From Methylophaga sp. (GTDB taxonomy: Bacteria > Pseudomonadota > Gammaproteobacteria > Nitrosococcales > Methylophagaceae), in the NCBI GenBank assembly GCA_030148085.1, contig JASBUF010000033.1:1-64000 (forward strand): DNA of 64,000 nt. The letters are read 5' to 3'. This document shows, piece after piece, positions 1-64,000 of the stretch; within the stretch, counting starts at the first letter, position 1; the number at the start of each line of letters is the position of its first letter. Made by a program: the position numbers and the translations under genes. The notes under the pieces are model-generated. The model was not told the DNA's origin and did no database searches. It saw nothing but the letters and a program-made list of their open reading frames with translations.

Positions 1-378
1 AAAGAAACGCAGGTTTTTACCCAACGGAATTTCCTTGCCCTCTTCGTCCATTTCCAGACCAGAGAACAACGCCGAGGTGGGTGAAGTAAGTACACACTGT
101 CCCGCACGAGTCTCTACTTGCTTGGCGAGGCCTTTACCACCCATGGCAAAAATCAGGCAAGCTACACCAGGACGGCCATCCGGTGTTTCATGCGGTTCCA
201 GCGTTCGTTCAATGCCCGCTTCACAACCACAGGCAATGACCGAGGTAGCAAAACCGGTAAAGGCTTGTGCCGAGTTCATCGCCCATTCGAGGTTCTGTGC
301 AGTGATGATGACGCGGGTACCGCGCATCGGAAATGCTTCCGCAAAGGTAGGGTCAATCGTGACGCCGTTGATAATCAT
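1..378 (-). CDS. fhcD: Formyltransferase/hydrolase complex subunit D (formylmethanofuran:H4MPT formyltransferase), truncated at window edge
   Basis: Reverse-strand translation MIINGVTIDPTFAEAFPMRGTRVIITAQNLEWAMNSAQAFTGFATSVIACGCEAGIERTL... runs off the left edge; directly follows fhcA. Confidence 0.9.
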   Translation of the reverse strand, partial: MIINGVTIDPTFAEAFPMRGTRVIITAQNLEWAMNSAQAFTGFATSVIACGCEAGIERTLEPHETPDGRPGVACLIFAMGGKGLAKQVETRAGQCVLTSPTSALFSGLEMDEEGKEIPLGKNLRFF

Positions 379-2042
379 AGTTTGCCTCCCTTATGCAACG
401 GCTGTACGGTCAGACTGCCGCGACCGTCATCGATGATTTCATCATCGCTGATCTTGAAGTTGCCCAGTTTCATGGTGTGATACTTATCGAAGTAGGATTT
501 GAGCGATTTTTCAATCGACGCATCGTATTCCGGTTTGACCACATGAGTGGTACCCCAGGTGACTTTCACCAGTTCACCGTTTTTCACAACGATCTGACCA
601 TCTTTGAACACATAATCTGGTGAGCTAAACATACGCTCACGATCAGCATGATCGGTGTAGATAGTGATATCCGCCGCAGCACCAACACCTAAGTGACCGC
701 GATCCGCCAGACCAAGCAGCTTGGCCGCACCGGCGCGGGTCATAATCGCGATGTCATACAAGGAATATTCACGATCCAAGGAGGCCAGATGCGTGGCATT
801 CTGTGCTTCCGGATGTAACGTCGACAGCATATCGTTTCGGAAGGACTTATCCATCAGCAGCTTAATCAGATGTGGATAACTGGTGAACGGTGCGCCATTC
901 GGGTGATCGGTGGTGAGGAATATCCGCCAAGGATCATCCACCATCAGGAAAGTTTCCAGACCAATCATCCATTGCAGCGCATTCACAAAGCTCTGGTCTT
1001 TGTATTTGAACGGCACCACACCGCAACCGGCATCACATTCGATATCCATACACACCCACTTGTTAGGATGCGCATGTGGGGCACCAGCAAACTGACGCAT
1101 GTTATCGCCAGACGCTGTTACTGTCTGACCGAACAGAATCTGGCCGACGTCGACCGTGATGTTCTTATTGCGGTTAATCGCTTCCGCAATTTCAGCCGCA
1201 CCCGAGGAGAATTTAAAGTCACCTTCGGTACCGTAGCTGTGGAACTGAATATGGGTGAGGTGCATTGGCAGACCTTCAATACCCTGAATGGTATCTAAAG
1301 TCGTGTCTTTATTGCCAGGTACACCTAAGTTACAGCCGTGAACGTGCAATGGATGCGGTACACCCAGCTCAGTCATGGCACGAGCCAGACGTTGCAGAAT
1401 TTCACGTGGAGAGACGTTGTAAAAGGTATTTTTCTCGTCCAGATCCAGTTTGCGCTGGTTAAATTTGAACGCGTTGATACCGCCCGGGTTAACTACTTTC
1501 AAACCCAGAGCCTGGGTATGAGTCAGGGTCCAGGCCACGTAGTTGTTGATCGCTTCCTGATCTTCATTCGCCGCCATCATTCTGAGCAGGAAATCATCAC
1601 TGCCCAGCATGGCGTAACCGCCTTTATCGATGATCGGCGTGTCATGCATTTCCATATGCGCCTGACGGGCATTGATTGGTAATACCGCAGGTTCAAAACC
1701 CGCTGTGTAGCCCATTTCAGCATAGCGATAACCTGTGGTCAGCGTACTTGGCGCGGCATGGCCACAACCACTGCGCATTAGTTCGGTACGTTCAATCAGC
1801 GCTTCGGCATGATCTTCCGGCAGCATGGTACGGGCAATATTGACCTTACCGCCACCGATGTGGGTGTGCATATCAATCGCACCGGACATGATGACCTTAC
1901 CGCGCACATCGATTTCTTGATCGACTTTACCGTCTGACGGTGCATCAACAATGCGTCCGTCACGGATATAAATATCGCGTACCACATCGTTCTGCCCGTG
2001 TTCGGGGTCAAAGACACGGCCGCCTGTGAGTTTAGTTAGCAT
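375..2042 (-). CDS. fhcA: Formyltransferase/hydrolase complex Fhc subunit A (formylmethanofuran dehydrogenase subunit A-like amidohydrolase)
   Basis: ORF 375..2072 with likely start at MLTKLTGGRVFDPEHGQNDVV; amidohydrolase motif (GAIDMHTHIGGG); operon context with fhcB and fhcD. Confidence 0.93.
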   Translation of the reverse strand: MLTKLTGGRVFDPEHGQNDVVRDIYIRDGRIVDAPSDGKVDQEIDVRGKVIMSGAIDMHTHIGGGKVNIARTMLPEDHAEALIERTELMRSGCGHAAPSTLTTGYRYAEMGYTAGFEPAVLPINARQAHMEMHDTPIIDKGGYAMLGSDDFLLRMMAANEDQEAINNYVAWTLTHTQALGLKVVNPGGINAFKFNQRKLDLDEKNTFYNVSPREILQRLARAMTELGVPHPLHVHGCNLGVPGNKDTTLDTIQGIEGLPMHLTHIQFHSYGTEGDFKFSSGAAEIAEAINRNKNITVDVGQILFGQTVTASGDNMRQFAGAPHAHPNKWVCMDIECDAGCGVVPFKYKDQSFVNALQWMIGLETFLMVDDPWRIFLTTDHPNGAPFTSYPHLIKLLMDKSFRNDMLSTLHPEAQNATHLASLDREYSLYDIAIMTRAGAAKLLGLADRGHLGVGAAADITIYTDHADRERMFSSPDYVFKDGQIVVKNGELVKVTWGTTHVVKPEYDASIEKSLKSYFDKYHTMKLGNFKISDDEIIDDGRGSLTVQPLHKGGKL

Positions 2043-2055
2043 GTTGGATCTCCGT

Positions 2056-3330
2056 TTACAGGGCTTGTTCAACAGCAGTCAGCACATCAAAGGTGCTGGG
2101 CAAGCCGCTGTCACGTAGTTTTTTGAGTGGCACCGAAACGACACTGTCGCAGCGGAAGGTGCGCCCCGCATGATCGATACCCGGTACACCGACCGGAATA
2201 AACACCTCGGGCTCCTGCTCAAAGGTCATACCCGAACGTCCCAACACCACTGTGGTTGCATCCGTTTTCGGAGGAGTGCCAGCCGTATTAAAGCTCGATA
2301 CCCAGATCAACAGATCCACTTCACCGTCATCCAGCATGCGCTGGCCACGGTTCAGGTACGGGTCATAATCCGGCACATTACGACTGAAAGCGGTACGCAT
2401 CGGATAGCCCGACTGCCAGGCAGATACGGCATTAACCGTGGTATCACCTTCTTTACCACCCAATAGCAAACCATTACAGCGTGTCGTGTTATTGATTTCC
2501 TTGATCATCTCGCAGATGTTCTGGATGGTGACTTCAGCATGTGCATGACTGAGCTGCGTACCCGACCAGCTAATCACGCCGTATTTGGCTTGATTCAATT
2601 TGTCGGCAATCACGGCCAGTTCAGAAACTGGGATACCACCAACCGATTCGGCCTGGACGTTTTTCCCCTTAACCAGGGCACGCAGAACTGAAATGACTTC
2701 TGGCAGATCCGCTTCACTGCATTCGATTACTTGAGCAGCTCGACCAGATGGTGAGGTTGAGGCATTACCTGATGGTTTTTTACCGAGAAAAACGACTTCA
2801 CGTGAGTCGATGTCCTGCCCAAACATGCTTTCTTTTGGCCAGACCATACGTTCAAAGAAACGTGGGAATGTCAATTCGATATCGGTGCCCACCACCAGCA
2901 GAAAATCGACGCGGTTTCTGACTTCAGTCAGCGTCGTGGTCATATAACCGGTGTCCTGCAATACCAGAATGTTTCTAAAAGCGGCATCAGAAAACTGGCT
3001 GTCTACTGTGGCACGGCTGTGATCCGCCAAGGCCATCGCTGCACGCGCCCCATTCAAATCGGTACCCATACCACCGATGAGTGGTTGTTTGCTGTTATTC
3101 AGCAGGCCAGCAATATGCTTGACTGCTTGTTCCAGCGAAACCTCCTGACCATTGATCCGCGGAGAAAGATCCGTGATGGGCGTTTCAAAGCCTGGCGTTG
3201 TTACGCTGTCACCATTTTCTTTCACCGTGACAGTATTGCCATCAACCTGCACCACCAGGTCATCTGAAGCAATACCGCAGAAGGGACTAACGACATCATA
3301 AAAAATGCCGTCGCTTTGCTTGTCCGTCAT
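2056..3330 (-). CDS. fhcB: Formylmethanofuran dehydrogenase subunit B-like protein (Fhc subunit B)
   Basis: ORF with likely start MTDKQSDGIFYDVVSPFCGIASDDL; position upstream of fhcA. Confidence 0.88.
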   Translation of the reverse strand: MTDKQSDGIFYDVVSPFCGIASDDLVVQVDGNTVTVKENGDSVTTPGFETPITDLSPRINGQEVSLEQAVKHIAGLLNNSKQPLIGGMGTDLNGARAAMALADHSRATVDSQFSDAAFRNILVLQDTGYMTTTLTEVRNRVDFLLVVGTDIELTFPRFFERMVWPKESMFGQDIDSREVVFLGKKPSGNASTSPSGRAAQVIECSEADLPEVISVLRALVKGKNVQAESVGGIPVSELAVIADKLNQAKYGVISWSGTQLSHAHAEVTIQNICEMIKEINNTTRCNGLLLGGKEGDTTVNAVSAWQSGYPMRTAFSRNVPDYDPYLNRGQRMLDDGEVDLLIWVSSFNTAGTPPKTDATTVVLGRSGMTFEQEPEVFIPVGVPGIDHAGRTFRCDSVVSVPLKKLRDSGLPSTFDVLTAVEQAL

Positions 3331-3402
3331 GTCGGTGTCCTCAATCAAAAATTAAACTCAAAAACGGTTTCAGGCTGCCATATCATGCAGCATCGGCTCG
3401 TG

Positions 3403-3975
3403 TTAGCCGTGTTTAGCGCGCAGCAGCAGAGAATCAATATCGTTTTCACGTAATTGTTTCTGCAGCGCATCAGCCTTGCTACGGCCCGCAATCGGCCCGA
3501 CTTGCACACGATGCCATGTTTCTTTGCTATCAATGGTAACGGTTTGTACTTTTGACTCAATACCTAATAAGGCTAATCTGGCTCGAAAGCCATCGGCATC
3601 CGACAGCTTCTTAAATGACCCGACCTGAATCATATAGCTTTCTGTCGGTTCAGGCTGTTGCGGCTCTGCAGGTGTAGCGATTTCCTCTTCAGGGGGTGAG
3701 CTGACAACAGGTGGTTTGCCTTTATTTTTGCTTTCAACCACCGTTTCCATCTCAGGCAGCAGGGTATAAAAATCAAAGGTCGGTTCCACCGACTTGGTTT
3801 TTTGTTCAATCTGCTGTTTTACTTCACTACCGGACTTGTCTTCCGGTACGTTATCTTTGAGATGCAATAAGAACATCACAAAAACGCCGACGGCAAAACT
3901 CAGCAGCATCGGCCCCCAAGGTAAGGTTCTGCCGCTGTCGTTTCGGGTATTACGGGTATTTCGTCTGGCTGCCAC
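3403..3975 (-). CDS. SPOR-domain membrane protein, FtsN-like
   Basis: N-terminal TM segment (LPWGPMLLSFAVGVFVMFLLHL) and C-terminal SPOR domain (YMIQVGSFKKLSDADGFRARLALLGIESKVQTV); next to argS and priA. Confidence 0.85.
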   Translation of the reverse strand: MAARRNTRNTRNDSGRTLPWGPMLLSFAVGVFVMFLLHLKDNVPEDKSGSEVKQQIEQKTKSVEPTFDFYTLLPEMETVVESKNKGKPPVVSSPPEEEIATPAEPQQPEPTESYMIQVGSFKKLSDADGFRARLALLGIESKVQTVTIDSKETWHRVQVGPIAGRSKADALQKQLRENDIDSLLLRAKHG

Positions 3976-3984
3976 TGTAACCTC

Positions 3985-5742
3985 TTACATCGATTCCGGT
4001 GCTGACACGCCCATCACGGTGAGCGCATTACGTATAACCTGACGCACGGATGCAATCAAAGTTAAACGCGCCTGTGTCATAGCTGCATCGTCACTAATGA
4101 ACTGGTGGGCGTTGTAGTAGGTATGGAAATCACGCGCTAAATCCATCAGGTAGTGCGCCAAAATATGCGGTGTATGATTCAATGCTGCGTTTTCCAGCAC
4201 TTCCGGATAACTGGCAAGGCGGGTCATCAAGGCTTCTTCATGCGCTTCTGTCAGTCTAGACAGATTGTTTTGGCCAACAGTCTCATCCCAGCTCAAGCCA
4301 CGCTCTTCCAATTGACGGAACACACTGCAGACTCGTGCATGAGCGTATTGGACATAATAAACCGGGTTATCGTTACTTTGTGATTTGGCCAGCTCCAGAT
4401 CAAAGTCCATATGTTGATCAGCACCACGCATCACATAAAAGAAACGTGCCGCATCTTTACCGACTTCTTCGCGTAGCTCACGCAAAGTGACAAACTCACC
4501 GCTACGGGTCGACATACCGACTTTTTCAGCGCCGCGATACAGCACCGCAAATTGCACCAGCAACACTTTCAGCTGGTCGACATTTTGCGACATTGCCTGC
4601 ACAGCCGCTTTCACACGTGGAATATAGCCATGGTGATCCGCGCCCCAGATGTCAATGATTTGCTCAAAGCCACGCTGATATTTATTCAGATGGTAGGCGA
4701 TGTCTGACGCAAAATAGGTCGCCTGACCATTGTCACGTACGACAACGCGATCTTTTTCATCGCCATAGTCAGTCGATTTAAACCACCAGGCACCTTTGTC
4801 CTGATACAGCTGACCGGCCGCTTTAAGCTGCTCAATCGCTTTATCGACAACACCAGATTCGACCAAAGAACGTTCAGAAAACCATTCATCGTATTCGGTG
4901 CCGAATTCAGCCAGATCCTGACGGATATCATCCAAAATGGCATTCAGGCCTTTATCAAACACAATGCGATAATCCGCGTCACCCAGCAGGTGTTTGGCAC
5001 GATTGGTCAGTGCATCAATATGCATTTCCTTATCGCCACCTTCAGGTTCATCTGCAGGAATATCTTTGAACACTTCTGTGCCGGCATGACTAAACTTTTC
5101 GCCATATTCCTGCATTAATTCAGCGGCGATGTCTTTGACATAACTGCCTTGGTAACCATTACTCGGGAAGGTGAAGTGCTCACCACAGGCTTGCAAATAA
5201 CGCAGCCAGACACTGGTGCCAAGAATATCCATCTGACGGCCGGCATCGTTAACGTAGTATTCACGATGCACATCAAAGCCTGCCGCCATTAATAGGCTGC
5301 TGACGACCGAACCATAGGCGGCGCCACGGCCATGTCCAACATGTAATGGGCCGGTCGGGTTGGCAGAAACAAATTCGACCTGCACTTTTTTGCCCTGACC
5401 GACTTGGCTGCGGCCATAAGCTTCGCCTTTGCTCAGGATATCCAGCACGACTTGCTGTGAGGCTTCCGCGGTGAGGTAAAAATTAATAAATCCAGGGCCG
5501 GCAATTTCAACCTGACTGACAAATTCAGACTCAGGCAATGCGGCGACAATCTCGGTCGCGATTTGACGTGGATTCATTTTGGCGGGCTTGGCCAGCATCA
5601 TCGCGATATTGCAGGCAAAGTCACCATGCTTTTTGTCTTTGGTGCGATCAATCTGAATTTCTGGCAGATCAATCTCAAGCTGCTGTTGCTGGGTAAAAAT
5701 GGATAACGCCTGGCCAACCAGGTTTTTCAGTTGATCTTTCAA
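3985..5742 (-). CDS. argS: Arginyl-tRNA synthetase
   Basis: 585 aa ORF; class I motif [32 protein letters not shown]. Confidence 0.97.
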
Positions 5743-5846
5743 CGTTTTAATGCCCTGAATACAAATAAAAGTGTGTCGCGCATTTTAACCGATCCACGTC
5801 CCCCTGACATCCTTGTTTTTTTCCGGCTTTTAGCCGGTTTTCAGGC

Positions 5847-8030
5847 CTAAAGCAGATCCACCGGGTCAATATCCATCGACCAGCGAAGTTTTCGAGCCAG
5901 TTTATGGCGACTTATCGCGGCCGTATAGGTATCCAATAAACGATGTAAAGGTTTTCTATCCAGACTACTCAAAAGCAGTTGTGCTCGGAATCGCCCGCCT
6001 TTCTTTTCCATAATCGCAGGGACTGGTCCAAGAACCATCACATCCTGTTGCCCTGCTTGATTCAGCATGCAGGCGACATCCTGCAAAAATTCCAAAGCCA
6101 GACTGCGCTCTTTGGCTTCAGCACGAATCACCGCCCAATTCGATGCGGGTGGCATCGCCAGTTCAATCCGTTCCCGCAACAGACTTTGTGCTGCTTTGGC
6201 ATAACCTTCCTTAATCAGCATTTGCCAGAAGGCATGTTGTGGTTGATCAGTCTGAATCAAGACTTCACCGGCTTTATCACCACGTCCCGCCCTGCCAGTG
6301 ATCTGGGTAATCATCTGCGCCAGGTTTTCTGTGGCCCGGTAATCGGCACTGTAAAGGCCTTGATCGGTATCTAATACACCGACCAGAGTGACATCATGAA
6401 AATCATGGCCTTTGGCCAGCATTTGCGTACCGACCAGAATTTGCGGCTCGCCTTTCTTGATATCAGCAACGATGTCATTAAACGCATTGACCCGTTGTGT
6501 GCTGTCACGATCAACACGGATCACTGGATAGTCAGGGAACAGGGTTTGCAGATGCTGCTCGATTTTTTCAGTGCCTGAGCCGTAACTTTTCAGTTCGGAT
6601 GATTCGCAGTCAGGACATTCTTTGGCGAGGCTGATAATAAACCCGCAGTGATGACAAAACAGGATCTGCCGGTGCTGATGTACCACCATTCGGGCATCAC
6701 AGTGCCGGCATTTAGCCTGCCAGCCACAGTCGTGACACATCAATACGGGTGCAAATCCCCTTCGGTTAATAAACAAAATAACTTGGTTACCTGCATTGAG
6801 GTGACTGTGCATGCGTTTGAGCAGTTGATCACTTAAACCATGATCAGGGTGTGCCCCATTACTGTCGACTAGATGCACATTCGGTAATCGTGCGCCAGCT
6901 GCGCGCTGACTTAAATGCAAGGGTTCAAATCGGTTTTGCTGTACTTGATACAGACTTTCTAAAGACGGTGTAGCGCTACCCATCAAAACAGGAATTCCAC
7001 GTTTTTGTGCTCGTACTAGAGCAATCTGCCTGGCGTGATAACGCAGACCATCCTGTTGTTTATAAGAACTGTCATGTTCTTCATCAATGATGATTAATCC
7101 GGCATCCGGTAACGGTGTAAAGACTGCAGAACGGGTACCAATGATGATTTTTCCAAGCCCTTGTTTGGCTAACAGCCAGCCTTGCTTGCGTTCTCCATCA
7201 GATACTGCGGAGTTGAGAATAACGATGCTGGTATCTAGTCGTTTCTGGAAACGTTCAACGAATTGGCCAGTAAGACCTATTTCCGGAATCAGAATAAGAA
7301 CCTGTTTTCCTTCTTGCAGCATGCGTTCACAGAGCTCGATGTAAACCTCCGTTTTACCACTGCCGGTAATACCGTCGAGTAAAAAGCTGTTGAACTGTGT
7401 TCGTTGTTGCCACACCTGTTCAACGGCATTTTGTTGTTCTTCGTTAAGCTGGAAAGGAAGAGTCAGTTCTGAACGCGTCACAGGCAACTTGGCTTGCAGT
7501 TGTTGTTTGACCAACCCCTGATTTTCCAATGCCTGCAGACTATTGGTAATGGCACCTAAGGAAGCTTTTAACGCTGATTGACTAATGCCATCTGGATAAT
7601 CACTCAAGATATCGAGACAGGCTTGCTGTTTTTTACCCAGTTTTTTCTCTATCGCATTATCGGTTTTGGACCACCAAGCCTCTTGTATTAAGTCGGCCTC
7701 AGAGCCGTTTCTTAATAACTTAGGTAGGGCTGTCTGAAAACATTCCCCAAGAGGATGATGATAGTAGCGACTAACCCAAAGTACCGTTTGCATGATTTCG
7801 TCAGGAATCAGTGGTTGAGTATCGACGATGTCTTCAATGCTTTTCAGTTTACTGATGTTTGTATCGGAATCGACTTCACTCACTCGAATGACAATCGCGA
7901 TACAAAGGCGTCCAGCAAAATTCACTTTTACTCGCATACCCGATTGCCAGAATCCCACGGGTTTATCAGACAGGTAGTCAAAAAGCTGTCTTAAAGGGCT
8001 GGGTACGGCAAGATGAATGATGCTGGTCAT
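5847..8030 (-). CDS. priA: Primosomal protein N' (PriA helicase)
   Basis: 727 aa; Walker A LLDGITGSGKTEVYIE, DEEH box, paired CxxC zinc motifs (CHDCGWQAKCRHCDARM...CHHCG...CPDCES). Confidence 0.97.
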   Translation of the reverse strand: MTSIIHLAVPSPLRQLFDYLSDKPVGFWQSGMRVKVNFAGRLCIAIVIRVSEVDSDTNISKLKSIEDIVDTQPLIPDEIMQTVLWVSRYYHHPLGECFQTALPKLLRNGSEADLIQEAWWSKTDNAIEKKLGKKQQACLDILSDYPDGISQSALKASLGAITNSLQALENQGLVKQQLQAKLPVTRSELTLPFQLNEEQQNAVEQVWQQRTQFNSFLLDGITGSGKTEVYIELCERMLQEGKQVLILIPEIGLTGQFVERFQKRLDTSIVILNSAVSDGERKQGWLLAKQGLGKIIIGTRSAVFTPLPDAGLIIIDEEHDSSYKQQDGLRYHARQIALVRAQKRGIPVLMGSATPSLESLYQVQQNRFEPLHLSQRAAGARLPNVHLVDSNGAHPDHGLSDQLLKRMHSHLNAGNQVILFINRRGFAPVLMCHDCGWQAKCRHCDARMVVHQHRQILFCHHCGFIISLAKECPDCESSELKSYGSGTEKIEQHLQTLFPDYPVIRVDRDSTQRVNAFNDIVADIKKGEPQILVGTQMLAKGHDFHDVTLVGVLDTDQGLYSADYRATENLAQMITQITGRAGRGDKAGEVLIQTDQPQHAFWQMLIKEGYAKAAQSLLRERIELAMPPASNWAVIRAEAKERSLALEFLQDVACMLNQAGQQDVMVLGPVPAIMEKKGGRFRAQLLLSSLDRKPLHRLLDTYTAAISRHKLARKLRWSMDIDPVDLL

Positions 8031-8183
8031 GAATAAATAACAGAAAGAAAGAGAGATATTTTTTTAGTGATGTTAATGTTTTATGCCTGTGAATTGTTGG
8101 ATAGATTCGATTTGGTATTCAAATTCAGCATCTTATCGTGATCCGTGCTTGTTGATAACTTTTATGCTGCGGGACGGATTTGC

Positions 8184-8226
8184 TGTGGATAACTAAGCGA
8201 CTTATCCACAGGAAAAGTTATCCACA
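8184..8226. promoter_or_regulatory. Cluster of three perfect DnaA boxes (candidate oriC or DnaA-regulated region)
   Basis: TGTGGATAA at 8184-8192, TTATCCACA at 8202-8210 and TTATCCACA at 8218-8226 in the priA-folA intergenic region. Confidence 0.7.
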
Positions 8227-8318
8227 GCTTGTGATCGATCTTATTGGGTATTTATACAGGACTTATTGCTGAGCTTGATAAACGGTAGACTGGCAGCACT
8301 TTTTGAGTGGAAGGCAAA

Positions 8319-8813
8319 ATGAAGTTAGCGTTGATTGTGGCCATGGATGAACAAGGGGTGATTGGAAAAGATAATGATCTGCCGTGGCGTTTATCGGCAG
8401 ATTTACAGTATTTCCGCCGAGTGACGATGGGTAAACCAATCATTATGGGGCGCAATACCCATGAGTCGATCGGTCGTCCTTTACTAGGAAGAAGAAATAT
8501 TGTGATTACCCGGCAGTCGGACTTTCAGGCTGATGGCTGTGAGGTGGTGTTTTCGATTGACCAGGCCTTAGCCGTATGTGAAGGCGAAGCAGAAGCCATG
8601 ATCATGGGCGGAGCGTCACTGTATGAGCAAACACTGCCCTTGGTTGATTCTTTGTATTTGACACGTGTCCACGCCAAGGTTGAAGGCGATACCTGGTTTC
8701 CCGACTGGTCAGAAAAAGACTGGCTTCTAGTCAGCCGGGAAGATCATCAGGCCGATGACAAAAACGAGTTTGATTACAGTTTTCTGCAATACCAGCGGAT
8801 TAAGACGTCATAA
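8319..8813 (+). CDS. folA: Dihydrofolate reductase
   Basis: MKLALIVAMDEQGVIGKDNDLPWRLSADLQYFRRVTMGKPIIMGRNTHESIG is typical DHFR. Confidence 0.97.
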   Translation: MKLALIVAMDEQGVIGKDNDLPWRLSADLQYFRRVTMGKPIIMGRNTHESIGRPLLGRRNIVITRQSDFQADGCEVVFSIDQALAVCEGEAEAMIMGGASLYEQTLPLVDSLYLTRVHAKVEGDTWFPDWSEKDWLLVSREDHQADDKNEFDYSFLQYQRIKTS

Positions 8814-9033
8814 TCCGGAGCGCGTGTTGAAGGTGTTCGGCGGCTTCATAACCTAAATCGGTGAGATACCCGCCATCCTGCTGACTGATAAGCCCTTTCT
8901 CATGGAGTTTGGCGGCAGCGTCAACAAGGCCTTCTCGGGCTGTGTGATGGATTTTAATACCTGCCTGAGTACTATCTAAAGGAAATTGCAGCAGAACTTC
9001 CAGTTCATCAATCAGGGCTGTTTTTATGGTCAT
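8800..9033 (-). CDS. Small conserved protein, TIGR02647-like
   Basis: 77 aa ORF MTIKTALIDELEVLLQFPLDSTQAGIKIHHTAREGLVDAAAKLHEKGLI; family assignment from memory of the sequence. Confidence 0.65.
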   Translation of the reverse strand: MTIKTALIDELEVLLQFPLDSTQAGIKIHHTAREGLVDAAAKLHEKGLISQQDGGYLTDLGYEAAEHLQHALRIMTS

Positions 9034-9169
9034 ATTGTTCGCGCCTCTTTGCGGTTGGACTTGGTTTCAACATAGCACAAATTCAGCCTTGTAAACGCCT
9101 TGTTTAATAGCATTTACAGCAGTAGATTCAACTTGTACTCTTGGGGTGGGACACAAAGGAGATCGTGCC

Positions 9170-9514
9170 ATGCCAGTACCTATTATTTCTGATGATCCGC
9201 TGTATCGTTTATTACGAGAAGGCAAGATTGATGAGTTTAATCAGCGTGTGGCAGCAGGTGAGCAGGTCGATTTGACCAACTGTGATTTTCGCCACCTGAA
9301 CCTACAAGGCTTGCAGGCGAAGGGATTGGATTTTTCCAACAGTTATTTTCGTCAGGCGGATTTACGCGGTATTGATTTCACTGAATGTGTGAGTTTGGAA
9401 GGCGCCAGTATTCATGCAGCGAAAATTTCCGGCGTTTATTTCCCGAAACAGTTGCGTGCTGATGAAGTGTTATTGTCGCTGGAGCATGGCACGCGAATGC
9501 GTTACAGCAATTAG
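9170..9514 (+). CDS. Pentapeptide repeat-containing protein
   Basis: Repeats of the A(D/N)LXX type: [35 protein letters not shown]. Confidence 0.8.
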
Positions 9515-10242
9515 ACGGCGTCTTGCTCGCGTCGTTTGGGTAACCAGCGGGCACTGAACAGGCCCAGTTCAAATAAAAACCACACGGGTAAGGCCAGCAA
9601 GGTTTGTGAGATGACATCCGGTGGTGTCAGCAGCATGCCAATCACAAAAGCGCCGACAATAATGTAAGGCCGTTTTTCACGCAGACTTTCTACCGTCGAT
9701 ACCCCAGTCCAAACCAGTAATAGGGTTGCTATTGGTACTTCAAAGGCCAAGCCGAAAGCAAAAAACAGTTTCAAAACAAAATCGAGATAACTGCTGATAT
9801 CAGTCATGACCGCGACGCCTTCCGGCGCGGCTTGGGTTAGAAAGCCAAAGATCAGCGGAAAGACGACAAAGAACGCAAACAGGATGCCGAGAAAGAACAA
9901 CACGGTGCTGGCAAACAATAATGGGAATACCAGCTTACGCTCATGGTCGTATAGACCGGGCGCAACAAACGCCCATAACTGATACAGCAGATACGGTATC
10001 GCGAGCATGATAGCGGTGCTCAGGGTCAACTTGAACGGGGTTAGAAACGGCGAAGCCACCTCAGTGGCTATCATTGTGCTGGTTTCGGGTAAATGCCGTA
10101 ATAGCGGCTCAGAGAGTATGAGGTAGAGATCGTTGGCAAAGGGAAACAGGCACAAAGCGATCAGCAAAACGGCCAATACCGCACGAAGCAGCCGGTCACG
10201 TAATTCCACCAGATGCGAAATTAACGGCTGCTGATCATCCAT
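9511..10242 (-). CDS. tatC: Sec-independent protein translocase TatC
   Basis: [27 protein letters not shown]...; multi-TM; in tatABC order. Confidence 0.95.
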
Positions 10243-10516
10243 CCTGTTTTTTATCCTGAGAAGGGGCTGGTTTATCTTCATCCAGCCGGATCTGTTCATT
10301 CAGATCGGGCATGTTATCCGGCTTTTTCAGCGCGTCCTGCAGCTCCTGCGCACGCAGTTCTTTGGATATTTCACTGCGGATGGCTGTTAAAGAGGCCTGA
10401 GCACGCCCTATCCATAAACCGGTCACACGGATGAGTTTAGGCAGACGCTCGGGTCCCACCACGACCAAGGCGACCACAGCAATCAGCAGGATTTCCCAGA
10501 AACCGATATCGAACAT
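10235..10516 (-). CDS. tatB: Sec-independent protein translocase TatB
   Basis: [39 protein letters not shown]. Confidence 0.95.
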
Positions 10517-10530
10517 AGAGTCAGCCCTGT

Positions 10531-10770
10531 CTAGTGGCTGCTTTTATCCTTGTTCTGCTCACGTTGCTGTGTCGATGATGCATCATCGTGCTCAATGACA
10601 TTGTCCTTGTCATCGGCTGAATCTTTACCTTCCTGCATCGAATCTTTGAAGTTTTTAATGGCACTGCCTAAGTCACCGCCCAGAGAGCGCAATTTCTTGG
10701 TGCCAAATAAAAGCACCACGATGACCAGAATAATTAATAGCTGCCAGATGCTGATTCCACCAATACCCAT
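10531..10770 (-). CDS. tatA: Sec-independent protein translocase TatA
   Basis: [42 protein letters not shown]. Confidence 0.95.
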
Positions 10771-10779
10771 AGCCTGCTC

Positions 10780-11118
10780 CTATTTAAAGCCGGGCAGATT
10801 ACTGCCGCCGAGAATGTGAATATGCAAATGGTCTACTTCCTGTCCGCCACCAGGCCCGGTGTTAATAATGGTGCGGAAACCGGTGTCCAGACCTTGTGAT
10901 TTGGCCAACGTTGGCAGAGAAAGCATCATGTGAGCGAGTAAGTCGGCATGTTCTGTCTTTGCTTCATCCAGTCGGGCAATATGCAGTTTTGGAATCACTA
11001 ACAGGTGTACATCTGCTTTGGGGTAAAGATCTTTGAATACGTAGATCTGATCATCTTCAAAGACTTTCGTGGACGGAATATCCCCGGCCAAAATCTTACA
11101 GAAAATACAGTCACTCAT
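10780..11118 (-). CDS. HIT family (HinT-like) hydrolase
   Basis: MSDCIFCKILAGDIPSTKVFEDDQIYVFKDLYPKADVHLLVIPK ... HLHIHILGG. Confidence 0.93.
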   Translation of the reverse strand: MSDCIFCKILAGDIPSTKVFEDDQIYVFKDLYPKADVHLLVIPKLHIARLDEAKTEHADLLAHMMLSLPTLAKSQGLDTGFRTIINTGPGGGQEVDHLHIHILGGSNLPGFK

Positions 11119-11120
11119 GC

Positions 11121-11435
11121 TTAGCTCCTGCTGGCTTTTTCATCATGACCGGACAAACCGAAGCGGCGATCAAGTTCATCCAGAATCAATTGCGGATCAA
11201 TGTCATTATGCGCCAGTAACACCAGGCTGTGAAACCACAGGTCGGCGGTTTCATAAATGATTTCGTCGCGTTGACCGCCTTTACCGGCAATCACCGTCTC
11301 AGTCGCTTCTTCACCGAGCTTTTTCAGAATCTTGTCGGTGCCGGCGGCATAAAGACTGGCGACATAAGAAGAATCCGGATCGGCATTTTTACGTTCATTC
11401 AGCACGACGCTGAGTTTGTGCAGAATATCGCTCAT
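11121..11435 (-). CDS. hisE: Phosphoribosyl-ATP pyrophosphatase
   Basis: [35 protein letters not shown]; his operon context. Confidence 0.94.
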
Positions 11436-11812
11436 AAATATATCTCGTCAGGATCTTTCAAAATGGGCTCAATCGCTTGCCACTGGCCGTCTTCCAGTTT
11501 ATTGAAAAAACAGTGATGACGTCCGGTGTGACAGGCGATGCCACCCTTTTGTTCAACTTCCAGCAACACGGCATCTTGATCACAGTCGATGCGGATGGAT
11601 TTGATGATCTGCTGGTGGCCGGATTGCTCACCTTTGTGCCACAGTTTTTGTCGTGAACGTGACCAGTAAACCGCGTGGCCAGTTTCTGCGGTAAGCTGTA
11701 AAGCCTCGCGGTTCATCCAAGCTAAAGTAAGTACTTGCTTAGTCCCAAACTCCTGTGTAATAACAGGAACCAGACCGTCACTATTCCATTTAACCTGATC
11801 CAGCCAGTCCAT
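11432..11812 (-). CDS. hisI: Phosphoribosyl-AMP cyclohydrolase
   Basis: [48 protein letters not shown]. Confidence 0.95.
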
Positions 11813-12585
11813 CAGAGTCGAACCTCAATACCCTGGCTGGCCATCTGTTGTTTGGCTTCCTGCACGGTGTGTTCGCCGAAGTGGAAAATACTGGCAGCCA
11901 AAACCGCATCGGCATGACCTTCTTTAATACCGTCAGTCAAATCCTGCAGTTGGCCGACACCACCGGAAGCGATGACCGGTACATCGACGGCATCACTTAT
12001 TGCACGGGTTAAAGCCAGATCAAAGCCGGATTTGGTGCCATCGCGATCCATGCTGGTCAGCAGGATTTCACCGGCGCCATAAGCGACCATTTTCTTGGCC
12101 CATTCGACAGCATCGATACCGGTTGGCTTGCGGCCACCATGGGTAAATATTTCCCACTTATCGGCTTCGCCTTCGGCCGAGACTTTCTTGGCATCAATCG
12201 CCACAACAATACACTGCGAGCCGAATTTTTCGGCAGCTTCACGCACAAACTCAGGGTTTTTGACTGCGGCCGAGTTAATACCGACTTTATCGGCACCGGC
12301 GTTGAGCATGCGGCGGATATCGTCAACGGTACGAATACCACCACCGACGGTCAGCGGAATAAACACCTGACTGGCCACGGCTTCAACGACATGCACCATG
12401 GTCTCACGTTCGTGATGAGTGGCGGTGATATCAAGAAAGGTGATCTCATCCGCGCCCTGCTCATCGTAGCGCTTAGCCACTTCAATCGGATCGCCGGCAT
12501 CACGGATATCGACAAACTGCACGCCTTTAACGACGCGGCCATTATCGACATCAAGACAGGGAATTATGCGTTTTGCGAGGCCCAT
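11812..12585 (-). CDS. hisF: Imidazole glycerol phosphate synthase subunit HisF
   Basis: [33 protein letters not shown]. Confidence 0.96.
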
Positions 12586-12593
12586 AGTGGTAT

Positions 12594-13343
12594 TTAGAAC
12601 TCCAATGGCGGGTTCAGTCTGTCAGCCAGTTCCTGAGCCTGTTTCAGGTCGATACTGCCTTCGTAAATGGCTCGACCCAAAATGGCACCAGTGACACCTT
12701 CACCTTCGGCAGCACAAAGGGCTTCGATATCGTCATAACTGCTGACACCACCTGAGGCAAAGACTGGGATTTGGATAGCGCTGGCCAGTTTGCGGGTTGA
12801 TTCCAGGTTGACGCCCTGCATCATGCCATCACGGCTGATATCGGTGTAAATAATGGCTTCAACACCATCCTGCTCAAACTGCTTAGCAATGTCGATCACA
12901 TCGTGGTTGGACAGTTTTGACCAGCCATCAATCGCCACTTTGCCATCTTTCGCATCAAGACCAATAATGATGTGGCCAGGGAATTCAGCGCAGACATCGC
13001 CAACGAAATGCGGTGCATTAATCGCTTTGGTACCGAGGATGACGTAACGCACACCAGCATGCAGGTAGGTTTCGATGGTTTCTTCATCACGGATACCACC
13101 ACCGACCTGGACATCCAGATTTGGAAACGCTTTACAGATTTCGTGAATGACATCGGCATTGACCGGGTTACCGGCAAAGGCACCGTCCAGATCTACCATA
13201 TGCAATCGCTTCGCCCCTGCTTCTACCCATTTGGCGGCGACGGCTACCGGGTCATCTGAGAACACGGTATTGTCTTCCATGCGTCCCTGACGCAAACGCA
13301 CACAGTGACCTTCTTTCAGATCAATGGCAGGGATTAACAACAT
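12594..13343 (-). CDS. hisA: ProFAR isomerase HisA
   Basis: [32 protein letters not shown]. Confidence 0.96.
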
Positions 13344-13371
13344 ATTTCATTCTCCGTTTATGGGGTGGGGC

Positions 13372-14016
13372 TTAGCTTTGTCCGTCCCAGTTTACAAAAT
13401 TTTTCAGTAATTGCAGGCCTGCATGCTGGCTTTTTTCCGGATGGAACTGTGCGGCAAACACGTTATCCTGCTGGATAGCGACGGTAAATTCGTCGGGATA
13501 GCTCGATGTTGCGGAAGTTACAGCGGGATCTTCCGGGCTGACATAATAGCTGTGGACAAAGTAAAAGCGACTGTCCTGCTGAATATCTTTCCATAAAACA
13601 TGATTGCTGGTCTGATGCACTTGGTTCCAGCCCATATGTGGCACTTTCAGTTTTTCACCATCCGCCATCAGCGGGTTAGGGAAACGCTTGACCTCACCGG
13701 CGATGATATCCAGTGCTTTGACACCGTTGTTTTCTTCGCTGTGGCTTAATAAAGCCTGCATGCCGAGACAAATACCCAGAAACGGTTTGGTCTTGGCGGC
13801 TTCAAGTACCACTTCATCCAGTCCCAGCTTGTTCAGTTCCAGAATGCAGTCACGCATGGCCCCGACACCGGGGAATAAAACGTGACTGGCGGAAAGAATG
13901 GTGTCCGGATCGGCGCTCACCAGCACCTCAGTCTGATTATCAGAAACTGATTCCAGTGCTTTGGAGACAGAGCGGAGATTGCCCATGCCATAGTCGATCA
14001 CTGCTACGCGACGCAT
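13372..14016 (-). CDS. hisH: Imidazole glycerol phosphate synthase subunit HisH
   Basis: VAVIDYGMGNLRSVSKALE; glutamine amidotransferase GICLGMQ. Confidence 0.95.
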   Translation of the reverse strand: MRRVAVIDYGMGNLRSVSKALESVSDNQTEVLVSADPDTILSASHVLFPGVGAMRDCILELNKLGLDEVVLEAAKTKPFLGICLGMQALLSHSEENNGVKALDIIAGEVKRFPNPLMADGEKLKVPHMGWNQVHQTSNHVLWKDIQQDSRFYFVHSYYVSPEDPAVTSATSSYPDEFTVAIQQDNVFAAQFHPEKSQHAGLQLLKNFVNWDGQS

Positions 14017-14078
14017 GTTAAACCTGTTTATAAATTCTCGTTAATTCAGCGATGGAGTTGTGTCCGGTAGGAAAAGGC

Positions 14079-14672
14079 TTATAAAGCCCCTTTGGTAGAC
14101 GGCAATTGTTCCAACGCTCGCTGATCCAAAGTCACGGCCATACGCAGCGCACGTCCGAAAGCTTTGAAGATAGTCTCGGCGATATGGTGTGCATTGCGGC
14201 CTTTGAGGTTATCAATGTGCAAGGTAATACCGGCGTGATTAACCAGGCCCTGGAAGAACTCGTAGAACAGATCGACATCGAAGTCACCGATCTTGTCACG
14301 GGTAAAGGTCACGTCAAATTCAAAACCGGGACGGCCTGACAGATCCAGCACAACACGTGACAACGCTTCATCAAGCGGGACATAGGAGTGACCGTAACGC
14401 ACCACGCCTTTTTTATCGCCCAGCGCTTTTTTCAATGCCTGACCAATCGTAATACCGACATCTTCCACAGTGTGGTGGGCATCAATGTGCAGATCGCCGT
14501 TAGCTTTGACGCTCAGATCAAACAAGCCGTGTCGGGCAATCTGATCCATCATGTGGTCAAGGAAGGGAACGCCGGTTTCGGCTTCGAATTTGCCGCTGCC
14601 ATCCAGATTGATGCTGACTTCGATCTGGGTTTCCAGCGTGTTTCGCGCAATGGTCGCGCTACGAGCGGTCAT
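14079..14672 (-). CDS. hisB: Imidazoleglycerol-phosphate dehydratase
   Basis: [40 protein letters not shown]. Confidence 0.96.
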
Positions 14673-14768
14673 TGTAAGTCCTGATTTTAATAATAAAACG
14701 AGATAATAACTGTTTCAGACAAGGGTTTGAAGGGTTATTATAAGTGATGTTATGCACAAGGATCAGTA

Positions 14769-15518
14769 ATGGCCCAATTGAACAACGTCACCCCGTTATT
14801 CAGAGACCTCGCCAAAGTAGAGCACGATCATAATATCGCCTGTCAGGAATGTTCTTTGTACAGGCTATGTCTGCCATTAGGCTTGCATAGTAATGATCTG
14901 GCTCAACTCGACAAAATCATCAAGCGTAGTCAGGGCTTCAACCGTGGCCAGTCTTTGTTTTCGACTGAAACGCCGTTCAACTCCATCTTTGTTGTCCGTT
15001 CCGGTTCTTTCAAAACGACCGTGCAGGCCAGTGATGGTCGTGAGCAGGTAACGGGCTTCTATTTCCCCGGTGAGTTCATTGGTATGGATGCCATCTACCA
15101 ACAGTCCTATCAGTCCAGTGCCAAGGCGCTGGAAAGTAGCAGTGTGTGTGAACTGCCGTATGAAAAATTGCAGGAGTTCGGCGCGACCATTCCCCAACTA
15201 CAGGTACAGATGCTCAGCCGGCTCAGCAAGGAACTGTCCGGTGATAAAAGCCTGATGTTCCTGCTCGGCAAGAAAACCGCCGAAGAAAAACTGGCGACGT
15301 TTCTGTTATCCCTCTCTCGTCGTTTTCAGGATCGCGGCTTTTCAGCGCGGGAATTCCAGCTCAGCATGTCGCGCGGTGATATTGCCAACCACCTTGGTTT
15401 GGCCGTAGAAACCGTCAGTCGCCTGTTTACCCGCTTTCAGGATGAAGGCTTGATTGCAACGGAACATAAAGCGGTGTCCCTGCTTGACACCGATAAACTG
15501 CAACAACTCTGCGGTTAA
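14769..15518 (+). CDS. fnr: FNR-type Crp/Fnr family transcriptional regulator
   Basis: N-terminal C-x2-C-x5-C (ACQECSLYRLC), a central Cys (SSVCELPYEKL), C-terminal HTH (MSRGDIANHLGLAVETVSRLFTRFQ). Confidence 0.9.
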   Translation: MAQLNNVTPLFRDLAKVEHDHNIACQECSLYRLCLPLGLHSNDLAQLDKIIKRSQGFNRGQSLFSTETPFNSIFVVRSGSFKTTVQASDGREQVTGFYFPGEFIGMDAIYQQSYQSSAKALESSSVCELPYEKLQEFGATIPQLQVQMLSRLSKELSGDKSLMFLLGKKTAEEKLATFLLSLSRRFQDRGFSAREFQLSMSRGDIANHLGLAVETVSRLFTRFQDEGLIATEHKAVSLLDTDKLQQLCG

Positions 15519-15535
15519 CCTTAGCTGACCGATCA

Positions 15536-15549
15536 TTGATCCAGGTCAA
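15536..15549. promoter_or_regulatory. Candidate FNR box upstream of ompW
   Basis: TTGATccagGTCAA, one mismatch to TTGATN4ATCAA; centre about 80 bp upstream of the ompW start codon. Confidence 0.65.
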
Positions 15550-15622
15550 TGCGGCCTGATCGTACCTCCCCGACAATAGACCCATGTTTGATGGACATGG
15601 GTTGTCCTGGAGGAATCGATAA

Positions 15623-16294
15623 ATGAAAAAATCTGTATTTGCCGCTGTAATGATGACTGCGATGGGCTTAGCTGCCGCTGCCCCCGCGATGGCCTATGAA
15701 GCCGGTGACTGGCTCGTTCGTGGCCGTGTGATCAACGTGAACCCTAATGATGATAGCGGTAATTTGTATATCGGTGGTGTCAGTACCGGTTCTGAAGGCG
15801 TCAAAGTCGATGACGATACCGTGCCGGAGTTGGATATCACCTATATGCTCAGCCGAAACTGGGGTGTGGAGCTTATCCTGGGTTATTCCGAGCACACCGT
15901 AAAAGCACACAAAACATGGTCAGCGCTGGGTGATGTGATTGATAGCAAGGTGCTGCCCCCTACTCTCACGCTGCAGTATCACTTCTTGCCAGACTCTACT
16001 ATCCGTCCCTATGTTGGTGTGGGCGTGAACTACACCTATTTCTTTGACGAAGAAGTCGCAGGCAGTGTGCTTGATATTCCGGGTGCCAAAGTGAAGCTTG
16101 ATAGCTCCTGGGGCTTAGCAGCACAGGCAGGTGTTGATATCGCTATCAATCAGGATTGGTTCGTCAATATGGATGTGAAATACATCGATATTGATACGGA
16201 GGCGCACTTCTCCGGTACACCGGTAGGCAGTGCCAAAATCACCGCTGATATTGATCCCTTTGTCTGGGGTATTGGTATCGGTCGCCGTTTTTAA
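15623..16294 (+). CDS. ompW: OmpW family outer membrane protein
   Basis: Signal peptide; GDWLVRGRVINVNPND...LDITYMLSRNWGVELILGYSEHTV...LPPTLTLQYHF...PYVGVGVNYTYFF. Confidence 0.94.
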   Translation: MKKSVFAAVMMTAMGLAAAAPAMAYEAGDWLVRGRVINVNPNDDSGNLYIGGVSTGSEGVKVDDDTVPELDITYMLSRNWGVELILGYSEHTVKAHKTWSALGDVIDSKVLPPTLTLQYHFLPDSTIRPYVGVGVNYTYFFDEEVAGSVLDIPGAKVKLDSSWGLAAQAGVDIAINQDWFVNMDVKYIDIDTEAHFSGTPVGSAKITADIDPFVWGIGIGRRF

Positions 16295-16336
16295 GAATAC
16301 GTGACTTTGCCGTTACGTTTGTCCTCGTAGTGCCTT

Positions 16337-16363
16337 AGCCCTCCTCTTGGAGGGCTTTTTTTA
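16337..16363. terminator. Rho-independent terminator after ompW
   Basis: AGCCCTCC-TCTT-GGAGGGCT followed by T-run. Confidence 0.85.
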
Positions 16364-17902
16364 CCTGGTCGCCGGACGAACTAACTGGCGTAGGTTGATT
16401 CGCAGTAACCATAGCAAGGCAAAATACACCGCCGCGGCAGCGACAATAAGCATACCCAGCTGGGCACAGCGTTGCCAGACCGTCCAGCTTTGCCATTCTG
16501 TAATAGCTGGTGTAAACCACCACAATAGAGCCACCATCAACCCATTCGCGATAACGATCTTCAACAGAAAACGCAGCCAGCCATGACTTGGCGTATACAC
16601 CTCACGTTTACGCAGACCGATGTATAACAAGGCAGCGTTAAGTGCAGCAGATAAAGCGGTGGCCAGAGCGAGGCCAACATGGGCTAGATAGATCATCAGA
16701 ATAATATTCAGCACCATATTGCTGAGCATCGCGATAATGCCGATTTTAACTGGAGTTTTGGTGTCCTGGCGGGCGAAATAGCCGGGTGCCAGTACCTTGA
16801 TAAAGATAAACGGCAACAGACCGAGTCCATAGGCCATCAAGCTTAACGAGGCTTTGTAGGCATCATCCTGTGTGAATTCACCGTACTGAAATAAGGTCAT
16901 TAACAGCGGTTGTGCCAGTGCAATTAAACCCAGAGCCGCTGGCGTACCGATAATAAACACCCAGCGCAGCGCCCAATCAATCGTATTCGAAAAGCCCTCT
17001 TCGGACTGGCTGGCATGTTTTTTCGACAGGCTGGGCAGGATAACGGTCGATAAAGCAATACCAAACACCCCGAGCGGGAACTCGACCAGCCGGTCGGAAT
17101 AATACAGCCAGGAAATACTGCCAGTGACCAGAAATGAGGCCAACAACGTATCCAGTAGCAAATTAATCTGTGCAACAGAAACACCAAACATGGCTGGAAT
17201 CATCAGCTTGATTATTTTCCGTACCCCTTCACTTTGCCAGCCCCAGCGCGGCCTTGGCAGTGAGTTCATGCCGAGTAAAAATGGTAATTGAAACAATAAC
17301 TGCACTATCCCGCCGATAAATACGCCCCAGGCTAAAGCTTTGACCGGTTCATCAAGTTGCGGTGACAGGTAAATCGCAGCACCGATTAAAGACAGGTTCA
17401 AAAACACCGGCGTAAAGGCTGGTACGGCAAAACGACCGAAGCTGTTCAATATCGCTCCGGCCAACGCAGTCAACGAGATAAACAGCAGGTAAGGAAAGGT
17501 AATCGTCAGTAATTCACCAGCGAGATTCAGCTTGTAGGGATCGCTGATAAAGCCGGGAGCAAAGATCATGATAATGATCGGCGCTGCAATCATACCAATG
17601 GCGGTGATGAGCATCAGAATCGCTGCCAATGTGCCACTCGTCTGCGCGATCAGTTCCTTAAGCGGCTTATCACCGCGCTCTCTGAATTCAGCCAGTACCG
17701 GAATAAACGCTTGTGAAAACGCACCCTCGGCAAACAGGCGGCGTAAAAAATTGGGAATTTTAAAGGCGACGAAAAAAACGTCGGCACCAACACCGGCACC
17801 GAACATTCTAGCGATGACAATATCACGCAGAAATCCCAATATACGGGAGAGGAAGGTCATTACACTGACAACTGCGGTAGACTTGAACAGTTTCTCGCTC
17901 AT
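16361..17902 (-). CDS. murJ: Lipid II flippase MurJ
   Basis: MSEKLFKSTAVVSVMTFLSRILGFLRDIVIARMFGAG; 513 aa polytopic. Confidence 0.95.
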   Translation of the reverse strand: MSEKLFKSTAVVSVMTFLSRILGFLRDIVIARMFGAGVGADVFFVAFKIPNFLRRLFAEGAFSQAFIPVLAEFRERGDKPLKELIAQTSGTLAAILMLITAIGMIAAPIIIMIFAPGFISDPYKLNLAGELLTITFPYLLFISLTALAGAILNSFGRFAVPAFTPVFLNLSLIGAAIYLSPQLDEPVKALAWGVFIGGIVQLLFQLPFLLGMNSLPRPRWGWQSEGVRKIIKLMIPAMFGVSVAQINLLLDTLLASFLVTGSISWLYYSDRLVEFPLGVFGIALSTVILPSLSKKHASQSEEGFSNTIDWALRWVFIIGTPAALGLIALAQPLLMTLFQYGEFTQDDAYKASLSLMAYGLGLLPFIFIKVLAPGYFARQDTKTPVKIGIIAMLSNMVLNIILMIYLAHVGLALATALSAALNAALLYIGLRKREVYTPSHGWLRFLLKIVIANGLMVALLWWFTPAITEWQSWTVWQRCAQLGMLIVAAAAVYFALLWLLRINLRQLVRPATR

Positions 17903-17944
17903 TGCTTTCTCATATGCGGATCTGCCGCCTCAAACTGACAACAG

Positions 17945-18574
17945 ATGATGGATTTATTCAAAAGAGTTAATTCTAAGGGTTTTTTACTGTTATATCTTGT
18001 TGTCTTCGCCTGCTTGTTGGGTCTTTTGCTGTTTCAGCAGTTACAGGTCGAAAAGGATGAGCGTGTTATTCCTACTGAGCTTGCCCCACGGCTCGTCTCA
18101 CCACCGGCACACATTCCACAGTTTCTGCTCTATTCCAATGATCGCAAGGTACTGACCGATCAGTCCCTACTGGGTAAGTGGAGCTTTATTTACTTCAGTC
18201 ATCCAAACTGTCTCCCGGAGTGCGAAGCGGCCTTTACCGTGCTGAAAAACCTGCAGCGGTTATCAGCTACGAATAGGCGGCAGTTTTTAGTGATTAATTA
18301 TGATTCTGAGAAGGCAACAGCAAGATTGACTGCAGCCAAAGATTTTCAAGTGTATTCGGCCGATAAGGCCATGCTTGAGATGCTGACAGAGGCTTTTGCG
18401 TTTTTATCTCTTCGCACCGACTTTGCGGATCATTATCAGCTTGAACAGCAGCACAGCATCTTTTTGACGGATCCGAAGGGACGGGTCTATGCCCGCTTTG
18501 ATCCGCCCTACACCTCTTTGCAGATACAGGCAGAGTTTATCCAGTTGCGTGACTTCTACGCCCGTACGGAGTAA
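17945..18574 (+). CDS. SCO1/SenC-like thioredoxin-fold protein
   Basis: N-terminal TM; CxxxC copper-type motif in FSHPNCLPECEAAF; SIFLTDPKGRVYARFDPP. Confidence 0.72.
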   Translation: MMDLFKRVNSKGFLLLYLVVFACLLGLLLFQQLQVEKDERVIPTELAPRLVSPPAHIPQFLLYSNDRKVLTDQSLLGKWSFIYFSHPNCLPECEAAFTVLKNLQRLSATNRRQFLVINYDSEKATARLTAAKDFQVYSADKAMLEMLTEAFAFLSLRTDFADHYQLEQQHSIFLTDPKGRVYARFDPPYTSLQIQAEFIQLRDFYARTE

Positions 18575-19482
18575 TCGGTGTCTTCCAAAGCGTCAGAAAA
18601 CGTCTTTGCCAATTGTTCCAGCGTAGCGGTTCGGCGAAAGCTGGGACGCCAGACCAGACCAATCTCGCGCATAGCTTGGCTGTCGGGGTTTCCCAATGGC
18701 ACCAGACTTATGTCGGAGTGACTCACCATATCGGACGTAATTGCCATATCTGGGATTAAGGTAATACCCAGGCCACTGGCAACCATTTCAATGAGGGTAT
18801 AGAGGCTGGTGGCCTGCACACTCTTTCTTTGTGCTGACGCTGGAAGCTGACAGGCGCTAAGCGCGTGTTCGCGCATGCAGTGTCCTTCTGCCAACAGTAA
18901 TAGTTCGTTGGTAGGCAGTTCGGCAGCCAGCAATTTGTCACGTTTTGCTAAGGGATGCTGCTTTGGTAGTGCCACCCAGAATGGCTCTCTGGCGAAAACA
19001 CGGTGGGTCAGACCGCGGATATTAAACGGAAAGGCAAGTACAGCAACATCAATGGTGCCGGATTCGAGTCTATCCAACAAACGTTCTGACTGATCCTCTA
19101 TCAAGACGATTTCTAAATCCGGTAATTGCTTTCTAACAGTGGGTAAGACTTTGGGTAATAGAAATGGGCTGATGGTCGGAATGATGCCAACCTGAATCCG
19201 GCCGGATAAAGGGTTTTTTTCTGACTGTGCCAGATCAACCAGATCTTCACTTAGCGATAAGATCTGCTGTGCCCTGGAGGCGATTTCCTCCCCTATCGGG
19301 GTTGGAAGCACCTTGCGGTTGGTTCGCTCTAACAGTGACACTTCCAATAGTTCTTCGAGGTCCTGAATGCCGGCACTCAAAGTCGACTGGGTAACAAAGC
19401 ATTTTTCAGCAGCATGACCAAAATGCTTCTCTTCAACCACGGCGGTGAGGTATTGCAACTGACGTAAGGTGGGTAGTCTCAT
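18556..19482 (-). CDS. oxyR: OxyR-type LysR family regulator (hydrogen-peroxide sensor)
   Basis: MRLPTLRQLQYLTAVVEEKHFGHAAEKCFVTQSTLSAGIQ; Cys pair with OxyR spacing in EGHCMREHALSAC. Confidence 0.88.
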   Translation of the reverse strand: MRLPTLRQLQYLTAVVEEKHFGHAAEKCFVTQSTLSAGIQDLEELLEVSLLERTNRKVLPTPIGEEIASRAQQILSLSEDLVDLAQSEKNPLSGRIQVGIIPTISPFLLPKVLPTVRKQLPDLEIVLIEDQSERLLDRLESGTIDVAVLAFPFNIRGLTHRVFAREPFWVALPKQHPLAKRDKLLAAELPTNELLLLAEGHCMREHALSACQLPASAQRKSVQATSLYTLIEMVASGLGITLIPDMAITSDMVSHSDISLVPLGNPDSQAMREIGLVWRPSFRRTATLEQLAKTFSDALEDTDYSVRA

Positions 19483-19717
19483 AATCGGATTTTCCGTTTA
19501 AAAGTCTATTTTTGATTGCATTGTTAAGATAGCACGAAAACTGTCCTGTGTATCTGACTATTTCGTTTATTTTGACTACGCTGTATCTGACTCAGTTATT
19601 AAGAGATAGTTTTCTTGATATCCACTTACTGACCAGCCGTTAAATCAAACTCACAGTGTCCAGATTTGTTAGAATCGCTGCATCGGTTTTTAGTCTATAA
19701 GAGTGGAGTACAACTCA

Positions 19718-19882
19718 ATGAAACAATGGCAGTGTGTCGTTTGTGGTTTTATTTATGATGAAGCAAAGGGCTTACCAGAAGAAGGTATTGCACCAGGCAC
19801 CAAGTGGGAAGATATTCCGGAAGACTGGGAATGCCCGGAATGTGGTGTCGGTAAAGACGACTTCGAGATGGTTGAAATTTAA
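19718..19882 (+). CDS. Rubredoxin (54 aa; missing from the supplied ORF track)
   Basis: Manual translation [54 protein letters not shown] with two CxxCG motifs. Confidence 0.96.
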
Positions 19883-19944
19883 TTTCAGAAAGATACCGGC
19901 GTAGTAATTACGCCGGTGTCTTTTTACTCAAGTGAAAATCTGCC

Positions 19945-21027
19945 GTGCTGGCCAGCATAACTGTTCAACAATTTAGAAATATTCTTCAGGCGGAACTGAG
20001 TCCAGCACCGGCCATAAATTTAATTCTGGGCGAAAATGGTTCTGGAAAAACCAGCCTGCTCGAAGCCATCTTCTTGCTGGCGATGGGTCGATCTTTTCGC
20101 TCCCGTTTTCTCAAAGCCTTAGTCAATAATCAGCACGAACGACTGACAGTGTTCGCTCGCTCATCTGATCAAACCCCTATCGGTCTGCAATACGATTTAT
20201 CTTCGGGTCTGCAAATCCGGCTGAATAATGCGCCGTTAAAAAAGCTATCTGATTTAGCCCTACACCTCCCCGTTCAATTCATTCCTGCCAACTGCCACCA
20301 GTTCTTTGAATTAGGTCCAAAGTTCCGTCGCAGGATGGTCGATTGGGGTGTGTTTCACGTGGAACATCACTTCAATTTTCACTGGCAGTCTTATAAAAAA
20401 TCTCTGCAGCAACGCAATGCGGCAATTAAACAGCGCAAGTCAAAAATTGAGATTTCTTTGTGGGATAAGTATCTCGTTGAGCATGGCAACTCGATAACGC
20501 AGATGCGACAGCGTTACCTGCAGCGACTCGTCGAGTATTTCAAACCGCTTTTTAATGAGCTCTGTCCGGAACTTACAGCTACAGAATTTACCTTGCGCTA
20601 TCTGCAGGGCTGGAATAAAGAAAGTGAGTTTGCACAGTATCTCGCTGATAACTTAGAGCGTGATCTGGCTCTCGGCTATACCCGATCCGGTGCACATGCT
20701 GCGGATTGGTCTTTACGTGTCGACGGAGCTGATCCGTATGAAATGCTCTCCCGTGGTCAACAAAAACTGTTTTTTCTTGCATTGAGTATGGCGCAGATTC
20801 AGCTTCTGGCTGATACAAAACAGCTCACGAACAGCATCTTAATGATTGATGATCTGAGTTCAGAGCTCGATTGGCAGCATCAGCAAACTGTCATTTCTAC
20901 CCTTCGTACCCTTCCCGTTCAGAGCTTTATAAGTACAACGAATGATGAATTGAAATCACTTTTAAGTAGTGAAAATGAAAAGTTGTTTCACGTGAAACAT
21001 GGCGAGATTTCGGCAGAGTTGAGTTGA
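19945..21027 (+). CDS. recF: DNA replication and repair protein RecF (GTG start)
   Basis: LILGENGSGKTSLLEAIFLLAMGRSFRS; upstream of gyrB. Confidence 0.95.
   Translation: MLASITVQQFRNILQAELSPAPAINLILGENGSGKTSLLEAIFLLAMGRSFRSRFLKALVNNQHERLTVFARSSDQTPIGLQYDLSSGLQIRLNNAPLKKLSDLALHLPVQFIPANCHQFFELGPKFRRRMVDWGVFHVEHHFNFHWQSYKKSLQQRNAAIKQRKSKIEISLWDKYLVEHGNSITQMRQRYLQRLVEYFKPLFNELCPELTATEFTLRYLQGWNKESEFAQYLADNLERDLALGYTRSGAHAADWSLRVDGADPYEMLSRGQQKLFFLALSMAQIQLLADTKQLTNSILMIDDLSSELDWQHQQTVISTLRTLPVQSFISTTNDELKSLLSSENEKLFHVKHGEISAELS
20351..20366. other. Near-consensus parS-like site (15/16)
   Basis: TGTTTCACGTGGAACA versus TGTTTCACGTGAAACA. Confidence 0.65.
20984..20999. other. Consensus parS site (16/16)
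   Basis: TGTTTCACGTGAAACA read directly near the 3' end of recF. Confidence 0.85.
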
Positions 21028-21055
21028 GCTATCAACGAACTTGCAGACATAGTAG

Positions 21056-23512
<2,457 letters not shown>

Positions 23513-23536
23513 CAACGTTATTTGTGAGCTGAGAGA

Positions 23537-23567
23537 AGCCTCGTCGCGCTGCTACGGGGCTTTTTTA
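23537..23567 (+). terminator. gyrB terminator
   Basis: GCCTCGT-loop-ACGGGGC followed by TTTTTT. Confidence 0.7.
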
Positions 23568-23710
23568 TTGCCTGCAATGTGCTTGTAATGGCCGTTAAGG
23601 CCGAAAATAGCCGCTCAGATTATAAATATCTGTCTGAATTAGTGTTAAGCATGATCAAGGCTGAAATCTGCTTTAGAAGCGTTTTAGGTTGTGAGATAGG
23701 TAGTAGAAAA

Positions 23711-23735
23711 GAAAAAGGCCCTGAAAGGGCCTTTT
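23711..23735. terminator. Terminator at ndh 3' end (possibly bidirectional)
   Basis: AAAAAGGCCC-TGAA-AGGGCCTTTT. Confidence 0.75.
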
Positions 23736-23753
23736 GTCTGTGTGATGAGTTGA

Positions 23754-25067
23754 TTAATGCAGTTTGATTTTCGGGTGTACACTACGACGGAAAATATGCG
23801 ACAGCGAAAGCATGACGACCCTGAATGGCCCGAACAAGGCCATCTGGTGCATCTTGTACAGAGACAGATACATCAGCCGGGCCATTAGGCCTTCAATCAT
23901 CATGCTGCCACGACTCAGGTTACCCATCAGGTTGCCGACCGTGCTGTAGCGACCGAGAGAAACCAAAGAGCCGTAGTCATGGTATTCAAACTCAGGTAAA
24001 TCTTTGCCGTTGAGACGATTGACGATCGATTTGTAGACGACGGAAGCCATCTGATGGGCCGCCTGGGCACGTGGCGGCACGTTCTCGTCGTGGCCCTGCC
24101 ATTTACAGGCGCAGCAGTCACCAATGGCGTAGACATCATCATCCATGGAGGTTTGCAGCGTTTGGCGTGCAACCAGCTGGTTCATCCAGTTGGTTTCAAG
24201 GCCGTCAATATCCTTAAGGAATTCCGGAGCTTTGATACCCGCAGCCCAGACTTTGATTGCAGCCGGGATAACCTTGCCACTTTCAGTTTTGATTTCGTTG
24301 TCGTTGACTTCGATAACACGCTCGCCGGTCATGACATTGACGCCAAGCTTGCTCAGCTCGGACAGCGTGGCTTCAGAAATGTTTTCCGGGAGGCCTGGCA
24401 GAATACGTTCAGCCGCTTCAATGATGCTGATCTTTACATCCTGTGGATTAACTTCATCCAGACCGTAAGCTGACAGCAGGTGTGAAACTTCGTGAAGTTG
24501 CGCGCTTAACTCTATACCAGTCGCACCGGCACCGACAATGGCAATATTGAGCTGCCCTTCATCCAGTGGTTTACCCTGCGTGTGGGCACGCAAATAGGCT
24601 TGCAGCAATTTGTTCTGGAAGGTTTCTGCCTGCTTGGTCGTGTCAAGGAACAGGCAGTGTTCACGAACACCTTTGATACCAAAGTCATGGCTGATACTAC
24701 CTACCGAGATGACCAGATAGTCATAGTCGAAGTTACGGCGGGGAATGATTTCAACGCCGTCATCATTGACTGTCGGAGCAACAGAGATCTGCTTGTTTTT
24801 GCGATCCAGGCCATCCATACGACCGAGACGGAAACGGAAGCCGCTGCAGTTAGCCTGGCTCAGGTATTCGATTTCGTCTTCATGAGAATCCAGCGTGCCT
24901 GCAGCGACTTCGTGCAGTAGAGGTTTCCAGATATGAGTGTGGGTGCTGTCGACCAGAGTAACCTCGGCCTTACCCTTTTTGCCCAGCTTTTTGCCCAGTT
25001 TGGTGACCAGTTCCAGACCACCGGCACCGCCGCCAACAACGACAATTTTTGGAATAGTGTTTGACAT
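23754..25067 (-). CDS. Type II NADH dehydrogenase (NDH-2)
   Basis: IVVVGGGAGGLELVTKLGKKLG; IWKPLLHEVAAGTLD; VWAAGIKAPEFL; YAIGDC. Confidence 0.92.
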   Translation of the reverse strand: MSNTIPKIVVVGGGAGGLELVTKLGKKLGKKGKAEVTLVDSTHTHIWKPLLHEVAAGTLDSHEDEIEYLSQANCSGFRFRLGRMDGLDRKNKQISVAPTVNDDGVEIIPRRNFDYDYLVISVGSISHDFGIKGVREHCLFLDTTKQAETFQNKLLQAYLRAHTQGKPLDEGQLNIAIVGAGATGIELSAQLHEVSHLLSAYGLDEVNPQDVKISIIEAAERILPGLPENISEATLSELSKLGVNVMTGERVIEVNDNEIKTESGKVIPAAIKVWAAGIKAPEFLKDIDGLETNWMNQLVARQTLQTSMDDDVYAIGDCCACKWQGHDENVPPRAQAAHQMASVVYKSIVNRLNGKDLPEFEYHDYGSLVSLGRYSTVGNLMGNLSRGSMMIEGLMARLMYLSLYKMHQMALFGPFRVVMLSLSHIFRRSVHPKIKLH

Positions 25068-25278
25068 TCGCTATGGCTCCAATCCAACGCTGAATTCAGA
25101 GCCTGAGGCGAGAATTTGCAAAGCAGCGGACTGCCTCGACAAAAAACAATGAAAACCAACAGACTCTCTAATAAAAACGTGATTTTAACGTAAAAAACCC
25201 TATAAAAACTATCTTATTTTTACTATATAGGCCGAGTCTGGCAAAATTTACAGTCTTGACTGACCTTAGAGACTTAAA

Positions 25279-25827
25279 ATGCAAGCAAGGCCTGAAAAAC
25301 CCCGCCTGGCCTGGGCTGTGACCGGTTCCGGACACTACCTCGAAGAATGCCTGGAAATCGTCCGCGAACTGGAGGATGTTGATCTGTTCTACAGCCGTGC
25401 GGGTGAAGAGGTCGTGCGTATGTACGGCTACGACCCGAAATCCATCGTACCGGAAGGCCGCATTTACCGTGACAGAGCCGCCAGTTCGCCGCCGGTAGGC
25501 CTGTTTTACCGTGGCGATTACCACACCTTGGTGGTAGCACCGGCAACGTCGAATACCGTCGCGAAAATGGTGCTGGGCCTGTCCGATACCCTGGTCACCA
25601 ATATTTACGCACAGGCAGGAAAATGCCGCGTACCAAGCATTGTATTGGCGTGTGACACCATTGCCGAAGTTGACACCCCTGCCCCCGATCGTATGGTCAG
25701 ACTGTGGCCACGTAAAATCGATCTGGAGCACACGGAAAAACTAAAAACCTATGAGGCCACTACCGTCGTTGAATCGGCAGATGAGCTCTTTGCCACGCTG
25801 AAACAGCGCCTGGCAGAGGTGGGTTAA
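25279..25827 (+). CDS. Flavoprotein of the dihydromethanopterin reductase (DmrB/archaeoflavoprotein AfpA) family
   Basis: LAWAVTGSGHYLEECLEI...VVAPATSNTVAKMVLGLSDTLVTNIYAQAGK; H4MPT cluster context. Confidence 0.82.
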   Translation: MQARPEKPRLAWAVTGSGHYLEECLEIVRELEDVDLFYSRAGEEVVRMYGYDPKSIVPEGRIYRDRAASSPPVGLFYRGDYHTLVVAPATSNTVAKMVLGLSDTLVTNIYAQAGKCRVPSIVLACDTIAEVDTPAPDRMVRLWPRKIDLEHTEKLKTYEATTVVESADELFATLKQRLAEVG

Positions 25828-25836
25828 ACCATCGAA

Positions 25837-27396
25837 ATGGCGCAGAAAATTCTGTTTCTGACCGGCAAACTGGCCGAGCCCAGTGTGCATAAGGTATTGC
25901 AGGAAATGGCGCCGCTGCCGTTTGACTACAGAGTGCATCAGATTGGCGTGTCAGTTGCCGCGTTGATGACTGATAAAATGATTGCTAGACGGCTGACGCC
26001 AGCTGACTATCAGGATTGTCAGGAAATTATTGTGCCTGGCCGTTGCCGGGGCGATTTGGAAAGCCTCAGCCGGGATTTGGGCATTAAAGTCACCCGCGGT
26101 CCGGAAGAGATTAAGGATCTGCCATTACACTTTGGCAAGGCAAAAAAACAGCCCGATCTGAGCCGTTACAGCGTTAATATTTTTGCTGAAATCGTTGATG
26201 CGCCGGAACGCAGTATTGAGAGTTTGATCGAGCGTGCTCAGTACTACCAAGCAAATGGCGCTGATGTGGTTGATATCGGCTGCCTACCGGAAGAACCTTT
26301 CCCGCACTTGGAAGAGGCAATACACGCTCTACATGAAGTGGGTTTGAAAGTAAGTGTAGACTCACTTTCTTTTCCGGACTTGCAACGTGCGGCTAAAGCA
26401 GGCGCGGATTATCTGCTTAGCCTGACCGAAGAAACCATTGATCTGGCGAAAGAGACCGATGCGGTGCCGGTATTAGTGCCAGCAGAACCAGGTTCTTTAG
26501 CCTCGCTGGAACGGGCTATGGAAGCCATGGATAAAATCGGTAAACCTTGGATTGCCGATCCCATCCTTGACCCGATTCATTTTGGTTTGACGGCTTCAAT
26601 TGTGCGTTACCACGAACTGAGGCAGAAATACCCGGATGCGCCCATTATGATGGGAGTGGGTAACCTGACAGAGTTGACCGATGCCGACACCAGCGGGATT
26701 AATGCGATGCTATTCGGTATTATTTCCGAGCTGAATATTAATTGTGTCTTAGTAACCGAAGTCAGCCCGCATGCACGCCGCGCGATTCGTGAAGCTGATG
26801 TGGCGCGACGGATGATGTTTGCTGCCAAGCAGGATAATGCCCTGCCCCGCGATATCACGGCGGACTTGCTGGTGGCCCATGAGCGACGACCGTTTACCGA
26901 TACGGCCCAGGAAATCCGCGAGTTAGCGACCAGCATCAAGGATCCCAACTATCGCATTAAAGTCGCCCGCGAGGGGATATTTATGTTTAACCGCGATGGC
27001 TTAATGCTGGATACCGATCCGTTTGAGTTTTATCCACAGCTACAATTGAAAGACGATCCCGGCCATGCCTTTTACCTTGGCGTGGAACTGGCGCGGGCCG
27101 AAGTCGCTTGGCAATTGGGAAAACGTTATACCCAGGACGAGGATCTGCAGTGGGGCTGTGCGGTTGAACAAGAACAGGAAGATCTGACGCAGCAGAAAGC
27201 CGAAGGCACTACCATGAAAAAGCGCGACAAGGATCGCGCCTGTGGCACGGCAGACAAGCCGGAGAAAAAACAGGATCGTGCCTGCGGTACCGCCGAGAAA
27301 CCCAAAACGAAACAAACACGCGCCTGCGGTACTGCAGAGCCGAGCAAGAATAATAAGGAGCGCCCCTGTGGCACGGCTGACAAGTCGGATACATGA
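25837..27396 (+). CDS. Dihydropteroate synthase-related H4MPT biosynthesis protein (DUF6513-type) with repetitive Cys-containing C-terminal tail
   Basis: TIM-barrel DHPS-like segments (YYQANGADVVDIGCLPEEPFPHLEEAI; VSVDSLSFPDLQRAAKAGADYLLSLTEE); tail with four R[AP]CGTA[DE] repeats. Confidence 0.82.
   Translation: MAQKILFLTGKLAEPSVHKVLQEMAPLPFDYRVHQIGVSVAALMTDKMIARRLTPADYQDCQEIIVPGRCRGDLESLSRDLGIKVTRGPEEIKDLPLHFGKAKKQPDLSRYSVNIFAEIVDAPERSIESLIERAQYYQANGADVVDIGCLPEEPFPHLEEAIHALHEVGLKVSVDSLSFPDLQRAAKAGADYLLSLTEETIDLAKETDAVPVLVPAEPGSLASLERAMEAMDKIGKPWIADPILDPIHFGLTASIVRYHELRQKYPDAPIMMGVGNLTELTDADTSGINAMLFGIISELNINCVLVTEVSPHARRAIREADVARRMMFAAKQDNALPRDITADLLVAHERRPFTDTAQEIRELATSIKDPNYRIKVAREGIFMFNRDGLMLDTDPFEFYPQLQLKDDPGHAFYLGVELARAEVAWQLGKRYTQDEDLQWGCAVEQEQEDLTQQKAEGTTMKKRDKDRACGTADKPEKKQDRACGTAEKPKTKQTRACGTAEPSKNNKERPCGTADKSDT
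27235..27396 (+). repeat. Four tandem 42-bp (14-aa) coding repeats R[A/P]CGTA[D/E]...
   Basis: RACGTADKPEKKQD / RACGTAEKPKTKQT / RACGTAEPSKNNKE / RPCGTADKSDT-stop; exact 42-bp register at 27235, 27277, 27319, 27361. Confidence 0.95.
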
Positions 27397-27403
27397 AGTC
27401 ATT

Positions 27404-27952
27404 GTGACAACGCTGGACGAATCCGGTCAGCCGCATTCGGCACCGATGGGCATCAGCGAAGTGAATGGTTACTTTTTGGTAAAGCCTTTTAAACCCTCAT
27501 CTACCTATGAGAATTTAAAACTTCACCGTCAGTGCACCATAAACTATACTGATGATGTGCGGGTGTTTGCCGGTTCGCTGACCGGACGTCGTAGTTGGCC
27601 CACCCTGCCCTGCAAAAGCATTGAAGGGGCCTACCTGGAGCAGGCCCTGTCACACACGGAACTGGAGCTGACTCGGTTTGATGATGACGAGCCACGCGCT
27701 TGCTTCTATGGTGAGGTGAAAGAAGAAGTCATCCATGCGCCATTCCGTGGTTTCAACCGGGCACAGAGTGCGGTGGTCGAAGCGGCAATTCTGGTGAGTC
27801 GTTTGGGCATGCTGACAGAGCAGAAAATCATTGAGGAGATAAACTATCTCCGTATCGCCATCGACAAGACCGCCGGTGACCGGGAACTCGAAGCCTGGGG
27901 CTGGCTGATGGTTAAAATTCAACAAGCAGGTATTACTCTCGACCATGACTAG
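27404..27952 (+). CDS. DUF447-family protein (H4MPT-linked C1 metabolism); start uncertain
   Basis: HEVIVTTLDESGQPHSAPMGISEVNGYFLVKPFKPSSTYENLKLHRQCTINYTDD; no ATG at the expected N-terminus, GTG at 27404 used here. Confidence 0.75.
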   Translation: MTTLDESGQPHSAPMGISEVNGYFLVKPFKPSSTYENLKLHRQCTINYTDDVRVFAGSLTGRRSWPTLPCKSIEGAYLEQALSHTELELTRFDDDEPRACFYGEVKEEVIHAPFRGFNRAQSAVVEAAILVSRLGMLTEQKIIEEINYLRIAIDKTAGDRELEAWGWLMVKIQQAGITLDHD

Positions 27953-28640
27953 ATGGCTGGCAAGCGTACAGTCGCTGAATGAGGCGCAGGCATTAGAAAG
28001 CTGTCTGCCGGATATTCTCGATTTAAAAAATCCCAGTAGCGGTGCTTTAGGCGCGCTGCCTTTAACGACGGTTTCAGCGGTGGTCAACTGGCTTGATGGC
28101 CGTTGTCTGAGCAGTGCGACCGTGGGTGATTTGCCGATGCAGGCAGACAAGATCGCTAAAGCAATAGTGGCGATGGCCGAAACGGGGGTCGATTATGTCA
28201 AAGTCGGCCTGTTTGCCGCTACTAATCTCAGAGCTTGTTTAAACGGCTTAACCCCTACGCTTACAGCCATAAAGGCACCGGTCATTGCCGTGCTGTTTGC
28301 TGATGAAGATGTGGAGTTGGATTTGCTTCCCCTTATTCAACAGGCAGGGTTTAGCGGCGTGATGGTGGATACCGCCATCAAAAACGGTCAGAGCTTGCTG
28401 ACCCATTGGAGTCAGGACAGGCTCAGTAACTTTGTCAGCCAGGCCCGACAACTGAATTTATTATGTGGGCTGGCTGGAAGCTTACGGATAGAAGATATCG
28501 ACAAGCTGGAACCTTTGGGTGCTGACTATCTGGGCTTTCGTAGCGCTCTTTGCGATCAGCAGCAGAGAACGCGCGGGCTGCAGGCCGCACGGGCACGTTC
28601 CGTGCAACAGCGGCTGCATCAGTTCGGTATGGCTTGCTGA
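27945..28640 (+). CDS. mfnB: (5-formylfuran-3-yl)methyl phosphate synthase (MfnB/DUF556)
   Basis: LASVQSLNEAQALESCLPDILDLKNPSSGALGALPL...YVKVGLF; DLKNP and KVGLF motifs. Confidence 0.88.
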   Translation: MTRWLASVQSLNEAQALESCLPDILDLKNPSSGALGALPLTTVSAVVNWLDGRCLSSATVGDLPMQADKIAKAIVAMAETGVDYVKVGLFAATNLRACLNGLTPTLTAIKAPVIAVLFADEDVELDLLPLIQQAGFSGVMVDTAIKNGQSLLTHWSQDRLSNFVSQARQLNLLCGLAGSLRIEDIDKLEPLGADYLGFRSALCDQQQRTRGLQAARARSVQQRLHQFGMAC

Positions 28641-28643
28641 TAA

Positions 28644-28919
28644 TCAGCTTGTAGCCACTGTGCCCGCGACCAGCCGCATCACTATCGGGCGCACCAGCAT
28701 TACGCAAATAAACGCTGAAGGCATAGCAACCTGATAGGCGTGTACAGCAGCCAGCAGGTAGCCCTCACCCAAGCCCTGATTAACAGCAGTGATAATCAGG
28801 CACATCAATACAGCCATGATGGACGACATATAAAAAGCAAATACAATCGGCGTCAGTTTTGCAGGCAGCTTGCGCCAGTGCAAAAAGCTATCGATCTGTT
28901 GTTCTGTTTTTGTTGTCAT
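28644..28919 (-). CDS. DUF2798-like small membrane protein
   Basis: 91 aa, two TM segments: KLTPIVFAFYMSSIMAVLMCLIITAVNQG...WQVAMPSAF-type pattern. Confidence 0.7.
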   Translation of the reverse strand: MTTKTEQQIDSFLHWRKLPAKLTPIVFAFYMSSIMAVLMCLIITAVNQGLGEGYLLAAVHAYQVAMPSAFICVMLVRPIVMRLVAGTVATS

Positions 28920-29046
28920 GGCTGACTCCTCCTTACTCTTACCCTCAGAGTGTATGCCTCATACAACACCTGCACTAGCGGTTTACTGCTAAATAGACTA
29001 TTAAGCTAAACTTAATAAATAGCAATAATACTGATAGGTAGTGTTT

Positions 29047-29967
29047 ATGGATAATATGCGAGGCGTGGAAAACTTTGTCAGAGCAGTAGAGCTTGGCAGT
29101 ATTGCTGCGGCAGCCAGAGTCGCAGATATCAGCCCAGCCGCTGCCAGCCAGAATATCGCCCGGCTCGAAGCCGCTTTGGGAGCCAGACTACTCACTCGCA
29201 CCACCCGTAAGCTGGCGTTGACGGATGCCGGTGAGGTGTATTATCAGCGGGTCAAGGGCTTGTTGCAGGAATTGGAGCTGGCTGAGCAGGCGGTATCTGC
29301 CTTACAGGGTGATGTCGGAGGCAAACTCAAAATCGCCTGTTCTGCGGCCTTCGCCCGTCATGTCCTGGCGCCATTGATCCCTGCATTTCAGCAGGCCTAT
29401 CCGCAAATCAGTATTGAAGTCGTGGCGACCGACAGGCGGGTCGATCATCTTCAGGAAAAAGTGGATGTCAGTATCCGTATCCGTCAGCAGCTGGAAGACG
29501 GCATCGTGGCGCGCAAACTGGCCACCGTTCCGCTGCTGTTTTGTGCCACACCGGATTATCTGCAGCGAGCCGGCTGTCCCTCCTCCCCTCAGGCGCTGTT
29601 ACAGCATGATTGCCTGATGTTCCGGGTACCTGTGGATGGCAAGATTTTCCCCTGGGCCTTTATTCGTGATGGCCAGCGCTATCAGCCGGAACTTCGGGCC
29701 CGGTTTATCAGTGATGACATCGATATGCTGGCCCGTATGGCGGCATCTGGTGGCGGCATTACCCGACTGGCAGATTTTGTTGCCCAGCCCTATATCGAGG
29801 ATGGACGCTTGTGCACGTTATTTAATAAGGAGCGTGGCCCCGATGTGGAGGCTGAAGCGGAACCGCTGGAGTATTATTTCTGCGTGATCGACCGTTATGC
29901 TAAAACACCAAAGGTGACGGCACTGTTTGATTTTCTGATGGAAAATTTACCGACAAAATGGCTTTGA
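29047..29967 (+). CDS. LysR family transcriptional regulator
   Basis: MDNMRGVENFVRAVELGSIAAAARVADISPAAASQNIARLEAALGARLLTRTTRKLALT. Confidence 0.92.
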   Translation: MDNMRGVENFVRAVELGSIAAAARVADISPAAASQNIARLEAALGARLLTRTTRKLALTDAGEVYYQRVKGLLQELELAEQAVSALQGDVGGKLKIACSAAFARHVLAPLIPAFQQAYPQISIEVVATDRRVDHLQEKVDVSIRIRQQLEDGIVARKLATVPLLFCATPDYLQRAGCPSSPQALLQHDCLMFRVPVDGKIFPWAFIRDGQRYQPELRARFISDDIDMLARMAASGGGITRLADFVAQPYIEDGRLCTLFNKERGPDVEAEAEPLEYYFCVIDRYAKTPKVTALFDFLMENLPTKWL

Positions 29968-29971
29968 AAAA

Positions 29972-29999
29972 ATGAACCGTGCAAAGCTGCACGGTTCAT
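29972..29999 (-). terminator. Terminator of metE
   Basis: Perfect 12-bp stem ATGAACCGTGCA-AAGC-TGCACGGTTCAT; T-run on the minus strand. Confidence 0.8.
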
Positions 30000-30018
30000 G
30001 GTTAGGTTAGGACAAGAT

Positions 30019-32298
30019 TCAGGCTGCGGCATCCAGTCGTAGCTGACGAGCGGCTTCAACCATTGCAATCAAGGCAGGTCTGACTTCAGCCCATTGACGG
30101 GTTTTCAAGCCACAGTCCGGGTTCACCCACAAACGTTCCGGCGGGATTCGCTGCGCAGCTTTTTCCATCAGTTCGCGGATTTCTCTCACCGTCGGGATAT
30201 TCGGGCTATGAATATCATAAACACCCGGGCCGATTTCATTCGGGTAGTCAAAGGCATTAAACACGTCCAGCAGCTCCATATCCGATCGCGAGGTTTCAAT
30301 GGTAATCACATCAGCATCCATCGCCGCGATAGCCTCGATAATGTCATTGAACTCGCTGTAGCACATATGGGTGTGGATCTGGGTGTCATCGGCGACACCG
30401 TTCGCCGTGATGCGGAAACAGTTCACTGCCCAGTCCAGATACTGCTGCCAATCCTGGCGACGAAGCGGCAACCCTTCACGCAGAGCGGCTTCATCAATCT
30501 GAATAATGCCGACACCAGCCTGTTCCAGCTCCAGCACTTCATCACGAATCGCCAGCGCCAACTGCAGGCAGGTCGCTGAGCGTGGCTGATCGTCACGTAC
30601 GAAGGACCAGTTCAGCATCGTCACCGGTCCGGTGAGCATGCCCTTGACCGGTTTCTCGGTTAAAGACTGGGCGTATTGAATCCACGTCACGGTCATCGCC
30701 TGTGGACGTGAGATATCGCCGAAAATAATCGGCGGTTTGACGCAGCGTGAGCCATAAGACTGCACCCAGCCATAACGGCTGAAGATATAGCCTTCCAGCT
30801 GCTCACTGAAGTACTCAACCATGTCATTGCGTTCGGCTTCGCCGTGAACCAGTACATCCAGACCGACTTTAAGCTGCTCTTCAATCGCATACTGAATCTG
30901 TTGCTGCATCTGTGCCTGATAGCTGTGTTGATGAAGTTCTCCTTTACGGTACTGTTGGCGGCTCAGGCGGATTTCCGCTGTCTGCGGGAACGAGCCGATG
31001 GTAGTGGTCGGAAACAAAGGCAGCGGTAAACGAGCTTGTTGCTGTCGGATGCGCTGTGTATAACTATTTTGACGTTCGCTCATGTCGGCAGTGACAGCGG
31101 CCAGACGCTGCTGAACAGCCGGGTTATGCACTTTCGCTGAGTGTTTACGTGCGCTGATCGCAGCGTGATTGCTTTGCAGGGCTTCGGTGACCTGTTCCCT
31201 GCCCTGATTCAGCGCAGTGGCAATAATAGTCAGCTCATCCAGTTTTTGTACCGCAAAGGCCAGCCAGTTGGCGATATCGGCATCCAACTCGTCTTCCTGT
31301 GCCAGATCCACGGGCACATGCAGCAAGGAACAACTGGGTGCCAGCCATAGCCGTTCGCCTAGGCGCTGGCTTAGTGGTTCAAGCCAGTCGAGCAGGCTGT
31401 TGAGATCCGTTTTCCAGATATTGCGACCGTTGATAATGCCCAGAGACAGAACTTTGTGGGCCGGTAGCCAATCGATGACCTTAATCACTTCATCGCGGGC
31501 ATTGACGGCATCAATATGCAGGCCAGCGGTGGGTAATTCACAGGCCAGGTTGAGGTTCTCACGCAGTGGCCCGAAATAGCTGGTCAAAAGTAAACGTGCA
31601 GGCGTTTTATTCAACGCAAAATAGGCCTGTTGCAGGGCATGCTGCCAGTCGCTGTCGAGCTCGGTGGCGAGAATCGGTTCATCAATCTGTACCCAGTCGG
31701 CGCCGGCTTCGACCAGTTCGCTGAGGCACTGTTCATATACCGGTAGCAGGTGCTTGAGCAGATCCAGTTTATTACTGTCATCTTTGGCTTTACCTAACCA
31801 TAAGTAACTGACAGGGCCGAGTAATACCGGTTTTGCCTGGTGGCCCTGATTTACGGCTTCCTGATACTGCCCCAGCAAACGTACAGCATTGAGCTCAAAT
31901 GTGGTATCGGCGCTGAATTCAGGCACCAGATAATGGTAGTTGGTATCAAACCACTTGGTCATTTCAGCCGCTGCCGTGGTTTGCTGTTGCAAGGCCGTGC
32001 TGCTGCGTCCGCGTGCTGCCTGAAAATAGCGATCGCTGTCTGCCAGTGATGCATCGGTACGCTCTGGCAGGTTACCCAGTAACAGGCTGGTATCGAGCAC
32101 ATGATCATAAAATGAAAAATCAGCGACCGGCAGCCAGTCGAGTTCTGCTTGTTGTTGCCAGTGGTTTTTGCGCAGATCGGCTGCGGTCTTTTCCAGCTCT
32201 AGCAATGATGATTCACCTTTCCAGTAGCTTTCCAGTGCAAATTTAAGTTCACGGCGTTTACCGATACGCGGAAAGCCGAGGTTATGTGTGGTTGCCAT
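30019..32298 (-). CDS. metE: Cobalamin-independent methionine synthase
   Basis: [32 protein letters not shown]-terminal [26 protein letters not shown]. Confidence 0.97.
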
Positions 32299-32394
32299 GT
32301 TATGTCCTTGTTTGTGGTTTGGCGGCCATTGTAAGGACGGCAACTGATAAGTAATAATGTTGATTTTCACCTTAATCATAAGAAAATCTTATAG

Positions 32395-33288
32395 ATGATC
32401 GAGCGTAGCCACTTAAAGATTATTCAGGCCCTGGCCGAGCATGGCAGTTTGACCGCCGCTGCCAATGCCCTGTTTGTGACCCAGCCGGCGCTGTCACATC
32501 AGATCCGTTACCTGGAACAGAAGTTGGAGATCAGTCTGTGGCAGCGAGAGGGCCGTAAACTGCGGCTGACACAGGCCGGCGAGTTACTGCTGCGTGTGGC
32601 GCGTCAGGTCTTGCCGGTGTTGGAGCAGTCCGAACAGACCTTGAAAGCCTTCGCCGATGGTAAACAGGGAATCTTACGACTCGGGGTTGAGTGTCATCCC
32701 TGCTACGAGTGGTTAAAGGGCATCCTTGCTGAATACCTAGTGATGATGCCGAAAATGGACGTGGATATCGTGCATAAATTCCAGTTTTCAGGACTGGAGG
32801 GACTACTCAATTTTCATATTGATTTGCTGGTCACACCGGACAAGGTCAAGCAACAAGGGCTGGTATTCGAGCCTTTGTTTGACTACGAACTGGTGTTGTT
32901 AATCGCCAAAGACCATACGCTTGCGAAAAATGACAGTGTTGAAGCTGAGGAGTTATCGGGTGAGTTATTACTTACCTTCCCCGTTCCACATGAACGGCTC
33001 GATATCTATACCCAGTTTCTGATGCCGGCGGGCATAAACCCGGCTCATAAGGTGATGGAGTCGCTGGATATTATGATTCAGATGGCAGCGCTGGGACGTG
33101 GCGTGACGGTACTGCCTGACTGGCTGGCAAGGCAATACGAATCACAGCTTGCGGTAACGACGGTGCGACTCGGTAAAAAAGGGGTGATGAAAACCCTGTT
33201 TGCTGCAATGCGTGAGGGAGAACAGTCGACACCCTACATGCAACGCTTTGTTGAACTGGGCCAGCAGCGAGGAATTACTCAGTACTGA
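32395..33288 (+). CDS. metR: LysR family regulator MetR
   Basis: MIERSHLKIIQALAEHGSLTAAANALFVTQPALSHQIRYLEQ; divergent from metE. Confidence 0.88.
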   Translation: MIERSHLKIIQALAEHGSLTAAANALFVTQPALSHQIRYLEQKLEISLWQREGRKLRLTQAGELLLRVARQVLPVLEQSEQTLKAFADGKQGILRLGVECHPCYEWLKGILAEYLVMMPKMDVDIVHKFQFSGLEGLLNFHIDLLVTPDKVKQQGLVFEPLFDYELVLLIAKDHTLAKNDSVEAEELSGELLLTFPVPHERLDIYTQFLMPAGINPAHKVMESLDIMIQMAALGRGVTVLPDWLARQYESQLAVTTVRLGKKGVMKTLFAAMREGEQSTPYMQRFVELGQQRGITQY

Positions 33289-33294
33289 TCGGAA

Positions 33295-34089
33295 TCAACT
33301 GTCCAAAACCCGATAAAGCATTTCACGAATGCTTTGCGGTTCAAACGGTTTATCCATGATGGCCGAGACGCCAGCCTGTTGTACATGATTAAGCCGGGCT
33401 TCATTGTTTTCGGTGGTGGCCATCAGGATCGGCATGACCACATCACCAATATCAGTGCGGACATACTCAACCAACTCCTGCCCATCCATTTCCGGCATAT
33501 TGAGATCGGTGACCATCAGGTCATAACTACCGGCAGCAAGCAGTTCGACAGCCTGACGACCATTTTCAGCAGTATCGATTTGCACTATACCCATACTGCC
33601 CAGAACGCGGCTGATGTGATTGCGCGAGGTATAACTGTCATCAACAATCAATACCTTTAGCTCACTGACGTCATAGCTTTGTAAGTCGAGCTCTTCGGGG
33701 TCGATGACATCCAAGGTCGCACGAATCGCACGCTGTAAGTCATCATGATTAAATGGCTTGGGCAATATGGCCATAACACCAGCCTGGCGAATGGGTTCTA
33801 GAGCGTCGTGGCCGGTTTCACTGGAAATCAGCATAAAAGCCATCTCCTGATCGGCCTGCTGTGTGCGTGCTTTGGCGATCAGTTCTGCGGCACTCATTTC
33901 CGGCAGGTACATTGCGGTAATCACCAGATCCGGCGGATAGATGGCCATCTGGGCAAGTGCCGCTTCGGCACTACTGACGCCTTCAATATTGCTGATACCA
34001 GCCTGTTGCAGGTGACGCATAATCAGTTTGAGCTGCATGGTAGAAGGCTCTACCAGCAGAATTGACAGGTCTGCGCTGGTTAATGACAT
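33295..34089 (-). CDS. Tandem-receiver response regulator without output domain
   Basis: Two REC domains: ILLVEPSTMQLKLI...DLVITAMYLPEM...LPKPF and VLIVDDSYTSRNHI...DLMVTDLNMPEMDG...MDKPF. Confidence 0.9.
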   Translation of the reverse strand: MSLTSADLSILLVEPSTMQLKLIMRHLQQAGISNIEGVSSAEAALAQMAIYPPDLVITAMYLPEMSAAELIAKARTQQADQEMAFMLISSETGHDALEPIRQAGVMAILPKPFNHDDLQRAIRATLDVIDPEELDLQSYDVSELKVLIVDDSYTSRNHISRVLGSMGIVQIDTAENGRQAVELLAAGSYDLMVTDLNMPEMDGQELVEYVRTDIGDVVMPILMATTENNEARLNHVQQAGVSAIMDKPFEPQSIREMLYRVLDS

Positions 34090-34098
34090 AAAGATCTC

Positions 34099-34653
34099 TC
34101 AGGGTCTTACCAGGCCAGTATCGACCTGATCACGGGTGGCTTTATCTGTGAGTAATTCGATAATGTTCAAGGCAAAATCCATTGCTGTTCCTGGGCCGCG
34201 AGAGGTCAGCACCTTGCGGTCAATGACAACCGGTTCATCACGAAGACTGATTTGAGGCCATGTTTCGGTATCCAGCGTGCCCGGATAACAAGTTGCTTGT
34301 TTACCGTTCAATACGCCTGATTCGGCAAGTACCAGGGGTGCAGCACAAATCGCGGCGATAAACTTATCAGCCTGTTGCTGACGTGTGATTAGTGCATGAA
34401 TGCGCTGGTCGGCATTGAGATGCGTGGTGCCGGGCTGACCGCCCGGCAATAACAGCATGTCGAACTCATCGTTGAGTACATTATCCAGCAGGGTATCGGC
34501 AACCAGGGCAACCTGCCGGCTGGCCGTCAGCTGTCGCTGACCGCTCAGGCTGGCCGTGGTCACCGTAATCCCGGCACGTCGTAACAGGTCTATCAGGGTG
34601 ACAGCTTCCAGCTCTTCACAACCTTCAGCCAAGGGAATAAGCACACTGGCCAT
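34099..34653 (-). CDS. DJ-1/PfpI (YajL-like) family protein
   Basis: VLIPLAEGCEELEAVTLIDLLRRAGI; nucleophile elbow AAICAAPLVLAESG; SRGPGTAMDFAL. Confidence 0.88.
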   Translation of the reverse strand: MASVLIPLAEGCEELEAVTLIDLLRRAGITVTTASLSGQRQLTASRQVALVADTLLDNVLNDEFDMLLLPGGQPGTTHLNADQRIHALITRQQQADKFIAAICAAPLVLAESGVLNGKQATCYPGTLDTETWPQISLRDEPVVIDRKVLTSRGPGTAMDFALNIIELLTDKATRDQVDTGLVRP

Positions 34654-34666
34654 AACACCCTCCAGA

Positions 34667-35992
34667 CTATCGATTCAGGATAGTCATACCTTTCAGCAGG
34701 TTCAACGCTTGAGACAGCATGTAGTCACTGACTTCCAGTGGCTGCTCGACTTGTTTTTCCTCGCTACCAGCCGCGGCATCTGTGTTAGTGCTCTCGTCTG
34801 CTTCACCATTGCCATTTTCCAGATGATGAGCCAAATCACGCTCACGCAGTGGGGTGAATTCGCTTTCTTCGACCTCAGCTATACGGATGCCATTGATTTC
34901 GATATCCGGCACAATGCCTTCAGCCTGAATCGAGCGGCCTGATGGCGTGTAATAACGGGCCGTTGTCATTTTGACAGCGGTTTCATTGGTCAATGGCATC
35001 ACGGTTTGTACCGAGCCCTTACCGAAGGTTTTACCGCCGAGAATGATGGCGCGTTTCTGATCCTGCAGGGCACCGGCAACGATTTCAGAGGCTGATGCAG
35101 AGCCGCCGTTGACCAGCACAATCAATGGTGCGCCCTTGAGCAGATCATCCGGTGTGGCGTGGAATTTCTGATCGGAGTCGGCGATGCGGCCTTCGGTATA
35201 GACAATCATGCCTTTGGTGATAAAGGCATCCGATACGTCTACCGCAGCTTCTAAAACACCGCCGGGATTATTACGTAAATCCAGAACCAGGCCATTCAGT
35301 TTGCCACCATTTTCTTCTTTCAATGCACTGATGGCTTCACGCAGGCTGGCACCGGTACGTGACTGGAAGGTGGTGATACGGATGTAACCGTAACCGGGCT
35401 CCAGCATTTTGCTTTTCACGCTTTCCACTTTGATAATCGCGCGGGTCAGTTCGACCTTGAGTGGCTTGTCTTCACCTTCTCGAATGATAGTAAGTAATAA
35501 CTTCGACCCGGGTTCGCCACGCATAATATCAACAGCTTCGTTAAGGGTCATACCCTTAACTGGGGTGTCATCCAAGCGGATAATCAAATCGCCGGACTTG
35601 ATTCCAGCCTTGGCGGCTGGTGTGTCGTCAATCGGGGTAACGACTTTGACAAAGCCGTCTTCCATGCTGACTTCAATACCGAGTCCACCGAACTGACCGG
35701 AGGTGCCTTCACGTAATTCTTGGAAGTCTTCTAAATTGAGGTAAGTTGAGTGCGGATCCAGACCGGACAGCATGCCTCGGATAGCATTCTCGATGAGCTG
35801 TTTGTCTTCAACCGGTTCGACATAGCTGCTTTTGATTCTGCCGAAGATTTCGGAGAAGGTTCGCAAGTCTTCCAGCGGAAGATCGGGCTTAACGGCTTCC
35901 TTGTCAGCAAACACCATCTGGCCGAATACCAAGCTGGCACCCAGCATGACGCCGCTGGTGATAAGACCGATATCGCGTTTAAACAAGCTCAT
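34667..35992 (-). CDS. ctpA: Carboxyl-terminal processing protease (S41)
   Basis: PDZ (GFVKVVTPIDDTPAAKAGIKSGDLI) and S41 catalytic segments (GGSASASEIVAGALQD, GKTFGKGSVQ). Confidence 0.93.
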   Translation of the reverse strand: MSLFKRDIGLITSGVMLGASLVFGQMVFADKEAVKPDLPLEDLRTFSEIFGRIKSSYVEPVEDKQLIENAIRGMLSGLDPHSTYLNLEDFQELREGTSGQFGGLGIEVSMEDGFVKVVTPIDDTPAAKAGIKSGDLIIRLDDTPVKGMTLNEAVDIMRGEPGSKLLLTIIREGEDKPLKVELTRAIIKVESVKSKMLEPGYGYIRITTFQSRTGASLREAISALKEENGGKLNGLVLDLRNNPGGVLEAAVDVSDAFITKGMIVYTEGRIADSDQKFHATPDDLLKGAPLIVLVNGGSASASEIVAGALQDQKRAIILGGKTFGKGSVQTVMPLTNETAVKMTTARYYTPSGRSIQAEGIVPDIEINGIRIAEVEESEFTPLRERDLAHHLENGNGEADESTNTDAAAGSEEKQVEQPLEVSDYMLSQALNLLKGMTILNR

Positions 35993-36018
35993 AAAATATC
36001 CTTCGTTTTAGCCACCGC

Positions 36019-37269
36019 TTAACCTCGACCCGCCAGCCATTTCATGGGGTTGGTCGGATTACCGCGATGGCGAATTTCAAAATAAAGTCCGCTCAGACCG
36101 CGAATTCCCTGCTCGCCTGACTGGGCAATGATTTCACCCGGCTGGACGGTTTCACCCGCCTGTTTCAGCAGCGCATCGTTATTGCCATACAGGGTCATGT
36201 ACTGTTCACCATGATCAATGATGATCAGCAAACCGAAACCTCGCAGCCAGTCAGCAAACACAACGCGGCCAGCCGCAGTGGCTTTGACATCATTGCCGGT
36301 GGGAGAATCTATAACAATACCTTGCCACTTGAGTTTACCAAGATTTCGCGGGCTGCCATAGCTTGCCAGCAGTTTTCCCTGCACGGGCCAGTTCAGCTTA
36401 CCTGTCAGACGTGAAAAAGGGGTATTTGGTTTCGGTGGCGGCAGTATTTTGGGTGGCTTAGTGTTAGCCGTCTGTTGCTTCTCTTGCTTCTGCTGGTTTT
36501 GTTGTTTCTCATGCTCGGCTTTTTCACGGGCAAGTTGCTGCTCGCGCTCACGCGTCAGCCTGTCCAGCAAAGATTGCAGGTTGCTCTCTTCTTCTTTGAG
36601 GTTGGCCAGCTTGGCATCCTGACTGGAGATGGAGCTATCCAACGCGGCGAGTGTGGCTTTACGTTTTTGTGTTTCCTGTTCCAGCAGGCGTTGTTTGTCC
36701 AGTTGTTCCTGTCGGCTGGTTTCCAGTGATTGCTGGGCGAGTAGTAATTCCTGCTGTTCCTCATTGAGTTGACTTAACAGCTGACTGATAGTTTCCAACT
36801 GTTGCTGGCGGGCCTGGTGGAAATAGTGAAAGTAGGTGCTGCCCCGGCTCAGGGTGGCGATATCCTGTTGGTTGAGCAGCATTTCCAGATAGCTAGGTTC
36901 GGCGTTGATAAAGGCGGCACGCATTTGGGCATAGAGTGCATCCAGTTGCTGCTGTTGCTCTGCTTCCTTGATCCCGGCCACTTCACGCAGTTGTTTCAGT
37001 GTCTGGTCTTTCTCGGTGATTTGTTGCTCCAGCGTATGCAACTCACGGTTAAGGGCAGAGACGCGCTGACTCTGTTCTTCCAACTGAGCATAGAGCTCAT
37101 CACGACTGGCTTTTTTGTCAGACAGATCGGCGCTGAGGCTCTTGATTTCCTCGCGCACGGAGTCGAGCTTTTGCGTGTTACTGTCGGCCGCGAGGCCGGC
37201 AGTAAACAGCAAAAACGCAATAGCGAGCGAAACAGGCTTTAACACAAGGCGCTTAAGCTTTTGGCTCAA
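36019..37269 (-). CDS. envC: Murein hydrolase activator EnvC-like (coiled coil plus M23)
   Basis: Signal peptide, long coiled coil, LytM domain [45 protein letters not shown]. Confidence 0.88.
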
Positions 37270-38791
37270 TCAGCAGGTGTTTGCTCATTTCCGCTGGGAT
37301 CGGTAAGCCCATCAGCGTCAACATGGTCGGGGCGATATCTGACAGTGTGCCATGTTCATGGCATACAGCGTCACGACCGGCAAATAGCAGCGGTACGACA
37401 TTATTGGTGTGGGCAGTATGCGGCTGGCCGGTTTCATGGTTTGCCATACGCTCGGCATTGCCGTGATCGGCAGTGACGATCATTTCGCCGCCAACAGATT
37501 CCAGCGCCTGCCAGACAGTGCCAAGGCAGGTATCCAGAGTTTCAATGGCTTTGACTGCAGCATCAAATTTACCGGTATGACCGACCATATCAGCATTGGC
37601 GAAGTTACAGATAATGACGTCGTACTTTTCGCTTTTGATGGCTTCAGCCAGTTTGTCTGCGACTTCCGGTGCGTTCATTTCCGGCTGCAGGTCGTAGGTA
37701 TCCACTTTGGGTGACGGCACCAAGATGCGGTCTTCACCTTCAAACGGGGTTTCTACGCCGCCATTGAAGAAGAAGGTCACGTGCGCATATTTTTCTGTTT
37801 CAGCGATACGTAGTTGTTTGAGGCCGAGAGAAGACAGGTAGGCACCGAGGATGTTTTTCATCTTCTCGTTGGGGAAGGCAATCGGTGAGCTATAGTCTTT
37901 TTTGTACTCCGTCAGCGTCACGTAGTCGGCAAGTTCAATTACACGTAGACGCTCAAAGCCGTCAAAGTCCGGCTGAATAAAGCACTCGGTCAGTTCACGA
38001 GCACGGTCGGCGCGGAAGTTCATAAACACCACGCTGTCACCGTCTTCAATACGAACGGTTTCACCGATAGTGGTGGGCTTCACAAACTCATCTGTTTCTT
38101 CGCGGGAATAGGCCTGGCTGAGTGCTTCAGTAGCAGAGTCAGCATGAAACTCGCCTTCGCCCTCTGAGATCAGACGATACGCTTTTTCAACGCGGTTCCA
38201 GCGCTTGTCACGGTCCATCGCATAAAAGCGTCCGACCATTGAAGCCAGGCGGCCTTTGCCAAGTGCAGCAAACACAGCTTCCAATTTATCAATCGCTGGC
38301 TGTGCGCTCTGTGGTGCGGTGTCACGACCATCAAGGAAAGCATGGACGAATACATCGTTGGCACCGCGGTCGACAGCCAGTTTGACCATAGCGTGGATAT
38401 GTTCTTCATGACTGTGAACGCCACCGTCAGACAACAGTCCGAAGATATGAACGGCTTTGCCGTTAGCGGCCGCTTTATCGACAGCCGCAGTCAATACCGG
38501 GTTATGGAAAAAGGCACCGTCGTCGATGGCTTTGCTGATGCGGGTGAATTCCTGATAGACCACACGTCCGGCGCCCAGATTAAGGTGACCAACTTCCGAG
38601 TTACCCATTTGGTCGCCGGGCAGACCAACGCCCAGGCCGGAGGCATTGATTAATGTGTGAGGGTAACGTTCCCAGAGCTGATCCCAGACAGGCGTGTTGG
38701 CAGCAAGAATGGCATTGTTATCCGGATCTTCGCTGTATCCCCAGCCATCCATGATAATCAGCGCCAATGGTCGGTGTTTACGAGTCATCAA
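37253..38791 (-). CDS. gpmI: 2,3-bisphosphoglycerate-independent phosphoglycerate mutase
   Basis: [49 protein letters not shown]. Confidence 0.97.
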
Positions 38792-39066
38792 AAAGTCCTT
38801 AAAGCTAGTGGTGGTCGGGCTCTCTTGTGGCTGACCTGTGTCTCTTATATTAATCAGCGTAGCAGCCGTGTATTATATGGGCTTTTGTGATGAAATACAG
38901 TCACCAGCCGCTGCGACTTTGTTCGCGGATCAGGCAGGAAAGCGCGGTTTCATCGGCTTTGCGCTGCCATTGGGCAGGAACTATTTGCTGTCAGGCAACG
39001 ATTTTGTCTGATTAGACGCTGGACTCCTGCGGCAGGCATCAACACGATATTTGAGAAAGGGGTGAA

Positions 39067-39486
39067 ATGGAAAATCTGGGTGAGTTTATTGTTAATCACT
39101 GGATTCTGGTCTCTGCCTTTGTGGTTTTGTCCTGGCTGGTGTTTTCTGACTCAATAAACCGCAGACTGAGCGGCCTGCAGCCTTTGGCTGCAACCGAAGC
39201 AGTACGGCTGGTCAATCAGCAGAAAGGTAAATTCCTGGATGTGCGTGATGACAGCGAGTTCGAAAAAGAACATATCGCTGATGCGATTCACCTGCCGCTC
39301 GCCAAACTGGCTGAAGCGGAAAGTCAGATCAAAAACAAAACGCAACCACTGGTGATCGTCTGTGCCAGTGGTCAGCGCTCACGCACTGCGGCCAAGCAGC
39401 TGCGTAAACAAGGCTTTGAACAGGTCTACGTGCTCACAGGCGGTTTACATGCCTGGAAAGAGGCGAAATTGCCTCTGTTCAGTTAA
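39067..39486 (+). CDS. Membrane-anchored rhodanese-like protein (YibN-like)
   Basis: FLDVRDDSEFEKEHIADAIHLP; catalytic CASGQRS. Confidence 0.9.
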   Translation: MENLGEFIVNHWILVSAFVVLSWLVFSDSINRRLSGLQPLAATEAVRLVNQQKGKFLDVRDDSEFEKEHIADAIHLPLAKLAEAESQIKNKTQPLVIVCASGQRSRTAAKQLRKQGFEQVYVLTGGLHAWKEAKLPLFS

Positions 39487-39509
39487 TTCGAATTTGGCAG
39501 GGTTGTATT

Positions 39510-39767
39510 GTGGCTAGCGTTATCGTTTATTCATCCGCTCATTGTCCTTATTGCGTTATGGCTAAGCAGTTACTTGAACGCAAGGGCGTGAACTTTAAGG
39601 AAATTCGCGTTGATTTGGATCCGTCCAAACGCGAAGAAATGATGCAAAAGAGCCGGCAGCGTACCGTGCCTCAGATTTTCATAAATAATAAAGCCATAGG
39701 CGGCTACACTGATTTGGTGGCGATGGATCGTGCCAAACAGTTAGACAGCCTTCTGGCGCAATCTTAA
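39510..39767 (+). CDS. grxC: Glutaredoxin 3
   Basis: VIVYSSAHCPYCVMAKQLLERKGV; TVPQIFINNKAIGGYTDL. Confidence 0.95.
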   Translation: MASVIVYSSAHCPYCVMAKQLLERKGVNFKEIRVDLDPSKREEMMQKSRQRTVPQIFINNKAIGGYTDLVAMDRAKQLDSLLAQS

Positions 39768-39784
39768 ACAGAGAAGGAAGAAAG

Positions 39785-40270
39785 ATGGCTGAAGAAAATG
39801 CAGCAGCAGGTGAAGAGCAAAAACCACGCTTTATCATCCAGAAGGTTTACACCAAAGACGTCTCATTCGAGTCGCCTAACTCACCGGAAATGTTCCGTGA
39901 AGAGTGGCGTCCAAAGCTTGACCTGCAATTAGGTAACGAATACAAGCGCATCGACGAAGACAACCACGAAGTGGTGCTGTCGGTCACAGTTACTGCCAAG
40001 GTTGATGATAAAGTCGCGTTTTTGGTCGAAGTCAAACAGGCAGGTATTTTCACCCTGACCGGTTACACCAATGACGAAATGGGTCCCCTGCTAGGCAGTT
40101 ACTGCCCGAACTCGCTGTTCCCGTTTGTACGTGAAGTGGTGTCTGATCTGGTTCTGAAGGGTGGCTTCCCTCAATTGGTGCTGGCACCAGTGAACTTTGA
40201 TGCGATGTACATGCACCAGAAAGAGCTGGCACAGAAACAAGCGCAGGAAAAAGCACAAGCGACCCACTAA
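39785..40270 (+). CDS. secB: Protein-export chaperone SecB
   Basis: FIIQKVYTKDVSFESPNSPEMFREEWRPKLDLQL. Confidence 0.97.
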   Translation: MAEENAAAGEEQKPRFIIQKVYTKDVSFESPNSPEMFREEWRPKLDLQLGNEYKRIDEDNHEVVLSVTVTAKVDDKVAFLVEVKQAGIFTLTGYTNDEMGPLLGSYCPNSLFPFVREVVSDLVLKGGFPQLVLAPVNFDAMYMHQKELAQKQAQEKAQATH

Positions 40271-40287
40271 TAACGGCATAGTCAGTG

Positions 40288-41301
40288 ATGAAGCTGAATC
40301 CAACGCTGGTGATCGGTGCTGGTGCCTGGGGCACCGCGCTGGCGCTGGCGATTGCCCGTAAAGGCCATGAAGTCTGGCTGTGGGGCCGTGATAAAGAGCA
40401 AATGCAGGCCATGCAGGCAACTCGAACTAATTCGCGTTATCTGCCGGGTATTAAATTTCCGGAGTCATTGAAATTAGTCGATGATTTTGAGCAAGCGGTT
40501 CGCCAAAGTCGTCACGTCTTGGTTTCTGTGCCCAGTAAAGCTTTTGTGTCGATGCTGCAAACTATCAAGCCTCTGTTGGCGGATAATGTCCCGGTCAGCT
40601 GGGCAACCAAGGGGCTGACACCGGATAAAGGTGAATTGCTGTTTGATGCGGCTACAAAGATTTTAGGTGACAAGCATGCGCTGGCGGTGATTTCCGGACC
40701 GTCTTTTGCGGCCGAAGTGGCCAGTAATTTACCGACCGCTGTCACTGTTGCGTCACCGGATCAACCCTTTGCTGATGCGTTAGTCGAACTGATGCATTCT
40801 CAGACACTGCGGATATACACCACGCATGACATGCTCGGTGTGCAAATCGGTGGTACTGTCAAGAATGTCCTGGCAATTGCGGCGGGTATTTCTGATGGGT
40901 TGGGTTATGGTGCCAATGCCCGTGCGGCATTGATCACGCGCGGCATGGCAGAGATTCGTCGGCTGGCTGCGGTATTGGGTGCGGAAACGGAGACCCTCTT
41001 CGGGCTGGCAGGTATTGGTGATTTGATACTGACCTGTACTGATGATCAAAGCCGTAATCGCCAGTTGGGGCTTGCGATCGGTCGTGGTCTGAGTGTCGAT
41101 GACGCGGTCAAAGAGGTTGGCAAAACAGTAGAAGGCATGCATGCTGCGCGAGAAGTGTTGCTGCGGGCCAGACAAGCGAATGTGGAAATGCCGATCGTCG
41201 AACAGGTATGCAAAATTTTGTTTGAAGGTTACGATCCGCGTGAATCAGTCCAAGCATTATTATGCAGGGAACAGAAAGCGGAAATCAGGCGTCCGGCCTG
41301 A
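40288..41301 (+). CDS. gpsA: Glycerol-3-phosphate dehydrogenase [NAD(P)+]
   Basis: VIGAGAWGTALALAIARKGHEVWLWGRD. Confidence 0.97.
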   Translation: MKLNPTLVIGAGAWGTALALAIARKGHEVWLWGRDKEQMQAMQATRTNSRYLPGIKFPESLKLVDDFEQAVRQSRHVLVSVPSKAFVSMLQTIKPLLADNVPVSWATKGLTPDKGELLFDAATKILGDKHALAVISGPSFAAEVASNLPTAVTVASPDQPFADALVELMHSQTLRIYTTHDMLGVQIGGTVKNVLAIAAGISDGLGYGANARAALITRGMAEIRRLAAVLGAETETLFGLAGIGDLILTCTDDQSRNRQLGLAIGRGLSVDDAVKEVGKTVEGMHAAREVLLRARQANVEMPIVEQVCKILFEGYDPRESVQALLCREQKAEIRRPA

Positions 41302-41331
41302 TACCGGGTTAATTAAAAGAGGAAGAATCTT

Positions 41332-42204
41332 ATGCGAGGCATTGTGAAGTACAGCGCAACGATCGCCGCGGTGATCATGCTCAGCGTGGGCCTGAGCGGC
41401 TGTGGTACGCTCAAACGAGACGAGCCCAAGACCCAGATTAGCGCTGAGGGTAAGACCGTGTTCGAAGCGGGCTTGCAGTATGTGCAGATTGAAAATCGTG
41501 ATGTCGCTGGTGTTGCTAATGATCACCCTCTCTCAATTTCGTCTGAGAGCATGCGTACCGTACTGGAATCCCTGTATGTATCTGAAACAGTGCTGTTCAA
41601 AGAACGTCAGACCCCACTGTTCTCCGCCTATGAGCTGCAGGTTCTTAGTAATGCACTGTCTTCAGGGTTGGCCAGAGCAGAGTCGAATGAGGACGTGACT
41701 TTTGTCATGATTGGTTCTCATCAGGCCACTATTTCAAAAGAACAGATGACTACCTCTGCACGGGTTTTTTACAGCGGGGGTCGGCTGAACTTTATCTTCG
41801 GTAAAGTTCGTGAGATATACCGTGATAAGGATCCAGTCACTGGTCAACCTATTGACCGCCGGACAAATCCTCTGTTGCCGGGTACTCGTCGTGTAGATTC
41901 TGAACCTAATATTCGGGTGGCTCTGGATAATGGTCAGTCCTACTACACCGATCCAGAAACCGGTAAAGAGCGTACAGACTGGATTATTCTGGATATCCCG
42001 ACAGTGCTGGCAACAATGGCTGAGCGTAAGGCTGAAGGCCAAGACGGTTTCCTGAGCCCTGAACTGCGAGAAGATATTGCCCGTAACAAGCAGGAAACCA
42101 GTAATCTGCGTGAAGATATGGCGAATATCAAAGAAGTGCTGTTTGAAATGAGCGACAAGCTCGACAAACTGCAAAAAGAGTTGGATACGATGAAGTCGGA
42201 ATAA
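41332..42204 (+). CDS. Predicted lipoprotein of unknown function with C-terminal coiled coil
   Basis: Signal peptide with lipobox VGLSGC; C-terminal coiled coil DIARNKQETSNLREDMANIKEVLFEMSDKLDKLQKELDTM. Confidence 0.75.
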   Translation: MRGIVKYSATIAAVIMLSVGLSGCGTLKRDEPKTQISAEGKTVFEAGLQYVQIENRDVAGVANDHPLSISSESMRTVLESLYVSETVLFKERQTPLFSAYELQVLSNALSSGLARAESNEDVTFVMIGSHQATISKEQMTTSARVFYSGGRLNFIFGKVREIYRDKDPVTGQPIDRRTNPLLPGTRRVDSEPNIRVALDNGQSYYTDPETGKERTDWIILDIPTVLATMAERKAEGQDGFLSPELREDIARNKQETSNLREDMANIKEVLFEMSDKLDKLQKELDTMKSE

Positions 42205-42219
42205 GCGACATCATCTTCG

Positions 42220-42247
42220 AAAAGGCGCCTCAGGGCGCCTTTTTTGT
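42220..42247. terminator. Rho-independent terminator
   Basis: AAAAGGCGCC-TCAG-GGCGCCTTTTTTG. Confidence 0.85.
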
Positions 42248-42248
42248 T

Positions 42249-43421
42249 TTACAGCTGGTATCGCCTATCGTTGAGCTTTAGCCGTGGTAGCGTGTGCATA
42301 TCACGACACAAAGACAGCACTTTAAACTGATGCCCCATCGCCCCCGGCAGTAACAGCTGTTTCAAAGCGTTGCTTTGTTGTAACCAGTCTGCTTCATTCA
42401 GATTGTGCTGCAGTCCTGCTGCCAGCATGGTGATATCACCGGCTAGTAAAAAATCAGCCTGCTCTTGAAAGCCACAGATTTGCAGCCCACTGTTAAAAGC
42501 TGTTTCTGCGAGTGAAGTGAACTCAACATGGGCGGTAATATCCTGCAAACCAGGGAGGATCAGCGGATTATCATGCGCCTGATGCTGGTAATAGCAGCGT
42601 AAGCTGCCCTGCGTGCGATCAGCACGATAGTGCTCCTCGAAGCTGTAACCGTAATCGATTAGCAGAATAAGGCCACGCGACAATTTGTGGGCGAGGCTAT
42701 GCAGCCAGTCAGCGGCGAACAGACAGACTTCCGTCCGGTAAGGCAGATCGTCAAGCTGAGACTGAATCTGTTCGGCTTTCTGCTCCAGCCGTGATGATGA
42801 GAGCGACTCTGTTTGCCAGATAAAGTTTTGCTGATCGAGACTAACTCCGACTTCCCCTACGCCATCCTCAGTGAAGTTAAGTAGGTGAACCGGCATCGCA
42901 TCACAGACTTCATTGGCCAGCATCACGCCTTCGAAGTTCTCAGGAATATCTTCGACCCAGTAAATCCGCTGGCTCAGTGCGCTGGGCAGTTGGTTTAGTA
43001 GTTCTTGCTGGCGTTGCTGCAAATCGGCACTGGGCTCTAGTATAAAATAGCGTGATGGCAAGGCATCCAGTTCTGTCAGTCGTTGTACTATTGACTCAGC
43101 CAGCCGCCCGCTGCCTGCACCAAATTCGAGTATGTTGTAATCCGGTATTTGCTTGTGCACATCAGTGAGGTGGGTGGCGATGGCCGCGCCAAATAGAGGT
43201 GAGGTCTCGGGCGCAGTAGTGAAATCCCCGCCCCACCCCAGTTTATGACTACCGGCACTGTAGTAGCCGAGCCCTGGCGTATACAGGCACTGCTGCATAT
43301 AGTCGGCAAAACTGATCCAGCCCTGGTTGGCCACAATCGATTCCCGGATCTGCTGCGCCAGTTGTTCGCTGTGTTGTTGCGCTGTCAGGTCGTCAGGGGC
43401 TATCGTAAACATCTCAGTCAT
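42249..43421 (-). CDS. SAM-dependent methyltransferase, MidA/NDUFAF7 (DUF185) family
   Basis: ISFADYMQQCLYTPGLGYYSAGSHKLGWGGDFTTAPETSPLFGAAIA; ILEFGAGSGRLA. Confidence 0.9.
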   Translation of the reverse strand: MTEMFTIAPDDLTAQQHSEQLAQQIRESIVANQGWISFADYMQQCLYTPGLGYYSAGSHKLGWGGDFTTAPETSPLFGAAIATHLTDVHKQIPDYNILEFGAGSGRLAESIVQRLTELDALPSRYFILEPSADLQQRQQELLNQLPSALSQRIYWVEDIPENFEGVMLANEVCDAMPVHLLNFTEDGVGEVGVSLDQQNFIWQTESLSSSRLEQKAEQIQSQLDDLPYRTEVCLFAADWLHSLAHKLSRGLILLIDYGYSFEEHYRADRTQGSLRCYYQHQAHDNPLILPGLQDITAHVEFTSLAETAFNSGLQICGFQEQADFLLAGDITMLAAGLQHNLNEADWLQQSNALKQLLLPGAMGHQFKVLSLCRDMHTLPRLKLNDRRYQL

Positions 43422-43435
43422 CAGGCAAAAAAATC

Positions 43436-44158
43436 ATGTCGCAAAAAAAGGTTTTGGTTACCGGCACCAGTCGCCGGGTGGGTCTGCATATTGCCAAGCG
43501 CTTGCATCAGGATGGCTATGCGGTACTCGCACATTACCGCAGCGAGACCGAGGGTGTCCAAGAATTAAAGGGGCTGGGCATTGAGACCATCCGTGCCGAT
43601 TTTGACAGCCGTGATAGCATTCTGGAGTTTGTCACCCGGCTACGCCATCAGTACCGCAGTCTACGGGCGATTATTCACAATGCCTCAAGTTTCACTCCTA
43701 CAGATGATGACTTGGCCCGTGCTGCAGAACAGTATGAACTGTTCTTCTATGTGCATATGATGGGGCCATTTCTGATTAATCAGGGCCTGCAGGATCGCCT
43801 GCAGGGCGATGAGGGTAATCCGGCCGATATTATTCATATCACCGATATTAATGTGGAAAACCCAACCCCGCGTTTCGATATTTATGGCACGACCAAGGCT
43901 GGCCTGCACAATATGACCTTGGCGCTGGCGAAGAAGTTGGCACCCAACATTAAGGTCAATGCCATAGCCCCGGGGCCGGTGTTATTTACAGAATCACATA
44001 GTGAGGAAGTTCGGCAGGCGATGATGGATGAAACGCCGCTGGCCCGGGAAGGCGGGGCCGAACCGGTGTATCTGGCGATTAAAAGCGTGCTGGACAACCC
44101 TTTTCTGACGGGCGTATCAATCCCGGTGGATGGTGGTCGCCGTCTCTCCAAACGTTAA
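43436..44158 (+). CDS. folM: SDR-family pteridine/dihydromonapterin reductase (FolM-like)
   Basis: VLVTGTSRRVGLHIAKRLHQDGYAVLAHYRS; YGTTKAGLHNMTLALAKKLAPNIKVNAIAPGPV; beside folK/folB. Confidence 0.78.
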   Translation: MSQKKVLVTGTSRRVGLHIAKRLHQDGYAVLAHYRSETEGVQELKGLGIETIRADFDSRDSILEFVTRLRHQYRSLRAIIHNASSFTPTDDDLARAAEQYELFFYVHMMGPFLINQGLQDRLQGDEGNPADIIHITDINVENPTPRFDIYGTTKAGLHNMTLALAKKLAPNIKVNAIAPGPVLFTESHSEEVRQAMMDETPLAREGGAEPVYLAIKSVLDNPFLTGVSIPVDGGRRLSKR

Positions 44159-44623
44159 GCCGTCGAGAGTCAGCGCTGTGCCTGATTGCAAAGTCGGCGT
44201 GGCGATATCTTTGATAAGGTAAGCACGCAGCTCATCCATCAAGGGATAGAGAAAATACTCATCGGTAATGCTGCTGGCACTGCGCTGCCAGTCTGAGCGG
44301 CTGCCGAAATGGCATAGAATATCCAGATCGGCTGGGCGATCTTTGTGTTTGCTGTTCGGATCACAGCGGTCGCGGCCTAATGTGACCTCAATCTGGTTAC
44401 ACAGACGTTTGAGTTCATCCTGCGCCATATCGGTTTCGATAAACGCCACGGCATTGAGGAAATGGCGGTGGCTGTTCATGCCGACCGGCGGGATATGTAC
44501 TACCCGGCTCAGATGCAAAGTGCTGAAACATTTCAGCAGCAGATCTATCATGCCGAGTACATTCTGCTCAGGGTCAATATTACTGCCTAGTCCGAGCAGG
44601 TAACCCCCTGCCACTGCCAGCAT
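44117..44623 (-). CDS. folK: 2-amino-4-hydroxy-6-hydroxymethyldihydropteridine diphosphokinase
   Basis: GYLLGLGSNIDPEQNVLGMI; FLNAVAFIETD; RPADLDILC. Confidence 0.88.
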   Translation of the reverse strand: MLAVAGGYLLGLGSNIDPEQNVLGMIDLLLKCFSTLHLSRVVHIPPVGMNSHRHFLNAVAFIETDMAQDELKRLCNQIEVTLGRDRCDPNSKHKDRPADLDILCHFGSRSDWQRSASSITDEYFLYPLMDELRAYLIKDIATPTLQSGTALTLDGLTFGETATTIHRD

Positions 44624-44973
44624 CAGCGGCTACGCTCAATCACGATACGGGCGATATTCTGACCATGTAAGGCGACCGGTTTGCTCAAGGTCAGCTTGAG
44701 TTTCGGAATCGGGAATTCTTCCAGCAACATCGCGCTCAGTTCTTCAGCCAGCGTTTCAATCAACAGGTATTCGCTATTTTTGACAAAGGTGACAATGCGC
44801 TGGGCGATAGCACCATAATCCAGAGTTTTACTGATATCTTCGGTTGCCGCGGCGGGACAGATATCCCAGTCCATTTCCAGATCAAAACTCAGTGTCTGCT
44901 GGGTCTGGCGTTCCCAGTCATAAATACCGATAATCGTGTCTATCTTGAGGTCGTTAAGAAAAATTTTATCCAT
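44623..44973 (-). CDS. folB: Dihydroneopterin aldolase
   Basis: MDKIFLNDLKIDTIIGIYDWERQTQQTLSFDLEM. Confidence 0.94.
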   Translation of the reverse strand: MDKIFLNDLKIDTIIGIYDWERQTQQTLSFDLEMDWDICPAAATEDISKTLDYGAIAQRIVTFVKNSEYLLIETLAEELSAMLLEEFPIPKLKLTLSKPVALHGQNIARIVIERSR

Positions 44974-45052
44974 CTGGAGCGCTGCTTTAATGGTGGCAAT
45001 CCACTGTTGACGACTATAATGTCGCCACAGTCATAACAGGTCGCATCATACC

Positions 45053-45646
45053 ATGCTTGAAACATTCGCTTTGCCTCTTGTCTTGCTCTTCATCGCCTAT
45101 TTATTTGGCTCGCTGAACAGTGCCATTGTGTTGTGCAAGTTTGCCAGCCTGCCCGATCCACGTACCCAAGGCTCCGGTAATCCGGGGGCGACCAATGTCC
45201 TGCGTTTTGGTGGCAAGAAACTGGCTGCGACAGTGCTGTTTTTTGATGTGCTAAAAGGCGTGATTCCCGTATTGATTGCCCATCTACTGGATTTGCCTAT
45301 GGTTTGGGTGGCGGCCACCGCTTTCGCTGCGTTTTTGGGGCATCTCTACCCTGTGTTTTTCCAGTTCAAAGGCGGTAAAGGGGTGGCGACGGCATTGGGT
45401 GGTTTTATTGCCTTGTCCCCTACTCTGGCAGTGGCTGGTTTATTAACTTGGCTGATAGTGTTTGCGCTGAGTCGTCTTTCTTCACTGTCGGCTTTAACTG
45501 CCGCCGCATTGGCACCAGTTTATAGCCTGTGGATTATTGACAGTGTCGGTGCGCGCTGGCTGATTTTACTGATGTCACTGATGCTGATTGCCAGACATCA
45601 CACCAATATTCGCCGTCTTATCAGTGGTGACGAAGAAAAATCCTAA
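45053..45646 (+). CDS. plsY: Glycerol-3-phosphate acyltransferase PlsY
   Basis: [53 protein letters not shown]. Confidence 0.95.
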
Positions 45647-46650
45647 GGCGGGCTGAGTTCATCCATAGGCCAGCGAGGTCTGACGCCGAAGGTTGGTGAG
45701 TCCTGCATCACAAAGGCCTGCTGGCGAATCGCGCCGGCAAAGGCGATCATTGCGCCATTATCACTACAGAACTGCATACGCGGATAGAACACGTCCACGC
45801 CGGGCATGGCATCGAGTTTTTCACGCAGGGCTTTGTTTGCACTGACACCGCCGGCAACCACCAGGCGCTTATGCCCGGTCTGTTTCAACGCCCTTTTGCA
45901 TTTGATCGCCAAAGTCTCAACCACGGCTGTCTGAAACGCCAGGCAGATATCCGCTTTATCCTGCTCGGTTTGCTCGCTGTCGAGCCAGGTATTCATGGCA
46001 AAGGTCTTGAGACCACTGAAACTGAAATCCAGTCCCGGCCGGTTGGTCATTGGCCTTGGAAATTCAAAACGGCCTGCTGTGCCCTCTTCTGCCTTGGCAG
46101 CGAGATACGGGCCGCCGGGATAATCCATGCCCAGCAGTTTGGCGGTTTTATCAAAGGCTTCACCGACCGCATCATCAATCGATTCGCCCAGTAGTTCGTA
46201 CTCGCCAACACCCTTCACATCAACAAGCAATGTATGCCCACCGGATACCAGTAAGGAGACGAATGGAAACGCCGGGGCGCGATCTTCCAGCAACGGCGAT
46301 AAGAGATGCCCTTCCATATGGTTAATAGGCAGCGCAGGCTTGCCCAATGCCCAGGCTAAGCTGCGGCCAATGGCAGCACCCACCAGTAAAGCGCCGGCCA
46401 GGCCGGGTCCGGCGGTATAAGCCACGGCATCGATATCATCACGTTCGAGGCCTGCTTGCTCCAACACCTCTTCGAGCAATGGCAGGGTTTTACGGATATG
46501 ATCGCGTGAAGCCAGTTCTGGCACCACACCGCCATATTCGGCATGCAGCTCGACTTGGCTGAACAAAGCATGTGCCAGCAGGCCTTTGTCGGTGTCATAG
46601 ACAGCCACACCGGTTTCATCACAGGAAGATTCGATGCCTAAAACGCGCAT
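45643..46650 (-). CDS. tsaD: tRNA threonylcarbamoyladenosine biosynthesis protein TsaD
   Basis: [41 protein letters not shown]. Confidence 0.97.
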
Positions 46651-46785
46651 TTTTGATCCGAATTCAAATTGTTAACAGCCGATATTATGCCTTTTTTTGA
46701 ATTAAAGTGATTTAACTGTTTGCTTTCTGAATGATATTTCGTACAATTGGGGGTTTTCCAAACAAGAATTGGGTAGGGAATATTA

Positions 46786-47001
46786 ATGCCATCAGTACGA
46801 GTTAAAGAAAACGAGCCGTTTGACGTTGCACTGCGCCGTTTCAAGCGTTCATGCGAGAAAGCTGGCACTGTTGCCGAATCACGCGCTCGTGAAGCTTATG
46901 AAAAGCCAACTACTGCTCGCAAACGTGCAGCAGCAGCGGCAGTAAAACGCCACCAGAAGAAACTGGCTCGCGAAAACGCAAGCCGCGTTCGCCTGTACTA
47001 A
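46786..47001 (+). CDS. rpsU: 30S ribosomal protein S21
   Basis: [47 protein letters not shown]. Confidence 0.97.
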
Positions 47002-47024
47002 GCGTTAAATAAAAGCTCAGAGTT

Positions 47025-47486
47025 ATGCCTGCAGAAGCGAGTCCACTCAAGACTACCATTATGGATAGCGTCAAAGACGCGATGCGCGCCAAAGAAAAAG
47101 AGCGCCTCAGCGTTTTACGCCAGATTACGGCGGCTATCAAACAGGTGGAAGTTGATAATCGTGCTGACTTGTCTGATGACGACATCGTAGTCATTCTCAC
47201 TAAAATGACTAAACAACGTCGAGAAGCGCTGGATCAGTTCGAAAAAGCAGGTCGTGATGATTTGGCTTCGATTGAAAAAGCAGAGTTAGTCGTTATCGAA
47301 GAATTTCTGCCAACTCCATTGAGCGAAGAAGAAATTGCGGAAGCGATTCAGGCAGCGATTGCCGAAGCCGGCGCTTCCAGCATCAAGGATATGGGCGCGG
47401 TGATGAATGTCTTGCGTCCTCAAATCCAGGGTCGTGCCGATATGGGTGCGGTCAGCGGACAAGTTAAGGCGGCGCTGAATAACTAA
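47025..47486 (+). CDS. GatB/YqeY domain protein
   Basis: MDSVKDAMRAKEKERLSVLRQITAAIKQVEVD; between rpsU and dnaG. Confidence 0.93.
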   Translation: MPAEASPLKTTIMDSVKDAMRAKEKERLSVLRQITAAIKQVEVDNRADLSDDDIVVILTKMTKQRREALDQFEKAGRDDLASIEKAELVVIEEFLPTPLSEEEIAEAIQAAIAEAGASSIKDMGAVMNVLRPQIQGRADMGAVSGQVKAALNN

Positions 47487-47561
47487 GGCCGTCTTAGTAG
47501 TCATCTGTTTTTCCAGACAGAGGCTTAATGTTTCCGCACGATTTCAGCCATAATAGCGATT

Positions 47562-49283
47562 ATGGCTGGTCAAATCCCCACACAATTCATAGACGAGTTG
47601 CTCGCGCGCATCGATATCGTAGATGTTATCGATGCGCGGGTTGCACTCAAAAAGGCAGGCAAAAATCTCCACGCCTGCTGCCCTTTCCATAACGAAAAAA
47701 CCCCGTCTTTTACTGTCAGTCAGGAAAAGCAGTTCTATCACTGTTTTGGTTGTGGTGCACATGGCACCGCCATCGGCTTTTTGATGGAGTACGATCAGCT
47801 CAGTTTTCCCGAAGCCATTCAGGAACTGGCCGATCAGGTCGGCATGCAGGTACCGACTACGCAGCAGGCCAGCCTGTCGCCTGCCAAACAGAATCTCTAC
47901 GATTTGATGGATAAGGTCGGACGTTACTACGTTCATCAGCTACACAATCACCCGCAACGTCAGCCATTTCAAGACTACCTGCAGCGGCGCGGTCTCTCTG
48001 CCGCTACCATTGAAGCCTTTGGCCTGGGTATGGCGCCGGATGGGTGGGATAACGTGCTTCGTACCTTCGGCAGTGATCAGCCAACGACTAAACAGTTACT
48101 GGATGGCGGACTGCTTATCAAAAACGATCAGGGCCGTACCTATGACCGTTTCCGTAATCGCATTATGTTCCCCATCCGCGACCGTCGTGGGCGGGTGATT
48201 GGCTTTGGTGGCCGGGTATTGGATGACGGTACGCCGAAGTATCTGAACTCGCCGGAAACGCCAATTTTCCACAAAGGTACCGAGCTTTATGGCTTGTATC
48301 AGGCACGAAAAGCCAACCGTAAACTGGAACGCATCCTAATCGTTGAAGGTTATATGGATGTTATTGCGCTAGCCGAGTTTGGTATCAGCAATGCAGTGGC
48401 TACCTTGGGTACATCCACCACAGCTGATCATTTGCGCGTTTTACTGCGTGCCGCGCCGGAAGTGGTGTTCTGCTTCGATGGCGATCGCGCTGGCCGTGAG
48501 GCGGCCTGGCGAGCAGCAGAGAATGCCTTGCCAATGCTCGGTGGAAATCAGCAGTTGAAGTTCATGTTTTTGCCGGAAGGTGAAGATCCGGACAGTCTGG
48601 TCAGAAAGCAGGGTGCTGATGTCTTCAGACGGCGTATTGAACTGGCGCAGAACTACTCGGATTTCTTTTTTGAAACGCTAAGTAGTCAACTGGATATCAA
48701 CTCAATGGATGGTCGGGCTCGGCTGGTAGAGATTGCTAAGCCGTATCTGAAGCATGTGCCCGCCGGTGTTTACCGTGACATGCTCGAGCAGCGTCTGGCT
48801 GAACTCAGCAAAACCAACTTATCGACCTTAAACCGGCACCTTGAAAAGCCGGTGCAGGCAAAACCAAAAGCACGCAAGACGGCAGCCGGTTCGGCAGCGA
48901 TGACGCCAATCCGTATGGCCATTACCATCGTTTTGCAGTATCCGATTCTGGCACGGGAAGTGGATGATATTCGCCTTGTGCAAAGTCTGAATCAACCCGG
49001 CGCAGCAATTTTAGCGGAACTGCTTGAAACCCTGCACCAGCATCCCCATTTAACTACTGCGGCCCTGCTGGAGCGCTGGCGCGATAAAGAAAATGGGGCT
49101 CACCTTCAGAAACTGGCCCTGCAACCGCTAAGCTTATCAGCAGATGCATTAAAACATGAACTCACAGGCATCATTATGCGTCTACATAAAGAAGCCAAAC
49201 AACAGCGAATTCATGAGCTTACCAGCAAGCCGTTCAGCGAGCTAACGGAGGCAGAAAAGGCTGAAGTCAGATCGTATAAGTGA
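47562..49283 (+). CDS. dnaG: DNA primase
   Basis: Zinc motif CCPFHNEKTPSFTVSQEKQFYHCFGC; TOPRIM VEGYMDVIALAEFG. Confidence 0.97.
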   Translation: MAGQIPTQFIDELLARIDIVDVIDARVALKKAGKNLHACCPFHNEKTPSFTVSQEKQFYHCFGCGAHGTAIGFLMEYDQLSFPEAIQELADQVGMQVPTTQQASLSPAKQNLYDLMDKVGRYYVHQLHNHPQRQPFQDYLQRRGLSAATIEAFGLGMAPDGWDNVLRTFGSDQPTTKQLLDGGLLIKNDQGRTYDRFRNRIMFPIRDRRGRVIGFGGRVLDDGTPKYLNSPETPIFHKGTELYGLYQARKANRKLERILIVEGYMDVIALAEFGISNAVATLGTSTTADHLRVLLRAAPEVVFCFDGDRAGREAAWRAAENALPMLGGNQQLKFMFLPEGEDPDSLVRKQGADVFRRRIELAQNYSDFFFETLSSQLDINSMDGRARLVEIAKPYLKHVPAGVYRDMLEQRLAELSKTNLSTLNRHLEKPVQAKPKARKTAAGSAAMTPIRMAITIVLQYPILAREVDDIRLVQSLNQPGAAILAELLETLHQHPHLTTAALLERWRDKENGAHLQKLALQPLSLSADALKHELTGIIMRLHKEAKQQRIHELTSKPFSELTEAEKAEVRSYK

Positions 49284-49374
49284 ATGTTTTTAAGTTTAAT
49301 TTGATGCAATATAGTAGGTGGTTCAGTATAATGAAGTGTTCACGTCCAGAAGCGTCAAGGGTTAAAGGGGCCGC

Positions 49375-51207
49375 ATGAAAGATCAACAATCACGCGTTAA
49401 GGAATTAATCGCCTTAGGTAAAGAACGTGGTTACCTCACATACGGTGAGATTAACGATCACCTGCCAGAAGATTTAGTAGATGCTGATCAGGTTGAAGAT
49501 ATTGTCAGCATGTTCAGCGACCTCGGTATCATGGTCCACGAAGATGGCATGGATACTGACGAGATGGAACGCCTTGCTGAAGCCGTCTCATCCAATGATG
49601 AAGTCTCAGATGAAGAAGCTGCAGCTGTATTAGCCAGCTCAGATGGCGAGTTTGGTCGCACAACCGATCCGGTCCGCATGTACATGCGTGAAATGGGCTC
49701 AGTCGAACTGTTGACCCGTGAAGGCGAAATTGTTATCGCGAAACGCATTGAAGCTGGTCTGCGTGAAAGCCTGCAGATGCTGTCGACTTACCCTGCGTGT
49801 ATCTCTTCATTTCTTGCGATGTTTGAACTGGTTGATGCCGGTGAAATGCGCCTCAATGAAGTGATTAAAGGCTTTGTCTCAGCGGAAGAAATCATGGAAA
49901 CGCAGGATGACGATGATTCTGACTCCCTTGATGATGACTCTGATGTTGATAGTGATGACGACGATGACGATGACGTCAGTAATGTCAGTGATGACGATGA
50001 CTCTGGTGAGATTGACCCAGAGGAAGCTCGTAGCCGCATTGAAGCATTAAAAGAAGCCTACACCAACTACGTACAAAGCAAAGGTGATGCTGCTGATGCC
50101 GCACGTGAGCAAGCCAGTGCTTTGTTTATGGAATTCAAGCTGACGCCGAAAACGTTGGGGCTATTGAATGACCTGATGACTGACACCATCAACGAAATCC
50201 GTAAGCAGGAAAAAACCATTATGGATATCGTTGTTGAGCAGGCGCGAATGAACCGCCGTGACTTCATCGACTCGTTCCAAGGTAATGAAAGCAACACCAA
50301 TTGGGCGGATAAACATATCCGAGCCAAAAAGCACTATTCATCGACCATTAAAAAGTATCACGATGAGATTCTGGCTGCGCAGAGCAAACTAGCGGAAATC
50401 GCTGACGAACGCGCTATTTCGATTTCTGAAATCAAAGAAATCGCCCGTCAGATGTCCATTGCCGAAGCGAAAGCGCGTCGTGCCAAAAAAGAAATGGTCG
50501 AAGCTAACCTGCGTCTGGTTATCTCGATTGCAAAGAAATACACCAACCGCGGTCTGCAGTTCCTCGACCTGATCCAGGAAGGTAACATCGGTCTGATGAA
50601 AGCGGTGGATAAATTCGAATACCAACGTGGTTATAAATTCTCGACTTACGCTACCTGGTGGATTCGTCAGGCGATCACCCGTTCTATCGCAGATCAAGCT
50701 CGTACTATCCGTATCCCGGTTCATATGATTGAAACCATCAATAAGCTGAACCGTGTTGCGCGTCAGATGTTGCAGGAAATGGGCCGTGAGCCAACACCGG
50801 ATGAACTGGCAGAACGTGTTGATATGCCAGAAGACAAAGTGCGTAAAGTACTGAAGATTTCCAAAGAACCGATTTCAATGGAAACCCCGATCGGTGATGA
50901 TGAAGATTCACATCTGGGTGATTTTGTTGAAGACGTCAATGTTATTTCACCGTCAGATTCTGCCATTATCGAAGGTCTGCGTGAAGCGACCACCAACGTG
51001 CTGGATGGCCTGACCGAGAGAGAAGCCAAGGTACTGCGTATGCGTTTCGGTATCGATATGAATACCGATCACACATTGGAAGAAGTCGGCAAACAGTTTG
51101 ATGTCACCCGTGAGCGGATTCGTCAGATTGAAGCCAAGGCTCTGCGTAAGCTGCGTCACCCTTCACGCTCAGACCAACTGAGAAGCTTCCTCGACTCAGA
51201 AAGTTAA
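49375..51207 (+). CDS. rpoD: RNA polymerase primary sigma factor RpoD
   Basis: [66 protein letters not shown]. Confidence 0.98.
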
Positions 51208-51215
51208 GATAGTCC

Positions 51216-51292
<77 letters not shown>

Positions 51293-51300
51293 TATAAATC

Positions 51301-51337
51301 AAAGCCTTAGCGTTAAACTTAGCGTTAAGGCTTTTTT
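51301..51337 (+). terminator. Terminator immediately downstream of the tRNA (island-borne)
   Basis: AAAGCCTTAGCG-loop-CGTTAAGGCTTTTTT. Confidence 0.75.
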
Positions 51338-51488
51338 GTTTTTATCTCATGTAGACACTATGTAGACAGCATAAATATTTGTAAGTTTACCCAGAACGAA
51401 TAGAGGTAGCAGGCTATCAGTTAATCTTGGCATCAGAGCATTTCTGCTTTAACGTGGTTGATTATTAAAAAATGATAGGGACTTTATT

Positions 51489-52667
51489 TTGAAAATAGAA
51501 AATATTGAGATTAGTGGTGTGGGAGGCATTGATAACATTGATATTAGCTTTTCACCCGGGTTCAATTTTATTTGTGGACCGAACGGTGTTGGTAAAACAA
51601 CAATTCTAGAGTGTGTCGCTCATAGTTTTACTTCAAGTTCTACGGAAATTTTAAAAAGAAACGTCAGGCATGAAAGAGGCTCTTTCTCGTCGGTTATCGA
51701 GAATGATGGCTCACGAGAAACTATAAATAGTAACGTGCTTGATTTTGAGCCAGGGTCTCAAACAAGGATAATGGGTAGACACCAACTATCAAGAAAGCTT
51801 CTATCCCTAAAGGTAACGAGAACATTTAGTTATCAAGCTTTGAGTGCTGTTGCGCGTGATACAGATAAAGCTGATGGCGTGATTCACAATGAGGTGAAAA
51901 ACGGCGTAAATATACATGAAGTAAAGAACTGGTTCGTCAACAGGTTCCTATACTCAGGTCATGTTGGCGCGCTCAGTGATATTCAGATAGATAATTTAAA
52001 TTTGGCTAAAGAGTGCTTTTCAGTATTGAATCCAGACTTTAGATTCAGAACAGTCAGTGCAGCATCTAATGAAATCATGATTGACACCCCGAGTGGGGAG
52101 ATATACTACGAGTACTTATCTTCAGGATTTAAATCATCTTTATCAATAATCTTTGGGATCATTAAGGATATTGAATACAGGTTCAAAGACCCCGGATTGA
52201 GAGCCAGAGATTTTGATGGAATTATTTTAATTGATGAGCTGGAATTACATCTTCATCCAGAGTGGCAGGCTAGGATATCGGTAATATTAAAAGAGATATT
52301 TCCTTATGCCCAGTTCATAACAACTACTCATAGCCCTCACGTATTGCAAAATGCTGAACCAATGGAAATTATCGCGCTTGGTTTTGATAATGACAGGGTT
52401 GTAAGAAGAGATCTCACTCAATGTGAGTATGGCTTCAAAGGTTGGACTGTGGAGGAAGTGCTGGAGGATGTTATGGGGATGGAAGATACCAGAACACCGA
52501 TTTATCAGGAATACATGAAAGTATTTGAAGATGCCGTTGCTGATGATGACGTAGAAAAGGCCAGCGATGCATATGAGCAACTTGATAAGTTGCTTCACCC
52601 GGAAAATCACCTCAGGAAGCTCTTAAAATTCGATATGGCAACCCTTAGCAAGGGGGAGAGTGAATGA
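51489..52667 (+). CDS. AAA/ABC-type ATPase, Septu PtuA-like (TTG start)
   Basis: Walker A CGPNGVGKTTILE; Walker B/D-loop IILIDELELHLHPEWQ; THSPHVL; ATGA overlap with the downstream HNH gene. Confidence 0.75.
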   Translation: MKIENIEISGVGGIDNIDISFSPGFNFICGPNGVGKTTILECVAHSFTSSSTEILKRNVRHERGSFSSVIENDGSRETINSNVLDFEPGSQTRIMGRHQLSRKLLSLKVTRTFSYQALSAVARDTDKADGVIHNEVKNGVNIHEVKNWFVNRFLYSGHVGALSDIQIDNLNLAKECFSVLNPDFRFRTVSAASNEIMIDTPSGEIYYEYLSSGFKSSLSIIFGIIKDIEYRFKDPGLRARDFDGIILIDELELHLHPEWQARISVILKEIFPYAQFITTTHSPHVLQNAEPMEIIALGFDNDRVVRRDLTQCEYGFKGWTVEEVLEDVMGMEDTRTPIYQEYMKVFEDAVADDDVEKASDAYEQLDKLLHPENHLRKLLKFDMATLSKGESE

Positions 52668-53398
52668 TCAAATTGCAAAGGAGTGCAAAGCCAGGTTTCT
52701 TAGATCATGCAAAAGTAATTGAACTAACGGATAAGTTCATCCAAACACAAGACTCTGTATGGAATCATCAGGAAATAAAAAGGAACCTACTAAGCTCATC
52801 ATATGAGAAATGTGCATATTGTGAGTGTTTATTGACTGAAGAAAGCAAATATATGGAAGTCGAACACTTCCGGGATAAAAAACATAACCCGCTGCTGGTA
52901 GTTATTTGGAACAATCTGTTGCCAGCATGTAAGCGCTGTAATGGTAAGAAAGGCACGCATGATGTTGATGTTGAGCCGATAGTAAACCCATATGATGATG
53001 ATCCCAGCGACCATCTTTATTCAAAAAATTATCGACTTAAGCCCAAAACAACAGAAGGTAGCAATACTATTGACTCTCTCTCCCTAAACGATAGGGAACG
53101 TTTAGTAATGGCAAGGTTTGATATTGGAGAGAAAGTTCAAGAATTAGTCGGCACGGCGTCAGAACGTCTAGAGTCCTTCATTAATCAGCCCAGCATGATT
53201 CGAAGGAATAAACTAGTCGATATTGTTGAAAATCTTCTGAAAGAAAGCCAAAGAAGGTCAGAATATGCAGCTTGCACTGCATCTGTTTTGATTGGTGATA
53301 ATGAATTTCAAAATATTATTTCAGAAATGAAAAGGCTAAGACTCTGGGATTCAAGCCTGGACGCCCTATATAATGAGGCAGACTCTATAAAACTCTAA
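52664..53398 (+). CDS. HNH endonuclease, Septu PtuB/retron-HNH-like
   Basis: KCAYCECLL...MEVEHFRDK...WNNLLPACKRCNGKKGTHDVDVEPIVNPYDDDP. Confidence 0.78.
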   Translation: MIKLQRSAKPGFLDHAKVIELTDKFIQTQDSVWNHQEIKRNLLSSSYEKCAYCECLLTEESKYMEVEHFRDKKHNPLLVVIWNNLLPACKRCNGKKGTHDVDVEPIVNPYDDDPSDHLYSKNYRLKPKTTEGSNTIDSLSLNDRERLVMARFDIGEKVQELVGTASERLESFINQPSMIRRNKLVDIVENLLKESQRRSEYAACTASVLIGDNEFQNIISEMKRLRLWDSSLDALYNEADSIKL

Positions 53399-53504
53399 TG
53401 GATTTAAACCTAAATCGTACAGTTATTGACAGAACTCCAAGTGAAAGCCAACTAAACCATCTAAATAGGTTTAGTTGGTTTAGTTGGCTGGCAATAATGA
53501 TAAT

Positions 53505-55070
53505 TTATAAAAAAACAGGATTGATCCTGTAGTTAGGCAGGGGAGGCCTTCCCCCGGCACTAGATGCGTTTCTCAGCTCTATATCTAGCCAGTTCTCATC
53601 AATCAAAATCCGGCAAGCAGCCTCTACTTGAGTTCTATCCTTTAGCCCATACCAACCTTTGTTGTAGACATTTTTTGCTGTAAATGGGTTAGGTAAGGCT
53701 TTTTCCTTAATTTTTTTACTTAAAATTATTGCTGCTTCCTGCTCTGGTTTGTCTGCCATCGAATAAATCTTTCTGGCATGACTTTCAAGGTAATTGCACC
53801 AGCTCACGGCAAGACGTGCTGATTGTGCCCTGATTGGGCCGCTGTAGCCCGTTTCGATACAGTCCAAACAATGAAACACTAACGAGAGGCTGGGCATCAG
53901 AGAACGATATTTACCAAAATGCTCAAGCATCAATGGGTTGTCTTCCATAGGTATTTTTTTAGTTTGTAGCTCTGTTAGCCAGGTGTTGAAGACTTTTTGA
54001 GCTTCCTCATCGAACCTGAAATAGGGCCTGCTGTTTTCACCATCGTCATTCGCACCTAACTCTCTAAAGTCGCACTCAGCGAGTTTGAATAAAATATTCT
54101 CAACTTTTTCTTTGGCTTCATAATTGGGCTTTTGGTCTATTAACTCCCATAGTTTTGGTGTTTCGGGCCAGACGGCAAGCTGGAGTCTCTGTATTAGCCC
54201 ATCGTTGTTACCTTTAATAGCTTGAAAGAGGTAACGCTTGAGCTTGTCTGGTTGAATGCCACCTAATAGGCTAATACAAATGTTTTTTGCTTCAGTAAGG
54301 CCCCTGGAGATTTTCATATCGGTGTAACTACCGTTACCATTCCAGCCCTCAAGGAAGTAACCACGCTCATCTGCATGCTCTTCGCGATCCCATCTAACCA
54401 GAAGAGCAGTTAATTCATCTCTAAAGACAAGAAGCCCCCTGTCATTTTGTTCTTGAATCAGGGTCATGCTTTGAACACTTGTTTCGTTGGTTTTAAATAG
54501 ACGTCTGTTAGGTGCCTGTTCTGATTTTCTATGGAGTTCAGCATAATCATGTTTGAGTATAGCCATGGCATCAGCATCAACGGTGCCTGTCACTCCCTTA
54601 CCTTTAGCGAGGTCCTTCATTCTCTTCTCAATATCTTTGAGCTTGAAATCGGTTTCTAACTCATCAGCTATGAAAAGACTTTTTTGGTTCTCATACTCGT
54701 CTCCGTAATGTGCTTGCAGCTTTTCAATCATGCGCATTGCTTCTTGCATACTGGGCGATTTAAGCACCACGGATGGCTGACCAACGCATGCTCCCCATAG
54801 ATTAGGTATTACCTCCCAATTGTCCGCCTGCTTGGGGCGTATCGAGCAACCTGAGCCAATCACAGAAGCAAAGATAACGATCGCAGAGACAGTGGAAAAA
54901 TCTGCTGGGGTTTGCATTCGATGGCTTACATCCCGTAGCCAATCTTTTAAAGGTTCTGGTATCAGCTCTTCAGCCATTTTTGCAACTTCGGGAACCGATG
55001 TTTTTATCTCCCCTGGTTCACCCCATTCTTTATAAGGGGATTCAGCTCTTTTTTCTTTAAAGGAAAACAT
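53505..55070 (-). CDS. DUF3987/YfjI-like protein
   Basis: MQTPADFSTVSAIVIFASVIGSGCSIRPKQADNWEVIPNLWGACVGQPSVVLKSPSMQEAM; FRDELTALL...ERGYFLEGWNGNGSYTDMKISRG; SLLGGIQPDKLKRYL. Confidence 0.8.
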   Translation of the reverse strand: MFSFKEKRAESPYKEWGEPGEIKTSVPEVAKMAEELIPEPLKDWLRDVSHRMQTPADFSTVSAIVIFASVIGSGCSIRPKQADNWEVIPNLWGACVGQPSVVLKSPSMQEAMRMIEKLQAHYGDEYENQKSLFIADELETDFKLKDIEKRMKDLAKGKGVTGTVDADAMAILKHDYAELHRKSEQAPNRRLFKTNETSVQSMTLIQEQNDRGLLVFRDELTALLVRWDREEHADERGYFLEGWNGNGSYTDMKISRGLTEAKNICISLLGGIQPDKLKRYLFQAIKGNNDGLIQRLQLAVWPETPKLWELIDQKPNYEAKEKVENILFKLAECDFRELGANDDGENSRPYFRFDEEAQKVFNTWLTELQTKKIPMEDNPLMLEHFGKYRSLMPSLSLVFHCLDCIETGYSGPIRAQSARLAVSWCNYLESHARKIYSMADKPEQEAAIILSKKIKEKALPNPFTAKNVYNKGWYGLKDRTQVEAACRILIDENWLDIELRNASSAGGRPPLPNYRINPVFL

Positions 55071-55201
55071 TAGTGTGTGCCTCCTTTAAAAGCAGTGGAG
55101 TTTCTTATAAGGGAAATTCGCTTATAAGCAGTATTCGCTAGGAAAGGTTCGCGTCTTTTTAAAGAAGGGGCTTTTAAAGAACATGCTTTTCTTATATGCA
55201 T

Positions 55202-55411
55202 TTATTTCTCTTCCTCCCCATATTGAGAAGTTGAGAGTCGCACTTGTTGATCAATGTACTGATCGAGATCATTCTGACGATACCTGACCGCTCGACTTCC
55301 AATCTTGATAAAGGGAATTCGTGCTCCGGCCCAACGATCTCTTTCTAAGAAAGCTTTGCTTACGCCCAAATACGTTGCTGCTTCAGCGGTATCCAAAAGT
55401 TTGTGTGTCAT
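55202..55411 (-). CDS. AlpA-like helix-turn-helix regulator/excisionase
   Basis: MTHKLLDTAEAATYLGVSKAFLERDRWAGARIPFIKIGSRAVRYRQNDLDQYI. Confidence 0.82.
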   Translation of the reverse strand: MTHKLLDTAEAATYLGVSKAFLERDRWAGARIPFIKIGSRAVRYRQNDLDQYIDQQVRLSTSQYGEEEK

Positions 55412-55544
55412 TAATATTTCCTCGTTCAAGTTCAAAACACGAGTCCAATATGCAAACAACAGCAAACTAAAAAAACTCTATTTCTATTTTTCCCTTATAA
55501 GGAAAAGTAAAAGGGTTTTACTAAGTTAGTAATAGGGTTTTCTG

Positions 55545-56111
55545 CTAGGGCCTGCGACCAGGTTCTCTATTGGGGTTGGATTCTTTTATCCATTTTTGAA
55601 TAGTTGTTGGTTTGTACGTCTTGCCATGGCAGCCAATGTCAGTGAGTTCAGGCTTTTGTGACATTTCAACCTTGGTTAAGCTGGGCTCTTCACGCCAAAA
55701 TAGCTCGGCCAGAGCTGCAACCCGATGCCGGTGAATGGTTTCGGGTCTATCTTTTCTTGCTGTTCCTTTGCGCTTTTGTTCATGTTCAGCTTTCGCCAGA
55801 ATCAACACGGCAGGAATTTGTCCGGGCTCTATGTCTTCTAACCACTCCAGAAACTCAAAAGGATTGATGCGGATGGTGTTGTCTGACTCGCCAGGAATCG
55901 GAGGGTAGCTTGTCAAAGTTCCATTAAGGTTGTTTTTAACAAGCTCTCGTAGAATGGATAAAGCTTTCTCTTCTTGCTCATCTGTTTCGGTTTCAAGTTT
56001 TGAAAAGCAGTTGGGGAGTTTCTGGCCGATAAGCCTGATTGCATCATCAAGTGTCCAGGTGTCGCTGTTCATCCATAATTTGGCTACGGTCTCGAATTTG
56101 TCTGAGCTCAT
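55545..56111 (-). CDS. Hypothetical island protein
   Basis: 188 aa ORF in the island between the AlpA-like gene and the acyltransferase; no family recognised. Confidence 0.55.
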   Translation of the reverse strand: MSSDKFETVAKLWMNSDTWTLDDAIRLIGQKLPNCFSKLETETDEQEEKALSILRELVKNNLNGTLTSYPPIPGESDNTIRINPFEFLEWLEDIEPGQIPAVLILAKAEHEQKRKGTARKDRPETIHRHRVAALAELFWREEPSLTKVEMSQKPELTDIGCHGKTYKPTTIQKWIKESNPNREPGRRP

Positions 56112-56195
56112 GGTTCCTCTTTGATGATCTTTTATAGAAGTATTTATTCTTGGCTGTAGAATGATACCTTTTGAAATTTTGAATAAAAGAGCGAA

Positions 56196-58175
56196 ATGCA
56201 GATTAGATATCGCCCCGAGATTGACGGTCTAAGAACAATTGCGGTTCTGGCGGTCATCATTTATCACGCCCAGTTCATGCTGGGAGGAGAGCACTTTCTT
56301 AAGGGTGGTTTCCTAGGGGTAGATGTCTTTTTTGTGATATCGGGGTTTTTGATTACCTCGATCATCATGAAAGAGCTGAATACAGAGGGTACGTTTTCAT
56401 TTCTTGGCTTTTATGAAAGGCGAGCACGCCGAATCTTGCCTGCATTATTTCTGGTCATTCTTGTCGCTTTACCTTTAGCCTGGTACTTGCTCTTACCTAC
56501 ACAAATGACAGACTTTGGTAAATCGATTCTGAGTACATTGCTGTTTGGGTCTAATTTCTACTGGTTTGATTCATTGCAAGAGTATGGTGCCGAGTCAGCA
56601 TTGCTGAAGCCTTTCTTACATACCTGGTCTTTGGCGGTCGAAGAACAGTATTACATTCTCTTTCCTGTCCTACTGATGGTCATATACAAATGGTTTAAAA
56701 GCTATACGGTGGTACTTCTCACCGCAGGTCTTTTACTAAGTTTGGGGCTATCTGATTATGTGACTGGTAAAAATCAGTCGTTGTCCTTTTACATGCTGCA
56801 CACGCGTTTTTGGGAGCTGTTGGCAGGGTCACTACTTGCCAACATTCTTTATTTTCACCCTCAGAAAGAGAATGATGCTTTTCTGAACAAGACAATGCCG
56901 ATACTGGGCTTATATCTCATTGGCTACTCATTATTTTTTATCGACCTCGATAGTAACCATCCTGGATATGTCACTTTGTTGCCTGTCATTGGCACAGTAT
57001 TAATAATTTGGTTTGCGAACGAAAAAGACTTAGTCACACAGCTCTTGTCGAGTCGGTTGTTCGTCGGTATAGGATTAATTTCATACTCTTTATATCTCTG
57101 GCATTACCCCATCTTCGCATTTGGCAGGATCATAGAACCCTCTCCTGATTGGCTACACAAGACAGCCTGGTTATTTTTGACGGTTATCTTCTCAGTGGCG
57201 GCTTATTTCTGGGTTGAAAAGCCATTTCGCAATAGGAATAGACTCTCACTGAGAGCCTTTTCAACGATTATTGGTGTTACAGCCCTGCTTATTGCCTCAT
57301 TCTCAATCTTTCTGATGTCAGAGCATGATTCAGTACCTAAAAATGATCGTTTGAAAGCCTTGTATGGTGAGAATGTAATAGATAACCAACTTCTTAAAAG
57401 GAAAAGCTGGGATATCTTGGATAAGATTCATTACGAGCTCGGTTATGAAACTGAACGAAAAGGAAATGCTGTAACGGCGCCACGATCGGAGTCGGAAAAG
57501 CTCTGGTTCACCTCAAAAGCAAAACTTAAAGTTCTTATTGTTGGAAATTCTCATGGTAAAGATCTTTTCAATGCATTCACTACTAATGCAGAGCAGTTTC
57601 CTGGTATTGAATTTGCGAGATATGGCATTCATACAAAGTCTTCTAAAGAGGCTATAAAGACAATGAAAGCAGCGCCAAACTTCAAAGCTGCAGATGTGAT
57701 CATTATATCGACAAGGTTTGGAAAATTAGATAAGGCGGATAGAGCTAATCACGTGAGTATTAAAAAGCTGCCAGGCTTTATCGATACCTTAAAAGAATCA
57801 GGTAAAAAAGTGATACTGACTTCGAATACACCTGAGTTTTTTGCGTACAAGGGCTACGACAATATCTTCGATGGTTACATGAGAGAGAAGGGATCACTAT
57901 TTGACAAGGAGGAGCTCAATACCCTTTATTACTCAATGAAAGCGTCAGATGTCGATGAGGTAAATAACAAACTGCGAGAGATAGCCCAGAATAAAAACAT
58001 CACTTATCTTGATAAGCATTCAATCATTTGTAGTGATATCAAAATGCAATGTGATGGTGTAACGGATGATGGCTTAAAAACTTTTTATGACTATGGCCAT
58101 TATACCTTGGAAGGGGCAAAATACTTTGGCTCGAAAATCGCTGAGCAAGGCTGGCTTAAGAAGCTGAGTGAGTAA
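56196..58175 (+). CDS. Acyltransferase-3/SGNH fusion (OafA-like surface-glycan O-acetyltransferase)
   Basis: YRPEIDGLRTIAVLAVIIYHA; GGFLGVDVFFVISGFLI; WSLAVEEQYYILFP; C-terminal SGNH-like VLIVGNSHGKDLFNAF and DYGHYTLEGAKYFG. Confidence 0.92.
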   Translation: MQIRYRPEIDGLRTIAVLAVIIYHAQFMLGGEHFLKGGFLGVDVFFVISGFLITSIIMKELNTEGTFSFLGFYERRARRILPALFLVILVALPLAWYLLLPTQMTDFGKSILSTLLFGSNFYWFDSLQEYGAESALLKPFLHTWSLAVEEQYYILFPVLLMVIYKWFKSYTVVLLTAGLLLSLGLSDYVTGKNQSLSFYMLHTRFWELLAGSLLANILYFHPQKENDAFLNKTMPILGLYLIGYSLFFIDLDSNHPGYVTLLPVIGTVLIIWFANEKDLVTQLLSSRLFVGIGLISYSLYLWHYPIFAFGRIIEPSPDWLHKTAWLFLTVIFSVAAYFWVEKPFRNRNRLSLRAFSTIIGVTALLIASFSIFLMSEHDSVPKNDRLKALYGENVIDNQLLKRKSWDILDKIHYELGYETERKGNAVTAPRSESEKLWFTSKAKLKVLIVGNSHGKDLFNAFTTNAEQFPGIEFARYGIHTKSSKEAIKTMKAAPNFKAADVIIISTRFGKLDKADRANHVSIKKLPGFIDTLKESGKKVILTSNTPEFFAYKGYDNIFDGYMREKGSLFDKEELNTLYYSMKASDVDEVNNKLREIAQNKNITYLDKHSIICSDIKMQCDGVTDDGLKTFYDYGHYTLEGAKYFGSKIAEQGWLKKLSE

Positions 58176-58185
58176 TGAGCATAAG

Positions 58186-59388
58186 TTATGTTGCTGATTG
58201 ACTTGCGTTAAATGAATGCAGCAAAAAGTCGGTGATTATTTGCATGGGCTCTTTTAAGCGAGAGACATCACTAATAATATATCCAGCTGTAACGTCTGCT
58301 TTATCCCGGTGATTAAGTAGTCTTTTTAGTGCGTAAGCCGGGATATCTCTGCTCTCAGCAATCGTTATAAATGTCCGTCTCAAATCGTGGAGCCTGAAAT
58401 CCACGCCTGATATTTCAGAGACTTTCAGGATGGCTTTTCTGGGATCCTGTATGTAGCCGGTTCTGGACTCACTCGGAAACACAAAGTGACCTTGGCGAGA
58501 TTCATGGCGCCTGATCAGCATGGTTTCAATAAAGTCAGAGAAGGGCAACGTATGACTTTCCCCATTCTTGGTGTCCGGGATGGTAAAAGTCTGTTCCTCA
58601 AAGTTCACATACTCCCAGCGTAGTTGAGCTGCTTCTGTTCTTCTTAACCCAGTAAACAGTAAGAAGTGTAAATAGTCTCTGGTGGTTTCCTGGTTAAGTT
58701 GAAGTGTGGCTTCATACCAGTCTTTGAGCTGGTGGGGTTTAATCAGGTTTTTACGTCTCTCCACTTTATACCAGGCTCTTGTCTGGCTGAGCCTTTCAAC
58801 AGGGTTAACGAGAATGATGGGATTGCCCTTAGCATCCTCATATTTACTCATAGCGTGATTAATGAGGGCTCTGAGCACACGCATGGAGTTGTTAGCTCTA
58901 GCTTCACTGCGTTTGCCAAGCTCACGATGTTTTCTTTCCACCATGTCTTTCGTGATTTCAGCAATTGGCTTTTTAAGCCAGTCCTCAAAAGCGGTGTTCA
59001 TGATTCGGTTGTAATCATGGATGGTAGAGTCTTTGAGATCTTTGCGTGTGGCGAGATAGTCCCGATACACTTCCATTAAAGAAACCGAGCGAGCATAGCG
59101 TTCCCGTTTTTCAGCAATGGGATCGCCACCGGTTGCGACCTTGCCTAAGATCTTCATGGCTTCAGTCCGGGCCTGTTCTACCGTCAGGTTGCCGTAGCGT
59201 CCCAGCGTGATCCTTTTAACACGGCCATTAACCCGTTTTTCAACGATGAAAGATTTAGCACCACCACTGGTGACTCTAAGAGCAAAGCCAGGGATAGCGG
59301 TATCGCGATAGAAGTCCTGTGTAGACACTTGACCGGATTTTGGTGTCGGAATTGGCGCCTTGTCTACAAATGATTTGGTGATCCTCAT
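58186..59388 (-). CDS. Tyrosine recombinase/integrase (P4-type, DUF4102 N-terminus)
   Basis: DFYRDTAIPGFALRVTSGGAKSFIVEKRVNGRVKRITLGRYGNLTVEQAR; catalytic TGLRRTEAAQLRW, HDLRRTFIT, LNHRDKADVTAGYI. Confidence 0.94.
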   Translation of the reverse strand: MRITKSFVDKAPIPTPKSGQVSTQDFYRDTAIPGFALRVTSGGAKSFIVEKRVNGRVKRITLGRYGNLTVEQARTEAMKILGKVATGGDPIAEKRERYARSVSLMEVYRDYLATRKDLKDSTIHDYNRIMNTAFEDWLKKPIAEITKDMVERKHRELGKRSEARANNSMRVLRALINHAMSKYEDAKGNPIILVNPVERLSQTRAWYKVERRKNLIKPHQLKDWYEATLQLNQETTRDYLHFLLFTGLRRTEAAQLRWEYVNFEEQTFTIPDTKNGESHTLPFSDFIETMLIRRHESRQGHFVFPSESRTGYIQDPRKAILKVSEISGVDFRLHDLRRTFITIAESRDIPAYALKRLLNHRDKADVTAGYIISDVSRLKEPMQIITDFLLHSFNASQSAT

Positions 59389-59646
59389 GAGCTCTCCTCG
59401 CTGTCTACATGAGAAATAATCAAATATATACAGTGTGTTACATTATTGGTTAGAAGGTATTTGCAGTTGTTTGAAACGAAACTCACTGCAAAAATCCCAT
59501 TGGTCCCTATGTAGACACTATGTAGACAGTAGCGCTCAAATTCTAGCTATTTTGAGCCAATTTCGTCAAACTCGGGAAAGTGCAAAAACCAATTAAGATA
59601 TTGAAATTAAAAGGTATTAAAAGAATTTCTAATTTAGGACCGGAAA

Positions 59647-59693
59647 ACTCATAATCCCTTGGTCCTAGGTTCAAGTCCTAGTGGGCCCACCAT
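59647..59693 (+). repeat. attR: duplicated 3' end of the tRNA
   Basis: 47-bp identity with 51247-51293. Confidence 0.95.
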
Positions 59694-59696
59694 TAT

Positions 59697-59732
59697 TAAA
59701 AATCCTTGCCAGCGATGGCAGGGATTTTTTAT
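59697..59732 (+). terminator. Terminator downstream of attR (presumed ancestral tRNA terminator)
   Basis: AAAATCCTTGCC-AGCGAT-GGCAGGGATTTTTT. Confidence 0.75.
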
Positions 59733-59889
59733 TTCATGCACTACTAGCCAAGAATAACTCAAGCTGTTTGTTAAGCTGCCGATACTCTAATTGGAAGTTG
59801 CTGAGTTCAGCTTCTCATATGTTCCTTCTTTTGTACTTAAGCTAGGTTGCATACCTGGCTTCTTTTTATGTGCAGAGTACAACGACCGC

Positions 59890-60030
59890 TCAGTAGTTCT
59901 TATTGTCTTTGGCGCTGTTTTCAATGGCGTCACCGGCAGCTTCCATATCTTTGCCGACACCTTCCATCGTGTTACATCCCACAACAAACAACATCGTGCA
60001 GACAGCGGCGAGAATAGATTTAATCATCAT
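59890..60030 (-). CDS. Entericidin-like small lipoprotein
   Basis: MMIKSILAAVCTMLFVVGCNTMEGVGKDMEAAGDAIENSAKDNKNY: lipobox VVGC and entericidin-like GxGKDxxxxGxxIExxA. Confidence 0.85.
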   Translation of the reverse strand: MMIKSILAAVCTMLFVVGCNTMEGVGKDMEAAGDAIENSAKDNKNY

Positions 60031-60473
60031 AAACCTCCTTAATTTTCTATATGGTTTACAACAGAGTAGCTTAGTAAAGCTGACAATGGCGATATTAAGA
60101 AGGTTCAATGTCGTGACGTTGTAAAACATGCATGGCTTTTTGTGTAAGAGTGTTCACATTTTTATGGGTTTAAGATTTAATAATTGAAAAAAAGCGAATT
60201 GCTGGAAGCAAGTCAAATATGACTGATATTGTCCGGCTAAATAGCTGTTAGCAAAGCGTTATTAAGTTGACTTGGCTGAAATAACCATTGATACTTCAAC
60301 TTAAAAGCAAATTCACACAAGTGAGTCGGCATTTCAGGGAGAAATGGATGATGAAGGAAGTGATGCACCAAGCGGCCTTTGCGTCGAAGCTTTTCACCGA
60401 CGGCATTTCTCGCAACGCCCGGCCTTTGTTTCTTGGCTTTAACGCATACAACCTAATTTGAAGAGGCATCAGG

Positions 60474-61019
60474 ATGATTAATTTATGCCGTTTGAGTCTA
60501 CCGCTAATGCTCACTCTCGTGGCCACTGGATGTAGCTCTATTCACAACTCAATAGGCCCTGAACAGCAACGTTCAGATCTTCGTGATTCTGTGGATGCAC
60601 CTTTCCAACTTTCTGAAGGTGAATCGCCGTTCTGTAATGTGCCGCCGATGCAGGTTCCAGAAACACCAAAACTGGTTACTGCGCCAGAGCCATTCAGTGC
60701 CAAGCTGTACTTCCTGCTGGATAAAACGGAATTTACGCAAGAGTCGAAAGTCGAATCTCAAGACATTTATCAGGAAATTCTGGATAGAGAATTCAGTGAA
60801 ATCACCATCAGTGGTCATACTGATACCTCAGCATCGAACGCCTACAATGAGGCACTGTCTCTGCGTCGTTCGAAGAAAGTACGTCAGGACCTGATTGATT
60901 TCGGGGTGCCTGCCGAAAATATTCGAATTTCAGCGGAAGGTGAATATCGCTTGCTGGTGTCTACACCGGATGGCACGGTTGAAGTCAGAAATCGTCGCGT
61001 CGAAATCAACGCACGCTGA
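60474..61019 (+). CDS. OmpA-domain lipoprotein
   Basis: Lipobox LVATGCSS; OmpA-C motif ITISGHTDTSASNAYNEALSLRRSKKVRQDLIDFGVPAENI. Confidence 0.88.
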   Translation: MINLCRLSLPLMLTLVATGCSSIHNSIGPEQQRSDLRDSVDAPFQLSEGESPFCNVPPMQVPETPKLVTAPEPFSAKLYFLLDKTEFTQESKVESQDIYQEILDREFSEITISGHTDTSASNAYNEALSLRRSKKVRQDLIDFGVPAENIRISAEGEYRLLVSTPDGTVEVRNRRVEINAR

Positions 61020-61035
61020 GCAATGGAGTGAAGTA

Positions 61036-62379
61036 ATGGTAACTAAATTTAAGCTGCTGACATTAACGGCTTCTATTTTCAGCGCGACAATGATGTTGGC
61101 ACAGTCGGCATCAGCAGAGTCTCTGACAGAAGCGGTTGATAAAACAATCAGAAGTAACCCAACGGTTCTGGCGGACGCGAATTTTCGTCGTAGTGTCGAT
61201 AAGACCATCGATCAGGCCCGAGCAGGTTACTACCCACAAGTTGATTTAAATCTGGGCATTGGCCGTGAGCGTACAGAAAATAATGCTACGGCACCGGGTC
61301 ATCGCCACCTGACGCGCGGTGAAGCAGGCATTAATGCAAGTCAGATGCTCTATGATGGTTTTGCAACAAAAAGCTCGATTGAGCAGACACAGTCTTTGGC
61401 AGAGTCTGCAGGTTACGGTGTTTTTGACACAGCAGAAACCACATCATTAAGAGCGGTTCAAGTTTATCTGGATGTACTGCGTCGACAAGACCTGTTGAAG
61501 TTGACCGAAGCTAATCAGGAAAGTCACGCACGAATATTTTCGCAAATTGAACAACGCAGTCAGAGTGGCGTTGGTAACAGTGCCGATCTGGAGCAAACCA
61601 AAGGTCGTCTGGCTCTGTCTGAAGCCAACCTGACATCTAATCAGGGCAACCTGCAGGATGCGATGAGCAGCTACAATCGTGTGGTTGGCAATATGCCGGA
61701 CTCCTTGGCGGATCCTGGTCTTGACTGCTGCGATAAAGCACCCGCGACGGTGGAAGATGCAATGGCTGTCGCCTATCACCAACACCCTGCACTTCGTGCG
61801 GCAATGGCTCAGCATGAAGCCGCTTTAGCACAGGAGCAGGGCGCTGAAGCACCATTCCATCCACGCGTTGATTTGGAGTTAGGTGCCCGTGCAGATAATG
61901 ATCTGGATGGTGAAAAAGGCCATGAAAAAGAAGTGCTGGCCATGCTTCGTTTGCGTTATAACCTGTTGAATGGTGGTGCAGACCAAGCGCGGCTCGAAGA
62001 GACAGGCTTTTTAAGTCAGCAAGCCAGAGAGGAAGCGAATATCGCCATGCGTGATATCGAGCGCGATGTGCGGTTGGCTTGGAATTCATTGGATAATCTG
62101 TCCCATCAATTGCCAACGCTGAAACAACGTATGGACTCGGCTCAGCAGACACGTGAGGCCTACCAGCAGCAGTTCAATCTGGGACAACGTACCTTACTGG
62201 ATTTGCTGGATACGGAAAATGAGGTGCTAACTGCCAGTGCGGATTACACCAATGCCTATTACGATCACCTCTATGCTTGTTACTGGTTGGCTGAGACAAT
62301 GGGTAAACTGCTTGAAAATCTGGAACTGGAAGCCCCTGAAGAAGCAATTACTGTGGCGAGTCCAGAACCAGCTGAATAA
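61036..62379 (+). CDS. TolC-family outer membrane efflux/type I secretion protein
   Basis: Start MVTKFKLLTLTASIFSATMMLAQSASA; SLTEAVDKTIRSNPTV...ARAGYYPQVDLNLGIG; QTREAYQQQFNLGQRTLLDLLDTENEVL. Confidence 0.92.
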   Translation: MVTKFKLLTLTASIFSATMMLAQSASAESLTEAVDKTIRSNPTVLADANFRRSVDKTIDQARAGYYPQVDLNLGIGRERTENNATAPGHRHLTRGEAGINASQMLYDGFATKSSIEQTQSLAESAGYGVFDTAETTSLRAVQVYLDVLRRQDLLKLTEANQESHARIFSQIEQRSQSGVGNSADLEQTKGRLALSEANLTSNQGNLQDAMSSYNRVVGNMPDSLADPGLDCCDKAPATVEDAMAVAYHQHPALRAAMAQHEAALAQEQGAEAPFHPRVDLELGARADNDLDGEKGHEKEVLAMLRLRYNLLNGGADQARLEETGFLSQQAREEANIAMRDIERDVRLAWNSLDNLSHQLPTLKQRMDSAQQTREAYQQQFNLGQRTLLDLLDTENEVLTASADYTNAYYDHLYACYWLAETMGKLLENLELEAPEEAITVASPEPAE

Positions 62380-62397
62380 AAGCTGATAATTACGAGG

Positions 62398-62432
62398 AGC
62401 CCCGCTACCGGAATGGTAGTGGGGCTTTTTTT
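62398..62432 (+). terminator. Rho-independent terminator after the TolC-family gene
   Basis: AGCCCCGCTACC-GGAAT-GGTAGTGGGGCTTTTTTT. Confidence 0.85.
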
Positions 62433-62489
62433 ATGCCATAAATCTGCAATATGTGGACACTAGTATTAATGATTTAACTCGGATCGTTA

Positions 62490-63755
62490 ATGTCGGCATT
62501 GCCAACGTCATACCTTGCTCGCAGCCATAGTCTTTTTTTATGGCTGCTACCCGTCTTATTACTTTTCTCTCGCGCACTAGCAGATGTCACCGTGGTGTTG
62601 GTCGGGCTGTTATTTCTGTTACGTAGTTATCGTCAAAAAGACTGGGCCTGGCTGCAGCATCTCTGGTTCAGGCTGGCACTGGTATTTTGGGCCTATCTCA
62701 TATTGGTCAACCTACCGATGAGTATATCGCCTGAGCAAAGCCTGAAAAATGCGCTCAGCTTTATACGCTGGCCTATGTTTACGATGGCATTGTCTTACTG
62801 GTTACTAGCTAAGCGCGCACAGCAATGGACATTATTAAAAGGATTGTTGTTCACCTGTCTTTTCGTGACCGTGGATACCTTCTGGCAGTATTTGTTTGAT
62901 GTTGACTGGTTCGGCATTGAACGATTTAACGAAAACAGGCTGACAGGCCCTTTTCGTAACCCTGTGCCTGGCACCTTGATGTTACGAGTCTGGTTTATAG
63001 CCATGTTTGCGGTTTTTTTCTGGCAGTCGTCGGCTAACAGGGCAGACCATCAGGTCATCATTATTCCGATGTTGTTATTGATTGCGATGAGCTTCACTTT
63101 TATTACTGGGGAGCGAATGGCTTTAGTACTAGTCTCTTTGGGGGGAATACTGGTGCTGAGCGCGCTGATGGTTGAGGTGAGAAGGTATCGGCGACAGTTG
63201 TTGATTGGCGTAGCGGGAATGATTCTGGCTGGCAGTTTTATGCTATTGGCATCGCCAGAAATGACGCAGCGCAGTGTGCTGAGCATCGGCGAAAAGCTTG
63301 CAGATTTTGCAGTTTCAGACTATGGACGGGTGTTTAATGCAGCCTGGCGAGTCTGGCAGGCGAATTTCTGGTTCGGCACGGGGTTTGATAGCTATCAACT
63401 GGTTTGTGAGCAAATGCAGGCACCGGCGAGATCCAGGGCGCCGTGTACCCATCCACATAATGTGTATCTGGAGTTGGGCGCAGAAACCGGTCTGATAGGC
63501 CTGCTTCTGTTTATTTGTCTGCTAGCAGCGCTCTATCGGGCAGCTTTGAGCCCAGTAATCCAAGCCAGAGCATGGCTGCATACGTCATTGTCTCTGTCTG
63601 TGCTGACAGTCAGTTTCTGGCCATTAATGGGAGGCATCAGCCTGCTGAGTAACTGGGTTGCAGCACTGGTCTGGTTAGGCGTAGGTTGGGCGTTGGCAAT
63701 TTCGGCAACACCGCTGCGAGTACAGACTCTACAGATAGCTGATCCAACTGATTAA
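62490..63755 (+). CDS. O-antigen ligase-family membrane protein (WaaL-like)
   Basis: Polytopic; ENRLTGPFRNPVPGTLML, CTHPHNVYLELGAETGLIGLLLF. Confidence 0.87.
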   Translation: MSALPTSYLARSHSLFLWLLPVLLLFSRALADVTVVLVGLLFLLRSYRQKDWAWLQHLWFRLALVFWAYLILVNLPMSISPEQSLKNALSFIRWPMFTMALSYWLLAKRAQQWTLLKGLLFTCLFVTVDTFWQYLFDVDWFGIERFNENRLTGPFRNPVPGTLMLRVWFIAMFAVFFWQSSANRADHQVIIIPMLLLIAMSFTFITGERMALVLVSLGGILVLSALMVEVRRYRRQLLIGVAGMILAGSFMLLASPEMTQRSVLSIGEKLADFAVSDYGRVFNAAWRVWQANFWFGTGFDSYQLVCEQMQAPARSRAPCTHPHNVYLELGAETGLIGLLLFICLLAALYRAALSPVIQARAWLHTSLSLSVLTVSFWPLMGGISLLSNWVAALVWLGVGWALAISATPLRVQTLQIADPTD

Positions 63756-64000
63756 CCTTGAGCGCCTGAAACTGACCACGACGGATGGCAGCACGATCGA
63801 CTGAGGTGTGTGAGCCGAATAGTGCAAGCCCGGGGCTACCGAGACAGGAAGCCAGGTGACTGGGACCCGTATCATTGCCAATCACAAAACTGGCATGTTG
63901 TAGCAGTCCGGCCAGTTCAGACCAGCTGAGTAAGCCATGTGACAGCACCGGGGTGAAGCCGGGTAAGTCATCCGCCAATTCCAGTTCGTCAGGGCCGATG
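63637..64000 (-). CDS. Glycosyltransferase family 9 (heptosyltransferase-like), partial at window edge
   Basis: FVIGNDTGPSHLASCLGSPGLALFGSHTSVDRA; reading frame open to position 64000. Confidence 0.85.
   Translation of the reverse strand, partial: IGPDELELADDLPGFTPVLSHGLLSWSELAGLLQHASFVIGNDTGPSHLASCLGSPGLALFGSHTSVDRAAIRRGQFQALKVNQLDQLSVESVLAAVLPKLPTPNLRLTRPVLQPSYSAG

Follow-up and report, generated by a model that had tools for sequence, protein, structure and literature searches.

Two 16-bp sequences inside recF of this Methylophaga genome are predicted, with high confidence, to be chromosomal parS sites of a ParABS system. They lie in a 64-kb stretch of DNA, called the window here. An earlier note, made from the letters of the window, had read them as a centromere-like ParB loading zone, and this reading was supported by the presence of ParA and ParB genes in the genome, retention of the motif, and a nearby predicted oriC. 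The sequence and uniqueness of the sites, the gene content, the conservation pattern, and the position near the skew minimum were all observed directly.

The recF sites and the ParABS genes

The features at recF were as follows:

19945 to 21027, plus strand: recF, host of both sites (Pfam SMC_N/RecF; TIGR00611, E 2.8e-98)
20351 to 20366: predicted parS site 1, TGTTTCACGTGGAACA, core of the RecF peptide V-F-H-V-E-H, at about codon 137
20984 to 20999: predicted parS site 2, the perfect palindrome TGTTTCACGTGAAACA, core of the RecF C-terminal peptide L-F-H-V-K-H-G
21092 to 23512, plus strand: gyrB, directly 3' of recF (Pfam)

Both sites match the 16-bp palindrome TGTTNCACGTGNAACA. Site 1 agrees with the perfect palindrome at 15/16 positions and is a full match to the degenerate consensus. 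The two 16-mers were found within the recF frame where the earlier note had put them, and its spacing of 633 bp was right. dnaN was absent upstream of recF in the window. Among named organisms, the best recF hits were Methylophaga species, which puts the genome in or close to Methylophaga.

A genome-wide motif search, which the earlier note had proposed, returned only the recF pair even when one mismatch to TGTTNCACGTGNAACA was allowed, and a reversed-pattern control on the whole genome gave no matches at that threshold. The genome is a 2.46-Mb draft in 95 contigs, 90% complete, and therefore further parS sites may be missing. In the window, three matches were found at up to three mismatches, compared to 0.31 expected from shuffles. 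The earlier note had also argued that such 16-mers were extremely unlikely by chance. The raw 16-mer probability was too strong, since the RecF peptides FHVEH and FHVKH half-specify the motif. Given the peptides, the probability of both sites in one genome was roughly 3e-4 (our own estimate, from background codon frequencies). A chance origin was ruled out by the genome-wide uniqueness of the sites together with comparative codon data, and the decisive support for these predicted parS sites is comparative.

The note had further tied its reading to the existence of ParABS genes, and both ParA and ParB were found, encoded beside gidAB on contig C63 of the same genome:

5255 to 6115 of locus L053: parB
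6132 to 6911 of locus L053: parA

The gene order, atp genes-parB-parA-rsmG (gidB)-mnmG (gidA), is canonical; the gene names other than parB were read from translations. ParB was similar to solved Spo0J/ParB proteins along the N-terminal and HTH domains. No further parS-like site within two mismatches was detected in the par region. By homology with Pseudomonas aeruginosa, we infer that ParB would bind and load at both recF sites and spread along recF-gyrB as a clamp that depends on CTP, and that ParA would carry out segregation by pulling the nearby origin apart after replication.

Elsewhere in the window, a Septu-type defence pair, PtuA-PtuB, was seen at 51489-53398 (PADLOC E 6e-160 and 1e-94). 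It is in low-GC DNA, with rpoD (49375-51207) on one side and a phage-type integrase (58186-59388) on the other.

Codon constraint in Methylophagaceae recF

Since the predicted parS sites lie inside the coding sequence, the same bases would be both centromere and codons for F-H-V-E/K-H. The RecF proteins of 29 relatives, at about 53-76% protein identity, had FHVE at site 1 in every case and FHV[E/K] at site 2. Across 32 Methylophagaceae recF genes, His at the sites was CAC in 64/64 cases, compared to 34% elsewhere in the gene, Val was GTG in 64/64, compared to 29% elsewhere, and Glu/Lys was GAA or AAA in 64/64. These counts come from related sequences and are not independent; the rest of recF, with the same tree, was the control. 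The bases that did vary, the third base of Phe and the first base of E/K, are exactly the two N positions of TGTTNCACGTGNAACA. In a synonymous-conservation scan of 359 codon windows, the two sites ranked top, with values of 0.48 and 0.45 (mean 0.053, SD 0.080). Sister species therefore kept the motif despite synonymous freedom, a point that had been named beforehand as one on which the reading would depend.

Conservation at the DNA level, independent of coding, was found in this codon test and also where recF had been lost. In one relative from the same taxonomic order, G036, recF is gone, and between dnaN and gyrB there is an intergenic stretch that holds a perfect parS, TGTTTCACGTGAAACA. The putative centromere of G036 has outlived its host gene. 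G036 (L058) is a single-contig genome with no DnaA match. Its contig starts just before dnaN and, thus, dnaA may have gone missing where the contig ends.

Distribution across Gammaproteobacteria

Across 58 genomes, the window's own and relatives, 54 of 60 perfect consensus sites, which came from 43 genomes, were within recF by hand count. In a class sample of 84 genomes from 83 families, a perfect site was present in 53. Of the canonical sites listed in this sample, 63/75 were at the two recF positions, which mostly fell about 400-424 and 1012-1045 bases from the start of the model match. The two conserved recF codon positions of embedded parS of the P. aeruginosa type are occupied in the window as well.

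ParB was present in 81/84 genomes of the class sample, and the three ParB-less genomes were all without a perfect site. One of these, G086, has a clear recF in which codons and peptide are gone at both positions. In ParB-positive genomes that had no perfect site, 15 of the 17 readable recF genes carried a site with one mismatch at one position or at both; G084 and G101 had neither site. Several ParB-positive relatives combined a single perfect site with one one-mismatch site. Enterobacterales RecF proteins had FHN[E/Q] at site 1, those that could be read at site 2 had FTVEK there, and Enterobacteriaceae have been reported to be without par genes (PMC3909081). Outside the class, none of 21 sampled recF genes from the same phylum contained a parS-like sequence within two mismatches. 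The site-1 peptide FHV[E/K] was likewise absent in 21/21 of these RecF proteins, so that the peptide is no general requirement of RecF. The predicted double duty of the recF bases is old and conserved across Gammaproteobacteria.

Variants of the sites were also seen. Site 1 was mostly lost from Vibrionaceae and Shewanella recF (L075-L132). Where the peptide remains at site 2 in these genes, the sequence is TGTTTCATGTGGAACA-like, one base off consensus, with CAT in 21/21 and GTG in 21/21; GTG/GAA is still fixed despite the off-consensus CAT. G063 (L235) carried the same change, TGTTCCACATGGAACA, in both recF sites, with V to M in both peptides, which suggests joint change of the two sites, perhaps along with ParB specificity. 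Pairs of perfect parS sites 26-31 bp apart were present outside recF in G065 (C5:173309-173353) and G107 (C412:10269-10310), and at the recF end in G109 (C11:16599-16645). A parS-like site of the TGTTTCACGTGCAACA type was found in gltB of G006 (L064:316-331), and a site of this type 12-19 kb from parB was also found in G026, G028, and G033. As a third site type in the window's genome, TGTTTCACGTGCAACA was set aside because the gltB of this genome is without it.

A predicted origin near recF

The sites are close to the predicted oriC, which is 12 kb upstream of recF. The features of this region were as follows:

5847 to 8030, minus strand: priA, left flank of the predicted oriC (Pfam)
8050 to 8260, plus strand: predicted oriC region, AT-rich part (...ATATTTTTTTAGTGATGTTAATG...), priA-folA intergenic (family alignment; GC-skew minimum of relatives)
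8184 to 8226, plus strand: module of three perfect TTATCCACA DnaA boxes in the predicted oriC, conserved in relatives
8184 to 8192 (minus), 8202 to 8210 (plus), and 8218 to 8226 (plus): the DnaA boxes of the module, all perfect
8307 to 8813, plus strand: folA (dihydrofolate reductase), right flank of the predicted oriC (Pfam DHFR_1)

The origin candidate that had been proposed at 8.2 kb coincides with this conserved module, which in two single-contig relatives was within about 15 kb of the skew minimum. The AT-rich left part was also conserved in an alignment across Methylophagaceae. The module was found in 31 genomes, all among the 35 Methylophagaceae searched, usually as one copy. Where contigs permitted measuring, it was mostly 11.7-18.8 kb upstream of recF (distances by subtraction), which upholds the proposed distance of about 12 kb between origin and recF sites; the exception was G030, with about 125 kb. 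Two oriC-like DnaA-box modules were seen in three genomes: on both sides of priA in G030 (L204) and G032 (L205), and about 320 bp apart in G029 (L200).

In G006, where the cumulative GC skew reached its minimum at 310-320 kb, the positions were 305.7 kb for the module, 319.6 kb for recF, 239 kb for parB, and 160 kb for dnaA. In G022, with a minimum near 1426 kb, they were 1438.7, 1425.9, 1510, and 1656 kb, respectively. Over the six genomes measured, dnaA was 120-230 kb from recF and 103-217 kb from the module, and parB was 64-86 kb and 48-75 kb away, respectively; the predicted oriC and the recF sites stayed together. The distance to dnaA had first suggested that recF had moved off from the origin. 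This was ruled out: both the GC skew and the DnaA-box module point to an origin next to recF, and it is dnaA-dnaN that lies elsewhere. We predict that the Methylophagaceae oriC is between priA and folA, not beside dnaA or gidA.

Alternative explanations

One could suppose that the function of RecF keeps FHV[E/K]H and that ordinary codon preference mimics parS, with no role for the DNA itself. The peptide alone does set about half of the motif, the C-terminal FHV is invariant in 15 diverse gammaproteobacterial RecF proteins, and Vibrio and Shewanella keep an FHVEH-like C-terminal peptide whose CAT codon departs from the consensus. However, the codons of the 32 Methylophagaceae genes are frozen far beyond the gene background only at the bases that parS specifies, and G036 kept the 16-mer with no recF around it. 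A protein-only constraint also fits poorly with the loss of the peptide in ParB-less lineages and with the 21 RecF genes outside the class, which have neither the site-1 peptide nor a parS-like sequence. We regard this explanation as very unlikely.

That ParB at recF mainly regulates the recF-gyrB operon, not segregation, is highly improbable. Excess ParB in P. aeruginosa lowers expression around parS1-4, gyrB included, but genes adjoining the intragenic parS1 and parS2 are not raised in parB-null/parS-null P. aeruginosa (PMC5521831). In addition, the genome has no canonical sites besides the recF pair, and without these two segregation would be left with no canonical parS. The same scarcity, with the genome free of other sites at up to one mismatch and the par region at up to two, makes it barely conceivable that the recF sites are decaying relics of a centromere now located elsewhere. 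Such decay is known in Enterobacterales and at site 1 of Vibrio and Shewanella, but the Methylophagaceae codons for His, Val, and Glu/Lys show none.

For the chromosomal parS sites predicted here, the following history seems reasonably probable. The recF pair would be the ancestral centromere of Gammaproteobacteria, and the need for this DNA would have written FHV[E/K] into RecF twice, with the peptide decaying when ParB is lost. Rearrangements in Methylophagaceae would then have parted dnaA-dnaN and gid-parAB from the origin, while oriC and the parS sites in recF were mostly kept within 12-19 kb, so that the selected linkage would be that of oriC and parS.

Discussion

recF-embedded parS is a kind of site already known from P. 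aeruginosa, in which parS1 and parS2 are within recF near oriC (PMC3909081, PMC5521831). Their sequences, TGTTCCACGTGGAACC and TGTTCCACGTGGAACA (PMC4368675), are compatible with the two codon positions in other Pseudomonas recF genes. Of the sites parS1-4 to which ParB binds in P. aeruginosa, two are in recF, and a single oriC-proximal site suffices for segregation (PMC4368675, PMC5098823, PMC5521831). P. aeruginosa has two more high-affinity sites (parS3 and parS4) and six weaker ones, whereas the recF pair is the whole detectable set here. The layout differs as well: distances from oriC in P. aeruginosa are about 4 kb to the recF sites and about 7 kb to parAB, whereas the Methylophaga relatives have 12-19 kb between recF and the predicted oriC, with parAB and dnaA tens to hundreds of kb off. 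Chromosomal parS sites of the Bacillus/Caulobacter type belong to the same consensus family and are origin-proximal, as here (PMC5815017 for Caulobacter; otherwise general knowledge), but they are not bound to two fixed recF codon positions.

In the literature searched, which did not reach one key comparative parS survey, parS in recF came up for P. aeruginosa alone, and we found no statement of class-wide parS in recF, or of the repeated FHV[E/K] of RecF as a consequence of parS. What appears to be new is the breadth across Gammaproteobacteria, the likely shaping of the RecF peptide by centromere DNA, and oriC staying with parS rather than with dnaA or parAB.

Across a whole bacterial class, one stretch of DNA thus provides a clear case of double use, as predicted centromere and as coding sequence for a protein, and the pattern predicts which RecF residues exist for the sake of the DNA. 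The Methylophagaceae layout, in which dnaA and parAB are far off while parS and the predicted oriC are unparted, offers natural conditions for testing the claim, made from engineered P. aeruginosa strains, that parS must stay near oriC (PMC5098823). It also carries a warning: an origin placed at dnaA would err by about 100-220 kb in Methylophagaceae.
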